Source: Deltaproteobacteria bacterium
GTDB taxonomy: Bacteria > Desulfobacterota > Desulfobulbia > Desulfobulbales > SURF-16
DNA length: 64,000 nt
Assembly (NCBI GenBank): GCA_016219175.1
Contig: JACRCD010000021.1
Span: forward strand, 1 to 64,000
Direction: 5' to 3'
Under the pieces are notes generated by a model. The model did no database searches. It was not told where the DNA came from and saw only the letters and a program-made list of their open reading frames with translations. Numbering within the stretch: position 1 is the first letter of the stretch; each line of letters starts with the position of its first letter. This document shows, piece after piece, positions 1 through 64,000 of this stretch. Position numbers and translations under genes: made by a program.

Positions 1-681
1 ATCGGCCAGCAGGGTATTGTCGCCGAACAGCTCCGCGCCGGTATCAATAGTACCGTTAGCGTTGCGGTCATAGACCAAAAGTCCGTCGTCCGCCCCCACC
101 CAGCCGGTCTGCTCGGCGAAGCCGTCGCCCGCGTGATCAAAATAAGCATCCGCATTCACCGGAGTGGTCTCCACGCCGTCGCCGTCCAAGTCGAGGATTA
201 ACGGCGATGGCTGGACCGTGGCGGTTTGGAACATGTTGCGGATGGAGTCCATGTTAATGGTAGGAACAGCGATCCCATTCCAAGTTGGCCAGAAGAAACC
301 TTCGAATCCACTTGGGTTGAGTCCTGCTTTTTCCAGTGCCGCCCATGTGAAATCGATACAGCTATTAGCAAGTCCGTTATAGAAGGTGCTAAATCCGTCG
401 GCTCCGGGATTTTCTCCAAAATTCTTCATAGCGTCGTATTGCGCCTGTGAAATTGGAATGGTAACGCTGGTGTCGCGTCCTTGGTAATTGGTGTCGTCAT
501 TACGATGAACCTCACCCGGCGCTAATGGCCACCCTTCATGCGCTGGATCCGGTGCGAATCCATAGCTGGATGTATTGCCATCCCCATCGTCGAGCGAATA
601 CCACATGTGTCCAGTGGACGATGTTTCACCGGTAGCAAGTTGCGTCCCACTGCCTGCAATGTTGATAGTTACGGTTGGCAT
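1..681 (-). CDS. RTX-associated protein with permuted papain-like N-terminal domain, partial
   Basis: The reading frame starts at 681 and stays open to the window edge (227 codons seen), so the C-terminus is missing. Residues 20-125 contain a His in the motif STGHMWYSL (H25) and a Cys in [10 protein letters not shown] (C108). This His-before-Cys order is that of circularly permuted NlpC/P60 (LRAT-like) amidases, so a cell-wall or lipid hydrolase head is inferred. From about residue 160 there is a calcium-binding segment of the kind that precedes RTX repeats ([30 protein letters not shown]). There is no N-terminal signal peptide, as expected for a type I secretion substrate with a C-terminal signal. 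It lies 14 bases downstream of a small lipoprotein gene, the same lipoprotein-then-effector order seen elsewhere in this array. The enzyme assignment is inference; the RTX association is strong. Confidence 0.7.
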
Positions 682-695
682 GTTAAGTCTCCTTA

Positions 696-1247
696 TTATT
701 TAGAGTGACCGAAAGAGATATTGAAAGTAACAGGGATTCCGATTAGTTCAGGTATATCTTTCAGAGTTTCGACACTGATTCGATAATGACCAGGCTTTAA
801 GATCATTGACTCAATCAACTTGGCAAAATCAACTCCACCCCATGCCCAAAGCCCTTGTTCCGAAATTTCTTTTTCAAAAATTGTTCTTTCCCCGGCAACA
901 TCGACTACATTAATTCTAAGTCTCAAGGGAATTGGAATTCCGGGCTCAACCAGCTTTCCGTATTTATCAATCATGTGATCGCCTACCAACTTCTTAACTC
1001 GTGCTCGATCCACTTCATCATTTTCTTTAAACCCGAATCGAAGACTGAACGAGTATTCTCTGCGTTCTAACACCTGCAATTCGGTTTCAATCTTATTACC
1101 TGCCCTCTGCACCTCAAACGGAAAATGAAGAGGCGCTCTTGGCAGCTGCACACTATCCGTGCAAGCTGAAAAACACGACAGCACAACCATCAAAGCTATA
1201 ACCAGCCACTTGGCTTTCGTAATTGCTCTAACCCAATCTTTATCCAT
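696..1247 (-). CDS. Small lipoprotein, candidate immunity protein
   Basis: This 183-residue protein has a basic start, a hydrophobic segment (residues 13-28) and a lipobox ending LSCFSAC, with C29 the likely lipidated residue. The mature part is a single beta-rich domain containing [11 protein letters not shown] and [10 protein letters not shown], somewhat like DUF5625 lipoproteins, though I hold that match weakly. It ends 14 bases before the papain-like RTX gene, so the two are probably co-transcribed. By analogy with the neighbouring pairs it may protect the cell from that protein in the periplasm. No catalytic motif is visible. An 848-base gap separates it from the upstream giant RTX gene, so it probably has its own promoter, which I could not identify with confidence. 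Confidence 0.75.
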
Positions 1248-1591
1248 ATTAGTCTCCCTAGGTTTTTAATTTTTTCAGTGCCCTGCCTCCCTGAAAAACC
1301 ACTCTGAAACGCTGCATCCCAGCAGATTGTAGGTTTGCGTTTTTTCCACTTAAAAATCCTGAATCCGAAACGATTTTAATCGTAATTCCGACATGGACTT
1401 AGGTGTCCATCATGGCGGTCAGGCAGTATTACAAAAAAAGCTGCGTTCCCGCTTAACTCGCTCCGTTCTCTTTTAATACCCTTTTCTTCCTCCCGGATAA
1501 TTCCCCACCTTTTCCCGCAAGCCATGAAGCCCGTTTGTACTTTCTCTCGTCCGGGTTGTGGAATCTTCGCCAGCGCACGCGACGTCTTCCC

Positions 1592-1641
1592 TTTACGTGG
1601 CTATGCACCACACCCATTTACGTGGCTATGCACCACACCCA
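1592..1641. repeat. Perfect 25-base tandem duplication
   Basis: The 25-base unit at 1592-1616 is repeated exactly at 1617-1641 (unit begins TTTACGTGGCTATGC). It lies in noncoding sequence and looks like a slippage duplication. Confidence 0.9.
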
Positions 1642-1994
1642 TTGCCAGCTATACTTTAGAATGCGGGGGGAGGAGTCGAATGCCACAATGAAAAACAAGA
1701 AAGCCGGTTCCCTATCAGGGCGCAAACGGGATCACGGATGAAGAGGTCATTTTTTCTTGCATCCATGCCGGGAGATTACAAATATTCCCAATAGTCAGAT
1801 GGTGTTTACTAGATGATAGATGGATTGTAAATGAGGCAAAATGCCGCACTCTCCTTCCCGTAGTCTGCCGTCGAGGTCAGAGATACAGACCGCATCGTTT
1901 TACGCGATACGGCTGCCGCTGTTTTCGTCAAACCAGGCTAGCACTATGTAACACCGGATCTTTTGATGGGTAGGTTTATTGACCACCATTCCGC

Positions 1995-2023
1995 GTGCGC
2001 AAACGATGAAACCGTTTGCACAC
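1995..2023. repeat. REP-like inverted repeat after the RTX gene
   Basis: The arms GTGCGCAAACG (1995-2005) and CGTTTGCACAC (2013-2023) form an 11-base stem with one G-T pair. The 14 bases TTCCGCGTGCGCAA at its left edge recur at 58723-58736, next to a similar hairpin, so this is a dispersed element. It could also act as a transcript end for the RTX operon. Confidence 0.55.
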
Positions 2024-2095
2024 CCTACGAAAAAATAGGCGTACAGTGTACTTGGGCCTTAATCTCTCCCCTGGCCGGTTTTCAGCAGGCCAATG

Positions 2096-5000
2096 TCACG
2101 CCTGCCAACCGTTGGCAACGATAGTCATCAGCTGCTCGTTGTTTCTGACATCATTTACCGAACTCAGGGTGATCCCCTCATTCACCGCAAAGGCGGCCAT
2201 GTCCTGAATGATCCGGTTGATATCGGCGCCACCGAGATAGGAACCATCCACCAGATCAACTTCATCCACCATGTAGTTGGCGTTGGTGAAGAAGTTGCTG
2301 ACGCTCACCTTGTCGAGGTCGCTGTAGCCGATCTCCAGGTTGTTGCCGTTGCGGAACAGCCCGACACCGCTTTGATCAATGCCCTCGCCGAAGGATACGG
2401 CATCTAAACCGGTGGTGTCGTAATTGTTGATGGTGTCGGCGCCGTCACCGAGATTAAAGCAATAGGTATCGTCCCCGTCTTTCCCTGTCAGGGAGTCATT
2501 GCCGCCATTGCCGCTAATGATGTCATCGGCGGCAGAGCCGATCACCGTGTCGCAGCCAAGGCCGCTCTCTATGTAGGCGATATTGACCAGTGTGGTGTTG
2601 CTCAGATCAATGACATTGCCGTAGTCAGTGCCGGCGATACTATTGGCGCCTGCGCCGCCGTCAATTGTCTCAACGGTGTTGATCCCGCTGAAGTTGCTCA
2701 GGCGGATGACATCGTCGCCATCACCGCCCTGCACCGTATCAAAGCCGTCGCCGCCGTTGAAGGTGTCGTAATCATCATCAACCCCCTCAAGCAGGAAGAG
2801 GTCGTCGCCTCCACCGCCCTGCAGATTATCCTGGCCACCACCGCCGCTAATGATGTCATCGGCGGCAGAGCCGATCACCGTGTCGCAGCCAAGGCCGCTC
2901 TCTATGTAGGCGATATTGACCAGTGTGGTGTTGCTCAGATCAATGACATTGCCGTAGTCAGTGCCGGCGATACTATTGATGCCAGCGCCGCCGTCGATCA
3001 TCTCAACGCTGTTGGTCCCGCTGAAGTTGCTCAGACGGATGACATCGTCGCCATCACCTCCGAGTACCGTGTCAAAGCCGTCATCGCCGGTAAAAATGTC
3101 GTAATCATCATCAACCCCCTCAATCAGGAAAAGGTCGTCTCCTCCACCGCCCTGCAGGTTGTCCTTGCCGCCACCGCCGATGATGATGTCGCCAGCGGCA
3201 GAGCCGATCACCGTATCGCCGCCAAGGCCGCTTTCTATGCGGGCGATATTCATCAGTAAGGTGTTGCTCAGATCGATGGTGTTGGCGTAGTTATCGCCTT
3301 CGATACTGTTAATGCCCGCGCCGCCGTCGATCATCTCGACGGTATTGACCCCGCTGAAATTGCCCAGGCGGATGACATCATTGCCCACGCCGCCCTGCAC
3401 CTTGTCAAAGCCGTCGCCGCCGCTCACGGTATCGTAATCATCATCAACCCCCTCAATCAGGAAGAGCTCGTCTCCTCCATTGCCCTGCAGGTTATCCCGG
3501 CCGCCACCGCCGATGATGATGTCGTTGCCGGTAAAACCGATCACCGTATCGCCGCCCAGGCCGCTTTCTATGCGGGCAATATTCACCAGGATGGTTTTGC
3601 TCAGATCGATGGTGTTGGCGTAATTATCGCCGGCGATACTATTAATGCCCGCGCCGCCGTCGATCATCTCAACGGTGTTTTCCTCGCTGAAGTTGCTCAG
3701 GCGGATGACATCGTCGCCCGAGCCGCCGAGCACCGTGTCAAAACCGTCGCCGCCGCTCACGGTGTCGTAGGAAATATCGGCGCCCTCAATCAGGAAGATG
3801 TCGTCTCCTTCATTACCCTGCAGGGTATCCCGGCCGGCAAGCCCTTCGATCACGTCACGCCAGACTGTGCCCACCAGGCTGTCGCCAGCTGCCGTGCCGA
3901 CAATGTGATTGGCGACATCCAGAACGAAATCATCACTGGCGCTGGCTCCTTCCGTGTCCGTGACAGTGACGCACACATTCCACAGCCCGGCGGAAACCGA
4001 GGTTGGTGTGCCGCTGAAGGTGCGGGTCCCGGCATCGAAAACCAGCCAGGACGGCAATGCCGAGGCGTCGGCCAGGCTGGCGGTGCAGGTGAGCCAGTCA
4101 CCCGCGTCCACGTCCGCAAACGCATCTGCTGGAACCGTAAAGCTGAAAGCACTGTTTTCCAGGGCGGATTGCCCGGGAATATGAGTCGCGACAAAGGGGG
4201 CGTCATTGACATTGGCGATCTCCAAGGAAAAGCTGACGACCGCGAGCGCACCCGCCGTATCGGTTGCAGTCACGGCCACCTCCAGGTTCCCGACATCGCT
4301 GTTGGCCGGAATGCCGCTGAATGTGCCGGTAACCGGGTCAAAGGCGAGCCAGCCGGGCAGGGCATCACCATTGCCAAGCTTTGCTGAGTAGGTTAATGAG
4401 TCCCCGGCATCCACATTGCTAAAGATGTCCGCGGGAAACGTGAAGCTGTATGCCACATCCTCCAGCGCCGCCTGATTCTCCGGCAGCACGGTCACCACCG
4501 GGGCGGTATTGGCCAGGGCAAACAGGCTGGCCTGGCTGCCGTCGGCAAAGTGCAGGGTGTCCGCCACCAGCGAGCCATTGTTGCCGAAACGGTCAAAATC
4601 CTTGAGCCGCAGGGCGTCACCCTGCTCCCCCACGTGAATCAAGAGATCACCGTCAAGGTATTCAAGAGCGAGATCACTCGCCGCGATGCCCGTACCGAAG
4701 GTGAGACGATTTCCCTCCCCGGCGCTCGACACGTCCTCAATAATATCCTGCCCGTCGCCGAGGTTGAAGAGATAGGTGTCGTTGCCGGCTCCCCCAACAA
4801 GCACGTCGTCTCCTTTGCCGCCGGCCAGCGTATCCGCGCCTTCATCTCCGGTGATCCGGTCATGGATGGCCGTGCCGGCCAGCCAGTCATCACCCGCCGA
4901 GCCCCGGATATCGAAGCCGCGCTGGAGCAGGTCGGCCATGGTAAGTACGGTTCCATCGGCGAATTGGAATGTTTCAATGACAGAGGAGTTGAGCGGCTCA

Positions 5001-7420
5001 GCCGGATTGAAATCCTCGATGTGAATCGCCTCTCCCTGCTCGCCGACCCGCACCAGCAGTGAGCCGAGGCCGAGGGACAGGGAATCGGAGGTGATCCCGT
5101 CGCCGAATTGAATGGTATCCGTTCCACCGCCATCCACGATCCGGTCGACACCGTCGCCCGGATTAAAGATATAGGTGTCGTCTCCGTCCCCGCCGGACAG
5201 CAGGTCATTGCCCGCGCCGCCTTGCAGGATATCGTTGTCCGCGGAACCGGTCAGAACGTCATCGCCGCCGGTGCCGATGAGGACAGCTTCGTTTGCCGCT
5301 TCATTGGCCAGGGTTGTCAGGTGGTCAGCGTCCCATACGGCGCCGTCGCCAAATTCCACGCCATCGAGACGCCAATATTGGCCATAATTCGGATCGAAAA
5401 AACCGGTAATGGTCAACGTGTCGTTTGTTGCCGCGATGGACAGCACCAGATCGTTGCTGTTGTCATTGGCATACCTGGCAAGAACCTCGGACGGGGCCAC
5501 ATCCGGCAGGAGTTGGACAACACTGTTGGCGTTGCAATACTGGTCAAGGCTGTAAACAGTGTCGTGACCGTAGCCACGGCCGAAAACATAAATATCATCG
5601 CCGTCGCCGCCATTGAGTGTATCGTTGCCCGCCCCTCCGTCCAGCAGATCGGCGCCCGCACCGCCATCCAGGATATCATCACCCGCGCCGCCAGAGAGCT
5701 GGTTGTCGCCGTCGTAAGCGTATAAATAGTCGTTGTCGTTCCCGCCGTCCAGGACGTCATCGCCGTTACCGCCATAAAGATAATCGGTTGCCGAGGAGCC
5801 GCTCAGGCTGTAAAAGGGAGTCAGCGCCATCAGTTCAGGAGCGGATAATACCGTGCCGTCTCCAAAGGCAACATCAAGCTGACCGTATCTGCCGCCGAAC
5901 CAGTTAGTCAAAGTGAGCTGATCGCCGTTCGTCCCCACCTTGACGATGAGATCATTGCCGGACTTGCTGAAACCGGTGAGATCGGCGGTGGTCATTCCCG
6001 GGCCAAGGGAGAGATGGTCCTGGTCATGGTTTTGATGGTCATTGATGATATCGATGCCGTCTCCAATAGTGAAGACGTAAGTGTCATCGCCTTCACCGCC
6101 GGCGAGGCTGTCATTGCCGGTGCCGCCGTTCAGGGTGTCAGCCATATCATTTGCTAAATCAAAGGTGTTTCCCCCAGACGAGGTGTCGCCAAACAGTTGG
6201 TCGTTCCCATCTGCGCCCAGCAGCACATCCCGGCCCGCGCCGCCATACAGGATGTCGTCGCCACTCCCGCCATCCAGCCGGTCGTCCAGCACCCCATCCC
6301 ACCACATTAAGGGCTGCGTGTCATAACCTTCCGTGTCGCCGTACAGCAGATCATCGCCATCCCCGCCATCGAGCCAGTCACAGCCGATGCCCCCCACCAG
6401 CAGGTCTGCTCCCCCTTTGCCGAGCAGAATCTCATCGCTCCAGTATTCCGAGCTGACCAGGGTGTCATCTCCTTCCGCACCGGCCAGGATCGGTCCCTCC
6501 AGACCGGCAGCCCTGTCGGCCAGATCCGAAACATCCCACACCGTGCCGTCAGCGAATTCCAGCTGTTCGCCCCGGCTGGCGGCGGCCATCATACTTCCGA
6601 ACCAGCTACCGAGAGTCAGGCTGTCTCCGCTGGCGCCGATAGCGAGGACAAGATTGTCGCCGTCCCGGCTTACGGTAATGTCTGCCGATGTAATACCCTC
6701 ACCGAGTCGGATAATATCCGGGTTAAACCAGTCAACTCGATACTCAAGATCATAGTTGCCGTTGTATATGACGTCGCCGCCATCCCCGGTATCGAAGAAA
6801 TAATATTCCTTACCTTCTCCGCCGTACAGGGTGTCGTTGCCGGTGCCGCCACGCATGATGTCGTTGCCCCGGTCGCCGTGCAGCTCATCGTTGCCGGCGC
6901 CACCGGTCAGGATGTTGTCGTCCTCTCCCTCACCGGTACTTCCCTGCCAATTGCCATAGAGGACGTCGTCGCCGTCATCCCCCTGGATGGTGTCGGAGCC
7001 GATGCCGCCGAAGAGGGCGTCGTTGCCGGCGCCGCCGGCCATCAGATCATCGCCCTCAAATCCTTCGAGCCGGTCATTGCCGCCGTAACCGGTTATAGTG
7101 TCTGCCAGATAAGTTCCATAGAGGTAATCCCCCCCTTCCGTGCCGACCATTAGTGCGGGCAGCAGGTCCATGACCTCCCATACCGTGCCGTCACTGAATT
7201 CCAGTTGCTCGATACCGGCGGTGATTTTGCCCTCAAAATTGCCGTAATAGTGATATCCCCCGAAGTAGGAGATATCCAGCACCAGCTGGTCACCGTTACC
7301 GGGGGTGGTCAGGGTAAGAGAATATCCGTCCCATTTAAGATGGAGATCAGCAGGCAAGATGCCATCGATGAAACGGACGATGTCGATGTCGCCCTGGTAG
7401 TTGGCCGGATCAATGTCCAC
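2096..7420 (-). CDS. Giant RTX protein, C-terminal part (downstream of an in-frame TGA)
   Basis: The frame is open from base 7507 down to 2096 (1803 codons); 7420 is the first ATG, but no ribosome site precedes it. The gene at 7508-10369 is in the same frame, separated by a single TGA, so this is the C-terminal two-thirds of one lysozyme-RTX protein. It consists of many GGxGxDxLx calcium-binding nonapeptide blocks and interleaved haemolysin-type beta domains (GDQLTLTNWFG). Two cadherin-like/He_PIG domains follow (around 3.9-4.5 kb), then four 111-residue repeats, a last RTX block and a C-terminal end of the type I secretion kind (SSVNDVRNNEQLM). If the TGA is real, this half lacks the lysozyme head but keeps the export signal. 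Independent translation is unlikely; it is either read through, decayed, or the stop is a sequence error. Confidence 0.75.
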   Translation of the reverse strand: MDIDPANYQGDIDIVRFIDGILPADLHLKWDGYSLTLTTPGNGDQLVLDISYFGGYHYYGNFEGKITAGIEQLEFSDGTVWEVMDLLPALMVGTEGGDYLYGTYLADTITGYGGNDRLEGFEGDDLMAGGAGNDALFGGIGSDTIQGDDGDDVLYGNWQGSTGEGEDDNILTGGAGNDELHGDRGNDIMRGGTGNDTLYGGEGKEYYFFDTGDGGDVIYNGNYDLEYRVDWFNPDIIRLGEGITSADITVSRDGDNLVLAIGASGDSLTLGSWFGSMMAAASRGEQLEFADGTVWDVSDLADRAAGLEGPILAGAEGDDTLVSSEYWSDEILLGKGGADLLVGGIGCDWLDGGDGDDLLYGDTEGYDTQPLMWWDGVLDDRLDGGSGDDILYGGAGRDVLLGADGNDQLFGDTSSGGNTFDLANDMADTLNGGTGNDSLAGGEGDDTYVFTIGDGIDIINDHQNHDQDHLSLGPGMTTADLTGFSKSGNDLIVKVGTNGDQLTLTNWFGGRYGQLDVAFGDGTVLSAPELMALTPFYSLSGSSATDYLYGGNGDDVLDGGNDNDYLYAYDGDNQLSGGAGDDILDGGAGADLLDGGAGNDTLNGGDGDDIYVFGRGYGHDTVYSLDQYCNANSVVQLLPDVAPSEVLARYANDNSNDLVLSIAATNDTLTITGFFDPNYGQYWRLDGVEFGDGAVWDADHLTTLANEAANEAVLIGTGGDDVLTGSADNDILQGGAGNDLLSGGDGDDTYIFNPGDGVDRIVDGGGTDTIQFGDGITSDSLSLGLGSLLVRVGEQGEAIHIEDFNPAEPLNSSVIETFQFADGTVLTMADLLQRGFDIRGSAGDDWLAGTAIHDRITGDEGADTLAGGKGDDVLVGGAGNDTYLFNLGDGQDIIEDVSSAGEGNRLTFGTGIAASDLALEYLDGDLLIHVGEQGDALRLKDFDRFGNNGSLVADTLHFADGSQASLFALANTAPVVTVLPENQAALEDVAYSFTFPADIFSNVDAGDSLTYSAKLGNGDALPGWLAFDPVTGTFSGIPANSDVGNLEVAVTATDTAGALAVVSFSLEIANVNDAPFVATHIPGQSALENSAFSFTVPADAFADVDAGDWLTCTASLADASALPSWLVFDAGTRTFSGTPTSVSAGLWNVCVTVTDTEGASASDDFVLDVANHIVGTAAGDSLVGTVWRDVIEGLAGRDTLQGNEGDDIFLIEGADISYDTVSGGDGFDTVLGGSGDDVIRLSNFSEENTVEMIDGGAGINSIAGDNYANTIDLSKTILVNIARIESGLGGDTVIGFTGNDIIIGGGGRDNLQGNGGDELFLIEGVDDDYDTVSGGDGFDKVQGGVGNDVIRLGNFSGVNTVEMIDGGAGINSIEGDNYANTIDLSNTLLMNIARIESGLGGDTVIGSAAGDIIIGGGGKDNLQGGGGDDLFLIEGVDDDYDIFTGDDGFDTVLGGDGDDVIRLSNFSGTNSVEMIDGGAGINSIAGTDYGNVIDLSNTTLVNIAYIESGLGCDTVIGSAADDIISGGGGQDNLQGGGGDDLFLLEGVDDDYDTFNGGDGFDTVQGGDGDDVIRLSNFSGINTVETIDGGAGANSIAGTDYGNVIDLSNTTLVNIAYIESGLGCDTVIGSAADDIISGNGGNDSLTGKDGDDTYCFNLGDGADTINNYDTTGLDAVSFGEGIDQSGVGLFRNGNNLEIGYSDLDKVSVSNFFTNANYMVDEVDLVDGSYLGGADINRIIQDMAAFAVNEGITLSSVNDVRNNEQLMTIVANGWQA
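2511..3840 (-). repeat. Four tandem 111-residue (333-base) repeats within the RTX protein
   Basis: The units recur at 333-base spacing with the signatures DNLQGGGGDDLFLIEG and IESGLGGDTVIG. Bases 2511-2645 and 2844-2978 are identical over 135 bases, so the last duplication, or a gene conversion, is very recent. Confidence 0.85.
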
Positions 7421-7507
7421 ATCGTAATAGTCGGAAATAAAGTCATAACCTGATCCGGGCGCAAAAAGGTAGACGTCGCTGCCGAGGCCGCCATAGAGAA
7501 AGTCGCG

Positions 7508-7510
7508 TCA
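7508..7510 (-). other. In-frame TGA splitting the lysozyme-RTX gene
   Basis: The frame reads DTLIGGA, TGA, RDFLYGGLGSD. An RTX repeat expects Gly at the stop position, so a single GGA-to-TGA change explains it. The base after TGA is C, the leakiest UGA context known in bacteria. Confidence 0.85.
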
Positions 7511-10369
7511 GGCGCCGCCGATCAAGGTGTCGTTGCCAGCGCCACCGAACAGGTAATCATTGCCGGCTTCGCTGATGATCGCATTATCTCCATCATCGCC
7601 ATACAGCGTGTCACTGCCGGTACTGCCGGCGATTAGTCTCCCCCACAAGGGGATTGTCGTCAGCAGTTCCTCCTCTGTAAGTTTGGCGCCGTCGGCAAAG
7701 GAAAAAAGCTCAATGGGGTGCTGATTGGTGGTAAACCAGTCAATAAAGGTGAGAAGGGTGCCATCGCTGTAACGCAAAGTCATATCCGGGCCACATTTAA
7801 ACAGACTCAATGACGAAGGATTGTACCCCATTCCCATAAGCACGGTATCATAGCCGCCAGGGTCGGGCTGTATGATGTCCGCCCCACCGTCAGGGGCGAA
7901 GAAATAGGTGTCGTCCCCCATTCCGCCATCCAGAGTGTCTTCTCCAGCATTGCCCTCGAGCCAATCATTGCCCGCCCCGCCGGCCAGATAATCATCACCC
8001 CCACCGCCGAACAGCGCGTCATGGTCCGCCTCGCCCGAAAGGATGTCGTTGCCAGCCCCGCCGCTAAGCAGGTCACAGCCGGCCCCGCCGCAGAGCATGT
8101 CGTCGCCTGGATTCGAAGCGTCGTGAACCATGTCGAAGTTGTTCAATGTAACCTGGGGGACATATCCTTCCTCGGCAAAGGTCATCTGAAAAGTAATAGA
8201 TGCAATCTTCTCCGCCAATTCAGAGACATAGAACCAGCCTATGTTGTGGGTGCTGTCACCATAGAGCAGATCATTGCCGTCGCCGCCGAAAAGCAGGTCC
8301 GCGCCGTTACCGCCGCTGACGACATCGTTGCCGCTGTCTCCCATCACGGTGTCGTCGCCATCGTAGCCTTCCACGAGATCATCATCCTCGCCGCCGGAAA
8401 CAAAGTCGTCACCGAAATATCCGCCAACGACATCCTTGCCACCCTCGCCCAGCAGGATATCGTCTCCGGCGATTCCTTCCCAAGGGTTCAACAAGGCGTA
8501 ATACTCCGAGTCATCTGTGAGCCATATAACCTCCCCGATAATGTAATCAATGCCGTTGCCGCCAGTGATATAATCGTTGCCAGCCAAACCGCAGAGGTAA
8601 TCGTTCCCCTCGCCGCCGTCGATCCTGAGATTGGGCGGATCGCCGGTCAGGAAGAACTCGCCGTAACCATCCATAAAGTTACAGCCGCCCGGAGGGTTCA
8701 CCGTGCCCCTGAAGCAATAAACTCCCCTGTGGCTACCGGTGCTGGTGCGGAATACGATGCCTTGGGTGTCATCGTCGAAAGCCGTGCCGGCCAGAACCCG
8801 GTCCACTTCCGCCGGATCAAACAGGGTGATACCGAAATCGCCGCTCTCAAAATCCGCGGCGCTGGTCTGGTTGGCGAAGGTGACGCTGTCCGTGCCGTTT
8901 AAGACCAGATGGCCGGGGGAGTTGAAGGTGAGGGTGAAGTTGCTGTCGCTCAGGGAACGGTAGGTGTTGGTTCCTTCCTCCCGCACAAAGCCGCCGGCCA
9001 GGATTTGGCCCTGGTAATAGATAAAATTGCGGCCCGAGTCTACGATGGTGTCGCCGCCTTCGATGACGTAGGTGTCTATCCCGTCGCCCCCGATAAGGGT
9101 GTCGTCACCAGCGCCGCCATTAAGGTAGTCATCTCCGGCGCCGCCTTCCAGTATGTCGACATTTTCATTCCCATAAAGAAAATCCGATCCGCCTTCACCA
9201 AAAAGGTGGTCATTACCGGTGCCGCCCTCAAGCCAATCGGATTCCCCTGATACTGTATCCGTGATACCGTTGCCGCCAAAAAGAATATCGTTACCGGCTC
9301 CACCCTTAATGACGTCGCTGCCGCCTTCCCCTATCAGAATGTCATTCCGGTCGCTGCCGATCAAGCCAGGATTCTTGTAATTCGGATCATATATACCAGT
9401 ATTAGCCACCCGGCCTGGATCAAGATATACATCCGTTGACAGATAGTCAGAAGTACTCAGATTCAGGCCGGGATTGTTTGCATTCAGATCGGCAAGGAGG
9501 GCATTCTTGGCGGGGATGAGGGCTTCAACCAACGTATCGACTGCCGCATCCCCGGGCAGGTTGTATTCGGAATTCGCTAGAGCGATCATATTGCGTTGTC
9601 CACTACTGCCGTCCGGATTCACGCCGTATAGCGCTTCATATTCCAATATTTTAGTGCGATTCAGTTCAAGCATTCTGAATGCACTTTTTGCTTCTTCAAG
9701 CTGTTGGGTAGGAGTCAGTTGCGAAGCATCGCTATACAGACCGAACATTTGGGCTTCGTAATAGCGGCGTTTTGCGATGCCCTCTCGAAGGTTTAGTTCG
9801 CCACCGTTCGAATGATAGCGGATCTCATACCAGGCCTCGGCCCTGTTGCCTTGGACCATCGCGTCACCTAACCCCTTGCCGAGCAGGTCGGGACTGTTCC
9901 ACGCCAGCGATAATAATGTGATCCGTTCGCGTGACGGGGGAATCGTCCCCAGACCGTATTTTGCCGCCCACGCGTCGACAAAACTCTCATAGTCCTGCGC
10001 CAATCCGTCATTCCCATTTGGGCCGTTGAATCCCTCCTTGACTTGATCGACGGAGGTGAACTCGAATGCCTTTCCCAGGATTTTGTAAAGGTCATCTTGA
10101 ATCGCCTCATCAGTATCACCGTTGTGCTGCACCCCCAAATATGAAACAAGGCTATCAATTATCTCATGATCGGTGATCCCCAACGCCGACAGCACATGAC
10201 TACGGACATTGGCATCCGAGAGATTGTAACCAACCCCGATGGTCACATTACCCTTGCCATCGTTGTAAGGCTGCAATTTCTCTACTCCGTTTCGCTCTTC
10301 GATCCGCAGGAGGGTATTGTAGCGGTCCGCCAGATAACTGTTTGTTGTCTCGTTGTACGGGAAACTCAT
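7508..10369 (-). CDS. Lysozyme (GH24-like) - RTX protein, N-terminal part
   Basis: Residues 1-230 resemble phage-type lysozyme (GH24). The motif LLRIEER supplies a Glu (E25) matching T4 lysozyme E11, and YNDGKGNVTIGVGY supplies D37 and T43 matching D20 and T26. Muramidase activity against peptidoglycan is therefore likely. A helical linker follows, then RTX nonapeptide repeats from about residue 330 to the end. There is no signal peptide. The frame stops at one TGA and resumes in the same frame for 1803 more codons; the joined product would be about 2757 residues and carry the C-terminal export signal. The start is certain: the site AAGGAGGAG lies just upstream, and the ATG overlaps the stop of the lysozyme-inhibitor-like gene (ATGA). 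Bases 8618-8970 are shared with the neighbouring lipase gene. Confidence 0.82.
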   Translation of the reverse strand: MSFPYNETTNSYLADRYNTLLRIEERNGVEKLQPYNDGKGNVTIGVGYNLSDANVRSHVLSALGITDHEIIDSLVSYLGVQHNGDTDEAIQDDLYKILGKAFEFTSVDQVKEGFNGPNGNDGLAQDYESFVDAWAAKYGLGTIPPSRERITLLSLAWNSPDLLGKGLGDAMVQGNRAEAWYEIRYHSNGGELNLREGIAKRRYYEAQMFGLYSDASQLTPTQQLEEAKSAFRMLELNRTKILEYEALYGVNPDGSSGQRNMIALANSEYNLPGDAAVDTLVEALIPAKNALLADLNANNPGLNLSTSDYLSTDVYLDPGRVANTGIYDPNYKNPGLIGSDRNDILIGEGGSDVIKGGAGNDILFGGNGITDTVSGESDWLEGGTGNDHLFGEGGSDFLYGNENVDILEGGAGDDYLNGGAGDDTLIGGDGIDTYVIEGGDTIVDSGRNFIYYQGQILAGGFVREEGTNTYRSLSDSNFTLTFNSPGHLVLNGTDSVTFANQTSAADFESGDFGITLFDPAEVDRVLAGTAFDDDTQGIVFRTSTGSHRGVYCFRGTVNPPGGCNFMDGYGEFFLTGDPPNLRIDGGEGNDYLCGLAGNDYITGGNGIDYIIGEVIWLTDDSEYYALLNPWEGIAGDDILLGEGGKDVVGGYFGDDFVSGGEDDDLVEGYDGDDTVMGDSGNDVVSGGNGADLLFGGDGNDLLYGDSTHNIGWFYVSELAEKIASITFQMTFAEEGYVPQVTLNNFDMVHDASNPGDDMLCGGAGCDLLSGGAGNDILSGEADHDALFGGGGDDYLAGGAGNDWLEGNAGEDTLDGGMGDDTYFFAPDGGADIIQPDPGGYDTVLMGMGYNPSSLSLFKCGPDMTLRYSDGTLLTFIDWFTTNQHPIELFSFADGAKLTEEELLTTIPLWGRLIAGSTGSDTLYGDDGDNAIISEAGNDYLFGGAGNDTLIGGA
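8618..8970 (-). repeat. 353-base direct repeat, copy in the lysozyme-RTX gene
   Basis: This matches 11796-12148 without gaps and with only scattered differences. It encodes the module with TYRSLSD, FDPAEVD and TVNPPGGCNFMDGYGEF. Confidence 0.9.
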
Positions 10370-11760
10370 TTGCTCTCCTCCTTATTCGGTTGGTAATCAA
10401 ATCGGCATTTATTATGCTCAGTTAGGTGAACTTCAAGCGAAACAGGGTTGACCCATCGCTCATGACGATTGACATAGAGGGGATAATTATATTGCTCCTC
10501 CCCGCGCATCATCCAATAAGTATAGGTTTTTCCGCCGTACAGAAATGTTTCTTGAACGGTTCCGCTACCAATTGGGGAATAATCTTTAAACAATTGCCGA
10601 ATAACCGCTGGCGCATGTTGGATCTTGATTGGCGCGGATTTTGCCCTCCGCCCCCACTCATCTTTGTTGGCAAGTTGGGGGTTGTCGGCCCTGCAGGTGC
10701 CGTAATCGAGCCGGTAAGCGAGCTGCAATGTGCCCAGGTTGAAAATGTCAAGCCGGGCTTCCGAGAAGGTAAGGCGCTTTGCCGCCAGCGCGGCCTCAAT
10801 CTTCGGACGTTCTGCTTCCCACATCTTTTGCGGCGCTTTTTTGTTGGGAGAATCTTCCCTAGGGGCTTTGATAAACTCCTCGATCAAGACGAGGTTGGCC
10901 TCGGGACCAAGTGGAGTCCATTCGGGAAAGGTTATTAGCTGTTGGAAGCGGGGAGCAACTTGCAGTCCGCACACCATCGGCGGCTGATCACAGAATTGGT
11001 TGAGGTTCTCCTCCATGGCCTGACAGACAGGCTCGATGGTCTGAACATTACCGTCAGCATCCACTTGCGGTTTGTCTTTTGCGTCGGACAGGGGTTTCAG
11101 GACATAGCATTGGTCTGGCCGTTCCCATGTGGCTTTCAGTTCCATCCTTCGTTTCGAGTAGACATCAACAACGCAACCAAGAGCGTTCTCGCATGTGTCG
11201 CGCTTTTGCTGCCACTGACGTTGGGTATCAAGTATTTTCTGCTTGTCTCTGCCGCGCATCAATGCCCATTGCAGTTCCGGGAGCATTTCTCTATCCAGTC
11301 TGGCGAGCCATTCCTGTTCCAAAGGTGAGCCATCCTGTTTGCAGATGATTTTTTTCGCCTTTGAATCGGCCTTAGCGCAATCAATTTTAAATTCCGAGAT
11401 ATCCGCCGGGAAGATTGTCGGGAAGCCGGTTATCACCTGGCTCAGCACGGCAAGACGTTGTCGATAATGGTCATTAATGCAGGAAGAATCATTGCAGAGG
11501 TTGCGCTCTTTCAGCCAAGCCCGCTGTTTCTGTTTGACGAGGGCAGGCTCGCGAGCCTTCTTCAGTGCTTCGGTGTAGGCGGACGCCAACTCTTCGTCCA
11601 GGATTGACGACTCGGGAGTAGCGCAGATCAATTTTTCGACAGGAGTCGTTGCCTTGCTGCAATCAAAGCTCGCCCCTTCCACTCTGCCCCCCAGGCACAA
11701 CGGTAATAAGGCAAGAAACAGCCCTTTTCCAATCTTTGATCGCCCTATCTTATTTCTCAT
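10366..11760 (-). CDS. Secreted protein with two LprI/DUF1311 lysozyme-inhibitor-like domains
   Basis: The start is set at 11760 (MRNKIGRSK): GGAGG sits 8 bases upstream and the ATG overlaps the stop of the lipase gene (ATGA). The 464-residue product has a signal peptide (GLFLALLPLCLGGRVEGA). Two copies of the LprI/DUF1311 pattern follow: FDCSKATTPVEKLICATPE with a partner CNDSSC, then IDCAKADSKAKKIIC with a partner CENALGC. LprI family proteins inhibit lysozyme. The remaining 290 residues are not recognised. The gene directly precedes, and is coupled to, the lysozyme-RTX gene, so a periplasmic self-protection role against that lysozyme is the natural inference. Tandem duplication of the inhibitor domain in one protein is unusual. 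Confidence 0.8.
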   Translation of the reverse strand: MRNKIGRSKIGKGLFLALLPLCLGGRVEGASFDCSKATTPVEKLICATPESSILDEELASAYTEALKKAREPALVKQKQRAWLKERNLCNDSSCINDHYRQRLAVLSQVITGFPTIFPADISEFKIDCAKADSKAKKIICKQDGSPLEQEWLARLDREMLPELQWALMRGRDKQKILDTQRQWQQKRDTCENALGCVVDVYSKRRMELKATWERPDQCYVLKPLSDAKDKPQVDADGNVQTIEPVCQAMEENLNQFCDQPPMVCGLQVAPRFQQLITFPEWTPLGPEANLVLIEEFIKAPREDSPNKKAPQKMWEAERPKIEAALAAKRLTFSEARLDIFNLGTLQLAYRLDYGTCRADNPQLANKDEWGRRAKSAPIKIQHAPAVIRQLFKDYSPIGSGTVQETFLYGGKTYTYWMMRGEEQYNYPLYVNRHERWVNPVSLEVHLTEHNKCRFDYQPNKEESK

Positions 11761-13541
11761 GCGGCAATCCTCCATGTCCAGTTGCCCTCCCCTCCGTCGA
11801 TCCTGAGATTGGGCGGATCGCCGGTCAGGAAGAACTCGCCGTAACCATCCATAAAGTTACAGCCGCCCGGAGGGTTCACCGTGCCCCTGAAGCAATAAAC
11901 TCCCCTGTGGCTACCGGTGCTGGTGCGGAATACAAGGCCTTGAGTGTCATCGTCGAAAGACGTGCCGGTCAGAACCAGGTCCACTTCCGCCGGATCAAAC
12001 AGGGTGATACCGAAATTGCCGCTCTCAAAATCCGCGGCGCTGGTCTGGTTGGCGAAGGTGACGCTGTCCGTGCTGTTCAACACCAGATGGCCGGGGGAAT
12101 TGAAGGTGATGGTGAAGTTGTTGTCGCTCAGGGAACGGTAGGTGTTTGTTTCCCCATCTCGCACAAAACCCCCGTGCAGGATATCCTTGCCGCCGTTGCC
12201 CACCAGCACGTCTCCCTGGCTGCCGCCGATGTGGTGATCCGCGGAGCTGCCGCCCAGCATGAAGGCGCGCTCATCGCCGGCCATGGCGTCCATCCCCTGG
12301 CTACCCGCCTGGATGTGCCAGTCGAGCAGATCGGGCAGCTGCTGCGTCAAGGCGGTTTTTGCGCTGTTATATGCCAGGCTGTCCAGGTAGGAGGTAAACA
12401 TCCTGTCCAGATCGGTGCCGGTAAAACCCTTGACCTCGGCCAGGGTATCCGCCACGCCGGTCCGGCTAAACCGCAGGCCACCGGAGAATTCCTCAAACAG
12501 GGTCGCATCAGAGGCGAGCCGATTATCGTAATAGGCCTGCATGGCAAAGGCCACCAATGCCCTGTTGATCTCACTCTCGTCAAGGCGGCCGCCGCTCTGA
12601 ACGATCAGCTGCAGATCAGCGGTGAAGCGGTCGAGCATGTGGTCACCATCATGCTGGATAAGATGTTCGAGGAAGTTAACGTATTGCGTGTTCTCTTTAT
12701 CTGTAGGGTATGCGAACAACAGCTCGTCAAAAAGCATCTTCACCATATCCGGCAATTGTTCAGTGACCTGGCGGAAATCGTCGTTCATGAGAAAGGCGGT
12801 GAGCAGGGACTGAGAGTGCAGGGAAAATTCGAAAGCCAGGTTGTCCGGTTCGGCGCCGTGAATGATCGGCGTCTGGTGGCCGATTGTCGAAAAAACCTGA
12901 AGCGCAACGGACGAGGAAAGAAACTCTCCTTCCACATAAAACCCGCTGACCTTTTGCTGCCGGGCGGCGAGGCCGGCGTTGCTGAAGGAGAAGAGCGCCG
13001 GCGCCAACACGTCAAGTTGGGCTTGAGTGTAAACAGGCTGTTGATCTGCGTCTTTCAGGCCGAGAAGATAGGCGACAAGCTCGTTACGGATCGACTCCTT
13101 GGCGGATCCGGCGAACGGAGCCTGGTCAAAGGTGACCGCTTTTTCACCAAAGAACACCCCCAGCAGGGCAGACAGCCCTCCGCCCAGAGAGTGGCCGGTG
13201 AAGGTATACGTAATATTCTGGTTCACCTGATTGGCCTTTTTAATCTCAAGGAAATAGGCTGCGGCCTCCTTCAATTGCTGGGAACAGGCAAGGCCGGTGG
13301 TCAAGGTGAAATCAGCAATCCAGTCCGGATCCAACATCTCCGCATTGGTGCCGGCAAAGGAGATGACGATCTCGTTGTTGCGCTGGAAGGAGACTGCTTC
13401 GAAGCCGCTAGGCATGGTTAAGTGGGATAAGGGCACTTCAGTCCAACCGTCTGGAGGAGGGATACGGTTGATCTGATCCCGAGTCGAACGATAGGCCACT
13501 CCCGCTATCAAAGCACAATCAATATCAAATTGCGTGGTCAT
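11757..13541 (-). CDS. Class-3 lipase with truncated RTX tail
   Basis: This is a 594-residue protein without a signal peptide. The alpha/beta-hydrolase core shows FAGTN (oxyanion strand) and the nucleophile elbow GHSLGGG with S118, typical of class-3 lipases/phospholipases. From about residue 430 a few RTX-like motifs appear (GGSQGDVLVGNGGKDILHGG). They are followed by a 118-residue module nearly identical to one in the lysozyme-RTX protein, ending at IDGGEGN. The protein then breaks off as WTWRIAA, encoded by the ribosome-site region of the next gene. The usual RTX array and C-terminal export signal are therefore missing, probably deleted by recombination. GGGAG precedes the ATG. It lies 35 bases after lipoprotein B and overlaps the LprI-like gene by ATGA. 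Export and activity are uncertain because of the truncation. Confidence 0.82.
   Translation of the reverse strand: MTTQFDIDCALIAGVAYRSTRDQINRIPPPDGWTEVPLSHLTMPSGFEAVSFQRNNEIVISFAGTNAEMLDPDWIADFTLTTGLACSQQLKEAAAYFLEIKKANQVNQNITYTFTGHSLGGGLSALLGVFFGEKAVTFDQAPFAGSAKESIRNELVAYLLGLKDADQQPVYTQAQLDVLAPALFSFSNAGLAARQQKVSGFYVEGEFLSSSVALQVFSTIGHQTPIIHGAEPDNLAFEFSLHSQSLLTAFLMNDDFRQVTEQLPDMVKMLFDELLFAYPTDKENTQYVNFLEHLIQHDGDHMLDRFTADLQLIVQSGGRLDESEINRALVAFAMQAYYDNRLASDATLFEEFSGGLRFSRTGVADTLAEVKGFTGTDLDRMFTSYLDSLAYNSAKTALTQQLPDLLDWHIQAGSQGMDAMAGDERAFMLGGSSADHHIGGSQGDVLVGNGGKDILHGGFVRDGETNTYRSLSDNNFTITFNSPGHLVLNSTDSVTFANQTSAADFESGNFGITLFDPAEVDLVLTGTSFDDDTQGLVFRTSTGSHRGVYCFRGTVNPPGGCNFMDGYGEFFLTGDPPNLRIDGGEGNWTWRIAA
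11796..12148 (-). repeat. 353-base direct repeat, copy in the lipase gene
   Basis: This is the partner of 8618-8970 at a constant offset of 3178 bases. It marks the likely recombination source of the lipase tail. Confidence 0.9.
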
Positions 13542-13720
13542 GTGTTTCTCCCTTTCTATGCTTCAGTAAGTTTTGACTATTTTGATGTGTGATCCATCAT
13601 GCGTCGTCCAATAGAATCGCCAGGACTGATCCATGCCCCTTTGTAATAAACCAACTCCTCGCAGTTCACGTTTGGCTGCGTCTTCTTCGGATCAAACGGC
13701 TCCCGGACAAAGACGCGAAG
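13160..13720 (-). repeat. Duplicated cassette segment, downstream copy
   Basis: This covers the lipase 5' part, the 35-base spacer and the lipoprotein 3' end. It is nearly identical to 14640-15190 at an offset of 1471 bases, with a small indel inside the lipase part. Confidence 0.85.
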
Positions 13721-14326
13721 ATGTTGCACGTCCGGGTGTTTCGCTTCAGCATTAATCTTTTTGATCTCCTCGGCTGGTACAGGGCCTGGATATTCACGCA
13801 AACGGTGTTCGAATTTTCTCACCAATCCGCTGATAACAACGTTTGCCTCCTTGAACTCATCAGGAAATTCCTCCTGTGGTATCCGCCGCCAATCCGCTCC
13901 GTCGTACTGGAAAAACACGTATGGCGGATTCGGTCTGCCCCATTTGTTGTACGCGATGCAACCCGCCGTGGTGGTGGCGAGGTAAACCGCATCGCCTTTA
14001 AGGTAGAGGCCCAGGGGCAACAGACTTGCATCATCCATGGTGATGCCATAGGTGCTTTCCCAGGTGATTTTCTGCTTGGTGGTTGGATGGGTAAAAGAGA
14101 TAACGTGCTCCGCCACGGGTGTATCCTGGCCAATCTCGTGGCGGCCGCCGCGGGTTTGCGATCGCTTCACAACAATTTTGCGCCCGTCATCAAGTTGTAT
14201 TTCTTCCTGCCAGCTCCCTCCGAGATGGAAGGGAAAATCCCCTGTCAGAGCACAGCTTGAAAGGGCAACAAGCAATACCGCAACCGCAGCGCTCATCCCT
14301 ATTCGGGATATCTTCCTATATATCAT
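13577..14326 (-). CDS. Lipoprotein B, candidate lipase immunity protein
   Basis: The start is placed at 14326 (MIYRKISRIG) because GGAGGAAAG lies just upstream; an earlier in-frame ATG at 14344 has no such site. A hydrophobic segment ends in the lipobox LSSC (C25). The 249-residue product belongs with lipoprotein A: both share WGRPNPPYVFF in the middle and an almost identical last 45 residues (REPFDPKKTQ, NVNCEELVYYKG, GDSIGRRMMDHTSK), while other stretches differ strongly. I do not recognise the family. Its position directly before a lipase, in two copies of the same cassette, suggests it shields the cell envelope from that lipase. Confidence 0.78.
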   Translation of the reverse strand: MIYRKISRIGMSAAVAVLLVALSSCALTGDFPFHLGGSWQEEIQLDDGRKIVVKRSQTRGGRHEIGQDTPVAEHVISFTHPTTKQKITWESTYGITMDDASLLPLGLYLKGDAVYLATTTAGCIAYNKWGRPNPPYVFFQYDGADWRRIPQEEFPDEFKEANVVISGLVRKFEHRLREYPGPVPAEEIKKINAEAKHPDVQHLRVFVREPFDPKKTQPNVNCEELVYYKGAWISPGDSIGRRMMDHTSK

Positions 14327-14388
14327 GTCACTTTCCTCCAACAAATAACTCTCTCTTGCCTTAACCTAACTTTCAACAGTATCGTATC

Positions 14389-14417
14389 GGAATAACAGTA
14401 GCCGCACCATTTGTCAA
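14389..14417 (-). promoter_or_regulatory. Possible sigma-70 promoter for lipoprotein B and the effector operon
   Basis: TTGACA (14417-14412) is followed after 17 bases by TATTCC (14394-14389), about 63 bases before the start codon. The -10 is weak. A TTGACAAAT stretch also lies upstream of lipoprotein A. Confidence 0.4.
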
Positions 14418-14535
14418 ACAGATCGCGTATTATTCGCAAAAAAAAGAAGCCGCGTGCAACGCTCTGGGAAGGCGACCATCAGCCCAAATAAACAAGGAGA
14501 TTTTTCATTGTTTGCATATCCACATTCTTCCGCTT

Positions 14536-15012
14536 TCATCCCCTGCCACCCATCCCAAAACACAGAAATTGTTTGTTGTAAGCTGGCGAGCAGCACGTCT
14601 CCCTGGCTGCCGCCGATGAGACGATCCGTACCGTTGCCCCCAGCAGGGCAGCCAGCCCTCCGCCCAGAGAGTGGCCGGTGAAGGTGATTTGCGCATTCGA
14701 GTTGGTCTTTTTGATTTCCAGGTAATAGGCCGTTGCTTCCTTTAGCTGCTGGGAGCAGGCAAGGCCGGTGGTCAAGGCACAATCGGCAAGCCAGTCAGGA
14801 TCGAACATCTCCGGATTGGCGCCGGCAAAGGAGATGACGATTTCGTTGTTGCGCTGGAAGGAGACTGCTTCGAAGCCGCTAGGCATGGTTACGTGGGATA
14901 AGGGCACTTCAGTCCAACCGTCTGGAGGAGGGATACGGTAGATCTGATCCCGAGTGGAACGATAGGCCACTCCCGCTATCAAAGCACAATCAATATCAAA
15001 TTGCGTGGTCAT
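14536..15012 (-). pseudogene. Broken lipase paralogue (N-terminal remnant)
   Basis: The first 125 or so residues match the intact lipase at 11757-13541, including GHSLGGG. After ALLGA the frame runs into unrelated residues (TVRIVSSAAARET) and stops at 158. Another frame at the junction reads GNGTDRLIGGSQGDVLLAS, which is the RTX part of the intact protein. So an internal deletion joined the lipase head to the RTX tail out of frame. It keeps the same start and the same spacer to its upstream lipoprotein as the intact copy. A functional enzyme is very unlikely because the rest of the hydrolase fold is gone. Confidence 0.82.
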
Positions 15013-15190
15013 GTGTTTCTCCCTTTCTATGCTTCAGTAAGTTTTGCCTATTTTGATGTGTGATCCATCATGCGCCGTCCAATAGAGTCGCCAGGACTGA
15101 TCCATGACCCTTTGTAATAAACCAACTCCTCGCAGTTCACGTTTGACTGCGTCTTTTTCGGATCAAACGGCTCCCGGACGAAGACGCGGA
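14640..15190 (-). repeat. Duplicated cassette segment, upstream copy
   Basis: This is the partner of 13160-13720 and shows that the lipoprotein-lipase pair was duplicated in tandem. Confidence 0.85.
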
Positions 15191-15773
15191 GGTATGGTTC
15201 CAGACGGCGGTTTTCCTCTTTGACTGTGGATGCGGGCTGAATGCCGGAGCGGTGTGCATGTTCGGGCCGCCCGATAATCACATTCGTCACCGTGAACTCC
15301 TTTGGGAATTCCTCCAGCGGTATTCGTTGCCATGAAGTTCCGTCGTGCTTGAAAAACACATAGGGCGGATTGGGACGTCCCCAGTGGTTGTATGAAATAC
15401 ATCCCGCCGGGTAGGTGGCGATGTAAGGTACGCCATTGAGAAAATCCAGCATGATCAATGTCAGGCTGGTGCCTTCCGGCGGGTTACGTCCATCGTTTTT
15501 CCAAGTCACTTGCTGTTTCGTGCCCGGAATGGTGAATTCCCACTCTTCCTCGCACAAGGCCCGGGAGCGGCTGTCAATGGTCGGATAACCACCATACCTT
15601 TGAGAACGCTTCGCGATCAAGGTCGTGCCGTCATGCAACAGTACCTCCTCCTTCCAGCTGTCGCCCAGTCCTAGCGGATTATCCTTGGCCAAGGTCATGC
15701 AACCTGCAAAAGTGCTGAGCAAAACCGCCAGCACAACACCTGTTACAATTTGTGATATTTTCGGGTATTTCAT
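15048..15773 (-). CDS. Lipoprotein A, paralogue of lipoprotein B
   Basis: The start at 15773 (MKYPKISQIV) follows AGGAGGT by a normal distance; the ATG six bases earlier overlaps the ribosome site. The lipobox is FAGC with C25. The 241-residue protein shares WGRPNPPYVFF and a nearly identical C-terminus with lipoprotein B, but residues 45-90 and 150-190 differ. That pattern fits either gene conversion at the 3' end or diversifying selection on the variable parts. Its lipase partner (14536-15012) is broken, so this may now be an orphan immunity gene that still protects against related lipases from kin. Confidence 0.78.
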   Translation of the reverse strand: MKYPKISQIVTGVVLAVLLSTFAGCMTLAKDNPLGLGDSWKEEVLLHDGTTLIAKRSQRYGGYPTIDSRSRALCEEEWEFTIPGTKQQVTWKNDGRNPPEGTSLTLIMLDFLNGVPYIATYPAGCISYNHWGRPNPPYVFFKHDGTSWQRIPLEEFPKEFTVTNVIIGRPEHAHRSGIQPASTVKEENRRLEPYLRVFVREPFDPKKTQSNVNCEELVYYKGSWISPGDSIGRRMMDHTSK

Positions 15774-15860
15774 GGCCATACCTCCTTGGCGGATTATCGG
15801 TTTTCGTCTTGGCCATCAACCTTGAGCGGTATTGTGTTTGCTGGTGAAATTTGGGCTATT

Positions 15861-15866
15861 TGTCAA
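15861..15866 (-). promoter_or_regulatory. Possible -35 element upstream of lipoprotein A
   Basis: A TTGACAAAT stretch lies about 90 bases before the start, like the one before lipoprotein B. No clear -10 was found at the right spacing. Confidence 0.25.
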
Positions 15867-16512
15867 TTAGTTTGTGTTGTTATGCGAAAAATGCATACGA
15901 ACCGGCCATGCCGAGGAGAGTAGCCGTCTGTCGCATATCCATCTGATTTTTCTGATCATTATTTCGCCCCACCGTTTCTGCGGTTTCATTCCCGGTCATC
16001 TGTTTCAGGTTACGGAACAGCCGAGCCAAAACGATTTTCTGCGCAAGGGTGTTATTTTTGTCCCATCAACTTGATGCTTTTTCTTACAGCAGGATTGAGC
16101 AATTGAAAATAGGGCAAATTGTCGCAGTCTCGACAACTGAGGATTGTTATTGCCCCCAAAAAAGCTGAGTGCTGTTTTGCCGGACTCATCCGGCCATCCG
16201 TCATTTTTTTTCTTTTCATCCGGCAGTCCGTGCGGTTTTTTGAGTTGTTTTATTAGGCGATATTACAATAAGTTATACCAGAAATAGCAGGTGGTTTGTC
16301 ATGCCGGGGCTGATGGGGCCGTTTCGTTGGGTGCAACCCTTGATCTTACGGGTGGCGGCAGGATTTATTGCCTGCCGCGCCGCGTGGGTAAAGGGTACAA
16401 CCGTTTGTCATGTCCTGCCGTCCTGCCGGGCAGGGTTTCCCGACCTGAACTGTGGAAATCCCTGGGATATGCTGACCGGTTTAAAACCTGCCGGACTGAT
16501 GACCTCCGGTGA

Positions 16513-16528
16513 TGGCACATAATTTGCT
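16513..16528 (+). promoter_or_regulatory. Sigma-54 (-24/-12) promoter of the superoxide dismutase gene
   Basis: TGGCAC-ATAAT-TTGCT fits the RpoN consensus TGGCAC-N5-TTGCW at every position. It lies about 55 bases upstream of the start codon. Confidence 0.75.
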
Positions 16529-16582
16529 TTTTCAAGGCGCTATGCCAATCCGGAAAGTTGATAAATAATAAAGGAGGACGAG

Positions 16583-17299
16583 ATGAACAAACAAGACACG
16601 GGCGATTCCCTGGCAGTGATTGATCGTCGCGATTTTCTCATGGCAGCGGCAGGCGCTGCTGCTGCGTTTGCCATGAGCGGTTTTGCCGGAAATACGCGGG
16701 CGGCCGCGCCCCATGCCTTACCACCGCTGCCGTATGCTGAAAATGGACTGGAGCCAATCATAACAGCCAAGACGATGGGATTTCACTACGGCAAACATCA
16801 CAAAGGCTACGTGGACAACTTGAACAAGCTTGCGGCGGAAACGGAGTATGTTGGCCTGGCGCTGGAGAAAATCATTGCCGACACAGCCGGGCGGGCCGAA
16901 AAAGCCGCGATCTTCAATAACGCGGCGCAAATCTGGAATCACACCTTTTACTGGCAAAGCCTGAAGCCGAATGGGGGAGGGGAGCCGCCCGCGGCCCTGA
17001 AACAGAAAATCGAGGCGTCCTTCGGCAACATGGACGGCTGCAAAAAGGAGCTCGCGGCCGCGGCCCTTTCTCAGTTCGGCAGCGGCTGGGCCTGGCTTGT
17101 GCTTGATGGCGATAAGCTCAAGGTGGTAAAGACCGGCAATGCGGACACCCCCTTGACAACCGCTTTGAAACCGCTTCTTACCATCGATGTGTGGGAGCAT
17201 GCCTATTATTTGGACTATCAGAACCGCCGGGCTGACTATGTCAACGGGGTGCTCGACAAGCTGATCAACTGGGAGTTCGCCCTGCGAAACCTGGGCTGA
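16583..17299 (+). CDS. Iron/manganese superoxide dismutase with Tat signal
   Basis: This 238-residue protein disproportionates superoxide to oxygen and hydrogen peroxide. The first 42 residues are a twin-arginine signal ([20 protein letters not shown]15-R16), so the folded, metallated enzyme is predicted to act in the periplasm. The catalytic core starts at [14 protein letters not shown]. The metal ligands are all present: H68 (FHYGKHH), H120 (WNHTFYW), and D202 and H206 (DVWEHAYY). AGGAGG sits upstream of the ATG. The perfect sigma-54 promoter at 16513 suggests control by an enhancer-binding protein. Tat-exported SODs are known in anaerobic sulfate reducers, where they guard periplasmic metalloenzymes. 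Fe versus Mn preference cannot be judged safely from the sequence. Confidence 0.95.
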
Positions 17300-17390
17300 T
17301 GGCCTTGTCCCGCTGTCCGGGATTTCGCCTTGCCGGAGCAGACGTTCGGCAGGAAAGCATCAATGTAACCAGTAACCAGGAGGATGAAAA

Positions 17391-18299
17391 ATGAAGAAAT
17401 ATGTTGTGGCGGTTTTTCTTGTCATATCAGGCATGAATATGATGATTAATGCCTACGCGGGCGACGAGGATGTGGTGGCGCGCATCGGTAAGAAGAAATT
17501 TACGCTCGCCGACTTCAATCGCTGGATGAGCTACAGCAGCGAGGAAAACCGCAAGGCCCTGGAAGGGGATCCTAAAAAAAGGGAAATGCTGCTCCGGCAG
17601 ATCGTGACAAGCATGGTGATCGCGGATCAGGCCAAAAAAACCGGCTTTGACGCGCGTAAGGACATAAAGGAAAACATGAAGCTCTTGACCGACAACTTCC
17701 TCACCCTGGAATATCTTGATATGGAAGTCGCGCGGAAAGCAAAAGTCGAAGAAGAGGAAATAAACAGGTATTACGAGGAAAATAAGTCGAAATTCGAAAT
17801 GCCCGAAAAGATCAAGGCCCGGCACATTCTGATCCAGGTCAAGAAAACAGCGTCCGAGCAGGAGCAGAAGGAGGCGAAAGCAAAGCTGGAAAAAGTTTTG
17901 CAGCGCGTCAGGGGCGGGGAAGACTTCGCAACGCTTGCCACGGAATTTTCCGAAGATCCCGGATCAAAGAAAGCAGGCGGGGATCTTGGCTTCTTCAGCA
18001 GGGGGATGATGGCCCCGGAGTTCGAGAAAGCGGCTTTCTCCCTGAAACCAGGCGAGGTAAGCGAGATTGTCCAGACAAACTTCGGTTTTCATCTTATCAG
18101 GCTTGAGGAAAGAAAGGAGCCGGTTGTTCAACCAATTTCCGCTGTCAGGGAACAGTTGACCAAGGCGCTGACGATTGAGAAGAAGAAAAAGACAGTGGAC
18201 GAATATGTTGCTAAAGCAGCCAAAGGGGCTGATGTCGAGTTCTATCTCGATGATTTCTTTGCCACAGCTGCTCCGGACCCCCACCGGAACATGAAATAA
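17391..18299 (+). CDS. Periplasmic parvulin-type peptidyl-prolyl isomerase
   Basis: A signal peptide ends at YAGDEDV, and a SurA/PrsA-like helical chaperone segment covers residues 25-138. A parvulin rotamase domain spans about 140-240, with the usual motifs ARHILIQVKK, GGDLGFFSRG, FSLKPGEVSEIV and FGFHLIRL. The total of 302 residues is typical for single-parvulin foldases of this group. It probably helps fold exported or outer-membrane proteins. The ribosome site AGGAGG is 8 bases from the ATG. It lies 91 bases after the dismutase and may share its transcript; a strong terminator follows at 18388. Confidence 0.92.
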   Translation: MKKYVVAVFLVISGMNMMINAYAGDEDVVARIGKKKFTLADFNRWMSYSSEENRKALEGDPKKREMLLRQIVTSMVIADQAKKTGFDARKDIKENMKLLTDNFLTLEYLDMEVARKAKVEEEEINRYYEENKSKFEMPEKIKARHILIQVKKTASEQEQKEAKAKLEKVLQRVRGGEDFATLATEFSEDPGSKKAGGDLGFFSRGMMAPEFEKAAFSLKPGEVSEIVQTNFGFHLIRLEERKEPVVQPISAVREQLTKALTIEKKKKTVDEYVAKAAKGADVEFYLDDFFATAAPDPHRNMK

Positions 18300-18387
18300 G
18301 GCCTGCACGGAAAGCCGGAGCGGAGCGCGGCATACTCTCCCATGCCGGCCCTTTCGCCTTCGGATAAATGATCCTGCAAACAAAGAA

Positions 18388-18417
18388 ACGCAGGGCCATC
18401 ACGGCCCTGCGTTTTTG
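18388..18417 (+). terminator. Rho-independent terminator after the parvulin gene
   Basis: A perfect 10-base stem, ACGCAGGGCC with GGCCCTGCGT, has a 5-base loop and is followed directly by a T run. Confidence 0.92.
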
Positions 18418-18500
18418 TATTCAATGAGCCTCTTGCAGATGTCTGTCATCCTCGCCTGCTTTTACCGGGGATCTATTCTTTCCGGATAGTCAGCAGCTGG

Positions 18501-18536
18501 ATTCCGGCTGAAAGACTGCCGGAATGACAGTTTTTT
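18501..18536 (+). terminator. Hairpin with T run in the convergent region
   Basis: ATTCCGGC pairs with GCCGGAAT over a 9-base loop, followed by GACAG and six T. The core resembles a common intergenic repeat, so it may be a repeat rather than a dedicated terminator. Confidence 0.45.
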
Positions 18537-18573
18537 CCGACTTTCGCAGGAGGCTCCCCTGCTATGCGTGCTA

Positions 18574-19137
18574 TTATACCATGGTTTTTCTCTTCTTTAG
18601 CCCGATCAGTCCGGCAAGTCCCGAACCCAGCAGGAGCAAGGAGGCCGGCAGCGGAACCGCATTCACAGTGACCGAGCCCGCGATAAAATTTTCCTGAGCA
18701 AAACTTCCGGTAAGTAAAGGGAACCCCTCGGTCAGATCGCCGAAGGTAGAGCTTGCCAGCAGCTCGGTGACACCCGGATTCAAGGCCTGGAAATTGAGGG
18801 TGGCGAGAAGGACATTATTGCCGGTCACCGGCGGGAAGCCTAGACCTGCCAGCGAATCCCCATCCGGCGCCAAGATCGGCGTCCAGGCGGGACCAATTTC
18901 CGGCGCACCCGGCATGGCGAGAATAAGGGGATCAAACGAGATATCCAAACCCCAGCCCAGCGTGGTATCCGCAAGAGGGATATCCGCCATCAGGTCAACG
19001 GCAAAGGTGTCGCCCACGTTTACCATGGGATTCTGCGGCACGAAATAGACCGTTACCGCCGCCCAGCTGCTGGCAGGTAAGAAGGGAAAGAGCCATGCCA
19101 ATAACGCCAACCAGAAAAGTCTCTTTTTTGTTTTCAT
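18574..19137 (-). CDS. PEP-CTERM protein with cohesin-like domain
   Basis: This 187-residue protein has a signal peptide (FLPASSWA). A cohesin-like beta-sandwich covers residues 28-155 (MVNVGDTFAVDLMADIPL, GWGLDISFDPLIL). A C-terminal sorting tail follows: VPLPASLLLLGSGLAGLIGL then a KKRK basic patch. The VPLPA form is the recognition sequence cut by exosortase, so the mature protein should be released or attached at the cell surface or exopolysaccharide. The neighbouring cytochrome has a dockerin tail, the natural ligand of cohesins, and both genes point the same way with 201 bases between them. The fold assignment rests on pattern similarity only. Confidence 0.85.
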   Translation of the reverse strand: MKTKKRLFWLALLAWLFPFLPASSWAAVTVYFVPQNPMVNVGDTFAVDLMADIPLADTTLGWGLDISFDPLILAMPGAPEIGPAWTPILAPDGDSLAGLGFPPVTGNNVLLATLNFQALNPGVTELLASSTFGDLTEGFPLLTGSFAQENFIAGSVTVNAVPLPASLLLLGSGLAGLIGLKKRKTMV

Positions 19138-19150
19138 TTGTTACTCCTTT

Positions 19151-19335
19151 AATTTTGATGAGCTCATAAAAAGTCACCTCGAAGCTCCCAGATGGCTAAG
19201 TAACAAAATTCGATATACAAGGCGTAGTGTATTTTTGAGAGTGAGGCAATACATGTGGTATGCCGAACGAACAAAAATGCGCTACAACGCAGTAGATCGG
19301 ATTTTTTACGACGCCATCAATTTTGATGAGCTCAT
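19151..19335. repeat. Dispersed intergenic repeat bounded by 17-base direct repeats
   Basis: AATTTTGATGAGCTCAT occurs at 19151-19167 and again at 19319-19335. Between them lies a segment whose key parts (TGGCTAAGTAACAAAA, a 32-base block at 19270-19301, and TTTTTTACGACGCC) recur in inverted orientation at 24614-24685. No reading frame is present, so it is a non-coding repeat or a small non-autonomous element. Confidence 0.7.
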
Positions 19336-19338
19336 TTG

Positions 19339-21558
19339 TCATGGCGCCGTGAAATAGCCATACCAGATCTGGTAATCAACGAAGGTGATACAGCCGTCAT
19401 TGTCGAAATCGGCGGCAGTGGCATAGCCGATCTGTCCGCTGCACTTACCGAAGGTGGCTACAAAAGCTGGGTAATCATCGCCTGTGACTGCGCCGTCACC
19501 GTTGAGATCGCCGGGCACATCCGGAATAATACCAATTCGCGCCGAGGTGGAAGCCATCAGCACCGGTTTACCCATCTCGGCGGCGGTCCAGATATTCTGC
19601 AGCACGTCGCCCCAGGTCTGGGATGCGCAGAATTCATTTGAACCGTCATAGGGATTTCTATCCGAGCAGGGGATATTGCGAGCCCGGCCGCCGAAATCCC
19701 CGGTTGCTTCGCGATCCATATTTTTCAGGAAATTGATATATTGGTCGTTAAAGGTCTGGTATTTGAGCTCCGCGGTAACACGGACCGGACCCGTATAGCC
19801 GTTGAGGTTGAAGGTGTAGGGGGTGATATCCCAGTTCTGGCCGTCCGGGTAGTCGGTGTCCTTGGGATCATGGGGAACGATGAAGGCCCCGTCAGCCATA
19901 TAGGCAGCCTTGACAAACCCGGCGGGCGGAATCCGGTTGTCCTTTTCAACATAATTCACCAGCACGAAATGGAACTCCTTGTCAAAATGGCTGACGACTC
20001 CGTCTGGCGTATAGGTAAGGGTGCCGTCATGGGGATCGCCGCTGGTGTTGTCCAGGATATTCGCTCCGTTCAGATTGAAGTTGTCATAGCCCTCGGCCAG
20101 GGCGATATGTTCATAGACCTTGGTCTCGGGGGTTCTGATCAGCGCTCCGGAAGGGGCGATCATGCCGTCTTCGAAAAGAACGTTGTCGCTTGCATCCGTT
20201 ACGGTGAGATGGATCCACATCTGACGTCCTTCGGCAAAGCCGGTCGGCAGCTTATGGCCCGAGTTGTTGGTAACCTTGACGTCCACGGTGAGAAAACCAT
20301 TGGCGGAGTTTGAGGAGACAATCTGAATCTCGGCTGCATCACGCATCAAATCCTGGCTGCGCAGTCTGGCGTTCAGGTAGGCATCCGCCCGGTCGGCTGT
20401 CACGCCGCTGTTGTAATTGAAAGGCGGATCAAGCCAGACTTTGTCAACCGCGCCCCAAAGCCGGTCCATGCCGGGATAAAGCAGCCAGGTCTGAGCCCCT
20501 TGGAATTTCATGGGCTCGTGACATTCCTGGCATTTTCCGGCGGGATCATTGCGATAGGAACTCCAGTACCACTCGGTAAAGGTCCGTTCAATGGGATGCA
20601 GCATCGGTGCTGGGGCGGCCGGGGTCTTGGTATAGATGAGAGGATTGGTTACATCGTGGCAGGTGCCGCAGAAAACGCCCTGTTCCTGAATGTCGAAAGC
20701 AGGAAAAGCTTCTCCTCCCGCAAAAAGATTGTACTGGTCCACGAAAAATCCGCCGTTGCCGTTGGCCATGGTGCTGCCGTCGTGGTTTGAGTCTCTTTTG
20801 TGATTGTCATAGGTGCGATGACAGAATCCGCATTGGACTCCCGCCATATCGGCTTCGGAATCATTGTTGGTGTCAACAGCTTGCGGGGCGCCGGGCCAGC
20901 CCGGGTATTCCTTGAATTTCGCGCCCCAGAATTGTCCCTCAAGATAGGGAAAATGGGGCGAGACGGGTTCGGAACGCCCTTCCATCCAGCCGGCGGGAGC
21001 GTGGCAGCGCAGGCAGAGATCGGCTGTTACCGGCAGTTTATCTTCCGGCAAAAGCGTAATGGGGTTTCCGGGGACACACGGGTCCGGTGAGGACGGTTCG
21101 TAAATTTTCAGGGTACAGGCCAACTCCCTTACCGTCCCCAGACCGACCAGGGAATCCAGGTCGGCGTTGTAGGTGTCGAGGCCTTGGGCCGCCGCGGCAT
21201 AGAGCAGATTGATGAAGTCCTGATTCGCCACGTTCAGGGTGGCGAAAAACGCTGGATCCCTGGCCGAATTACCCATCATCATGCCTTTCCAGTCATTGAA
21301 ATCCTCGGTTTGGCCGCCCACCGAGGCATGAAACTGGGGTGACATAATGCCCTCGATCATCGGGCAGAGATCCTGGCCCTGGTCATTGAGGACCGGACCA
21401 TTGGCGCAGGCATCAGGATTGATAATATCCAGGGGACCGCCGAAACCGCGCGGCTGGGTGGAATCGGAATCGGTGATATTGGCGGCTCCGTAACTTGCCG
21501 AAACAAAGGCGCCGGTGAAGGACAGCACCATGAAAAACTCAAATAATCGCCTTTTCAT
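19339..21558 (-). CDS. Secreted four-heme cytochrome c with C-terminal dockerin
   Basis: This 739-residue protein has a signal peptide (residues 1-25). Four CxxCH haem c sites lie at 182-186 (CLRCH), 243-247 (CGFCH), 297-301 (CGTCH) and 343-347 (CQECH). A large beta-rich region follows (LTVDVKVTNNSGHKLPTGF), of the kind seen in extracellular multiheme proteins. The last 60 residues form a type I dockerin with two Ca-binding F-hand repeats (GDLNGDGAVTGDDY and ADFDNDGCITFVDY). A dockerin on a cytochrome would let it dock to a cohesin, and a cohesin-like PEP-CTERM protein is encoded next door. The redox partner and substrate are unknown. An extracellular electron-transfer or surface redox role is inferred. 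Confidence 0.88.
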   Translation of the reverse strand: MKRRLFEFFMVLSFTGAFVSASYGAANITDSDSTQPRGFGGPLDIINPDACANGPVLNDQGQDLCPMIEGIMSPQFHASVGGQTEDFNDWKGMMMGNSARDPAFFATLNVANQDFINLLYAAAAQGLDTYNADLDSLVGLGTVRELACTLKIYEPSSPDPCVPGNPITLLPEDKLPVTADLCLRCHAPAGWMEGRSEPVSPHFPYLEGQFWGAKFKEYPGWPGAPQAVDTNNDSEADMAGVQCGFCHRTYDNHKRDSNHDGSTMANGNGGFFVDQYNLFAGGEAFPAFDIQEQGVFCGTCHDVTNPLIYTKTPAAPAPMLHPIERTFTEWYWSSYRNDPAGKCQECHEPMKFQGAQTWLLYPGMDRLWGAVDKVWLDPPFNYNSGVTADRADAYLNARLRSQDLMRDAAEIQIVSSNSANGFLTVDVKVTNNSGHKLPTGFAEGRQMWIHLTVTDASDNVLFEDGMIAPSGALIRTPETKVYEHIALAEGYDNFNLNGANILDNTSGDPHDGTLTYTPDGVVSHFDKEFHFVLVNYVEKDNRIPPAGFVKAAYMADGAFIVPHDPKDTDYPDGQNWDITPYTFNLNGYTGPVRVTAELKYQTFNDQYINFLKNMDREATGDFGGRARNIPCSDRNPYDGSNEFCASQTWGDVLQNIWTAAEMGKPVLMASTSARIGIIPDVPGDLNGDGAVTGDDYPAFVATFGKCSGQIGYATAADFDNDGCITFVDYQIWYGYFTAP

Positions 21559-22338
21559 TTTCTTCTCCTGTTTCTCAATTTTGATCCGATTACTTCATTT
21601 CTCGTTAGTTTTTACGCAGTTGTTATCGACTAATGTTTTCTTCTGTTCCGTTGCACCTCCTTTGTCCCTCGGCAGGAACTGTCAAGCTGTGAATAAAAAA
21701 TGCAGCCATGGCTGCGCGGCATGAAATCGCCTCGCACTCTTCGCCAAGGCAGGATTTCTGCGCAGCAAGGCTGTGCAGGTGTGAGCCGATAATCAAAATT
21801 GTTTTCTTGGCCTGCGTGGGGAGCCGGGAAGGGCGGGGGCTTTTGGCCGTGGAAGGGCTTGGCCTCCTTCCATCGTTCCGAACGGCTGTGGTCAAGTGTT
21901 TTAAAAAGGGCAAAAATGCAACTAAAATGCCAGCCCTGACCCCAAATACAGAATCCGTATGATATCCTCCGGTTACCCGGTTTTGATCGGTTTTTGCCAT
22001 GACCGGGAAGGAGAATATCGTCCTGGCAGAGTGGACATGTCTCGCGTCATCAGATCATGGTCATGCGGGGAGGATAAATGTTGTGACACTGGGTGGTGGC
22101 GCGGCTTTGCTTGGTTTTTGCCGCTGCGGGAAGAAGAATACCGTCCTGGCAAAGAGGATTCGGCCCCACGGCGCCAGATTGCCGACCAGGGCGGAAACGA
22201 TAGAAACAAAATTGGGACATCCATACCAATTAATTGACTTTTTTCCCGTTCCGGCAGATAAGGGAATATGGTAAGAATCGCAAGAAGCTCTGCTGTGCGG
22301 GACATCCGCATCATATTACCCGCCGAGGAAAGCGCCGG
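21559..22338. other. Intergenic region with a degenerate 47-base repeat pair
   Basis: Segments 21989-22035 and 22113-22159 resemble each other (GGTTTTTGCC, then a GGAAG-rich part, then CGTCCTGGCA) at a 124-base offset. A 14-base palindrome, GCAGCCATGGCTGC, lies at 21702-21715. No supported gene was found; the repeats may be decayed coding or repeat sequence. Confidence 0.5.
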
Positions 22339-23673
22339 ATGAATCAGATATTGCAACATCTTTTCCAGATAACCGACGAACACAAAACGATCTGGAGCAT
22401 ACGGGAGCGGGATCTCCCCCCGCGGAAACGGCTCATTCTCCGTTTTTACAAAATATTTCACATTGCTGCCCACTCGCCGTTCAACAGCCGGATTCTAAGC
22501 CATGCCTCGGCTCTTTCCTTTACCTTGCTGCTGTCGTTGATTCCGATGCTGGCCATGATTTTTTCCATTGCCAAAGGTTTCGGCATCCAGGAAAAAATAG
22601 AACCGCTGCTGCTGGAAAAGGCCCTGGGAGGAGAAATCGGTGCGGACCTTATTCCGAAAATCATTGAATATGTCGACAACACCAATGTGGCGGCCCTGGG
22701 CTCCATCGGTCTGCTGTTTATCGTCTACATCCTGGCAGCCCTGCTCGGACAGATCGAGGATTCCTTCAACAGGATCTGGTCGGTTAAAAAATCCCGCACC
22801 ATGATCAGAAAGGCCAGCGATTATCTGTCGATCCTCGTTATCAGCCCCTTGCTGCTGGCGATAACCGTGGGGTTTTTAACCACCTTGATGAGCCACTCTC
22901 TTCTTCAGAGACTGCTGGGAATCGGTCTGTTTGCCGGGGCAATGAAACTTTTTCTCCTTTCGCTGCCCTGGGTATCAAGCATCATGGTCCTGACCCTGCT
23001 CTATATGATAATCCCCAATACAAACGTGCGACTGGCCCCCGCCCTGCTGGCAGGGACAATCGCGGGCATCCTCTGGCAGCTCAGCCAGCTTCTTTTCATT
23101 AACTTCCAGATCGGGGTGGCGCGCTACAATGCCATCTACGGCACCTTCGCCTCGGTGCCCATCTTCATGATCTGGCTGCAGGTGAGCTGGATCATCGTCC
23201 TCTTCGGCGGGGTGATCAATTTTGCCTGCCAGAACGCGGGGAAATTTCATCCGCTGGAATTTGCGGTACACATCCCCTTTGGCGCCAAGGAAAAAATCTG
23301 CCTGGCGGTGCTCATCACCATCTGTCGCAAGTTTGGAAGGGGAGAAGGACCGTCGAGTCCGGAGGAAATAAGTGAACAGCTGGGAGTTTCCGAAAATTTT
23401 GTCCGCAACGGCCTCAACCGGCTGCTCTCTATCGGCAAAATACTGCCGGTAAACGATGAAAGCCGGGAATTTTTTCTGCCGGCCAAACCCATTGCCGAGC
23501 TGAAAATCGCTGATTTTTTCGCTGATGTCAAAGGTGCTCAGGCAGACAAACTGCAATTCAGGGACCAGGAGATCAACGCCACTGTTCGCGATATCTTGGT
23601 CCAGCGGCGCCGGGCCCTGGAGGTTCATTTTGACAACAGGGGGATGACTTCATTGAAGGGAGAGACTCGGTAA
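22339..23673 (+). CDS. YihY/BrkB family inner-membrane protein with C-terminal winged-helix-like domain
   Basis: The start is placed at 22339 (MNQILQHLFQ), after GAGGAAAG; a longer frame from 22234 lacks a ribosome site and adds a basic tail unlike the family. Residues 60-340 hold about six membrane helices and the YihY/BrkB signatures (ALSFTLLLSLIPMLAMIFS, YNAIYGTFASVPIFMIWLQ). The C-terminal 110 residues look like a cytoplasmic helix-turn-helix (PEEISEQLGVSENFVRNGLNRLLSIG), as in other UPF0761-type proteins. The family was once called ribonuclease BN, wrongly; its role is still unclear and an envelope or transport function is likely. It appears to be transcribed alone. Confidence 0.9.
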   Translation: MNQILQHLFQITDEHKTIWSIRERDLPPRKRLILRFYKIFHIAAHSPFNSRILSHASALSFTLLLSLIPMLAMIFSIAKGFGIQEKIEPLLLEKALGGEIGADLIPKIIEYVDNTNVAALGSIGLLFIVYILAALLGQIEDSFNRIWSVKKSRTMIRKASDYLSILVISPLLLAITVGFLTTLMSHSLLQRLLGIGLFAGAMKLFLLSLPWVSSIMVLTLLYMIIPNTNVRLAPALLAGTIAGILWQLSQLLFINFQIGVARYNAIYGTFASVPIFMIWLQVSWIIVLFGGVINFACQNAGKFHPLEFAVHIPFGAKEKICLAVLITICRKFGRGEGPSSPEEISEQLGVSENFVRNGLNRLLSIGKILPVNDESREFFLPAKPIAELKIADFFADVKGAQADKLQFRDQEINATVRDILVQRRRALEVHFDNRGMTSLKGETR

Positions 23674-23822
23674 TTCTAATACCACTTTTTCTTATAATCA
23701 CCAAACGGCGCTTGCCTGGCAACAGCAGACATGACAGTCCAATGGATCTTGGTGTCGATAATTATTCCCATTGCTTAATTATTAGTTGCAAATATTTACG
23801 GAATTATTTTAAGTTGATGAAA

Positions 23823-23841
23823 GTGCGGCAATTTGTCGCAC
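23823..23841. promoter_or_regulatory. Near-palindromic possible operator upstream of the PilZ gene
   Basis: GTGCGGCAATTTGTCGCAC reads almost the same on both strands. A related stretch, GGCAAATTGTCGC, is at 16113-16125 upstream of the dismutase gene. It may be a shared repressor site or simply a small hairpin. Confidence 0.35.
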
Positions 23842-23909
23842 CGTAAGCAGGGTTTTGTTGTTGTCCCTTTTTTCTTTCAATCAGATTTACGACGCATGAA
23901 ATTCCGGCA

Positions 23910-24605
23910 ATGAATAAAACATGGTCAACGAATGTTGATGAAATCAGTAAAGAAATTGATCTGTTGGTTTATGAAAAGGCAAAGCTGTTCTGTCTGCGCG
24001 AAAAGGGGGCAACGAACACCCTTTTCGTAAAGGGGAAAACCCGGCTAAACAACTCCGATCTTTTAGTTCTTTCCCATCCCGAAAAAAACATCTGTCCGAA
24101 AAATCAATGTCTTTTCTACTATCACACCAATGGTTCTCCTGTGCGCGGATTTCACTGCACCCCGGAAAAGCTGGTGAACGGTTTACTGGCGGTGCATTAT
24201 CCGAAAGAAATCTTTGAAATCCAGCGCAGAAAATTTCCGAGGGTTCCGGTAGCCAGGGATTCAAGGGTCAGTTTTTCCCTGCTCAACCGGCATAGATTCC
24301 ATGTCGGCAGAATTGAAGACATCTCCCTGGAAGGTGCGCGGATCAGCGGCGAATTCCCGGTAATCATCGAGAAAGGCGCTATTGTTACGCCAATAACCTT
24401 GACTCTCATCCCTCCTTATCTGCGGCAGCCGAATGAGACGAACATTCATATTCCCGAGGCAACCGTAATCAGGTCAATTCAAGATGAGGACATCACCAAG
24501 GAATTGGCCATCCATTTCATTCTGAACGAATTGCAGCAGCAAGAGGCCTTGGAGAGATATATTCTCTCCCAGATCAAGCGCGAGGAAGAAAAAGGCGGGA
24601 AATAA
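23910..24605 (+). CDS. PilZ-domain protein (YcgR-like), c-di-GMP receptor
   Basis: This 231-residue cytosolic protein has an N-terminal beta-barrel flagellar-brake (YcgR-like) region (about 1-105) and a PilZ domain (about 110-215). The c-di-GMP binding motifs are intact: the RxxxR type as QRRKFPRVPV, and the D/NxSxxG type as EDISLEGARISG. It probably changes motility, adhesion or polysaccharide output when c-di-GMP rises. The gene stands alone between a YihY gene and a repeat. Two more PilZ proteins and two HD-GYP proteins lie further along. Confidence 0.88.
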   Translation: MNKTWSTNVDEISKEIDLLVYEKAKLFCLREKGATNTLFVKGKTRLNNSDLLVLSHPEKNICPKNQCLFYYHTNGSPVRGFHCTPEKLVNGLLAVHYPKEIFEIQRRKFPRVPVARDSRVSFSLLNRHRFHVGRIEDISLEGARISGEFPVIIEKGAIVTPITLTLIPPYLRQPNETNIHIPEATVIRSIQDEDITKELAIHFILNELQQQEALERYILSQIKREEEKGGK

Positions 24606-24613
24606 AGAATGTT

Positions 24614-24685
24614 GGCGTCGTAAAAAATACCCAAAGGGCATAAATCCGATCTACTGCGTTGTAGCGCATTTTTGTTACTTAGCCA
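24614..24685. repeat. Second copy of the dispersed intergenic repeat, inverted
   Basis: It starts with GGCGTCGTAAAAAA and carries the reverse complement of the 32-base block at 19270-19301, then that of TGGCTAAGTAACAAAA. It lacks the middle part of the 19 kb copy. A short related end, TTTTACGACGCCAT, is also at 38722-38735. Confidence 0.75.
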
Positions 24686-24724
24686 TCCGGGCTTTGTCGC
24701 CGTCTTTTTACGAGGTTATCACGA

Positions 24725-24997
24725 ATGGATACCGACGAGTACGAGATCAGCATTGCCCACGAGATCGATGTCTGCCAACGGGTGATCCGGAAAACCAGGG
24801 AAAGCCTGCGGCAGCGGGAACTACGCTTCGGCACGGCCTGCCCCCCCAGCGGAGAGCAACGGGAAAACACGGAAATTCCCGGGCAGGAATTGCGTAAATG
24901 GCGGGAAGATATGGAGGCGCTGCCCCAGTGGGAACAGCGCCTCGAAGAGTACAATCAGGCCCTTGTCACGATGCGGGTTTCCTCCGCACGGTCCTGA
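24725..24997 (+). CDS. Small charged helical protein, unknown function
   Basis: This 90-residue protein is rich in Glu, Arg and Gln, mostly helical, with a possible coiled coil (residues 5-85). GAGG lies 8 bases before the ATG. I do not recognise it. It lies 233 bases upstream of the helicase gene in the same direction and could be an accessory of it, though they are not overlapping. The reading frame could also be chance, since there is little other support. Confidence 0.45.
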   Translation: MDTDEYEISIAHEIDVCQRVIRKTRESLRQRELRFGTACPPSGEQRENTEIPGQELRKWREDMEALPQWEQRLEEYNQALVTMRVSSARS

Positions 24998-25230
24998 GAT
25001 CACTGACGCCGCGGCACCCCCGGCACAGCCCGGACTTTCCTTAGTATCAGCAGTTGCCGCCGGTCCGCTCAACCTCACTGTAAGATCGCAAGGTAGGTTT
25101 GCCGTGGCGTTGATGGACGCGGCCCTGACGGAGATTTCCCGAAAGAGTGTCAAGTCATGGTTGCCGAACTGACCGTGCAGGTGTAAGATATGCCGAATTT
25201 TGTCCGCGAAAATCACCTGCCAGGGCTGCC

Positions 25231-28200
25231 ATGAAAATCCTCGAATATACCGGCATCAATCAATCCCGTTGCAAGAGTCAGTACAAAAAGATCGTGGCCG
25301 CCATCGAGCGCGACGACTTCAAGACCGCCGAGGTCAAGAAACTGGCAAACATCAGCCACGGCAAATTTTACCGGGCCAAGCTCGACTATGCCAACCGTTT
25401 GCTGTTTACCGTCGTTCGCCACAACGACGAGGTCTATGCCCTGCTGCTGGAGGTGATCGAGAATCACGACTATACCAGGTCCCGTTTTCTGCGGGGAGCT
25501 CAGGTTGACGAGGGCGCGCTGGCCGCCATCGACCCGGCCAGGGCGGCCGGGGAGGCGGAGGCGGTACGCTATGTCCACCATGCGCGCCGCGAGATCCATT
25601 TTCTCGACAAGATGATCTCCTTCGACGATGCCCAGGAGTCGGTCTACCGGCTGCCACCGCCGGTGATTCTGGTGGGCTCGGCCGGCAGCGGCAAGACGGC
25701 CCTGACCCTGGAAAAGATGAAGCACATCGAGGGCGAGGTTCTCTACGTCACCCATTCCGCCTTTCTGGCCCAGAGTGCGCGCAATCTTTACTATGGCCAC
25801 GGTTTTGAGCGGGACGGCCAGGAAGCGGCCTTCTTCTCGTTCCGGGAATTCATGGAGAGCATCCGGGTGCCCAAGGGCCGGGATGCCTCCTGGCGTGATT
25901 TCGCCGCCTGGTTTGGCCGCATGCGCCAGCAGTTCAGGGGCATTGACGCCCATCAGGCCTTTGAGGAGATCCGCGGGGTGATCGGCGCCGACTCCGGCGG
26001 CGTGCTTGATCGCGAGGCCTATCTTGCCCTGGGCGTGCGGCAATCGATCTTCACTGGTGTTGAGCGGGAGCGGATGTACGACCTGTTTCAGAAGTACCGG
26101 GAGTGGCTTGGCGCGACTTCCCTGGTCGATCTCAATCTTCTGGCCGGCGAGTGGCTGGGGTGGGCTGAGCCGCGCTATGATTTCGTGGTGGTGGACGAGG
26201 TACAGGACATGACCCCGGTCCAACTCAGCCTGATTCTGAAAACCTTGAAGCGACCGGGACACTTCCTGCTCTGCGGCGATTCCAACCAGATCGTCCATCC
26301 CAACTTCTTCTCCTGGTCCAAGGTCAAGTCCCTCTTCTGGCGCGACCCGGATCTGGCGGCCCATCAGGACGTGAAGGTGCTGCGGACCAATTTCCGCAAC
26401 AGCCGCGAGGCCACCCGCATCGCCAACAACTTGCTGAAGATCAAGCACTGCCGCTTCGGCTCCATCGACCGGGAGAGCAATTTTCTGGTGCAGGCGGTAG
26501 CGGACGATGACGGCGCCGTCACCGTTCTGGCCGACACCGACGCGGTGAAACGGGAGCTCAACCAGAAGAGCAAGGGCTCGACCCGGTGCGCCGTCATCGT
26601 CCTGCGCGACGAGGACAAGGCCATGGCCCGCCGCTTCTTTCAGACGCCGCTCATCTTTTCCACTCACGAGGCCAAGGGTTTGGAATATGAGACCATCATC
26701 CTCTACCGTTTCGTCTCCGATCATCGCGCCGAGTTTGGCGAGATCGCCGCCGGCGTGAGCCCGGCCGACCTGGCGCCCGATGAACTGGGATACCGACGGG
26801 CCAAGGACAAGGCCGACAAGTCGCTGGAAATATACAAATTTTTTATCAATGCCCTCTATGTGGCCCTGACCCGGGCCATGAAAAACGTCTACTGGCTGGA
26901 GTCGGATACCGGCCATGCCCTGCTTGGTCTCTTAAACCCGCGGCGGAGCGGCGAAAAGGTGGAGATGACGGCCAAAACCTCGACCCTGGAGGAGTGGCAG
27001 AAAGAGGCGCGCAAGCTGGAGTTGCAGGGTAAACTCGAACAGGCCGAGGCCATCCGCACCACCATCCTCAAGGAGACGCCGGTACCGTGGGCGGTATTTG
27101 CCGAAGAGCATCTGCGCGGCACCCTGCACAAGGTCTTCCGCGACCGGGCGCCGGGGATCAAGCCCAAGCAGCAGCTGTACGACTATGCCTGCTGTCACGA
27201 TATGTCTTTCCTGGCTGAGTGTCTGGCCTCCGAGGCAGGCTATAATGCCGCCAGCCATTTCAAGGCCCAGCAGCGAACCGTGGCGTCCAGGCATCTTGCC
27301 CCATACGCGGCCCGCAATATCAAGGATGTGCTCCGCCAGTGCGAGCGGCACGGCCTCGACCACCGCAATCCCATGAACCAGACGCCGCTCATGGCGGCCA
27401 GCATTGTCGGTAACCTGCCGCTGGTGGAGGCGCTGCTGGAGCGGGGCGCCGATCCCGGCCAGACCGATGATTACGGACGCAACGCCCTGCACTGGGCCAT
27501 GAACGAGGCCTTCCGCGACGCCAAGTACGCAGCCGGGCTGTTCGCCGCGCTGTACGAATTGATCGCCCCGGCCGGCATCGACCTGATGGTGGGCGAGCGG
27601 CTGGTCCGCATCGACCGCCACCTGAGCGAGTACTTTCTGGTGCAGACCATGTGGGCCCTGTTCAAAAGCCGGTTGCATGACTTTTCCTGGAGCAGGGAGG
27701 CCGGCTGCTTCAGCACCGAGACCATTCTCAGGGCCTGGGCCCAGTTGCCCACCCATATCATCCGGCCGGAACGCAACAAACGCCCCCATATCTCAAGCGT
27801 CCTGTCCCGCAACGAGGTGGACCGTGATTATGCCTATAACCGCCGGTTGTTCAAACGCCATTCCCAGGGTTCGTATCAATTCAATCCGCGGCTCGCGGTG
27901 CGCCGCAAGACCGCGGACGGCGAGGGGTGGCTGCCGGTCTTTGCGGCCCTGAATGTGCCGTTGCTCAAGGAGTGTGCTCATCATCACTGCTGGGCATTTA
28001 TCGACAATCTGCTGCAGTCGGCCGGCATGGAAAAGACGGCTGTACCGGCATCAGGCGAGCGCGTTTATCATCGTTTGGTGGCCGAACACGAAGCTTTCGT
28101 GGCGCAAAACCGCGAGTATCAGGCGCAGCTGCAACGGTTACGCGAGGAGCGCGAGGCGCTCCAGTCACGGCGTTCGGCTCAGCGGGCAGCGAGGGCGAAG

Positions 28201-28326
28201 CGTCCGGCCCCGGCCGGAGAGCAGCTGGCCGGTGACCCCGGAGAAAAGAAACGGCCGAAACAGGGCTGGCTGTGGGGCGACCCTGACAGTGGGGGTGATA
28301 GCAAAAAGGGCGGAGATACGCCGTAA
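25231..28326 (+). CDS. UvrD/Rep-like superfamily 1 helicase with ankyrin repeats
   Basis: The start is set at 25231 (MKILEYTGIN), where family-like sequence begins; the frame opens earlier at 25147. The product is 1031 residues. Residues 15-95 (HGKFYRAKLDYANRLLFTV, VIENHDYTRSRFLRG) resemble a RelE/ParE-like fold, an inference. An SF1A helicase core follows: Walker A GSAGSGKTAL (149-158), Walker B VVVDEVQDMTP (320-329), motif III LCGDSNQIVHP (348-358), THEAKGLEYE, and motif VI YVALTRAMKNVYWL. Residues 700-770 contain ankyrin repeats (TPLMAASIVGNLPLVEALLERG, shown in part), and the C-terminus is a coiled coil with a basic tail. It is likely an ATP-driven DNA or RNA translocase. Helicases of this mixed architecture occur in mobile or conflict regions, so a defence role is possible but unproven. 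Confidence 0.8.
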   Translation: MKILEYTGINQSRCKSQYKKIVAAIERDDFKTAEVKKLANISHGKFYRAKLDYANRLLFTVVRHNDEVYALLLEVIENHDYTRSRFLRGAQVDEGALAAIDPARAAGEAEAVRYVHHARREIHFLDKMISFDDAQESVYRLPPPVILVGSAGSGKTALTLEKMKHIEGEVLYVTHSAFLAQSARNLYYGHGFERDGQEAAFFSFREFMESIRVPKGRDASWRDFAAWFGRMRQQFRGIDAHQAFEEIRGVIGADSGGVLDREAYLALGVRQSIFTGVERERMYDLFQKYREWLGATSLVDLNLLAGEWLGWAEPRYDFVVVDEVQDMTPVQLSLILKTLKRPGHFLLCGDSNQIVHPNFFSWSKVKSLFWRDPDLAAHQDVKVLRTNFRNSREATRIANNLLKIKHCRFGSIDRESNFLVQAVADDDGAVTVLADTDAVKRELNQKSKGSTRCAVIVLRDEDKAMARRFFQTPLIFSTHEAKGLEYETIILYRFVSDHRAEFGEIAAGVSPADLAPDELGYRRAKDKADKSLEIYKFFINALYVALTRAMKNVYWLESDTGHALLGLLNPRRSGEKVEMTAKTSTLEEWQKEARKLELQGKLEQAEAIRTTILKETPVPWAVFAEEHLRGTLHKVFRDRAPGIKPKQQLYDYACCHDMSFLAECLASEAGYNAASHFKAQQRTVASRHLAPYAARNIKDVLRQCERHGLDHRNPMNQTPLMAASIVGNLPLVEALLERGADPGQTDDYGRNALHWAMNEAFRDAKYAAGLFAALYELIAPAGIDLMVGERLVRIDRHLSEYFLVQTMWALFKSRLHDFSWSREAGCFSTETILRAWAQLPTHIIRPERNKRPHISSVLSRNEVDRDYAYNRRLFKRHSQGSYQFNPRLAVRRKTADGEGWLPVFAALNVPLLKECAHHHCWAFIDNLLQSAGMEKTAVPASGERVYHRLVAEHEAFVAQNREYQAQLQRLREEREALQSRRSAQRAARAKRPAPAGEQLAGDPGEKKRPKQGWLWGDPDSGGDSKKGGDTP

Positions 28327-28596
28327 AGGGGCGCCTGGGGAGGGGATTGGTCATGTAAATTGTAAAAGACTCTGACAATTTGCATGGATGTGGTAATTTT
28401 TATATATGATTCCACGAGATAGCGAACATGAGATGCTGGCTGGGCAGTTTTGGCTCCGGCTCCCTGATTCCGCTTTGCACTTCCCTATTTCCCCTCCGAA
28501 AAAGGCAATGCCGGTCTAACGAATCAACCGAGCCGGTCGAGGCGGTGGTCATGACCCCGGATAAATGGGAGTACGGAGGCTCTTATTATACACTCT

Positions 28597-31098
28597 TTAG
28601 ATTCGTTTGTATTTCATCTTGAGCGATGACTTGAATAGCCGCCCTGCTCTCCATAAGTTAGGTGTATCCGATGAACGTTCGAAGATGCCTATGCGGAGCA
28701 TCTGGTCGAGGCAGCGGCGCGCGATCCCTCGCTCAAGTCCGGAACGTGTAGCCAGGTGCGTTTCCATCTCCTCAACATCAAAAGGGGTTATCTGCCCGGT
28801 AAAAGCATTGATCCATTCGTCAAGCTTGGCCTGGTTAGCCTCTGGACTGTCTAATTTGAAGTCAAGAAGGTGCTGCAGTTCCTGCAGAATTTGATCCATG
28901 TAGTCTTGTGACGCTTGTTCCTGGGCTTTGATAATCATCTGTTGATCCAGCCGCCCTTCGACCAGGGAAGACGAACCCTTTTGCCCACCACTTGCATTCA
29001 ATGTGCTCAAGAAACTGTCTACCACGCGCGGGTAATAGGACGCTCCTTGGCTGGAACTGTCGGCAAAATGCAGGCGAAGGAATGTCGAGGTTAGGATGTT
29101 GAACCGTCTAAGTTTTTTCGGGAAAATTTGCAGGATCAACCGTTCACCCGCTTGATCCGTCACCTCGCCGGCGCGAATGATCTCCATCAACCCTTCGATT
29201 TCGGAGATGGTTTCGGGGAAAGACTTTTTGAAAAAATCGAGCTGAGGCAAACGCGATAAAAGAAAATTAAGAATCTTTTGATAGTCCCACAAGAGATAGA
29301 TTGTCCGGCCGGCTACCTGCTGCTCTAAATTCTGGACAGTGCGGCTCGCCAGATCGGTGCGAAGAAAAAGTTTTACCTCAACTTTCCCACTAAACCGGTC
29401 TTCGGATTGGAGTGCGAGCAGAAACAAAAAAAGACTCTCAACAAACCTGTAAACCTCTGAAACCGCAAAAGCGGTTTCAATGCCGTCAAGCAGAAAAATT
29501 CTCTTGCCGTTTTTCGGCAATGCCTCCATCACCTTCTGTCTCAGGGTGATGGTGTCCAACCTGTCTTCAAGAATTTTCGCAAGGCGGGGGTGAATGACGT
29601 TCCGTTCGGTGTTGGACCCCTGCAGGGCGGCAAGGAGAATTGCCCACCACAATCCCTCTGGCTCGTTTTGAAAGAAATCCCGGGCATGTAAGAACTCATG
29701 CGCGACCGTCTTTATGCCCCCTGGAGTGTCGCTGCTTGCGTCGACGAGCAGAGATTCCCCTAACTGTTCGAGAGCAAGTTGTTTAGCTAATCTGGTTTTT
29801 CCCGTTCCCTTTCTCCCCAATATGTAGCGGATCGAATTGTTTGGTTGGCGCAGCTTTGTGAGCGCCTCGGTCTGGATCAGATCCCCCTGGTCAAGTGAGC
29901 CGCTGCTGCTGAGTTTTCTTTTCACTGGCAAGGATATTTCAAACAATCTGGTCAGTTCGTTTAGTGTCGTTTTCGTTCCCGACCCGAGATCTCGGAGGTC
30001 GGGCAAAGTTGTGGTGCGAAAAGACTGGTCATAAGGCCAGAGGAGCCAGCGATCTTCAACGCCTGAAGAATCGGCAGGAAAATCCTCTTGCGCTTCGGGC
30101 TGGATTGATCGGGCAATGGTTTCTCCCATCAACTGGAGAAGGTCGTTTCGCTGGCGTACCGTGCGTCTGCGAAAACCATCCTCGGTTTCCTCGTCAGGTT
30201 TGAATGTAATAATAACTCCCGGATTCTCAGGATTAGCCTCTAAAACTTCGCGGATGACTTCTTCCGCGCCTCGCCACTGTTCATCCAATTTTGTGAAGAT
30301 GGCCGCCGGGCCGGGGAGCAATTTCATCCAGGTTAATGTTGTCATTGCCATTCCCGAGCGATGATCAACCAGAATCACATCAAATCGCTGTTCAATGGCC
30401 CACCTTCTGATCCTTTCGATCCCCTCTGCCAGGATTCCAGGCATAAGACTGGTTTGCAGCGCAAACGCAGCAAAGTCAAGGTGGTAGCCGGATTCGCGTG
30501 GTCGACAGGCGATCAGGCGAACTTCACCTCCATCACGACCCTGCAAGGCGGGTATGGCGATGATGCCCTGAGCTTTTCGAGCAATGCCAAGAAGAGTCGA
30601 GCTTAGCCCGTTCGGTGTCACGCCAAACAGGACATCCAGCGATGGCGCCTCAATGTCTGCATCAAGGACGAGGACCTTCACGCCCTCATGCGCCAGTTTT
30701 TGCGCCAAACAGGCCAGCACGGATGAACGGCCCTGTCCTCCTTTGTAGCCAAAGAAATGCACCACCCGTATGGCGGAAAGCCCCATAGTCTCAATCACAT
30801 CCGTTGTGGGCTTTTCCGGAAATGCCGCCCTCAACCAGTGTTGACCACGATTCTCCAGAGGTTGTAAGGCGGCTTCGGCTGGTGTCATCCACTGCAGGGT
30901 GAATAGACAGTCAGCAGCTGTTTTTCGCACCTCCGACATTAATAATTTCATTTTCCCACAGGCAATAAGTTCTCTCTCATCTTCTTCCTTTCCCTCGAAA
31001 TCGGATGAGATGCAGCGAACATAGACATAGGGAAAACGAAAGGCATGGTCAATCTCTCCAACAGCTTTCAGTTTTTCCAGTAGCAGTTTGCCTGTCAT
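28597..31098 (-). CDS. Large protein joining a ParA-like domain and an AAA/STAND-like ATPase
   Basis: In this 833-residue protein, residues 105-345 form a ParA/MinD-like (SIMIBI) domain with the deviant P-loop GYKGGQGRSSVLA (118-130), VLVLDADIEAPSLD and DVILVDHRSG. Residues 410-620 hold a second P-loop module: Walker A GRKGTGKTRLAKQ (428-440) and Walker B KRIFLLDGIE (532-541). A helical C-terminal region follows, ending in a winged-helix-like segment (LDQMLRIGIFERS). The first 100 residues are unassigned and could be an effector-associated domain. The KGGxGRS type of ParA domain fused to STAND-like ATPases is known from predicted bacterial counter-invader systems. The ATG overlaps the stop of the small upstream gene (ATGA), so the two form one unit. 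Confidence 0.72.
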   Translation of the reverse strand: MTGKLLLEKLKAVGEIDHAFRFPYVYVRCISSDFEGKEEDERELIACGKMKLLMSEVRKTAADCLFTLQWMTPAEAALQPLENRGQHWLRAAFPEKPTTDVIETMGLSAIRVVHFFGYKGGQGRSSVLACLAQKLAHEGVKVLVLDADIEAPSLDVLFGVTPNGLSSTLLGIARKAQGIIAIPALQGRDGGEVRLIACRPRESGYHLDFAAFALQTSLMPGILAEGIERIRRWAIEQRFDVILVDHRSGMAMTTLTWMKLLPGPAAIFTKLDEQWRGAEEVIREVLEANPENPGVIITFKPDEETEDGFRRRTVRQRNDLLQLMGETIARSIQPEAQEDFPADSSGVEDRWLLWPYDQSFRTTTLPDLRDLGSGTKTTLNELTRLFEISLPVKRKLSSSGSLDQGDLIQTEALTKLRQPNNSIRYILGRKGTGKTRLAKQLALEQLGESLLVDASSDTPGGIKTVAHEFLHARDFFQNEPEGLWWAILLAALQGSNTERNVIHPRLAKILEDRLDTITLRQKVMEALPKNGKRIFLLDGIETAFAVSEVYRFVESLFLFLLALQSEDRFSGKVEVKLFLRTDLASRTVQNLEQQVAGRTIYLLWDYQKILNFLLSRLPQLDFFKKSFPETISEIEGLMEIIRAGEVTDQAGERLILQIFPKKLRRFNILTSTFLRLHFADSSSQGASYYPRVVDSFLSTLNASGGQKGSSSLVEGRLDQQMIIKAQEQASQDYMDQILQELQHLLDFKLDSPEANQAKLDEWINAFTGQITPFDVEEMETHLATRSGLERGIARRCLDQMLRIGIFERSSDTPNLWRAGRLFKSSLKMKYKRI

Positions 31099-31499
31099 AT
31101 AGCCACCCCTTTCGCGCGAAGTTGAACAATAATGTCTTCAACTACCTTGACCAAGTTCAGGAGATTCGCGTCGGTCGTACCTCCTGTGTGGTCGTTCTCG
31201 TGCTGTGTATAGCGTAATTCCGGGTATTTGTTGGGACGAACAGTTGCTGTGTTTCCTGAAATATCCGTACACGGGATGGCCGAAAGCTCCTCCCTGAGCT
31301 GGACTCCTAAGGCAGTAAGGCCGGGGTCACCTAAATCACCAAGCAATCCTGGTACATCATGGCCTTTGGGCCAGCCGGCCGAATGATGATGGTCTTTGAG
31401 GGCAAGTTCAGTCGCCACAAGTTGCCCGTAGGCCGCCAGCAAGGGCTGGTCGGAGTGTCTGGCGGACAAAAAAGCTCTTCGATTCATCGCGTGTGGCAT
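31095..31499 (-). CDS. Small protein paired with the double-ATPase protein
   Basis: The start is taken at 31499 (MPHAMNRRAF) because GGGGT lies six bases upstream; an upstream ATG at 31523 is also possible. The product is 134 residues, with RHSDQPLLAAYGQLVATELALKDHHH near the N-terminus (shown only as landmark pieces RHSDQPLL and VATELALK) and a helical C-terminus. No signal peptide or membrane segment is seen. I do not recognise the family; a HEPN-like or adaptor role is possible. Translation is coupled to the ATPase gene by an ATGA overlap, so it probably works as its partner. Confidence 0.6.
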   Translation of the reverse strand: MPHAMNRRAFLSARHSDQPLLAAYGQLVATELALKDHHHSAGWPKGHDVPGLLGDLGDPGLTALGVQLREELSAIPCTDISGNTATVRPNKYPELRYTQHENDHTGGTTDANLLNLVKVVEDIIVQLRAKGVAI

Positions 31500-31716
31500 A
31501 TTGTTACCCCGGCTGGATTGCAAACGTTATCATATCATTCATCGGCTACGGAGAAAAAGTTGTCGTTCCAATGAACTTCATTAATATATCTAGCTTGCCA
31601 TGACAACAGTAATAATCTAATCGGTTTTGTCGTGGTAACTGAAACAAATAATTTCGCATAACGAAAAAAATGATGTGGCAGAAACATGACCGCTGCATTT
31701 CCATTACATTCCCAAG

Positions 31717-33240
31717 CTACCACGCATAAACCAGCTCCAGGCCGAGCTGGTCGTTGGCGGCGTACCGGCCGAAGAGCGAGGCGGGCGGGCCGTGCAGGAT
31801 GAGGGTGGTGAGGCTGGTTTTCCAGGCGTCGGTGAGCACATAGGTGATGGAGGCCCTGAGCATGGCGGCGTTATGTTCGGGGTTGTAGGCCGGATTGACG
31901 GTGGTTTCCAGCTTCTGGTTCAGGAAGTAAACCCGGAGATTGGCCCACAGGATGGTTTCACAGGCGCGATCATAGAGGGCGCCGGGCCGGTCGAGGATGA
32001 GGGTCTGTTGGGCCTGCAGGGTGAGGATGACATCCTCGACGAGCCGGTAGTCGGCGGCCAGGCCGTAATCGATGGTGTCCCGGTTGATGTCAATATCCGG
32101 CAGCTGTGTGACGCCTGTGGCGGGCTGGGTCGGATAGCCCCACAGCTCCGGCTGCAGATTAAAGCCGCGGTTGAGGGTGGCCGCCGCCTCTTCGCGCAGG
32201 CTCCAGTCACCCAGGACCAGGGCCCCGTCCAGGCCGAACGAGGTGATGCGGTGAAATGAAGGGACGAGCCCCGGATCAATGATCGTTTTGCCGCTGCCTG
32301 TCTCGTTGACCTGTAGGGCCGTGGTCGCAAAAACTGGGCGCGGATCAAAGCCGTGAAAGAGATTGACGGCCCAGTCGATGTCGCCCAGCCGCTGCAGGCG
32401 CAAGCCAAAGGAGCCGTTAGCAAACGTTCTGGCCGGCAGCTCCGGCTCCCGCATGTTCACCTCAGCGCCGGCCAGGTCAGGAAACAGCGTTGCCACGGGG
32501 AGCACACCCCACCGTTCGTCCGGGTCGGGCAGGTGGTACGGCACATGCCACGGCGCCCAGACCAGTTGGTAATTCCACTCCTCCCTGTTCAGGCCTGCTG
32601 AAACGGCCGGCACGCCGATCTTGCGTTCTTCCAGCGATTTAACGATGAACTGGTGGTAATCCCAGGGGTTGAACAGATCGTTTACCGGGAACTCGTCCAG
32701 CCGGCCCCAGGAAAACCGCTGGATGCCCACCCGCCAGTCGATGGCGGCCAGCTGCCGCTCCCCGTACAGCTCCTTGACCTCAAGAAAAGGGGTGTTGTCC
32801 TGGTATACCTCGTCCAGGCTTTCCAGCAGCCCGTGGTCCTGCCGGGGGCCGCGCACCGTGCCGTCCCAGCCCCCTTCCAGCCACAGATGCAGCCTTCCCG
32901 CCTCTTTCTCGGCGTCAAGCACCAGCCTGCCGTGGGCAGTAGGCTCCTCGCGCACGCTGTGATGCTCCGTGGCATAGGGAACCGTGAGCTTCAGCCGGCC
33001 GGCTACGCTGACACCCTCGGCCGCGAAGAGGGGCGGGGCCGGGCTCAGTACCAAGAGGAACAGCAGCGGAAGATATTTTGCAACTCCCCGGATCAAGTGA
33101 AAAAACAGCGGAAATCTCTGGTTGCGGGCATGGCCCGCTTCTACAGAGTTGATACGATTCACCGCTAGATGCAGAGAATTATTTTTGCCCCGGTAGGAGC
33201 GGGCCATGCCCGCGATCATTCCCGTACGGCATTTCGTCAT
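31717..33240 (-). CDS. Outer-membrane beta-barrel protein of the ABC-LolA-like operon
   Basis: The ATG at 33240 overlaps the upstream stop (ATGA), giving 507 residues. A signal peptide (YLPLLFLLVLSPAPPLFA) appears only about 45 residues in, because a REP hairpin pair fills the region between start and signal; a downstream TTG start is an alternative. The mature part has alternating beta strands, an internal WGRLDEFPVNDLFNPWDY motif and a C-terminal aromatic strand (LGLELVYAW), as in DUF1302-like barrels. It is the last gene of the operon with a FtsX permease, ATPase and LolA-like protein. Together these look like a route moving lipid or lipoprotein to the outer membrane. Confidence 0.78.
   Translation of the reverse strand: MTKCRTGMIAGMARSYRGKNNSLHLAVNRINSVEAGHARNQRFPLFFHLIRGVAKYLPLLFLLVLSPAPPLFAAEGVSVAGRLKLTVPYATEHHSVREEPTAHGRLVLDAEKEAGRLHLWLEGGWDGTVRGPRQDHGLLESLDEVYQDNTPFLEVKELYGERQLAAIDWRVGIQRFSWGRLDEFPVNDLFNPWDYHQFIVKSLEERKIGVPAVSAGLNREEWNYQLVWAPWHVPYHLPDPDERWGVLPVATLFPDLAGAEVNMREPELPARTFANGSFGLRLQRLGDIDWAVNLFHGFDPRPVFATTALQVNETGSGKTIIDPGLVPSFHRITSFGLDGALVLGDWSLREEAAATLNRGFNLQPELWGYPTQPATGVTQLPDIDINRDTIDYGLAADYRLVEDVILTLQAQQTLILDRPGALYDRACETILWANLRVYFLNQKLETTVNPAYNPEHNAAMLRASITYVLTDAWKTSLTTLILHGPPASLFGRYAANDQLGLELVYAW
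33124..33213. repeat. REP doublet (REPIN-like) inside the barrel gene 5' end
   Basis: The arms GCGGGCATGGCCCGCTTCTAC (33124-33144; shown 21-mer trimmed: GCGGGCATGGCCCGC) and its inverted near-copy at 33193-33213 (GGAGCGGGCCATGCCCGC) are separated by 48 bases. Each arm is itself a palindrome, the usual design of REP pairs moved by RAYT transposases. No RAYT gene is present here. Confidence 0.85.
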
Positions 33241-34040
33241 TTTCCCGCCCGTTCCAGGGAACGCTGGGTAAACAGCTCGTCGTCGAAGCTGGTGTGATAG
33301 CGGATGTCTTCGATGGTGAGCCCGGTACGGTGGCCGGTTTTGACGTTTTCCATCATGGCCCTGAAAGGCGTGGGGATGTCGTCGATGATCCGCACATCGG
33401 AGAAGGTCCCCTGGCGGTAGAGCTGTTTGTCCTGATAGTATTCGATTTTGACGTGGACCCACAGATCCTTGGCCACCCAGGCCACGTAGCGGCTCCATTT
33501 GCGGCGCACCTTGGGCTCCACCTCGATCACCTGACAGGCCATGCCGTCCACCACCTCCTCGCGGAGGATGGTGAAGCGGTAATCGTCGAGATTGGGCGGG
33601 CCGCCGAAATCGTCATAGGAAAAGTCGGTGCCGAAGAACGAGTCGTCCTGGGAGGTGGTGGGGATGCGCCGGATACGTTTGAATTCCGGGAAATAGGCCC
33701 ACAGGTCCCGGTCCGCGAAGCTGCGGGCGTGGACGAGAAAGCCCACATCCTTCAAGTCCGGCGGGGTCTTGAAAACCACCAGCACCTTGTAGGCCTCGCC
33801 TTCGCCCTTTTTGCTGTATTCGACCAGGGAGCGGGTGCGCGTGCCGCCGCCCCGGTCAAAGAGGGTCATGCTGGCCTCAGTCTGCCGGTCAAGTGCCCTG
33901 GTGCGCACCTCATGCACCTTTTCATACACCTCCCGGCCGGACATGGCCAGGGCCGCCGGCACGGTGCTGAACAGAAAAAACGCGGCCATGAACCATGTAC
34001 CAATCCGCAATACGCAATCCGCAATCCGCAATTTATTCAT
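33237..34040 (-). CDS. Outer-membrane lipoprotein-sorting (LolA-like) protein
   Basis: The start is at 34040 (MNKLRIADC), overlapping the permease stop by eight bases; the longer frame from 34184 only shadows the permease. The product is 267 residues. The signal peptide is AAFFLFSTVPAALA. The mature protein matches the LolA/LolB-like sorting family found with FtsX exporters: SFFGTDFSYDDFGGP, YRFTILREEVVDGM, VWVAKDLWVHVKIEYYQDKQL (landmarks only). It likely ferries lipid or lipoprotein across the periplasm between the permease and the barrel encoded on either side. The n-region of its signal is encoded by a 7-base tandem repeat. The next gene is coupled by ATGA. Confidence 0.85.
   Translation of the reverse strand: MNKLRIADCVLRIGTWFMAAFFLFSTVPAALAMSGREVYEKVHEVRTRALDRQTEASMTLFDRGGGTRTRSLVEYSKKGEGEAYKVLVVFKTPPDLKDVGFLVHARSFADRDLWAYFPEFKRIRRIPTTSQDDSFFGTDFSYDDFGGPPNLDDYRFTILREEVVDGMACQVIEVEPKVRRKWSRYVAWVAKDLWVHVKIEYYQDKQLYRQGTFSDVRIIDDIPTPFRAMMENVKTGHRTGLTIEDIRYHTSFDDELFTQRSLERAGK
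34002..34029. repeat. Four-copy 7-base tandem repeat in the LolA-like signal peptide
   Basis: AATCCGC, AATACGC, AATCCGC, AATCCGC run in tandem over 28 bases. A change of one unit would shift the reading frame a few codons after the start. Confidence 0.8.
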
Positions 34041-36621
34041 AAACAAGCGCCTCCACGATATTGGTGGCCGCGGCCCGCCGGGCCGGATACAGGCCGGCCA
34101 GGGCCGCCAGCCCGACAGCAAGCAGCAGGGCCCAGGCCATGGCCCCGTAGTGCATGTGATAGACCACGCTGTCGCCGAAATCAAGCCGGAAGATGCCTTC
34201 CAGCTCGATCCAGCCGATCAGCGCGCCGCTGGCGATGCCTAGGATACCGCCGGCCGCGCCGATCAGGGCCGATTCGATGATCACCACCGCCGATACCTGG
34301 TTCTTCTGCATGCCGATCCCGCGCAGGATGCCGATCTCCCGGGTCCGCTCCAGCACCGAGGAGAGCAGGGTGATGATGATGCCGAGTCCCGCGATGACCA
34401 GGGTAAGGATGTTCACCGCGTTGGTCAGCACAAAGGAGCGGTCCAGCACCTTCTGCACCTCCACCTTGAACTCGGCGGCCGGCAGGGCAAAGAGCCGGCG
34501 CTCGGTGCCGAAGCGGGCCAGGATCGCCGCGCGCACCGCCTCGATGTCCCGGCCCGGCTGCACCAGCACCTCGTAGGTGTCGATCAGCTGGTCCTGCCAG
34601 TGGCGGCGGTAGGTGTCGATGTCCATCGAGATGACGCCCGAATCCGCGGAGTAGCTGACCATAATGGCGGTCACCGCGAAGGGCGCCGGCCCGGCCGGGG
34701 TGGGCAGCATGATGGTGTCGCCCTGTTTGATGCGGTGTTTGACGGCAAAGCCCTCGTTCACCGCGATATTGTCGCGGCCGGACAGCAAAAGCATGTCCTC
34801 CCGGCTGCCCTCGGTGATCATGGCCGGGCAGTACGAGAGCCGCAGCGCCACGTCGAACATCTCCAGCATTACCTTGCGGCCCCCATAGTCCAGATAGATT
34901 TTACGGAACAGATCAACGTCCTTGACCCCGTCCACCTTGGCCAGTTCCTGCCGCATCTCAGGCGGCATGGGGATGGTGGGGGCGCCGCCGCCGGCCAGCG
35001 GGTGACCCGAGCTGACCAGGATATCGGCGCGAATGATGGTGTCGATCCAGTCGAACACCGAACGCCGCACGCTGTTAATGGCATTGGCCGAACTGACAAA
35101 GAGCGCGATGCTGCAGACAATGGCGGCTACGGCCACCCCGTTTCGGGAGACGTTTTTCTGCAGATTGAGTCCGGCCAGCCTGCCCTGGGCCCCGAAACAG
35201 GCGGCCAGCGCCCCGTGGCCCAGGGGGACGATGCGGCGCAGCAGCAGCGGGACGCAGAGCGAGATGCCGAGCAGCAGGAAAATGGCGGCCGCCAGGATGA
35301 CGCCAAGGCTTCTGATGCTCGATCCTGGCGCCGCGGTTTCAAAGAGGGCTAGAATCAGCAAGCCGGCCAGCAGGCAAAGGATGGCGGCGGTTCTCATTTT
35401 TTTGCCGAGCAGCCCGCTCTCCTCCGCGTAGGGCAGGCTGCGGATGGCCGACACCGGGGTGATGCGGGCCCCGGCCAGGGCGGGCAGGGTCGCGGCGATC
35501 AGACTGGCCAGCACGCCGACGGCCGCATTGCCGAGCACGGCCTGCCAGGGAACAGTAATTTCCGTGACCGAGGTTCTGAGATACATGTCAGTGACGTTCT
35601 GGGCCACCAGGTCCACGGAGGCGCGGGCGAAGAGATAGCCGAGACCCGCGCCGATGAGCGAGGCCGCCGCCGCCACCAGCAGGGTTTCCGCCAGAAAGAG
35701 GCGGCAGATCTCCCCCCGGCCGGCGCCCAGGGCCCGCAGGATGCCGATCTCCTTGCGCCGCTGCACCACGGCGATGGACACGGTGTTATAGATGAGATAC
35801 ATGCCGACAAAGAGCGCCATGAAGCTGATGAAGCTCATGCTCTTGCGGAAGCGGCCGAGCAGCAGTTCAACCTGTTTGGTGCGGCCGGCCGGGGTGTCGA
35901 TGCTGTAGCCCCCGGGCAGTACCTGGCGGATGCGCTCCCGCATGGCGTCAAGGGTTTCGCCGGGCAGCAGGCTGACGTCGATGCGGTCGATGCGGCCCTC
36001 CTTACCAAAGGCCATCTGGGCAGCAAAGACATCCATGATGGCAATGTCGCCGCCCGCCACCCTGGCCGGGCCTGCCGGGTTGAGCAGGCCGCGCACCTGA
36101 AACGTTCTGAGGCCGGCCACGGTCTGCACGCGGATCTCTTCGTCAATGCCGATCCCTTCCTGGGCCGCCATGGCCCTGGTGAGCAGGATGGAGTCGCGGC
36201 GGGCGAGAAAGAGCAGCGGGTCCGGGATGTCGGCGCTCTCGTCGGTGATGCTGTAGTCGCGGATCTGGTGGTCCTGCAGCACATCGATGCCGAGGATCAT
36301 CAGCGGTCGCTGCCGGCCGCCGGCGAGGCTGGCGGTGGCCTCGATGACCGGCACGGCGTACTCGACGCCCGGCACATTCTGCACCCGTTCGAGCATGGCT
36401 TCGGGAAAGCCCGCGTCCGCCGCCGTGATGGTCAGCGCGGCCCGGCCGGTGACATGGTTGATCGAGTCCTCAAACGAGCGGAGCACGCTGCGGTTGGCCA
36501 GATCGATGGCCACCATGGCCGCCACCCCCAGGCAGATGCCGGCCATGGCCATGACCAGCTGGGTTTTCTGCAGCCGCACATGCTTGAAGCTCACATGGCG
36601 CAGGAGATTGGCAAGGTTCAT
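34033..36621 (-). CDS. FtsX-family ABC transporter permease, double-domain
   Basis: This 862-residue protein has an N-terminal membrane helix (LVMAMAGICLGVAAMVAIDLA), a periplasmic MacB-PCD-like domain and three helices with FtsX motifs (GILRALGAGRGEI). It then repeats the design: a second central helix set, a second periplasmic domain and a final FtsX block (GILRGIGMQKNQVSAVV). That is the fused layout of large LolC/E-like permeases. It would work with the ATPase at 36618-37307 by mechanotransmission rather than classic substrate channelling, pulling a lipid or lipoprotein from the inner membrane. The ATG overlaps the ATPase stop (ATGA), and its own stop overlaps the LolA-like start. Confidence 0.92.
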   Translation of the reverse strand: MNLANLLRHVSFKHVRLQKTQLVMAMAGICLGVAAMVAIDLANRSVLRSFEDSINHVTGRAALTITAADAGFPEAMLERVQNVPGVEYAVPVIEATASLAGGRQRPLMILGIDVLQDHQIRDYSITDESADIPDPLLFLARRDSILLTRAMAAQEGIGIDEEIRVQTVAGLRTFQVRGLLNPAGPARVAGGDIAIMDVFAAQMAFGKEGRIDRIDVSLLPGETLDAMRERIRQVLPGGYSIDTPAGRTKQVELLLGRFRKSMSFISFMALFVGMYLIYNTVSIAVVQRRKEIGILRALGAGRGEICRLFLAETLLVAAAASLIGAGLGYLFARASVDLVAQNVTDMYLRTSVTEITVPWQAVLGNAAVGVLASLIAATLPALAGARITPVSAIRSLPYAEESGLLGKKMRTAAILCLLAGLLILALFETAAPGSSIRSLGVILAAAIFLLLGISLCVPLLLRRIVPLGHGALAACFGAQGRLAGLNLQKNVSRNGVAVAAIVCSIALFVSSANAINSVRRSVFDWIDTIIRADILVSSGHPLAGGGAPTIPMPPEMRQELAKVDGVKDVDLFRKIYLDYGGRKVMLEMFDVALRLSYCPAMITEGSREDMLLLSGRDNIAVNEGFAVKHRIKQGDTIMLPTPAGPAPFAVTAIMVSYSADSGVISMDIDTYRRHWQDQLIDTYEVLVQPGRDIEAVRAAILARFGTERRLFALPAAEFKVEVQKVLDRSFVLTNAVNILTLVIAGLGIIITLLSSVLERTREIGILRGIGMQKNQVSAVVIIESALIGAAGGILGIASGALIGWIELEGIFRLDFGDSVVYHMHYGAMAWALLLAVGLAALAGLYPARRAAATNIVEALVYE

Positions 36622-37307
36622 GGGTTGTCGCCTCCGATGACGATGTCCTGGTCCGGGGCCCCGTCTTTTAAGGTGATGATGCGGGTGCCGTAGGCAGCGG
36701 CCTTGGGGTCATGGGTGACCATGACGATGGTCTGGCCCTGGTCGTTGAAGGATTTCAGCAGCAGGAAGATCTCTTCGCTGGTATGGGAGTCAAGGTTGCC
36801 GGTGGGCTCGTCGGCCAGAATGACGGCCGGACCCGTGATCAGGGCCCGGGCAATGGCCACCCGCTGCATCTCGCCGCCGGAAAGCTGTTCCGGCCGGTGT
36901 TCGGCCCGTTCCCTGAGGCCGACCTTGTCCAGCAGGGCCGCGGCCCTCGGTTTGACCTCGCTGAAGGGCAGGCCGTCGAGCAGCAGGGGCAGGCCGACGT
37001 TTTCCTCGGCGGTGAGCAGGGGCAGCAGGTTGAAGAACTGGAAGATGTAGCCGACCCGCCGCCGTCTGATCAGGGTCAGTTCGTTGTCCGTGATGTTGTG
37101 CAGGGGCCGGCCGTCGATAAAGACCTCGCCGCTGGTGGGCTGGTCGAGGCCGCCCATGAGGTTTAAGAGGGTGCTCTTGCCCGAGCCGCTCGGGCCCATG
37201 ATGCTTAAGAATTCCCCCTTGTTGATGATAAAGGAAACATCCCGCAGGGCTCGGACCTCCCGGCTGCCCTGTCGATATGTCTTCCCGGCATTCCGTAATT
37301 CGATCAT
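36618..37307 (-). CDS. LolD/MacB-type ABC transporter ATPase
   Basis: The 229 residues are typical for the family. Walker A is [10 protein letters not shown] (37-46), the signature [15 protein letters not shown] (about 142), Walker [14 protein letters not shown], and the switch His VTHD. GAGG is present before the ATG. It powers the FtsX permease encoded directly downstream. The gene follows the PadR regulator by 43 bases, which suggests one transcript controlled by that repressor. Confidence 0.95.
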
Positions 37308-37350
37308 GATTTACCTCGCTGTCAATGTGATGGATCCGCAAAATGGCTGT

Positions 37351-37899
37351 TTACTTTTCCTGATTGATTGCCGCCTTGATCTTTGCCTCGCACAGCGTGA
37401 GCCACCGGATGTCCGCCTCGGCATGGAAGAGGCCGGCGTCAATGAGCAGTTCGCTGGTCAGCGCCTCGTTGCCCCCGGCCCCTTTTTTAAGGGCTAGCTT
37501 GCGCTGGGTGAGACGGTTCATCTGTTTCAGGTACAGGGTTTTCTGCTTGTCGATCAGCGCCAGCACCGGGGCCGGATCGCTCTTGACCATGAAGACGAGC
37601 TTGATGAAGAACTCGTCGCGCAGGGCCCGGATTCTGGTGACCGGCGTGGCCAGCCACTGGGTCAGTTCCTGCCTGCCGTCCGGGGTGATGCGGAAGATTT
37701 TCCGGTCCGGCCGCTTCTCCTGGGCCTCCCGGTCATGGGTGACGAGCCCGTCCTTTTCCAGCCGGTCCAGGGTGGAATAGATCTGGCCGTAGTTCAGACT
37801 CCAGAAGTCGCCGACCTTTTCGTCAAAGCTGCTCTTCAGCTCGTAGCCGTGCAGATCGCGTTCAGCCAGGATGCCGAGCATGGCATATTTAATGGACAT
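37351..37899 (-). CDS. PadR-family transcriptional repressor
   Basis: This 182-residue protein has an N-terminal winged helix (YAMLGILAERDLHGYELKSSF, landmark only; LNYGQIYSTLDRLEKDGLV) and a helical C-terminal dimerisation half, the PadR/Vir class layout. It is the first gene of the exporter operon, and an AT-rich palindrome lies just upstream. It therefore probably represses its own operon until a ligand, perhaps the exported compound, releases it. Confidence 0.9.
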   Translation of the reverse strand: MSIKYAMLGILAERDLHGYELKSSFDEKVGDFWSLNYGQIYSTLDRLEKDGLVTHDREAQEKRPDRKIFRITPDGRQELTQWLATPVTRIRALRDEFFIKLVFMVKSDPAPVLALIDKQKTLYLKQMNRLTQRKLALKKGAGGNEALTSELLIDAGLFHAEADIRWLTLCEAKIKAAINQEK

Positions 37900-37910
37900 G
37901 TTTTATTCCC

Positions 37911-37940
37911 TTATGAATATATAAAAGTATATATACAAAG
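37911..37940 (-). promoter_or_regulatory. Putative PadR operator/promoter
   Basis: A perfect palindrome GTATATATAC (37927-37936) and a second half-site AATATAT lie 12-40 bases before the PadR start codon, overlapping the expected -10 region. This placement fits autoregulation. Confidence 0.5.
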
Positions 37941-37990
37941 ATGAAGAGTTGCTGTCAAGGGAAGACCTGCCGTTCAACGCCGTCCGGTTT

Positions 37991-38716
37991 TCAGAAGACT
38001 CTTTTCCAGCTCCGGCCGGCGTCAAACAGGTCTTTCAGGGTAATCAGGCCATGGTCCTTTAATTTCTTGGCGAGGTAGATGAAGAGGTAGGCGGTCTGCA
38101 GGGAATCCTGCAGGGCGTCATGCTGGGAAAAGGCGGGAAGACCGTAATCAGTGCTCAGATCCGCCAGGTTGAAGGATATCTGCAGGTTGAACTGCTCGAG
38201 ATGCTTTTCCCAGCAGGTCTCCGTATAAATCTGGGCCATGCGCATGGTGTCAAGGCAGGGGTTGCTGATGGTGGAGCCGAATATTTTTTTGGCGGCCTGG
38301 TTAATAAATCCCACATCCAGACTCACGTAATGGCCCACCAGCAGGGATGGTCCGCAGAATTCCAGGAATTTCGGCAGTATCTCCTTTAACGAGGGGGCCA
38401 GTGCGAGCTGTTCCGGGGTAATGCGATGGAGGAAGGTGCTTTCCGTGGCCTTCGTTATTTTGTGCGGTCTGACAAAGGAATGGAAGGTTTCTCCCGCGAC
38501 TATTCTCAGGTCTCTGACGTGCACGGCGCCGATGGAGACAATCTCGTCCTTGCGGGACAGGCCGGTCAGTTCTGTGTCAAACACAACGAAGTTATAATGC
38601 TCAAGGGGCTGATTCTGATCAATATCCTTAAACCAGCCGTGATTGAGGGCGAAAGCCGGATGGGTTTCCTGCTTTTGTGCCCAGGAAAAAGGCCAGAAGC
38701 GCAGTTGTTCCAACAT
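37991..38716 (-). CDS. DnaQ-like 3'-5' exonuclease
   Basis: This 241-residue protein carries the three DEDDh exonuclease motifs: ExoI FDTELTG (D47, E49), ExoII VGHYVSLDVGF, and ExoIII QHDALQDSLQTA with His and Asp. It matches PolC/epsilon-type proofreading exonucleases that stand alone in signalling operons. The gene begins 20 bases after the DUF294 protein gene ends, and this pairing of a cNMP/CBS/DUF294 protein with an epsilon-like exonuclease is common in proteobacteria. The substrate is not known. Confidence 0.9.
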   Translation of the reverse strand: MLEQLRFWPFSWAQKQETHPAFALNHGWFKDIDQNQPLEHYNFVVFDTELTGLSRKDEIVSIGAVHVRDLRIVAGETFHSFVRPHKITKATESTFLHRITPEQLALAPSLKEILPKFLEFCGPSLLVGHYVSLDVGFINQAAKKIFGSTISNPCLDTMRMAQIYTETCWEKHLEQFNLQISFNLADLSTDYGLPAFSQHDALQDSLQTAYLFIYLAKKLKDHGLITLKDLFDAGRSWKRVF

Positions 38717-38736
38717 GAAGTCCTTTTACGACGCCA

Positions 38737-40668
38737 TTAAATTTCCCGCAGGCGGAACTGCTGGGTCAGGCTTGCCTGGATATTTCTGATCACCTCAAAG
38801 GCCTCCTTGAGGGTCTGTTTTTCAAGATCTGAAAGTTCCGCGGGATTGATATAGTTATGGGCCTCCATGCCGTCTTCCAGCAGTTGCAGCTGATGAATCA
38901 GCCGGAGCTGCATGAGAAATTCATAGGCCTCCACCGTTTCATTATACAGTTCCTGTGAAACATGGCCATGCTCGCGCAGCAGCTGCATGCGTCCCATGGT
39001 ATTGGTTTCGGCGATCCCGTGTTTCAGGGCCATGATCCTGGCAAAATCAACAAACGGCACCAGGCCGCTTTCCTTGAGGTTCAATCTGTTTTTATGCTCG
39101 CCGTTTTTTTCCACAATGAAGTTTTTGAAAAAGGAGAGGGGCGGCCGGGTGTTCAGGCAGAACTTGGCCAGGTGGGTTAAAAAAATTTCCTGTCCGGGGG
39201 CTATGTAGCACAGGTGTTTTCTTAGGTTTCTGGCCAGGCTTTCATCGCCGTATCCGGCTCTGAAATCAAAGAAGATGGTGGTGTTCAGCACCTCCTGGGG
39301 GTTTGGAGTGGACATCCAGTTGTCAAAGGCCTTGATCCAGCCGGACAGGTTGGTGCGCAGCGCCTCGTTTGAGGCCATGATGTTGCCGGGACAGCGCGGA
39401 TAGCCGCACTGAACAAGATGCTCGATGACCTCTTCGGAGAAGATCTTGAAATATTCAACGGTGTTGCGTCTCCTGTTCTCTTCCTCCGGGATTTCAATGA
39501 TCAGGGCGTTGTCCTGGTCCGTGCGGAATGTCTGTTCCCTTCTTCCCTCGCTGCCCATGAGCATCCAGCAAAACTTGGCGGGAGGCGCTCCCATTTTTTC
39601 AATCATCAGGGTCAGCAAACGATCCAGGATCTGATCATTTAATATGGTGATCATCCTGGTGATGTTGTTCGCCTTGGCGCCTTCCTCGACAAGGGATCTC
39701 ACCACCAGGGGAACCTTGAGGGAGAGCTGATAGAGGTCTTCTATTCTGCGTTGCGCTAGAATTTCCCGGAAAAGATAGAGGGGGGAGGTGCCTTGCAGAA
39801 CCATGATGTCATGGGTGGTTACCACTCCGGTTATCTTCCCCTGTTTGCTGATGGCCAGATGGTGGATGCGGTTGCTCATCATTTTCAGCAGGGCGTCAAA
39901 GCAGACGGCATGCGAGTCAATGGTCTGCACCGGTGCGGCCATGATCTCCCTGACTTTGGTCTGGTAATCCAGCCCCTGGGCCACGACCCTGGTACGCAGA
40001 TCCTTGTCCGTGACAATGCCGATGATGTCCTCCGCGCCGTTTTTCACCAGCAGCGAGCCGATATGAAGTCTGGCCATGGTGATGGCGGCATTCTGCACGG
40101 TATCCTCGGCGTCAATGGTTTGCGGTCCGCCCTTGACAATGGCGCCCACCTGGGCGCTGAACAGATAGAGAGAGCCTTCGGTTCTGGTGGAGACCCTGTG
40201 CTGCCGCAACTCCTTGTAGGCCGTCCGCACCAGCTTTTCCGACATGCTGCGGAGAAAATAATGGGTCACCTTGGGAGCTGACTGCAACAGTTCCATGAAC
40301 GCTTCCTTGTGAAACAGGAAGCAGAAGGTGTCCTCCACTGTCTCCACATTGAGATTTGCCCTGGTATTCTGGATAAGAGGCAGCGCGCCGAAATATTCAC
40401 CCTCGCCCCGGAAGTCTTTCAAGGTGACCTGGCCCTGTTCATCCTTCAGGTAGATTTTGACCCCGCCTTTCTGGATGAGGTGAAAATGGGTCACTTCCGT
40501 CACGTCCTGCTTGAAGATCAGGGTGTTTTTCGGATAGAAATCGATGATGCACTGGCGGGCCAACCGCTTCAGGTCATCGCGTTCAAGTTCATTGAAGGGT
40601 AATGTTTTCTGCAGAAATTCGAGGACGATTTCCGGAGAAACGGCTTGGAGATCATTTGTCTGTGGCAT
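38737..40668 (-). CDS. Cyclic-nucleotide-binding, CBS and DUF294 nucleotidyltransferase-like protein
   Basis: Of the 643 residues, 15-140 form a cNMP-binding barrel (EGEYFGALPLIQNTRANLNV, landmark). About 170-290 are paired CBS domains (ENIIGIVTDKDLRTRV-like region, here EDIIGIVTDKDLRTRV). About 300-500 form a DUF294 nucleotidyltransferase fold with the GSxGRxE/DxD pattern GSEGRREQTFRTDQDNALI. The C-terminal DUF294 partner domain is helical. The active-site residues are intact, as in GlnD-type transferases. It probably modifies an unknown protein or nucleotide in response to cAMP-like and adenylate ligands, and works with the exonuclease encoded next. Confidence 0.9.
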   Translation of the reverse strand: MPQTNDLQAVSPEIVLEFLQKTLPFNELERDDLKRLARQCIIDFYPKNTLIFKQDVTEVTHFHLIQKGGVKIYLKDEQGQVTLKDFRGEGEYFGALPLIQNTRANLNVETVEDTFCFLFHKEAFMELLQSAPKVTHYFLRSMSEKLVRTAYKELRQHRVSTRTEGSLYLFSAQVGAIVKGGPQTIDAEDTVQNAAITMARLHIGSLLVKNGAEDIIGIVTDKDLRTRVVAQGLDYQTKVREIMAAPVQTIDSHAVCFDALLKMMSNRIHHLAISKQGKITGVVTTHDIMVLQGTSPLYLFREILAQRRIEDLYQLSLKVPLVVRSLVEEGAKANNITRMITILNDQILDRLLTLMIEKMGAPPAKFCWMLMGSEGRREQTFRTDQDNALIIEIPEEENRRRNTVEYFKIFSEEVIEHLVQCGYPRCPGNIMASNEALRTNLSGWIKAFDNWMSTPNPQEVLNTTIFFDFRAGYGDESLARNLRKHLCYIAPGQEIFLTHLAKFCLNTRPPLSFFKNFIVEKNGEHKNRLNLKESGLVPFVDFARIMALKHGIAETNTMGRMQLLREHGHVSQELYNETVEAYEFLMQLRLIHQLQLLEDGMEAHNYINPAELSDLEKQTLKEAFEVIRNIQASLTQQFRLREI

Positions 40669-40726
40669 GGCTCACCAGTGGTCCGTGCTGTGTTTTCCCC
40701 GTGCGGCAGCGGGAGATTGTGTCTGT

Positions 40727-42514
40727 TCAGGGCACCCCTAAGGGATAATCCGGGCGGAATTTATCTGTTAACATTCTTCTTGCCTGGCAGCAATCCGATT
40801 TTGGGTATGGGGTCATATCTTCAGCTTCAGTGGCGTACTCCTGTCTGATTTCGTTGAACGAAACGTGACGAGCCATAAAGGCATCGACAATATCCGGGGC
40901 GAAATGAGCCCCTTTTTCCCGTTCAATAACCTTGACGGCCTCTTCGTGCGGGCGGGCCGGACGGTATTTCCGCATGGTGGTCAGCGCATCATACGCATCA
41001 GCCAGGGCGAAAATACGGGCCGCCAGGGGGATTTCTTCCTCTCTGAGTCCATAGGGGTAGCCGCTGCCGTTCCATTTTTCGTGATGAAAGTAGGCAATGG
41101 CCTTTGCCATGGATAAAAAGGATTGTCCTTCCGTCTGGTCATCAACGGCTTTGAGAATATTGCCGCCGTATGTGGTGTGCTGCCGGATGGTTTCAATTTC
41201 CTGTGGAGTAAGCATGTCCTGCTTTAAAAGTATTTCATCCGAAATGGTTACCTTGCCGATGTCGTGGAGAATCGAGGAGTTGTAAAGGTCTTCGATATAC
41301 TGTTCATCAATGGACTGTTGATATTCCCGCCTTGACGCCAATTCGCCGGCAATGATTTGACAGTATTCGCGCACCCGTTCCAGATGTTTCTCGCTGTGCA
41401 CATCCCGGTATTCCGACAGCTTTGCCAGGCCGAGAATGGTGGCGGTTCTTGTCTCCTGGACGGTTTTCAGCGACTGCAGCAGTTCCCTCTCCAGCTTTAT
41501 CCGGGTGGATATGTCCCTGATGAGCATCTGAAAACCGACCAGAACCCCCTCTTTTCTGATGGTGGTGGCGTTGCATTCCACCTCAAGGGCTTTGCCGTCC
41601 TTGGCCTGCAGCCTGAATTGAAAGCCTGTAACATTTTCACCTTGCCGCAGTTTGTCCAGCATGCCATTTTGCACGGCAGGAATATCTTCAGGGTGGGGCA
41701 GTTTGAGGAAGTCGATGTCATGATCCGTGTCGGACAAGCCCAGGCTATGATAAAATCTGGGGTTAGCCAGCAGGACCCTGTTGTCTCTGTCAACAAGGAT
41801 AACGTCATCGATAATGTTTTCGTATAAATCCCGGTAACGGCTTTCCGATTCCTTCAGGTCCTTGGTTTTTTTTCTGACCTCATCCTCAAGCTTCCCTGCA
41901 TAAAAAGTCAGTTTTTTTCCTATTTCCCTTTCTTTCATGCGCAGATTAAATTCCGTTGTTCTTGCCTTATGATCAGCCCTGCTTTGCACGACAATGATGA
42001 TGATGAAGGTTACAAAGAAAAACGAATTGGCGAGAAAATCGTGGAAGCCGTTTAATGTGAAGGTGTTGGAAAGAAAAATCGGCACGGCATAGATGGCAAA
42101 GAGAATACCTCCCAGGACAGCGGTTTGTATCATGGTCAGGGGGAAGATTGCGGTAAATGTGACCAGGACAAGGATGAGTCCGACATAATAAAATGAGGAG
42201 TAGCCGCCGGTCTGGACAATCATGGGTGAAATCGTCAGGGCCGAGACTAAATAGGCGGTTACCCCGAAGAGGAAAGGGTGACGGTGTTTTTTATCCCGCA
42301 GGTTGAGAAAAAGCACGAAAAGGCAGAATAGGGACGCGGATATGCGCCAGATGAGAAATTGCCGGGAGTGGTCCCTGACAGTCACGTAATCAAGAATTGA
42401 AAAAAGAGGCAGGAGAATGGCAAAGGTCAGGAGGACAACATGGGCCCGATAGTGGAGCTGATCTCCAAACTCCTGCTGGTAGACTTCGTTGTATTCCGGC
42501 AGTGTGTCAATCAT
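40727..42514 (-). CDS. Membrane-bound PAS/HD-GYP c-di-GMP phosphodiesterase
   Basis: The start is chosen at 42514 (MIDTLPEYNE) because the paralogue at 45031-46725 begins at the matching place; an extra 74 codons upstream are open but unlike the family. The product is 595 residues: six membrane helices (30-185), a coiled coil, a PAS domain (about 235-345) and a HD-GYP domain with SILHDIGKV, HHEKWNGSGYPYG and ALADAYDAL, so the HD pair and GYP are intact. It should cleave c-di-GMP in response to a membrane or PAS signal. The C-terminal 30 residues (with CC) are unique to this copy. Confidence 0.9.
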   Translation of the reverse strand: MIDTLPEYNEVYQQEFGDQLHYRAHVVLLTFAILLPLFSILDYVTVRDHSRQFLIWRISASLFCLFVLFLNLRDKKHRHPFLFGVTAYLVSALTISPMIVQTGGYSSFYYVGLILVLVTFTAIFPLTMIQTAVLGGILFAIYAVPIFLSNTFTLNGFHDFLANSFFFVTFIIIIVVQSRADHKARTTEFNLRMKEREIGKKLTFYAGKLEDEVRKKTKDLKESESRYRDLYENIIDDVILVDRDNRVLLANPRFYHSLGLSDTDHDIDFLKLPHPEDIPAVQNGMLDKLRQGENVTGFQFRLQAKDGKALEVECNATTIRKEGVLVGFQMLIRDISTRIKLERELLQSLKTVQETRTATILGLAKLSEYRDVHSEKHLERVREYCQIIAGELASRREYQQSIDEQYIEDLYNSSILHDIGKVTISDEILLKQDMLTPQEIETIRQHTTYGGNILKAVDDQTEGQSFLSMAKAIAYFHHEKWNGSGYPYGLREEEIPLAARIFALADAYDALTTMRKYRPARPHEEAVKVIEREKGAHFAPDIVDAFMARHVSFNEIRQEYATEAEDMTPYPKSDCCQARRMLTDKFRPDYPLGVP

Positions 42515-42784
42515 TGCTTTGTGATCACCGGGGCATTGGGCCGTTTCCCTCAGCTTCGCTCCGGCGCGTAATTTTTCCCGGCAGGGGTACCCTGTAGCGC
42601 CGTGTAAATTTTTGATGCCGTGATCAAAAAAGAAGCTGAAATTTTTGAATGTATTCCAGCATAACGAAAAAATCAGTGAAAATCCAGAAAAGCATGATCC
42701 AAGAATTTTTTGCGCGGATAAAGCATACCATGTCAAGGCGGAAAGGGGTAAGGAGATATTTCCTTGGTTTATGCGCGGGGGAGG

Positions 42785-44827
42785 TTACTGTTCGAGGAAA
42801 AGTTCCCCTTCGGGCTCCAGGATATTAAATTGGCTGATTTTGCGGCGCAGGGTATCTTTTGAAATCTGCAATTCGCGGCAGGTGGCCATTTTTTTCCATT
42901 TGTTGCGCTGAAGCGCCTGCTGGATGATGAACCTTTCCGCCTCTTCCATGGACATGGGTTTATCCGTGAGGGGCGTCCGCGTTTCTCCCTCGCCTTTGGG
43001 CAGGAACGGTTCCGGGAGGTGTTCAGGCTGGATCAAGCCGCCCTGGCAGAGAATAAAGGCATATTCAATGATGTTCTGCAGCTCCCTGACGTTGCCGGGA
43101 AAATCGTGACGCATGAGAATGGCCATGGCCGCATCGGCAACCCCGCCGATATCCTTGCCTCTTTCCCGGTTGAATTTTTCAACGATATGTTCCACCAGGA
43201 TGGGTAAGTCCTCCCGGCGATCCCGCAGGGGAGGAATCAGCAGTTTGACGACATTGAGCCGGTAATAAAGATCATCCCGGAATGTTCCGGCCTCCATCAG
43301 CGTCTCCAGATCACGGTTGGTGGCGGCAATGATGCGGACGTCGGCATCCACCGGAGTGGAAGAGCCCAGGGGCTCGTATTGCCTTGACTGGATAACTCGC
43401 AGCAGTTTGACCTGGACTCCAAGGTTGATGTCGCCGATTTCATCAAGGAAGAGTGTGCCTTTCTCGGCCGCGGCAAATCTTCCCGGCCGGTCTTTTTTGG
43501 CGTCCGTGAAGGCGCCGGCCTTGTAGCCGAACAGTTCTGATTCAAGCAATGTGTCGGGCAGCGCCCCGCAGTTGACCGCGATAAAGGGATGATTACGCCT
43601 GTCGCTTTTCTGGTGAAGCGCCTTGGCCATCAGTTCCTTGCCCGTGCCGCTTTCCCCCATGATCAGGACATTGCTTTCACTGCGGGCGATGTCCGGCAGG
43701 ATATCAAAGATCCGGCGCACGGTAGGGCTTTTGCTGATGATGTCGCCAACCTGGTAGCGTGACAGTCTCTGGCGCAGGGAGGTGATGATACTGAGATCAC
43801 GGATACTTTCCACGCCGCCGACAATATTGCCTTCACTGTCGACAAGCGGCGCCGCGCAGATGCTGACCGGCACCCTTCTGCCCTCGGGTCCCCTGATGGT
43901 GATGGAGCGGTTTGACTCCGGTTTTCCCGTGCACATGCTGTGGGCTATGGCGCAGGTTTCCCCGCAGATGCTGGCCTGAAAGATATCGCTGCACGGCTTG
44001 CCGATGGCTTCCGAGGCGGATACGCCTGTTATCTCCTCCGCCGCCCTGTTAAATGAGGTAATCTCCCAGCGCCGGTTTACGGTGAAGACTCCGTCCGCGA
44101 TGCTGTCCAGAATAAGGGCGCGGCCCTGGAGGGTGGAAACGTTACGGAAGACCTGGACCCCGCCCACAACCTTACCGTCCTGGTCTTTCAAGGGGGTGGT
44201 GTTGATATTGACCGGGATGCGCTTGCCTTTGGCGGTCGTAATAAAGAGGGAGCGGTTCACTATCGGTTCGCCGTTCTTGATGCTTTCCGCCAGAACACAG
44301 TTGTCGCAGGCGCTGGACCGGAATACCTCCCGGCAGGTCATGCCGATGACCTCGTGCCGGGCCCAGCCCGTCAGCTTCTCAGCCGCCTTGTTAAATGAGG
44401 TGATGCGCCATTTGCGGTCCACGCTGAAAACGCCGTCATTAATGCTGTTTAAGACAAACTCCGAAACCGCGTGCTCATCGTATTGATTATAGTTGGGGAC
44501 GGAGAGGGTGGCTTTTTCCAGGGAAACAAGCCATTTGACATCCTCTTTAAAGTTGATGCCGTATCGGTTCAGATGAGGGCCGGTCAGCATCCATTTGACC
44601 TCGCCGCCGGCTGAATTTTCCACGGTGCTGGAGAGGCTTTCGGGGCGAAGCTGAAGTTGCATGCCGGGAAAAAGCGCGGCGTTGGTGGATATCTGAGCGC
44701 CTGTATGATTTAAGTCAATGCTGGCCGCTGAGTAGGTCTTGATGTTTTCCCCGAAGGAGAGGGTGAAGGGTAGTCGAAAAGGGAAGCGGTAGCCGTTGCG
44801 GCGATTGGTAGGGAAGCCTCCGAGCAT
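42785..44827 (-). CDS. PilZ-PAS-PAS sigma-54 enhancer-binding regulator
   Basis: In this 680-residue protein an N-terminal PilZ domain (1-105) has RRNGYR and ASIDLNHTGAQIS, matching the RxxxR and D/NxSxxG c-di-GMP motifs. Two PAS domains (about 120-235 and 240-345) each carry clustered Cys (ACDNC; ICGETC), hinting at a redox or metal centre. The AAA+ domain has Walker A GESGTGKEL (391-399), Walker B GTLFLDE (457-463) and the sigma-54 loop GAFTDA (438-443) in place of GAFTGA. A Fis-type HTH closes the protein (CRELQISKDTLRRKI). GAGG lies before the ATG. It is flanked by two HD-GYP genes, so c-di-GMP is a likely direct input to sigma-54 transcription. Confidence 0.92.
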   Translation of the reverse strand: MLGGFPTNRRNGYRFPFRLPFTLSFGENIKTYSAASIDLNHTGAQISTNAALFPGMQLQLRPESLSSTVENSAGGEVKWMLTGPHLNRYGINFKEDVKWLVSLEKATLSVPNYNQYDEHAVSEFVLNSINDGVFSVDRKWRITSFNKAAEKLTGWARHEVIGMTCREVFRSSACDNCVLAESIKNGEPIVNRSLFITTAKGKRIPVNINTTPLKDQDGKVVGGVQVFRNVSTLQGRALILDSIADGVFTVNRRWEITSFNRAAEEITGVSASEAIGKPCSDIFQASICGETCAIAHSMCTGKPESNRSITIRGPEGRRVPVSICAAPLVDSEGNIVGGVESIRDLSIITSLRQRLSRYQVGDIISKSPTVRRIFDILPDIARSESNVLIMGESGTGKELMAKALHQKSDRRNHPFIAVNCGALPDTLLESELFGYKAGAFTDAKKDRPGRFAAAEKGTLFLDEIGDINLGVQVKLLRVIQSRQYEPLGSSTPVDADVRIIAATNRDLETLMEAGTFRDDLYYRLNVVKLLIPPLRDRREDLPILVEHIVEKFNRERGKDIGGVADAAMAILMRHDFPGNVRELQNIIEYAFILCQGGLIQPEHLPEPFLPKGEGETRTPLTDKPMSMEEAERFIIQQALQRNKWKKMATCRELQISKDTLRRKISQFNILEPEGELFLEQ

Positions 44828-45030
44828 AATTCAACCTCATTGATCAGAATGATCCAATTCGGGATAAAATATTATAAAGAGGAACTTTTAATACAGTATA
44901 CACAATGTCATGTAAACTCAAGGAAAAAATGCGCAAATGGGCGCATTTTTTGCCATTGCCCATACAACAAAAGGGGTGGTGGGAGAATTATGCTGCTACG
45001 GCAAGGGGCTTGGCAAATAGAAACAGACGG

Positions 45031-46725
45031 TTAATGGACCAGGATTTCCATTCTGGCTTTGCGGAAGGCGTTTTCCTGGGCCAGAAAGGCCTCAACCACA
45101 ATGGGGTCAAAATGAGCGCCGCTATCCTTGATAATAATTTCCTTTGCCAGTTCATGGCTGATGGCGGCCTTGTAACATCTTTTTGAGGTCAGGGCATCAT
45201 AGGCGTCAGCCAGGGCGACAATGCGGGCGGAGAGGGGAATGTCGTTTCCCGCCAACCCTTCCGGGTAACCGTAGCCGTTCCATTTCTCGTGATGGTAATA
45301 GGCGATCTGCTTGCCTATGGCCAGGAATGATTGCCCTTCAGTCTGTTTTTCACTTTCGCGTAAAGCGTTGCCGCCGTACACTGAATGACATTTCATCATT
45401 TCATACTCATCCGGGGTCAGTTTGGTCTCTTTGAGCAGGATGTTGTCAGGGATGCCTACTTTCCCTATATCATGCAGAATGGAGGAGAGGTAAATATCGT
45501 CAATGTAATCAGGGGTAATGTAATGCTGATAGGCAGGATGTCTGGCCATTTCCGTGGCGAGAATCCTGGAATATTCGCGGATTCTTTCCAGATGGTTGCC
45601 CGTGTCCTTGTCGCGGAATTCCGCAAGCTTTGCCAGGGCAAGAATTGCCGTTGTGCGCGATTTGTCGATGAGATGATATGATTCAAGCAGTTTTTTCTCC
45701 ATTTTTTTTCTTTCGCTGATGTCTCTGATGACAAGCTGGAACCCGAGGGGTTGCCCTTTTGCTATGATGTTTCTGGCATTGCATTCGACAGCAAGCTTTT
45801 TTCCGCCGCTTTCCGGGATAATAAACTGGAAATCCCGCACCGCCTCTCCACGGAACAGCATGGGCAGCATGCCGTCCGTGACGCTGTTGACGCTGTCCGG
45901 ATCGACAATATCCAGCAGCGATCTGCCGGCAACCGTCTGGGGGTCCAGGCCGAGAGTGCTGTAAAAGTGGCGGTTCGCCACCAGAATCTTGGCCTCGCCG
46001 TCAATAAGGACGATGATGTCGAGGATATTTTCATAGAGTTCCTTGTAGCGCAGCTCCGACTCCTCTGTTTTCTTAACCCGTTTTTCAACCTCTTCTTCCA
46101 GGTTGTGGGTATAAAACGACAGATCTTTGTTAAGGGATTTGAGGGTCATGTTGAGGTTGAATTTTCTCATTCTGGCCTTGGTCTCCTCATGGCATTGCAC
46201 CAGGCTGACAATGACGATGGCAAGAAAAAAGAAGCTGTTGTTGAAAAATATTTTCAGACTTTCCGGGGTCGTCTGACTGAAGAAAAAGACGGGAACGGCG
46301 TAGACAAAATAGAGAGATATCCCCGCCAGGGCGGCCTGTTTCATATCCAGCGGCAACAGGGCGAATCCTCCCACGGAGATCAGCAGGAGACCCACGTAGT
46401 AAGAAGATGCGTAGCCCCCGGTGCTGAGAACCATCAGGGTGATGGTTAAACCGCCGAGCAGGTATGCGGTGAAAATAAGCGACAGGGTGAGGAGGTGGCG
46501 GTTGCTTCTGCGCAGGATCAGAAAAAAGCCGAGGAGGATAAAGGCAAAACCCAGGCGGTAGGCGAGGAAAAGGCCGAAATGCTCATGCGCGGCAAATGAA
46601 TCAAGAAGTGAAAAAAGAGGAAAAAAAATAATGCCGAGCCAGAGGAAGATAAAGGATCTCTCCAGGAAAAGATCCTTGGTCTCCTGCTCGTAAGCAGGAA
46701 GATATCGGGAAGCGATGCGTTCCAT
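45031..46725 (-). CDS. Membrane-bound PAS/HD-GYP phosphodiesterase, second copy
   Basis: This 564-residue protein is a paralogue of 40727-42514 over its full length: six membrane helices, a coiled coil, a PAS domain (ILDIIVLIDGEAKILVANRHF, landmark) and HD-GYP with SILHDIGKVGIPD, HHEKWNGYGYPEG and ALADAYDAL. The catalytic HD and GYP are complete. It is likely a c-di-GMP phosphodiesterase sensing a different signal from its paralogue, since the membrane parts differ. The gene is 14 bases downstream of the methyltransferase gene, so co-transcription is likely. Confidence 0.92.
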   Translation of the reverse strand: MERIASRYLPAYEQETKDLFLERSFIFLWLGIIFFPLFSLLDSFAAHEHFGLFLAYRLGFAFILLGFFLILRRSNRHLLTLSLIFTAYLLGGLTITLMVLSTGGYASSYYVGLLLISVGGFALLPLDMKQAALAGISLYFVYAVPVFFFSQTTPESLKIFFNNSFFFLAIVIVSLVQCHEETKARMRKFNLNMTLKSLNKDLSFYTHNLEEEVEKRVKKTEESELRYKELYENILDIIVLIDGEAKILVANRHFYSTLGLDPQTVAGRSLLDIVDPDSVNSVTDGMLPMLFRGEAVRDFQFIIPESGGKKLAVECNARNIIAKGQPLGFQLVIRDISERKKMEKKLLESYHLIDKSRTTAILALAKLAEFRDKDTGNHLERIREYSRILATEMARHPAYQHYITPDYIDDIYLSSILHDIGKVGIPDNILLKETKLTPDEYEMMKCHSVYGGNALRESEKQTEGQSFLAIGKQIAYYHHEKWNGYGYPEGLAGNDIPLSARIVALADAYDALTSKRCYKAAISHELAKEIIIKDSGAHFDPIVVEAFLAQENAFRKARMEILVH

Positions 46726-46739
46726 TGTCCCTGTTTTCT

Positions 46740-48281
46740 TTATGCTTCTTTAGTAGCAAGCACAAAAAGATTGACCTCTTCCTTTTCGGCAAGAATTTCG
46801 ATATTGGGCCCAAAGGCGGTATCAAAGAAAATTTCCCGCAGGTCCTCTCTGCTGCGGTAAAGAAGTTGCCAGTGCAGTATTTCATCCATGAAGATCTGGT
46901 CGGGGTAGGGGGCGAAATTGCCGAGAAGGAGTTTGCCGCCCGGTTCAAGATGCTCGTGGCAGCGATTAATCATAGCCTGGAAGAGACGGCGGTCAAGATA
47001 ATCGCAGAGGCCGGCCGAATAGATGATATGCTGCCTGCCTATTTCGTGGCTGACCCGGCCAAGGGCCCATTTGACCAGATTTTCGTTCATCAACCGTATT
47101 GAAGCCTTGTGGGGAAAGATGTTGACGTGCTGGTTGGTAAACTGCAGGGCCTCCGAATCAATATCAACACAAAGGGCTTCAATGGCCCGGCTGTAACTGC
47201 ACTCCGCCAGGAAGTCAAATAACTCGCGGTTGGGCCCGCAGGCCAGGTTCATTACTTTGATGTGAGAACAGGTGTCCAGCAATGTTCTGCTCAAGGAGGC
47301 CAGCTGTTCGCGCAACAGTTTCCGTCTCCCCCTGATCGCCTTGGCTCCCGGTCTCTGCAAACACCAGGCATCAACGATTTTGCCCAGTTTCCCGTCGCCG
47401 TCCGGCTGGTCCCGGTAAATATGCTCCATCATCAGGAAATCGCCGGCATACCCTTTCGGCTTGTAATAGGCCCTTTCGACAAAACGGCTGCGCATGATGT
47501 AGGGGAAGACCTCCTTGAAGATATAACCCCACATGAGGTCCCGGTCCTGCTGATTTTCCATCAGCATCTTATATCCGGCGAGGCTGTCGTTAATGGTATC
47601 AAGAATCGCGAAACAGTCTCTTGTTGCGTCTAGATCAGCTTCCGCGGACGAAGTATCTTCCTGGAGGCGATAGGAGATATTAAAGAGTTCGGCTTTCAGG
47701 GTCTCAACTTCACTGCTCACGGTATGCCAGGCCGGACTTTTGAGCAGCCTGGCCGGCATGGGCTTTGATTCGGTGAAGCTTCGCCTGCGCGTGGAAAGCG
47801 AGGCGGCATAGCCGGTCAACGGTTCGTTTTCTTCCAGGACCCGCCTGAATTTCTGGCAGATAAGCCGGGTTAGGGAGGTGACGAGGCTGGCGTACAGTTC
47901 AGGCTGCACCTGAAAAAGTTTATCCATGGCCGCAATCTCAAATTTGCAGATCTCCGCATCTTCCGTGGCCCGGACATCCCGAACCCTTGAGCCGCCATCA
48001 AAAAAACCGATCTCGCCGAAAAAATTGCCGCAGCCGATTAAGGCAACGGTGATTTTTGTCTCGCCGGCGGTGTAGGAAACCTCGATAATCCCTTTCTGGA
48101 CGTAATAAAAGGCGCGGGAGTCCTGGAGTTCGATTTCTTCTCCGGCCGGACAGCCAATTATTTCCGCATAGGCAAGAATGGCAGGGTGAAGTTGATTGTC
48201 GCCGGTAAAAATATCATGGTCACCCATGAACCGGCTATGTGGGGCCAGGGCGGGAAAAAATGCTGGTTCAGCTGTGCTCAT
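46740..48281 (-). CDS. Cyclic-nucleotide-binding protein fused to a SAM-dependent methyltransferase
   Basis: This 513-residue protein has an N-terminal cNMP-binding barrel (about 35-150; GNFFGEIGFFDGGSRVRDV, landmark) and a helical linker. The C-terminal class I methyltransferase domain (about 330-505) has the SAM motif VMNLACGPNRELFDFL and an acidic loop VDIDSEALQF, then IYSAGLCDYLDRRLF. The substrate is not evident; a small molecule is likelier than DNA since no target-recognition domain is seen. GGAG stands before the ATG. It lies between a PilZ gene and a HD-GYP gene, so a cyclic nucleotide may gate methylation as part of the same signalling network. Confidence 0.85.
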   Translation of the reverse strand: MSTAEPAFFPALAPHSRFMGDHDIFTGDNQLHPAILAYAEIIGCPAGEEIELQDSRAFYYVQKGIIEVSYTAGETKITVALIGCGNFFGEIGFFDGGSRVRDVRATEDAEICKFEIAAMDKLFQVQPELYASLVTSLTRLICQKFRRVLEENEPLTGYAASLSTRRRSFTESKPMPARLLKSPAWHTVSSEVETLKAELFNISYRLQEDTSSAEADLDATRDCFAILDTINDSLAGYKMLMENQQDRDLMWGYIFKEVFPYIMRSRFVERAYYKPKGYAGDFLMMEHIYRDQPDGDGKLGKIVDAWCLQRPGAKAIRGRRKLLREQLASLSRTLLDTCSHIKVMNLACGPNRELFDFLAECSYSRAIEALCVDIDSEALQFTNQHVNIFPHKASIRLMNENLVKWALGRVSHEIGRQHIIYSAGLCDYLDRRLFQAMINRCHEHLEPGGKLLLGNFAPYPDQIFMDEILHWQLLYRSREDLREIFFDTAFGPNIEILAEKEEVNLFVLATKEA

Positions 48282-48324
48282 TGCATACTCCTGAAGGGGG
48301 AAAACCTTTACGTATCGCTTTGAA

Positions 48325-48717
48325 TTATTGACTATCCGCGCTTATCTGATCTTTTCCGTACTTATCGATAATTTTCTGCAGATAATCACGGTGCTTGGCG
48401 GATAAGGGACCGAATTTGATGCAGCGTCTGCGCATGGTGATCTGACTGAAAGGCTGCTCGTTGGGGAGAATGAAATCGTTTATCGTCGTGTAAGGGATAT
48501 CCTCCAGGCAGATACCTTCATCCGCCAGGAGATCAAGTCCGTGGGCATCCTTGGTCGCGCCGTTCGTGGAAAAATAGCAGAAGGCGAGTCCCGACATGCT
48601 GATGTCGATTATCTGGCCTATTTTGTTGGCAGGGGGCCGGAGAAAGGCATAGGTCCCATCCCGGACAACATATCTTTTGTGCTGTCTGCGTTCGATATTC
48701 GGTGGTTCACTGGCCAT
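48325..48717 (-). CDS. Small PilZ-domain protein
   Basis: This 130-residue protein consists of one PilZ domain. The c-di-GMP motifs are RRQHKRYVV and DISMSGLAF, both complete. It belongs to the group of stand-alone adaptors that pass the c-di-GMP state to a partner protein. It is the first gene of the minus-strand signalling run (PilZ, methyltransferase, HD-GYP) and is divergent from the cNMP-GAF gene. Confidence 0.88.
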   Translation of the reverse strand: MASEPPNIERRQHKRYVVRDGTYAFLRPPANKIGQIIDISMSGLAFCYFSTNGATKDAHGLDLLADEGICLEDIPYTTINDFILPNEQPFSQITMRRRCIKFGPLSAKHRDYLQKIIDKYGKDQISADSQ

Positions 48718-48860
48718 TATTGCCCCTCATTCAAAATCGTTGCCGTGCAAGCATGCCGGGCGGTCAATATTTTGATTATGACATTAACCACGGGATGAAT
48801 CAATGGGGAAAAATATTTTTTTGCAGCTGCTATAAAAATCAAACAATATTCATTCTAACC

Positions 48861-48890
48861 TTGACAAGCATTATTCCATCATTGTGTAAT
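48861..48890 (+). promoter_or_regulatory. Sigma-70 type promoter for the cNMP-GAF/carboxylase operon
   Basis: TTGACA (48861-48866) and TGTAAT (48885-48890) are 18 bases apart, about 84 bases upstream of the start codon at 48974. Confidence 0.55.
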
Positions 48891-48973
48891 TTTTTTAAAT
48901 ACTTTCCAGCAAACAGAGTTTCTCTAAAGGAACCGTTTGTCCAACTGAAAGGCTATCGACCGGAGATCAGCTC

Positions 48974-50122
48974 ATGCCCTTTTCTTGTAGTTGTCAGGAG
49001 TTGCAAGCCTTGCCTTTTTTTTCCGCATTGACCGACCGGGAATGCGCAGCCATGATGCCCTATCTTGAAACGGAGGTGTTTGAGCCTGGGGAGCTTGTCG
49101 TGCGGGAGGGGATGATTCTTGCCAGGATGTTTCTGGTGGTGCGGGGCATGGTGCGCCAGGAAAAAATTCTTGGTATCACCATGGGCGCAAGCGGGCTTGA
49201 GGCCTGGCAGGAAAAGGAAGTATTTGAGTCGATAGGTCCCGGGCAGCACTTCTGCGCGGAGGTGCTTGTTGAGCAAGCCCCGGTCAATGCCGATTGGGTG
49301 GCCCTGGAAAAATGCGAATTGATTTCCCTGTCCGCCACGGCTTTTCAGGAAATCCGCCGGAAGTATGTTGATATGGGCGCTCGGCTTGAGCACTCGCTGT
49401 GCCTCTCTTTACACGGAAGTTTAAAAAAACAGCAAGGTCGATTCCACTGCGATGTGGAAAACAAGAAACTTCTCGGGCAGATGCGGATCGAAAGAAAAAA
49501 GATCAAGGCCATGCACAGGATTGCCAGGAGCACGGCGGTGAGCAACGTGAACCAGACCCTCGATACAATTCTCGAGGCGTGCATGGCTTGCCTTGATGTG
49601 GAGAAAGGCTCAATCATGATCACTGACCGTGGCTTGTTGCGGGTTGAGGCGGCATTCGGCGCCAATAAGGATAAGATTCTCGGCCAGATGCAGGTGATCA
49701 ATGACGGTTCTGTTTCCGGGAGGTGCTTTTTAAGCAGAAAGCCGGTTTTTACCCAGGACATTGAACAGGAACAGGGGCTGAGGCGTTCTCCTGATCCGAG
49801 CCAGTACCGGAACAACTCACTGATCAGCATGCCGCTGATCAGCCATGGGGGGGAGAGTATCGGGGTTTTAAATGTCAGTAAGACCTCGCTCGATGTTTTC
49901 ACGGAAGACGATATGAAGATTCTGGAAGATCTCACCCTGGAGGCATCGGCGGCCCTGGCCCATGAAATCTCCCTTGCCCGCCTTTACCGGAATTTCCAGG
50001 AGACCTATGTGGAGGTGAGGCGGATCCGCAAACAGCTGCTGGTGGTGGAGGAAAGGATCTGCGGCATCATGTCCACGTCCTGGCCGGCCCAGGAGGAAAA
50101 AGGAGTCCCTGCCCATGAGTGA
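48974..50122 (+). CDS. Cyclic-nucleotide-binding and GAF domain protein
   Basis: Of the 382 residues, 1-130 form a cNMP-type barrel (EPGELVVREGMILARMFLVVRG, landmark), a coiled coil covers 140-190, and a GAF domain covers 190-340 (ACMACLDVEKGSIMI, VFTQDIEQE, GVLNVSK). No output enzyme or DNA-binding domain is present, so it is a sensor acting through protein contact. Its last 8 bases overlap the start of the carboxyltransferase gene, so it is translated with the acyl-CoA carboxylase subunits and may regulate them or the operon. Confidence 0.85.
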   Translation: MPFSCSCQELQALPFFSALTDRECAAMMPYLETEVFEPGELVVREGMILARMFLVVRGMVRQEKILGITMGASGLEAWQEKEVFESIGPGQHFCAEVLVEQAPVNADWVALEKCELISLSATAFQEIRRKYVDMGARLEHSLCLSLHGSLKKQQGRFHCDVENKKLLGQMRIERKKIKAMHRIARSTAVSNVNQTLDTILEACMACLDVEKGSIMITDRGLLRVEAAFGANKDKILGQMQVINDGSVSGRCFLSRKPVFTQDIEQEQGLRRSPDPSQYRNNSLISMPLISHGGESIGVLNVSKTSLDVFTEDDMKILEDLTLEASAALAHEISLARLYRNFQETYVEVRRIRKQLLVVEERICGIMSTSWPAQEEKGVPAHE

Positions 50123-51659
50123 GCACCCCGGGTTTGAGGAATTTGCCCGCAGAAACAGTGAAATGGCGGTTCGGGAAGAGGCGGAGGCCGAGGCCGGCGA
50201 AGAGAGCGGCGCGCTGACAGCCAGGCAAAGGTTGGAATTGCTTTTTGACGAGGGGTCGTTTCAGGAAATTGACCGTTTTGTCACCCATTGCTGCCCGGAT
50301 TTCGGCATGGAAAAAAAGCAGACGCCGGGAGACGCGGTGATCACCGGCTCCGGCATGATCAACGGACGTCTGGCCCATGCCTATGCCCATGACTTCAGGG
50401 TCATGGGCGGCACCTTTTCCGAGGCGAATACCAAAAAAATCTGCAAGGTGCTGGATAAGGCCATGCATCTTGGCACGCCTTTCATCGGCTTGAATGATTC
50501 CGGAGGTTCCAGGATACAGGAAGGCGTGTGCGGATTGGCCGGGGTGGCGTCACTGTTTTTAAAAAACACCCTTGCTTCCGGCCTCATTCCCCAGATTTCC
50601 GCTATAATGGGGCCCTGCGCCGGCGGGGCGAGCTATTCTCCCGCCCTGACCGATTTTATTGTCATGGTGGAAGGGCAGAGCCACATGTTTGTCACCGGGC
50701 CGGAGGTGATCAAGGCCGTCACCCACGAGAATGTGAGCAAGGAGGAGCTGGGCGGGGCCCGCACCCATCATCAGCTGAGCGGTGTCAGCCACCTGGTGGC
50801 CGCGGATGATAAGGAATGCATTGTTCTGATCAGGGATCTCCTTGAATATATCCCCGCAAATAACCTGGAGGAGAGCCCGGTAAGAAAGTGCTTCGACGAT
50901 CCCCGCCGCCGGGAACCCTTGCTGAACGAGTTCATCCCCGCTGACTCCCGCACCTCGTATGATGTGAAAGAGCTGATCAGGACTGTTGTCGATGAAGGCT
51001 CCTTTTTTGAGGTGCAGAGCGGTTATGCGGCCAACCTGGTTGTCGGTTTTGCCCGGCTTGACGGCAGGGCCGTGGGTATCGTGGCCAACCAGCCGGCCCA
51101 TCTGGCCGGCGCCCTTGATACCGATGGTTCCCGCAAGGGGGCGCGGTTTGTCCGTTTCTGCGATTGTTTTAATATCCCCCTGGTGACCTTTGTTGATGTC
51201 CCGGGGTTTCTGCCTGGTAAGGAGCAGGAGCTTGACGGCATTATCCGGGACGGGGCCAAACTCCTTTTCGCCTATTGCGAGGCCACGGTGCCCAAGATCA
51301 GTCTCATTACCAGAAAGGCCTATGGCGGGGCGTACTGCGTCATGTCGAGCAAACACATCCGCGGCGATTATAATTTCGCCTATCCCGGGGCGGAGATTGC
51401 CGTGATGGGTCCGGAAGGCGCGGTCAATATCATCTATCGCCGTGAGCTCGCCCAGCAGAAAGATGAAAAATTTCTCCGGGAAAAACTTGAAGAGTACCGG
51501 CAGCGATTCGCCAACCCCTACGTTGCCGCGGCGCGGGGCTACATAGATGAGATCATCATGCCGGAGGACACGCGCTGGAAACTGATCATGGCCCTCGATC
51601 GTCTGAAGACGAAGATGGTGAAGAATCCTCCGAAAAAACACGGCAACATGCCGTTATGA
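50115..51659 (+). CDS. Acyl-CoA carboxylase, carboxyltransferase subunit
   Basis: This 514-residue protein has the two crotonase-like halves of the propionyl-CoA/methylmalonyl-CoA carboxyltransferase family: the N-terminal half with GTPFIGLNDSGGSRIQEG and GPCAGGASYSPALTDF, and the C-terminal half with VDVPGFLPGKEQE and RKAYGGAYCVMSSK. It moves the carboxyl group between biotin on the carrier protein (53306-53806) and an acyl-CoA, probably propionyl-CoA; acetyl-CoA is an alternative. In propionate-metabolising sulfate reducers this step links propionyl-CoA and methylmalonyl-CoA. The direction cannot be told from sequence. The start overlaps the cNMP-GAF gene. Confidence 0.93.
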   Translation: MSEHPGFEEFARRNSEMAVREEAEAEAGEESGALTARQRLELLFDEGSFQEIDRFVTHCCPDFGMEKKQTPGDAVITGSGMINGRLAHAYAHDFRVMGGTFSEANTKKICKVLDKAMHLGTPFIGLNDSGGSRIQEGVCGLAGVASLFLKNTLASGLIPQISAIMGPCAGGASYSPALTDFIVMVEGQSHMFVTGPEVIKAVTHENVSKEELGGARTHHQLSGVSHLVAADDKECIVLIRDLLEYIPANNLEESPVRKCFDDPRRREPLLNEFIPADSRTSYDVKELIRTVVDEGSFFEVQSGYAANLVVGFARLDGRAVGIVANQPAHLAGALDTDGSRKGARFVRFCDCFNIPLVTFVDVPGFLPGKEQELDGIIRDGAKLLFAYCEATVPKISLITRKAYGGAYCVMSSKHIRGDYNFAYPGAEIAVMGPEGAVNIIYRRELAQQKDEKFLREKLEEYRQRFANPYVAAARGYIDEIIMPEDTRWKLIMALDRLKTKMVKNPPKKHGNMPL

Positions 51660-51670
51660 AAAGCAGGGAA

Positions 51671-51734
51671 TTAGGTTGTAGGCTGGTAGGCTGCGGGGCT
51701 GCCGGTGTTGACCTTCCTGCAACCTACAGCCTAA
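51671..51734. repeat. Imperfect inverted repeat between carboxylase genes
   Basis: TTAGGTTGTAGGCTG (51671-51685) pairs imperfectly with CAACCTACAGCCTAA (51720-51734). It may be a dispersed intergenic repeat or adjust expression between subunits. Confidence 0.5.
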
Positions 51735-51760
51735 ACCCCTCAGCAACCTAACACGGTTTT

Positions 51761-53257
51761 ATGTTTAAAAAAATCCTCATAGCCAACCGGGGCGAGATCG
51801 CCGTCAGGATCATGCGCACCTGCCGGGAGATGGGAATCGCCACCGTGGCCATCTTTTCCACGGCGGACCGCAAGTCCCTGCACGTCCGTTATGCGGATGA
51901 GGCCTATTGCGTCGGTCCCGCGTCCGCCCTGGAAAGCTATCTCGACGGTGAGGCCATTGTGGCGGCGGGCCTCAAGGCCGGAGTCCAGGCAGTTCATCCA
52001 GGGTATGGTTTTTTGTCCGAAAACCGCAAGTTTGCCCGGCAATGCAGCCAGGCCGGCCTGGTTTTCATCGGTCCCGAACCGGATGTCATCGAGCAGATGG
52101 GCAACAAGACAGAGGCGCGCAAAATCATGATGGCCAGCGGTGTGCCGGTTATTCCCGGAACCACCGAAGCCCTGGAGGATTTCGACGCGGTGCGGGCTGC
52201 CTGCGCTGCGACCGGTTACCCGGTTATGCTGAAGGCGGCCTCCGGAGGCGGCGGCAAAGGCATGCGTATCGTCACCGATACAGACGATCTGTATGATAAT
52301 TTTCAGGCCGTACGGCGCGAGTCTTATGCCTCCTTTGCCGATTCCCGCCTGCTGGTCGAGCGTTATTTCCCTCTCTCCAGGCATATCGAGGTGCAGATTC
52401 TGGCGGACCGCCATGGCCATGTCATTCATCTTTTTGAGCGGGAGTGCTCCATTCAGAGACGGCATCAGAAGGTGCTCGAGGAATGTCCTTCCTCTTTTGT
52501 TAACGATGATCTGCGCGGACGACTCACCACGGCGGCGGTGCGGGCCGCTGCCGCGGTGCGCTACAGCGGGGCGGGCACGGTTGAGTTTCTGGTGGATGAG
52601 GAGAAAAATTTCTATTTTCTGGAGATGAACACCCGCCTTCAGGTGGAACACCCGGTGACCGAGCTGGTGACAGGCGTTGATCTGGTCAGGGAACAGCTGC
52701 TTGCCGCGGCGGGCGAGCCATTAAGTATAAGCCAGGAGGCTGTCTGCCGGCAGGGTTGGGCCATTGAATGCCGGATCTACGCCGAAGATCCGGACAACGA
52801 CTATATGCCGGCCCCGGGGCATCTCGGCAAGGTTGTTTTTCCCGAGGGGCCGGGGGTCAGGGTGGACAGCGGGGTATATGAGGGATGGGATGTGTGTTTG
52901 CATTACGATCCCATGCTGGCCAAGATATCCACCTGGGGCAGAACCAGGGAGGAGGCGAGGCTCAGGATGCTCCGCGCCCTGGATGAATGTGTTTTTTACG
53001 GGGTGAAAACAAATCTCAGCCTGCATAAGCAGATTTTAAACGATGAGCATTATATCCGGGGTGAAATTAATACCGCCTTTCTTGACCGGAAACTGCCCCC
53101 TCCCCCGGTAACGGACAGCCAGCTTGATATCGCCATTGCCGCGGCGGTCTGCAGTTCCATGTCCCCGGCCCGGGCCAGGGAGGATCTTAGCGTGGTGGAA
53201 GAAACAGGGCTTTGGCGCATGGCCGGCAAGTATCAGTTCTGGTCGAGCAGGTTCTGA
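51761..53257 (+). CDS. accC: Biotin carboxylase subunit of acyl-CoA carboxylase
   Basis: The 498 residues are the normal length plus a short tail. The N-terminal biotin carboxylase domain begins KKILIANRGEIAVRI. The ATP-grasp core has MLKAASGGGGKGMRIV and the catalytic segment EMNTRLQVEHPVTE, and the C-terminal domain has AGTVEFLVDEEKNFYF and YDPMLAKISTWG. It makes carboxybiotin from bicarbonate and ATP on the carrier protein encoded next. It lies between the carboxyltransferase and carrier genes, forming a three-gene complex. Confidence 0.95.
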   Translation: MFKKILIANRGEIAVRIMRTCREMGIATVAIFSTADRKSLHVRYADEAYCVGPASALESYLDGEAIVAAGLKAGVQAVHPGYGFLSENRKFARQCSQAGLVFIGPEPDVIEQMGNKTEARKIMMASGVPVIPGTTEALEDFDAVRAACAATGYPVMLKAASGGGGKGMRIVTDTDDLYDNFQAVRRESYASFADSRLLVERYFPLSRHIEVQILADRHGHVIHLFERECSIQRRHQKVLEECPSSFVNDDLRGRLTTAAVRAAAAVRYSGAGTVEFLVDEEKNFYFLEMNTRLQVEHPVTELVTGVDLVREQLLAAAGEPLSISQEAVCRQGWAIECRIYAEDPDNDYMPAPGHLGKVVFPEGPGVRVDSGVYEGWDVCLHYDPMLAKISTWGRTREEARLRMLRALDECVFYGVKTNLSLHKQILNDEHYIRGEINTAFLDRKLPPPPVTDSQLDIAIAAAVCSSMSPARAREDLSVVEETGLWRMAGKYQFWSSRF

Positions 53258-53305
53258 TTATTCATTCTGCATGTACAGGCAAAAAAAAGGGCAGGCTGAC
53301 CAAAC

Positions 53306-53806
53306 ATGAAACGGCAAATCAGGGTGGACAACAGGACATACCAGGTTGAATATGAGAAAACGGACGATATGGTCAGGGTGGCCGTGGACGAGCGGCTCTC
53401 CCTGGTCGACGTTTCATCTGTCAGTGGTGGTTTTTACTCGCTGCTGGTGAACGGCAGCTCCCATGATGTTTTTGTCAGCAGGGAAAAGGATCATTTTTCC
53501 GTGGTGGTGGCGGGCAGAAATATCGAGGTCGATTTCCATGACCCCAGGACCAGGCGTCCGGCAGAGCAGGGCAAACACGCGGCTGAAGCGGGACGCCAAA
53601 TCATCCGCGCGCCCATGGCCGGCCGCATCGTCCGTTTTCAGGTTGACAAGGGTGATCTGGTTAAGGATGGCGATGGACTCGTGGTGCTTGAAGCAATGAA
53701 GATGGAAAATGAACTCAAATCCCAGGGGATGGGTCAGATCAAGGAAATTCTCGTCGCGGAAAATGATGTTGTTACCCCAGGTCAGCACTTGATGATTATC
53801 GAATAA
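53306..53806 (+). CDS. Biotin carboxyl carrier protein of acyl-CoA carboxylase
   Basis: This 166-residue protein has an N-terminal beta-rich region (1-80) and a charged linker, followed by a biotinyl domain (95-166) beginning IIRAPMAGRIVRF. The biotinylation motif is EAMKMENEL with K132 as the modified lysine. It carries carboxyl groups between the carboxylase and carboxyltransferase subunits encoded upstream. It begins 49 bases after the biotin carboxylase gene. Confidence 0.93.
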   Translation: MKRQIRVDNRTYQVEYEKTDDMVRVAVDERLSLVDVSSVSGGFYSLLVNGSSHDVFVSREKDHFSVVVAGRNIEVDFHDPRTRRPAEQGKHAAEAGRQIIRAPMAGRIVRFQVDKGDLVKDGDGLVVLEAMKMENELKSQGMGQIKEILVAENDVVTPGQHLMIIE

Positions 53807-53854
53807 GCCGCTGTCACAAAATAACATCGTCATTAAATTCCCATGAGCGGCATA

Positions 53855-53907
53855 AGGAGCCGTAACGAAATAGATATAAATGTCCAAGTTATTTCGTAAC
53901 GGCTCCT
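53855..53907. repeat. 17-base perfect inverted repeat after the carrier gene
   Basis: AGGAGCCGTAACGAAAT (53855-53871) and ATTTCGTAACGGCTCCT (53891-53907) pair perfectly over a 19-base loop. There is no T run, so it is more likely a REP-type element or mRNA-end hairpin than a classic terminator. Confidence 0.75.
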
Positions 53908-53960
53908 AATTGTATCCCTGATTATACTATCAGCAACCTTCGGCAGGATGAAAACAGATA

Positions 53961-54773
53961 ATGGCCAAAATTAAAATTTATACGCCAAACAATGTGAAAC
54001 AGTATGGCTTGACCGCTTCTGAAATCAACGGACTGAACTCCCAGTGGGAGGCAAGAGCGGCGGAACTCGGGCTTGAGGAGCACCAGCCGGAGTATTGGCA
54101 GGCGGCGAAAAGGCATATGAGTGAAAAACTTGCGGGCAGAGATCCGCTGCATGCCGCGGCAGACGATGAGTTGCGGGCTGAAGAAGAGCTTGCGGCGCTG
54201 CCCTCGCTTGACTTTGATCTTGACGATTTCAACCTCGCAGCCGATAGCGGGCTGGCCCCGGCCGATGAGCTGGTTGACGCGGCAGCGGTTCTGGAGGAAA
54301 TCCCGGAACTTGAGTCAATAGACATGGAGGCCCTGGGCCTGGAAGAGGCGGCCGAGGAAGAGATTATCGCGGCGGATGAGATTGTGCTTGAGGAAATTAC
54401 CGGACTGGAACAGTTGGATCAAGATCAAGCAGGGAGTGAAGAGTCGCTTGAGGCGCCGGAATTCCTGGTTGACGAGATGGTGGTGCAGGAGTTCCAGATT
54501 GCCGGGGTCGAGGAAAAGCCCCTGGATGTAAGCGGGATCGAAGAGGAGACCGTCGAGCCGCTGAGCCGGGCTGGCGAGGCTATCAGGGGAGAGGTTGCCG
54601 AGCCCGAGGCCGGTGGAAAGCCGGTTGCCGAGGCCGTGACTGAAAGTGAGGCGGAGGAAGAGCCAAGGTTGGTCGCTGAGACAGGTCTGGGCGAAAAAGT
54701 GGAGGAGGAATCGCTGTTTGCCGGAATCCTTCGTGGCTTGAGGAAGATGTTCCGGATTCATGGGAACAAATAA
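53961..54773 (+). CDS. Acidic low-complexity protein of unknown function
   Basis: In this 270-residue protein, residues 1-60 form a short folded start (YTPNNVKQYGLTASEINGL). Residues 65-250 are strongly acidic (runs of EE, DE, LEE) and likely disordered. The last 20 residues are basic and amphipathic (FAGILRGLRKMFRIHG), possibly membrane- or partner-binding. I do not recognise it. It is alone between the carboxylase operon and the CsgG-like genes, with hairpins before it. Confidence 0.7.
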   Translation: MAKIKIYTPNNVKQYGLTASEINGLNSQWEARAAELGLEEHQPEYWQAAKRHMSEKLAGRDPLHAAADDELRAEEELAALPSLDFDLDDFNLAADSGLAPADELVDAAAVLEEIPELESIDMEALGLEEAAEEEIIAADEIVLEEITGLEQLDQDQAGSEESLEAPEFLVDEMVVQEFQIAGVEEKPLDVSGIEEETVEPLSRAGEAIRGEVAEPEAGGKPVAEAVTESEAEEEPRLVAETGLGEKVEEESLFAGILRGLRKMFRIHGNK

Positions 54774-55061
54774 GGCATTAATTAATTTTTTTTGGCGGCT
54801 TCCTGTTTTCCTGTAGTTTCAGGGGGAGCCAGGAAAGACAATAAACACAGAAAATTTGATTTACGATTTCAATCCGTTTTATCAACTCCAAAGGTGAAGA
54901 AAGATAAGGTGAGCTTGCCTGAAAGAGAAAAACGAATCAAATTGCTTCGCAATAAATTTCATTGTTGCTAAGATAAAATACCTGTGCTTTTATGAGGTTA
55001 ACGTGTTAATAGTTTCCGGAAATAACAAATAGCACCCCCGCTGCCGCATAAGGAGTGTTTC

Positions 55062-55790
55062 ATGTATAAAGCGCGTTTGATTTTTGTTTTTCATTTGCTG
55101 GCCCTTGTGATGCTTATTGGCGGCTGTGCCGGGGTGCCGGTCCAGGAAAACGTTGAGAAGCATACCCCGGCCTCTTCCCTGCACGAACTGCCAAGTCCCA
55201 TGGCGATCTTCCCTTTTGACAACAATGCCGTAACCAGAAATGAGGAATTCGAGCCTCTGTCCGCCGGACTGGCGGCAATGCTGACCACCGACTTGCGCAG
55301 CGCCGCACCGGATCTCCGGATTATCGAGCGCAACAAAATCAGCGCGCTGCTGCAGGAAGTCGATCTGAGCCAGAGTGGCTATGTCGATCAGGCCACGGCG
55401 CTGCGCATCGGTAAAATATTAGGGGCCAAGGCTGTTGTCTTCGGCTCTTTTGTGGTACTCGGCGAACAGGTGCGTATCGATGCCAGGGTTGTCAAGGTGG
55501 AAACCAGTGAAACGATTCTGACCGAGTCCATAAACGGCACATCCGATGCGTTCCTTGACCTGGAAAAGAAATTGGCAAGCCAGATTGCCGGTGCAGTCCA
55601 AAAACGGCAGGTTGCCTATCAAGCCTCGTCGCATGCCGACACCCTGAACGCCTCCCTCTTTTTTTCCAAGGGCCTTGCCGCCCATGATCGCGGCGATTTA
55701 CAGGAGGCGGAGGCTTATTTCCGGAAAAGTATTGAATTGGATCCCAGTTTTCAAAAACAGGTTGAGAATATCCGTGTCCCTGGTAATTAA
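55062..55790 (+). CDS. CsgG/FlgO-like lipoprotein with C-terminal TPR
   Basis: The 242-residue protein has a lipobox LIGGC with C22. The mature domain resembles the CsgG/FlgO family (SPMAIFPFDNN, LTTDLRSAAPDLRIIERNKI, AKAVVFGSFVVLGEQVRIDARVV landmarks). Residues 205-235 form a TPR-like pair (KGLAAHDRGDLQEAEAYFRKS). It probably sits in the outer membrane facing the periplasm. It lies 33 bases before a second CsgG-like gene, so the two may form a hetero-oligomeric envelope complex. Confidence 0.82.
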   Translation: MYKARLIFVFHLLALVMLIGGCAGVPVQENVEKHTPASSLHELPSPMAIFPFDNNAVTRNEEFEPLSAGLAAMLTTDLRSAAPDLRIIERNKISALLQEVDLSQSGYVDQATALRIGKILGAKAVVFGSFVVLGEQVRIDARVVKVETSETILTESINGTSDAFLDLEKKLASQIAGAVQKRQVAYQASSHADTLNASLFFSKGLAAHDRGDLQEAEAYFRKSIELDPSFQKQVENIRVPGN

Positions 55791-55823
55791 TCATAGTCAT
55801 TTGGCCGATGGAAAGAGAGTCCT

Positions 55824-57596
55824 ATGCAAAAAAAACTGATCCTCATTATGCGTTGCTTCAGCTTGTTGATCCTGGCATGTAGTTCGCTTGTCCACGCCGG
55901 CCAGGTGGTTACGGATGAAATGAGAACCTGGGCCAGGGACGCCATAGCCCAGGAGAAATCCCTGGTCGGGGTTGCCCAGGACAACACCGTGGCGGTTCTC
56001 TATTTCCAGAATTTGACGGAACGCCAAGAGCTCGACCCCCTGCGGAAGGGCATGACGGTGATGCTTATCACCGATCTGGCCAAAATCAAGGAATTGCGTG
56101 TGCTGGAAAGGGTGCGTATTCAGGCCCTGGTTGAGGAAATTGGGATGGGCAGCTCCGGTATCGTGGAGAAAGGAACCGCGCCTCAGGTCGGTAAGTTTCT
56201 TAAGGCCCAGTATCTGGTGGGTGGGGACCTGGGCCAGGGGAAAAAGGCTGATTTGACCGTGTCCTCGGACCTGCTGGACGTGCCCAGTGAATCCCTGAAA
56301 GGCCAAGCCGCTTCAGAGGGCATGGTGGAAGAGCTGTTCAGGGTGGAAAAAGAGCTGCTCTTTGCTATTGTTAAATCTCTTGGTTTTGATTTGACCCCGG
56401 AAAAAAAGAAGGAGCTGCAGGAGCCGCTTTCGACGAACTATGGTGCTCTGTTCGCCTTTTTTCAGGGCATTGACGCCAGCGACCGGGGCGAGTTCGGCAA
56501 GGCGCAGTCCTACTACAAAAAGGCCCTTGATCTTGATCCCAAACTGTTTTTGGCCGCCGACGCGGTTCAAGAGCTGGATGATCTTGGTCTTCTCGCCAAG
56601 AAAACCGGCGCCGGGGGCAGGGGAAAAACATATCTCAGGGAACTCAGGGATCGCGCTTCGTTCACCGACAGTTTGACCCCGCTTTATCCGGTGAAAAGAA
56701 TACGTACCCCCGATCAGATTCAGCAAAGAGAGGATCTGCTTAACGATCTCTGTCCCGATGATGCGGGCAAGACAGCCCCTGGACTATGCGGCTGTGGTGT
56801 GGCTGATGTTGACTCCGATCAGGATGGAGCAGCGGATTGCCTCGATCTCTGTCCCGATGACCCGGCGAAAACCGAGCCGGGGGCACAGGGCTGCGGGGTG
56901 CCGGAAACCAAGGATCTCTGCCCGGATGATCCGTTGAAAACCGAACCTGGATTGTGTGGCTGCGGTGTTGCTGATATTGATACGGACCAGGACGGCACGG
57001 TTGATTGCCTGGACCTGTGCCCCAATGATCCCAATAAGGTTGAACCGGGGCTGCAGGGCTGCGGGGAGCCGGAAACCGAGGATCTTTGCCCGGATGATCC
57101 GTTAAAAACCGAACCGGGTGTCTGTGGCTGCGGGGTGGCTGATACCGATCTTGACAATGACACCACTCTGGATTGCCACGATAGCTGCCCGAACGATCCG
57201 TTAAAGACAGAACCGGCCGTGTGCGGCTGTGGTGTTCCGGATGTTCATAGTGACAATGACGGGGTGCTGGATTGCCTTGACGGCTGTCCATTTGATTCTT
57301 TTAAAACGGAGCCTGGTATCTGCGGTTGCGGTACATCAGATGGCGATAGTGATCAGGATGGGGTGATCAATTGCTTTGACGGCTGCCCAAGTGATTCGGC
57401 CAAGACCGACCCGGGCGTGTGCGGCTGCGGGGTTTCCGATACCCTTGACAGTGACGAGGACGGCACTGTGGATTGTCTTGACGGCTGCCCGTTCAACTCC
57501 CAGTTGACGGAGCCTGATCCTGTCGATGGCTGCGGGGGGGGAACTCTCCCTCTCCCTGTCGGTGCTACCCCTGTTGGATTGCAAGGAGGAAGATAA
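55824..57596 (+). CDS. CsgG-like protein with TPR and a thrombospondin-type-3 Cys/Asp-rich tail
   Basis: This 590-residue protein has a signal peptide with FSLLILACSS (C may be a lipid site), then a CsgG-like domain (45-190; TVAVLYFQNLTERQEL, LERVRIQALVEEIGM). A TPR-like helical hairpin follows (IDASDRGEFGKAQSYYKKAL). From about residue 310 to 575 there are about seven Asp- and Cys-rich TSP type 3-like repeats of the form CPDDPLKTEPGLCGCGVAD then DTDQDGTVDCLD. Such repeats bind Ca and are disulfide-linked, so this part is probably outside or at the surface. It lies between a CsgG-like lipoprotein and an outer-membrane barrel. The final Gly-Pro-rich residues run up to the next start. Confidence 0.82.
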   Translation: MQKKLILIMRCFSLLILACSSLVHAGQVVTDEMRTWARDAIAQEKSLVGVAQDNTVAVLYFQNLTERQELDPLRKGMTVMLITDLAKIKELRVLERVRIQALVEEIGMGSSGIVEKGTAPQVGKFLKAQYLVGGDLGQGKKADLTVSSDLLDVPSESLKGQAASEGMVEELFRVEKELLFAIVKSLGFDLTPEKKKELQEPLSTNYGALFAFFQGIDASDRGEFGKAQSYYKKALDLDPKLFLAADAVQELDDLGLLAKKTGAGGRGKTYLRELRDRASFTDSLTPLYPVKRIRTPDQIQQREDLLNDLCPDDAGKTAPGLCGCGVADVDSDQDGAADCLDLCPDDPAKTEPGAQGCGVPETKDLCPDDPLKTEPGLCGCGVADIDTDQDGTVDCLDLCPNDPNKVEPGLQGCGEPETEDLCPDDPLKTEPGVCGCGVADTDLDNDTTLDCHDSCPNDPLKTEPAVCGCGVPDVHSDNDGVLDCLDGCPFDSFKTEPGICGCGTSDGDSDQDGVINCFDGCPSDSAKTDPGVCGCGVSDTLDSDEDGTVDCLDGCPFNSQLTEPDPVDGCGGGTLPLPVGATPVGLQGGR

Positions 57597-57597
57597 T

Positions 57598-58719
57598 ATG
57601 AAGAGATGGTTATCACTGCTGATTCTCTTTTTGCTCTGTCTGGAAGGCGGGGCTGTGTGCGCCAGCGAGATCACTTTTCAGAGCGGTTATCATTATGACT
57701 GGTGGAAAAATGATGATAGTGAAAGCGGCAACCAGCAATTTGTGCCGGTCCAAATCGATGGCGTAGGCGATGATTTCTCAGTCAGGCTATTAACCGCTTT
57801 TGCCAGCACGAAAAGTGATTTGGACGATGTCGGTGACTCAAGATTATCCTCGCTGGTCGATACAAAAGTCAACCTTTCCTATGGCGTGGTTGACAAGCTG
57901 CCGGTTAATCTTCTCTTTGGCTTGGATGTCAATTTGCCCACCGGCGAAGCTGACCTGGATGCCAAGGATGTGCTCATCGTCACCGACCCGGATCTTGTCT
58001 CCATTGCTCAGCATGGCGAAGGGTTTAATGTTAATCCGACAATCAGCATGACCAAGGAGTGGGCCAATTACGGGGCGGGGCTGGCCGCCGGTTTTCTGTG
58101 GCGGGGCGAATACGATTACAGTATCGATTTTCAGAACTATGATCCCGGCGAGATCGCCTATCTTACCGGAGATGTCCGTTATTATTTCTCGGATACTGAT
58201 CTGGTCCGCCTCTATGGCGATTACGGGACCTTCAGCAAGGATAAGCTTGACGATGATGATTTCTACCGGGAGGCTGATTTCTTTCTGGTGGGCGCCGAAG
58301 GCCGGCGTCTCATGGGCGACTGGGAAACACGTTTGAATGTCAAGGGGGTTTTCCGGGGCAAAAGTGAATTCCGTGAAGAGGTGAGCAACCTCAAGAAGGA
58401 GAGCAAGGAAGGATACGGGGACGAGTATGTCGCCGATCTGCTTTTTTCCTATAACTACAGCGAGAAGGTAAGGATCAGCCCTTTTCTGCAGCTTCTCTAT
58501 GTGGATGATAATAAATATGACAGCCAATCAGCGCTTTACATCGGGGAGAGAAAAAAATACTCCATCGGCTGCAGCCTGAAGCGGGTGTTGACCGATAATC
58601 TCAATCTGCAGTTAATGGTCAGTCTTTTCGATATGGAAGATGAGCAGGGCTGGCTGGCTACTGATGATGTCGATTACCGTGGCCATTCATTCATGCTGCA
58701 ATTCGTTGGCACCCTGTAG
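57598..58719 (+). CDS. Putative outer-membrane beta-barrel protein
   Basis: The start at 57598 (MKRWLSLLIL) follows AAGGAGG; the longer frame from 57526 would overlap the upstream gene. The product is 373 residues with a signal peptide (CLEGGAVCA). It has many amphipathic strands, aromatic girdle residues and a C-terminal strand ending MLQFVGTL, typical of outer-membrane barrels. No domain is recognised. It starts right after the second CsgG-like gene, so the three form one envelope unit. Confidence 0.8.
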   Translation: MKRWLSLLILFLLCLEGGAVCASEITFQSGYHYDWWKNDDSESGNQQFVPVQIDGVGDDFSVRLLTAFASTKSDLDDVGDSRLSSLVDTKVNLSYGVVDKLPVNLLFGLDVNLPTGEADLDAKDVLIVTDPDLVSIAQHGEGFNVNPTISMTKEWANYGAGLAAGFLWRGEYDYSIDFQNYDPGEIAYLTGDVRYYFSDTDLVRLYGDYGTFSKDKLDDDDFYREADFFLVGAEGRRLMGDWETRLNVKGVFRGKSEFREEVSNLKKESKEGYGDEYVADLLFSYNYSEKVRISPFLQLLYVDDNKYDSQSALYIGERKKYSIGCSLKRVLTDNLNLQLMVSLFDMEDEQGWLATDDVDYRGHSFMLQFVGTL

Positions 58720-58728
58720 CATTTCCGC

Positions 58729-58832
58729 GTGCGCAACAAAACAGCCGTTGCGCACCGACCTAAACGCTTACAACGCTTAAACGTTGCAACGTTTGCACGT
58801 TTAAGGGCGGGCATGTCTTGATCATGCCCGCC
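58729..58832. repeat. Cluster of REP-like and palindromic hairpins
   Basis: Hairpin 1 is GTGCGCAAC (58729-58737) with GTTGCGCAC (58747-58755), in the same family as 1995-2023. It is followed by nested palindromes around AACGTTGCAACGTT, then a 10-base stem GGCGGGCATG (58806-58815) with CATGCCCGCC (58823-58832). It probably ends converging transcripts. Confidence 0.7.
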
Positions 58833-58908
58833 GGGTTGCGGCGAGGTTCTCCCTGTCTGCGCAGCAACCGCCAATGCTTTCCTTATCCTTTTTTTGGGTA
58901 GACAGGCT

Positions 58909-59289
58909 TTATTCCCCTCTTTTTTTTCTTCCCGCAATAAAACCATATGCCGCCAAATTGATGATAATGACCGCAAACCCGAATGATATCTGCATATCGC
59001 GGGTAAGCCCTTCGGGATAGATGACCGGCAGCACATAGTGTTCAATAAAAGTGCTGCGGTAGGGAGACTGCCCGCCCGCCCGCCGCAGTTGCTGCTCAAG
59101 CGGGGTGAGCGGACAGACCCAGCCCTGAAATTCGATAAGCGCCCCCCAGGCCGCGGCGGGGATATGCAGGTAGATCAGCCACCGCCATTTCCGTACGAGC
59201 CAGCCGCCAAGCACCACAAAAATGATAAAGAGCAGGTGGAGAATCACCAGGAAGTCGGCGGCCATCAGGAAGAAGATGCTGGGATCCAT
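58909..59289 (-). CDS. DUF2784 family small membrane protein
   Basis: The start is at 59289 (MDPSIFFLMA); a longer frame overlaps the radical SAM gene and has no signal of its own. The 126-residue product has four membrane helices (ADFLVILHLLFIIFVVLGG first) and the DUF2784 motifs IEFQGWVCPLTPLE and YVLPVIYPEGL. Its function is unknown. It lies seven bases after the radical SAM gene, so it is the last gene of the AmmeMemoRadiSam operon. Confidence 0.85.
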   Translation of the reverse strand: MDPSIFFLMAADFLVILHLLFIIFVVLGGWLVRKWRWLIYLHIPAAAWGALIEFQGWVCPLTPLEQQLRRAGGQSPYRSTFIEHYVLPVIYPEGLTRDMQISFGFAVIIINLAAYGFIAGRKKRGE

Positions 59290-59296
59290 GTTGTTG

Positions 59297-60481
59297 CTAG
59301 AGCCAGACCCCCGGAATGGCTGTCCGGCAGAATCGGCACAGGCCTCCCTTGATGTTGTTGACCGGCAGCTGGTAGCCGCGCCGTTCAATCAGCAGTTTCC
59401 CGCATTGATGACAGTAGGTGTTGCTGCCCGGATGATCGGGGAGATTGCCCAGATAGACATAGCGTATCCCCTCTGACATGGCCAGTTTCCGGAAATGCTC
59501 CAGGGTGGAGATGGGGGTGGGGGGCAGACGGGTCAGTTTGTAGTGCGGAAAGAAACGCAGAAAATGCAGAGGATGATCAGGGCCGAGGTTGGCCACGATC
59601 CAGCCGCACATCTCTTTTATCATCTCCGGATTATCGATATAGCCCGGCACGACCAGGGTCGTCATTTCAAAATGAACCCCCTGTTCATGCAAGGTTTTGA
59701 AGGTGTCCAGCACCGGCTGTAGTCTGCCGCCGTTTAGTTTGCGGTAGATGGCGTCGCTAAATGATTTGAGATTGACATTGGCAGCGTTGATCACCTTGCA
59801 CAATTCCAGCAGCGGCTCTTTGTTGATGAAGCCGTTGGAGATCCACAGGTTGGCAAGGCCCGCCTCCTTGGCCAACCGGGCCGTGTCGATCATGTATTCG
59901 AAATAGGTGGTGGCCTCGGAGTAGGTATAGGCGACTGAAGCAGCACCCGCCTCCCTGGCCTTTTCCACGACCTGTTGCGGAAACATGTCATAGTGGCGGA
60001 CCTCATGGGGTTTGACCTGAGAGATCTCCCAGTTCTGGCAGTTGAGGCAGCGGAAATTGCAGCCGGTGGCGGCGATGGAAAAGGCGGTTGTCTGCGGCTT
60101 GAAATGGAAGAGAGGTTTTTTCTCCACCGGATCAATGTGCACCGAGCAGGGATTGCCGTAAGCCAGGCTGTACAGGGTGCCGTCCATATTCACCTTGGAG
60201 CGGCAGACGCTGCGATCACCGGGAGCCAGCATGCAGCGGTTGGGACAGATGTTGCACATCACCCGGCTCTCTTCCAGTTTGTCGTAAGAAAAACCCTCTT
60301 TATGCCATTTCCATAAGGTCTTGGGTGCGTCGTTTTTAAAAATCGCGCCCCGGATGTCTTCCTCCCCTGATATTTCGTGCCTCTCCTCCTGAAAAGGCCA
60401 TAATCCGGCTCGGGCGGTCAGCGGCCGGGCCAGCAGAGCAGCGCTCAGCCAGAGGAAGGTGCGGCGGTCGATGGCTTTCAT
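59297..60481 (-). CDS. amrS: AmmeMemoRadiSam system radical SAM enzyme
   Basis: This 394-residue protein has an iron-sulfur site CNFRCLNC (C141, C145, C148) in the CxxxCxxC form that binds the SAM-cleaving cluster. Further Cys groups occur near the N-terminus (CNICPNRC, CRSKVN) and at the C-terminus (YCHQCGK, CRFC), as in this family. The first 26 residues (DRRTFLWLSAALLARPLTARAG) look like a twin-arginine signal, odd for an enzyme that needs cytosolic reductant. The system (AMMECR1-like, Memo-like and radical SAM) is linked to an unassigned radical modification; the other two parts are encoded just upstream as a fusion. Confidence 0.9.
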   Translation of the reverse strand: MKAIDRRTFLWLSAALLARPLTARAGLWPFQEERHEISGEEDIRGAIFKNDAPKTLWKWHKEGFSYDKLEESRVMCNICPNRCMLAPGDRSVCRSKVNMDGTLYSLAYGNPCSVHIDPVEKKPLFHFKPQTTAFSIAATGCNFRCLNCQNWEISQVKPHEVRHYDMFPQQVVEKAREAGAASVAYTYSEATTYFEYMIDTARLAKEAGLANLWISNGFINKEPLLELCKVINAANVNLKSFSDAIYRKLNGGRLQPVLDTFKTLHEQGVHFEMTTLVVPGYIDNPEMIKEMCGWIVANLGPDHPLHFLRFFPHYKLTRLPPTPISTLEHFRKLAMSEGIRYVYLGNLPDHPGSNTYCHQCGKLLIERRGYQLPVNNIKGGLCRFCRTAIPGVWL

Positions 60482-60565
60482 GAAGTCATTTTACCACAAA
60501 AAAAATTGCAATTCAGGAAATGTCTCGAATCCTGGGAAGCAGCGGTCAAGCTCAGATCGAGTTTT

Positions 60566-62704
60566 TTATTTTGCAGGACGCGGGGCAAGCGCCAGCATGC
60601 CGCAACCCTTGACAAGGATAAGCCCGGCCGCGCCCCAGATGAGGCCGAGGAAGGGAATGAGCAGCAGACTGGTGATTAACGTGCCGCAGGCGGCGCCGAT
60701 GAGATCGGCGGAAAAGCTTCTGGCCGCAGCCGGGTTGCCACCTCCGCCCAGGGTCAGGGCCAGGGGGAACTGGCAGCCGCACAGCATGGATATGGCGAAC
60801 CCGTAGAGAAGAAAAAAGAGGGGCGGCAGGGTGTAGCCCGAGCTGGTCAGAACCAGCGGGAGAATGGCCATGAGCGCCATGAGGCAGACATCACAGGCCA
60901 GCAACCGTTGCCGGAGATTTCGACTGTGGCGGAAACGTTCCCCCAGCCAGGCTCCGGGAAGCAGACCGGCCAGGAAGACGGTGACCAGCAGACCGATCTG
61001 TTCGTAAACGTAACCGAAAAGGATCTGGTAGATAAAGATAACCAGCGTTTCACTGCCCATGATGACAAAACCGGTGGAAAAGAGGACAAGCTCCTCGCGC
61101 CGGCAACGGCCGAGATAGACAAGAAGCAGCAGGCAGGAGACAATGACAAACGGCGTGGGCGTGGTCTCGAAACGGGCGAACCATTGCTGAAACATGACTT
61201 GCAGCAGGAAGGGGGAAGTGTCGAGATTTGCCGGGGTGTCCGGTTGCAGATTTTCCCGCAGATAGTTAAGCCTCTCCTCTGTGATGTTGCCGCTGAAATA
61301 GCCGCTGATGAAGCTGGTCTCTATATTTTTGTTCCTGAGGAGCTCGGGGATATCGGTGTTGATGGGCAGTGAACCGCAGAGAAAAAAGATCTTATTGCCG
61401 GGCAGCAGCTGCACATGCTGGAAATGTTCTCTGGCGGTATGGTAAAGCGACGAAATTTTCAAACGCACATGCTCGGCCAGGTAGTTGTCAAAGCCCGCGA
61501 CACTGAAGGAAAAAATGCCACCCGGCTGCAGGTGATCCAGCGCCAGCCGGAAAAATTCGCTGGTGTAAAAGCGGTTGATCTGAAAGGTGTCGGGTTCCGG
61601 CAGGTTGATGATGATGGCGTCGTATCTGTCATCCGTAGAGGAGAGAAAGGCCCTGCCATCCTGATGGATGATGCGCAGGCCAGCAATCGGCGTCAGCAGT
61701 TTATAGTCCAGCTGGATATCGGTTAGCTTACGGTCGATCTCCAGGTAGTCAACCCGGTCCGGCTGGTACTTGGCAACCTCCTTGAACATGCCGCCCTCCG
61801 CGCCGATGAGCAGGATGGTGCGTGGTCTGGCAAGCTGCGACAGGGGAAAATGAATCGTTTCTTCGTCCAGACTCTGGTTGTGGCTGCTGAAGATGGGGGC
61901 GCCATCGACAAAGATGGTCAGCTGTTCCCTGTCTTGGTGCACGGTCAGCCGGCCATAGCGCGATTCCTCGTAATGGACCAGTTGCCCTTCAAGGGGGGCA
62001 AGGGATTGGTGTTCAAGCAGCAGGCCGAGAAGCAGAAGCGCCAGGGCGGTTGCCGTTGCCAGTATGGGTAGAGGGCGGATTCGTTGCTTGACGGAGAAAA
62101 GCAGGACGGCGGCAACCAGGAGAGGCAGGTTGGCCAGAAACACGGCCTGCAGGGGAGTGAGCCACAAAACCAGGATAAAGGAAAACAAGGCGCCGCCGCT
62201 GACATCCCCCAAGCTGTCAAGCAGGTAGATGCGTGCCCCCGGATAATCCGGATATCGGCTGCGCAGGACGTAGAGACTGTACGGCAACAGGAAACCGTTC
62301 ATGATGCCGTAGGGCGCGGTGAAGAGAAAGATTGAGGCCATGGTCGGATAGAAGCCGACCTCGGCGCCATGCAGGAAGATGATATCCCGCAGGGTGCGGA
62401 TGGCCAGGATCTCGAGAACGGCCAGGGCGGCGAGCAGCAGGGAGCAAAAGGCCAGGCGGTTGATGTCCGCCGGTTGCCGGCGGCTTGCCAGCAGAGCCAG
62501 CCGGGAACCGATGCCGCCCAGGATGAGCCAGGAAAAAAAGATCAGGGCAATGGTGAATTCATTGCCCTGAAATTGGGCCAGAAACTCCCGGACCAGCACC
62601 AGCTGCACTACCACCGAAGAAATACCGGTGGCGATGACGACCCGGCTGACCCCCTGTCCCGGGTTATTCGCTGAAGTGCTGAACTTGATAGGTCTGTACC
62701 TCAA
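60566..62704 (-). CDS. Membrane protein fused to a spermidine-synthase-like domain
   Basis: This 712-residue protein has N-terminal membrane helices (30-205), a spermidine/spermine-synthase-like domain (about 230-440; LLIGAEGGMFKEVAKYQPDRVDYLEID, landmark; DDRYDAIIINLPEPDT) and further helices (490-710). The first half of the SAM-type fold is recognisable, with an acidic DYLEID loop, so it may bind decarboxylated or normal SAM. Such double-membrane spermidine-synthase proteins are common beside AmmeMemoRadiSam genes in this group. The start overlaps the Memo-AMMECR1 gene end by 41 bases. Confidence 0.85.
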   Translation of the reverse strand: MRYRPIKFSTSANNPGQGVSRVVIATGISSVVVQLVLVREFLAQFQGNEFTIALIFFSWLILGGIGSRLALLASRRQPADINRLAFCSLLLAALAVLEILAIRTLRDIIFLHGAEVGFYPTMASIFLFTAPYGIMNGFLLPYSLYVLRSRYPDYPGARIYLLDSLGDVSGGALFSFILVLWLTPLQAVFLANLPLLVAAVLLFSVKQRIRPLPILATATALALLLLGLLLEHQSLAPLEGQLVHYEESRYGRLTVHQDREQLTIFVDGAPIFSSHNQSLDEETIHFPLSQLARPRTILLIGAEGGMFKEVAKYQPDRVDYLEIDRKLTDIQLDYKLLTPIAGLRIIHQDGRAFLSSTDDRYDAIIINLPEPDTFQINRFYTSEFFRLALDHLQPGGIFSFSVAGFDNYLAEHVRLKISSLYHTAREHFQHVQLLPGNKIFFLCGSLPINTDIPELLRNKNIETSFISGYFSGNITEERLNYLRENLQPDTPANLDTSPFLLQVMFQQWFARFETTPTPFVIVSCLLLLVYLGRCRREELVLFSTGFVIMGSETLVIFIYQILFGYVYEQIGLLVTVFLAGLLPGAWLGERFRHSRNLRQRLLACDVCLMALMAILPLVLTSSGYTLPPLFFLLYGFAISMLCGCQFPLALTLGGGGNPAAARSFSADLIGAACGTLITSLLLIPFLGLIWGAAGLILVKGCGMLALAPRPAK

Positions 62705-64000
62705 TTCTGCCGCTCTGCCAGGCGTTTGGGCTCAGCCCTGCCTTCTGGCAGAGGTGGCTCAGGAAATCCTCGGTCCTGGGCAGCTGCTCCCAGACCTGGG
62801 GCAGAAAGGTGGAGCCGGCCATGCCGTCCCGCAGGATGACGCCATCGACATTCGGACGAAGTTTGGCCAGCAGGTCCTTACCATCTGTGTAGGCCAGGGG
62901 CTGGGGGTCGGTGAGAATGCTCACCTCAATATCGATTTCGTTGAATTCACTGCTCGTGAGCGGCGGGAACCTGGGATCGCCAAAGGCGGCGTTGACGGCA
63001 TTGCGGCGGATGCCCGTGGCAATGGACTCAACAGGGGCAATGGTGCCGATGCAGCCCCGCAGCTGTCCATGCCGGTGCAGGGTGACAAAGGTGCCGCGGT
63101 CCTGCTGAAAAATCCGGTCTCGCATCTGGTCCTCATTTTTTTTCCGCTCATCCGCGGCAACGCTCAGGCCAAGCCTGTGGGCGATGGTCAGGCGGACCAG
63201 GGTGAGCAGAATTTTTCCCTGCTCGGCAGAGATGGCATGAGCTGTGTCGTTCTTGTTGTCCATGTTTGTAGTATCTCCGTAAAAAGCGATGGCCGCATAG
63301 CCGACCACCCTGTCGCGGTCTCCGGCGGTGTCGCCGCTGTTGGCGTAATGAAGAAGCACGGGTTTCCAGTTCTGACGCCGGGCGAGATTGATCAACACCT
63401 GCAAGGGGAATGATCCGCAGGCGCTGTTGTCGTTTTTTGCCAGGGATTGCGCGTCAAGACCCAGGATGTGGCTGATGGTCCGCTGGTCCCTGCTTTCCGC
63501 CTCACGGTAGGGGAGGTAGTGGGACAGATCGGAGCTGACAACCAGCAGGGTTTTGGGGTTAAGCAGGGGTTCCAGGGCCGAGGTTATGGGCTCTGAACTG
63601 CCTGGTCCCAGGACAACCGGCACCAGGGCAAAGTCGCCGATAAGATACTGGAGAAAAGGCAGGATGACCTCAAGGGAGTGTTCGGTGTCCTCAGCCCCCC
63701 TGATGGGACGGAACAGTTCTTTCTGCTGCAGCAGCCTGCCGGCATCGGCATGGAGGGCTATCGAGCCCAGCGGGGTGCGGTAGCTGTCCGTATCGCTGAT
63801 ACCCCCGTTTAATAAGCCGATCCGGTGATCCGGGCCAAGCAGGATCACCTTGTCAAACTGATTTTTTTCCAGCACAAGCGCGGCGTGGGCCGCCGTGGGT
63901 CCTGAGTAGATATAGCCGGCATGGGGCAGAATGAGAGCCTTCAGGGTTTGGCCGGCCGGTTTCGCAAAGGCGCCCTGCCGGGCCTGGCCGCAGAGTCGCG
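62664..64000 (-). CDS. amrB: Memo-like (AmrB) and AMMECR1-like (AmrA) fusion, 5' partial
   Basis: The frame is open through the right window edge, so the N-terminus is missing. The visible N-terminal part is Memo-like: LILPHAGYIYSGPTAAHAA, LLGPDHR, TEHSLEVILPFLQ, VVSSDLSHYL and the Cys of NSACG. The C-terminal 190 residues are AMMECR1-like (FVTLHRHGQLRGCIGTIAP, DPRFPPLTSSEF, EDFLSHLCQKAGL). The two parts are separate genes in many species and fused here. It is the first gene visible of an operon with the spermidine-synthase-like, radical SAM and DUF2784 genes. Its role is an unassigned part of the radical SAM-dependent system. Confidence 0.9.
   Translation of the reverse strand, partial: RLCGQARQGAFAKPAGQTLKALILPHAGYIYSGPTAAHAALVLEKNQFDKVILLGPDHRIGLLNGGISDTDSYRTPLGSIALHADAGRLLQQKELFRPIRGAEDTEHSLEVILPFLQYLIGDFALVPVVLGPGSSEPITSALEPLLNPKTLLVVSSDLSHYLPYREAESRDQRTISHILGLDAQSLAKNDNSACGSFPLQVLINLARRQNWKPVLLHYANSGDTAGDRDRVVGYAAIAFYGDTTNMDNKNDTAHAISAEQGKILLTLVRLTIAHRLGLSVAADERKKNEDQMRDRIFQQDRGTFVTLHRHGQLRGCIGTIAPVESIATGIRRNAVNAAFGDPRFPPLTSSEFNEIDIEVSILTDPQPLAYTDGKDLLAKLRPNVDGVILRDGMAGSTFLPQVWEQLPRTEDFLSHLCQKAGLSPNAWQSGRIEVQTYQVQHFSE

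Follow-up and report, generated by a model that had tools for sequence, protein, structure and literature searches.

The cellulosome of clostridia resembles the locus described here in its cohesin and dockerin modules, its secreted enzymes with C-terminal dockerins and its surface-anchoring part, which at our locus is a prediction. The locus differs from the cellulosome in carrying a single cohesin per anchor, with no multi-cohesin scaffoldin nearby, in having an exosortase tail where cellulosomes use sortase or SLH anchoring, and in its mostly non-cellulolytic cargo, which is distributed over parallel sets of different type. We did not find in the source genome the combination of a multi-cohesin scaffoldin, a cellulose-binding module and several dockerin glycosidases that characterizes a cellulosome.

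Non-cellulosomal cohesins and dockerins are listed in many genomes without clear partners or function. Like our locus, those of Archaeoglobus, ANME archaea and syntrophic sulfate reducers place the modules outside cellulose degradation. Passages of three papers describe cohesins and dockerins as abundant in ANME archaea and syntrophic sulfate reducers, treat them as adhesins or assign them no function, and suggest a tie of such modules to the surface and to electron-transferring consortia (PMC5244752, PMC9012536, PMC10553843); one of the three raises, as a speculation, that they might hold multihaem cytochromes in place. Cell-cell contact has been proposed for the cohesin/dockerin proteins of syntrophic sulfate reducers. 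Unlike the domain inventories and adhesin roles in those passages, our locus sets an exosortase-tailed cohesin beside matched dockerin-bearing redox cargo.

The XrtD/VPLPA-CTERM system is a third point of comparison. Tail and exosortase type agree with it, and exopolysaccharide genes lie near the exosortase; the cohesin goes beyond it in offering a non-covalent socket, through which display could extend to proteins that lack a sorting tail. In the open-access literature we found PEP-CTERM, cohesin and dockerin together in no paper, and exosortase with cohesin or dockerin only in one of the papers above, a review in which they are handled apart. Provisionally, display by exosortase-linked single cohesins, in several matched sets within one genome, is undescribed in that literature.

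Results

A cohesin with a sorting tail adjoins a dockerin-tailed cytochrome

The window (the whole stretch of DNA analysed, 64,000 nucleotides) contains a cytochrome gene followed on its 3' side by a cohesin gene, both on the minus strand and at the positions where the sequence-only reading had placed them (Table 1).

Table 1. Features of the cohesin-cytochrome locus (positions in the window)
Feature	Position	Strand	Basis
Four-haem c-type cytochrome, exported, C-terminal dockerin, 739 aa	19339..21558	-	Pfam/profile matches, alignment
Signal peptide-like N-terminus of cytochrome, about residues 1-25	21484..21558	-	sequence MKRRLFEFFMVLSFTGAFVSASYGA
Haem motif CLRCH, residue 182	21001..21015	-	motif scan and alignment
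Haem motif CGFCH, residue 243	20818..20832	-	motif scan and alignment
Haem motif CGTCH, residue 297	20656..20670	-	motif scan and alignment
Haem motif CQECH, residue 343	20518..20532	-	motif scan and alignment
Dockerin, residues 681-736, two canonical F-hand calcium loops	19351..19518	-	Pfam, phmmer, profile
Intergenic repeat element	19151..19335		about 40 other genome copies; direct repeat AATTTTGATGAGCTCAT at flanks
Cohesin-type PEP-CTERM protein, 187 aa	18574..19137	-	NCBIfam tail match, homologue search
Cohesin domain, residues 27-159	18661..19059	-	profile against PDB; predicted model against PDB
VPLPA-CTERM exosortase sorting tail, residues 161-183	18589..18657	-	TIGR03370, PF07589
PpiC-type peptidyl-prolyl isomerase, exported, convergent	17391..18299	+	Pfam

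In the 187-aa protein, a signal peptide precedes a cohesin-fold domain, which is followed by a VPLPA-CTERM tail. The Pfam Cohesin model matched neither this protein nor anything else in the genome, even at E 10. Because a single-sequence cohesin search mostly matched PEP-CTERM tails, we left the tail, together with the signal, out of a family profile built from the middle domain and eight relatives (nine members). Searched against the PDB at E ≤ 10, this profile matched 17 chains, all 17 of them cohesins (best E 2.2e-6). An AlphaFold2 model of the domain, computed from an alignment containing no known cohesins, reached a pLDDT of 80; 20 of its 21 best Foldseek matches were cohesins or cohesin-bearing chains, and VIA-align superposed about 120 of its 133 residues with Z up to 12.6 (2vo8, 1g1k). 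Immunoglobulins ranked below the cohesins in Foldseek, with TM-scores of about 0.35-0.45 compared to 0.5-0.7. The protein thus has the sequence homology of a cohesin, by the family profile, and its β-sandwich fold, by prediction. We discounted the Pfam result as proof that no cohesin is present, because family profile and fold both indicate one.

The tail scored 27.2 bits with TIGR03370 (NCBIfam cut-off 25.35) and above the cut-off of PF07589, and has the C-terminal motif, hydrophobic stretch and basic end expected of a VPLPA-CTERM/PEP-CTERM signal. The sole recognizable exosortase of the genome scored 408.9 bits (cut-off 400) with TIGR04152, XrtD, the exosortase named as VPLPA-CTERM-specific, so tail and enzyme match and the genome encodes a cognate exosortase for the tail. 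The xrtD gene adjoins an exopolysaccharide glycosyl-phosphotransferase gene. Two type II secretins scored above cut-off in the genome, and type II secretion would offer a route across the outer membrane.

All four CXXCH motifs of the neighboring protein are invariant across 10 relatives (10-row alignment), and several such motifs in an exported protein make it a multihaem c-type cytochrome. Orthologues within the genus are 76-78% identical. Residues ~291-464 have weak partial similarity to ExtKL and MtrC/OmcA-type multihaem cytochromes; with the curated models for ExtKL and OmcA-MtrC, the protein scored 19.9 bits (cut-off 250) and 15.5 bits (cut-off 209.3), placing it in neither family, and it is set apart from both by its own four haem motifs and dockerin tail. 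An AlphaFold2 model of the cytochrome, from the 10-row alignment, had a mean pLDDT of 51.

The dockerin scored 20.7 bits in one scan and 23.7 bits in the genome search with Pfam Dockerin_1 (cut-off 22.9), and matched the cellulosomal dockerin chain 2y3n_B in a phmmer search of the PDB (E 2.6e-5). In both predicted calcium loops (DLNGDGAVTGDD, DFDNDGCITFVD), the ligands are canonical: D/N occupies positions 1, 3 and 5, and D position 12, as in type I dockerins. Together with the four haem motifs and the signal-like N-terminus, these matches bear out the sequence-only reading of a secreted four-haem cytochrome ending in a dockerin; its reading of the neighbor as a cohesin-like protein with an exosortase tail agrees with the PDB profile matches, the predicted fold and the TIGR03370 match. 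Nitrospirota, Acidobacteriota and Desulfobulbaceae have orthologues of the cytochrome that lack a dockerin, and in one orthologue from another family the dockerin is N-terminal, suggesting a separate acquisition.

Both genes are under purifying selection, with dN/dS of 0.24 for the cohesin gene and 0.19 for the cytochrome gene (compared to one relative). The element between them has a repeat unit of ~155 bp, is flanked by a 17 bp direct repeat and has genomic copies that are mostly 96-100% identical over ~134 bp, many of them at contig ends. In two congeners, the gap between the genes is 31-36 bp and stands where the repeat element is found here; the element looks like a recent MITE-like insertion.

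The PpiC-type isomerase gene adjoins the cytochrome gene in two congeners too (72-77% identical). It does so as well in an Acidobacteriota genome (46% identical), where dockerin and cohesin are both absent at that place. The isomerase is likely a helper outside the cohesin-dockerin pair, possibly one dedicated to folding. Relatives of the isomerase are also encoded in the neighborhood of 8-haem cytochromes (G000:C77, G011:C9). Elsewhere in the window, positions 2096-10369 encode two large calcium-binding proteins with RTX repeats, one of 1774 aa that comes first and has putative Ig domains and one of 953 aa, and a lipase class 3 fragment is flanked by genes for paralogous small exported proteins with no Pfam match (13577-14344 and 15048-15779).

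Dockerin genes adjoin most cohesin loci

Using only the cohesin profile, we searched two sampled genome sets, one from the phylum (297 genomes) and one from the order (243 genomes), and read out 34 loci, a count that omits matches on larger proteins lacking a PEP-CTERM tail (L170, L175, L179 and L181-L183). A dockerin gene lay within 700 bp at 28 of the 34 loci, a count that leans slightly toward the 18 loci whose dockerins were added to the final dockerin profile (the first profile was built from Pfam hits in the source genome), and at 31 when the range was widened to 3.5 kb; the nearest dockerin gene was always on the same strand. By contrast, a dockerin gene lay within 700 bp at 2 of 22 control PEP-CTERM loci (Fisher p = 5e-8), and this control group includes the PEP-CTERM proteins adjoining dockerin-like genes at G000:C89 and C17, which works against the adjacency claim. 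Nine of the 34 loci are rows of the cohesin profile, some picked for having a dockerin nearby; without these nine, the fraction within 700 bp was 19/25. The sequence-only reading had suggested a search for conserved adjacency in Desulfobacterota, and the pairing is not confined to one locus; the difference between cohesin and control loci rules out that it is an accident of a single one.

Within the genus, the cohesin gene lies beside the orthologous cytochrome gene in two more genomes. The cohesin reading frame is broken in one of the two, G002, and cohesin and dockerin genes both have frameshifts in a Tectomicrobia contig; these broken frames may be assembly errors or decay.

PEP-CTERM proteins outside the cohesin profile adjoin dockerin-like genes at L046:4256-5598 (G000:C89), L138 (G001:C168) and L047 (G000:C17), and are perhaps further, more diverged sockets. 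Small proteins combining a cohesin-like domain with a dockerin adjoin a cohesin PEP-CTERM gene at L174:5336-6085, L176:3249-4034 and L213:3-692; they are possible adaptors linking anchor and cargo.

Cohesin and dockerin types change together

We compared cohesin and dockerin identities across loci and observed a Mantel r of 0.846 for all loci, which fell to 0.585 once near-duplicates were taken out (p = 2e-4 in both cases). When relabelling was restricted within genomes, the observed matching ranked 2 of 216. The clearest evidence comes from a double swap involving two loci of G018. G018:C50 resembles the source locus in its dockerin (54% identical) and its cohesin (52% identical), and the cargo there, an IgGFc-binding/hydrolase protein, has no detectable similarity to the cytochrome. 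At G018:C80, a homologous cytochrome (E 1e-30) carries a dockerin 25% identical, and adjoins a cohesin 26% identical, to those of the source locus, both closer in type to the C9 sets. In the Tectomicrobia contig, a cohesin and dockerin 56% and 63% identical to ours accompany a third, different cargo. The cohesin and dockerin types thus change jointly and the cargo independently. Such co-variation is as expected of modules that would bind each other, and linked inheritance of neighboring genes can partly account for it.

Cargo extends beyond redox proteins

At the cohesin loci of the source genome, which contain only single-cohesin proteins, dockerins are carried by the cytochrome, two multicopper oxidase-type proteins, a MauG-type di-haem protein and a 1784-aa protein. 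The order multicopper oxidase-dockerin, cohesin, MauG-dockerin at C49 is kept in G005, with the addition of a five-haem cytochrome. Redox cargo (cytochrome, multicopper oxidase and MauG-type peroxidase) is prominent in the source genus. Beyond the genus, we found a subtilase, 5'-nucleotidase-type phosphoesterases and proteins with no assigned function among the cargo, and this unrelated cargo indicates that the system is not dedicated to electron transfer. The proposal in the sequence-only reading of a new way to organize extracellular electron transfer is accordingly too narrow, since relatives carry a subtilase, 5'-nucleotidase-type proteins and an IgGFc-binding/hydrolase protein; what we observe seems to be a display system of general use, linked to exosortase, instead of one dedicated to electron transfer.

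Two dockerin proteins stand apart from the cohesin loci. We found no nearby cohesin for the GH9 protein with CBM2, CBM3 and dockerin at L050:5578-8301 (G000:C93), and there is none near a beta-helix dockerin protein on C50 of the source genome.

Exosortases are enriched in cohesin-bearing genomes

An exosortase was detected in 16 of 23 cohesin-bearing genomes, compared to 65 of 190 other genomes (the phylum sample minus eight identifiable cohesin-bearing genomes; Fisher p = 0.001). At E ≤ 1e-10, none was found in 7 of the 23, including the near-complete G018 and the congener G005, and hence anchoring by exosortase may not hold everywhere.

Discussion

We propose that a small, XrtD-sorted anchor with a single cohesin probably holds the dockerin-tailed cytochrome on the cell surface or within the matrix. 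The 187-aa protein would be exported via its signal peptide, and XrtD would recognize the VPLPA-CTERM tail, after which the cohesin would either be set free toward the outer surface or exopolysaccharide or become attached there, a step suggested by the presence of both sorting tail and cognate enzyme. The cytochrome would be exported separately and its calcium-dependent dockerin would dock onto the cohesin, as homology, adjacency and co-variation suggest, yielding a redox protein held at the surface or within the matrix. From the sequences we infer the binding itself, its dependence on calcium and the specificity of each set; localization to surface or matrix and a benefit to extracellular redox chemistry are predictions of the same model, and exosortase-sorted proteins may end up released instead of anchored. 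In this model, the genome would have several cohesin-dockerin sets in parallel, the source locus among them, and each set, with a type of its own, would display different secreted proteins, several of them oxidoreductases. The pairing proposed in the sequence-only reading is well supported, and an electron-transfer role for the source cytochrome is possible.

A more ambitious reading, which we put forward tentatively and consider rather less than probable, is that in Gram-negative Desulfobacterota mutually exclusive exosortase-sorted single cohesins serve as surface sockets that fix secreted oxidoreductases in exopolymer and so form an addressable extracellular redox layer. The cargo of such a layer would be four-haem and five-haem cytochromes, multicopper oxidases and MauG-type peroxidases, with one dockerin type per cohesin.

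The strongest competing explanation, to which we give a little short of an even chance, accepts that the pair binds and assigns it to general matrix or adhesin building or to cell-cell contact, with the redox role of the cytochrome being local (for example, detoxification or enzyme maturation). The non-redox cargo found elsewhere (subtilase, 5'-nucleotidase-type, IgGFc-binding/hydrolase) is consistent with this explanation, as are the cytochrome orthologues that lack a dockerin and the treatment of cohesin/dockerin proteins as adhesins in passages of PMC10553843. The predominance of redox cargo in the genus, namely the cytochrome, two multicopper oxidases and the MauG-type peroxidase, argues against it. 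We consider it unlikely that cohesin and dockerin bind other partners and adjoin each other simply as co-regulated secreted proteins: the GH9 cellulase-type and beta-helix dockerin proteins that have no cohesin nearby could be read in this way, but the adjacency at 28/34 loci, the types that stay matched across cargo swaps and the matching within genomes point to the neighbor as the partner. Lastly, a reading of the 187-aa protein as some generic Ig-like β-sandwich of PEP-CTERM type and no cohesin, as the silence of Pfam Cohesin even at E 10 might suggest, is very improbable given that the PDB matches of the profile are exclusively cohesins and that immunoglobulins fall below cohesins in the fold search, with lower TM-scores.

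If a matched cohesin anchor does hold the cytochrome, the locus addresses the question of how electron-exchanging consortia hold cytochromes in their matrix. Its gene order reveals partner, anchor, sorting enzyme and cargo, and the natural swaps of cargo predict which modules pair. Specificity and anchoring are directly testable from the matched loci, and the matched pairs would serve for enzyme display on Gram-negative cells.
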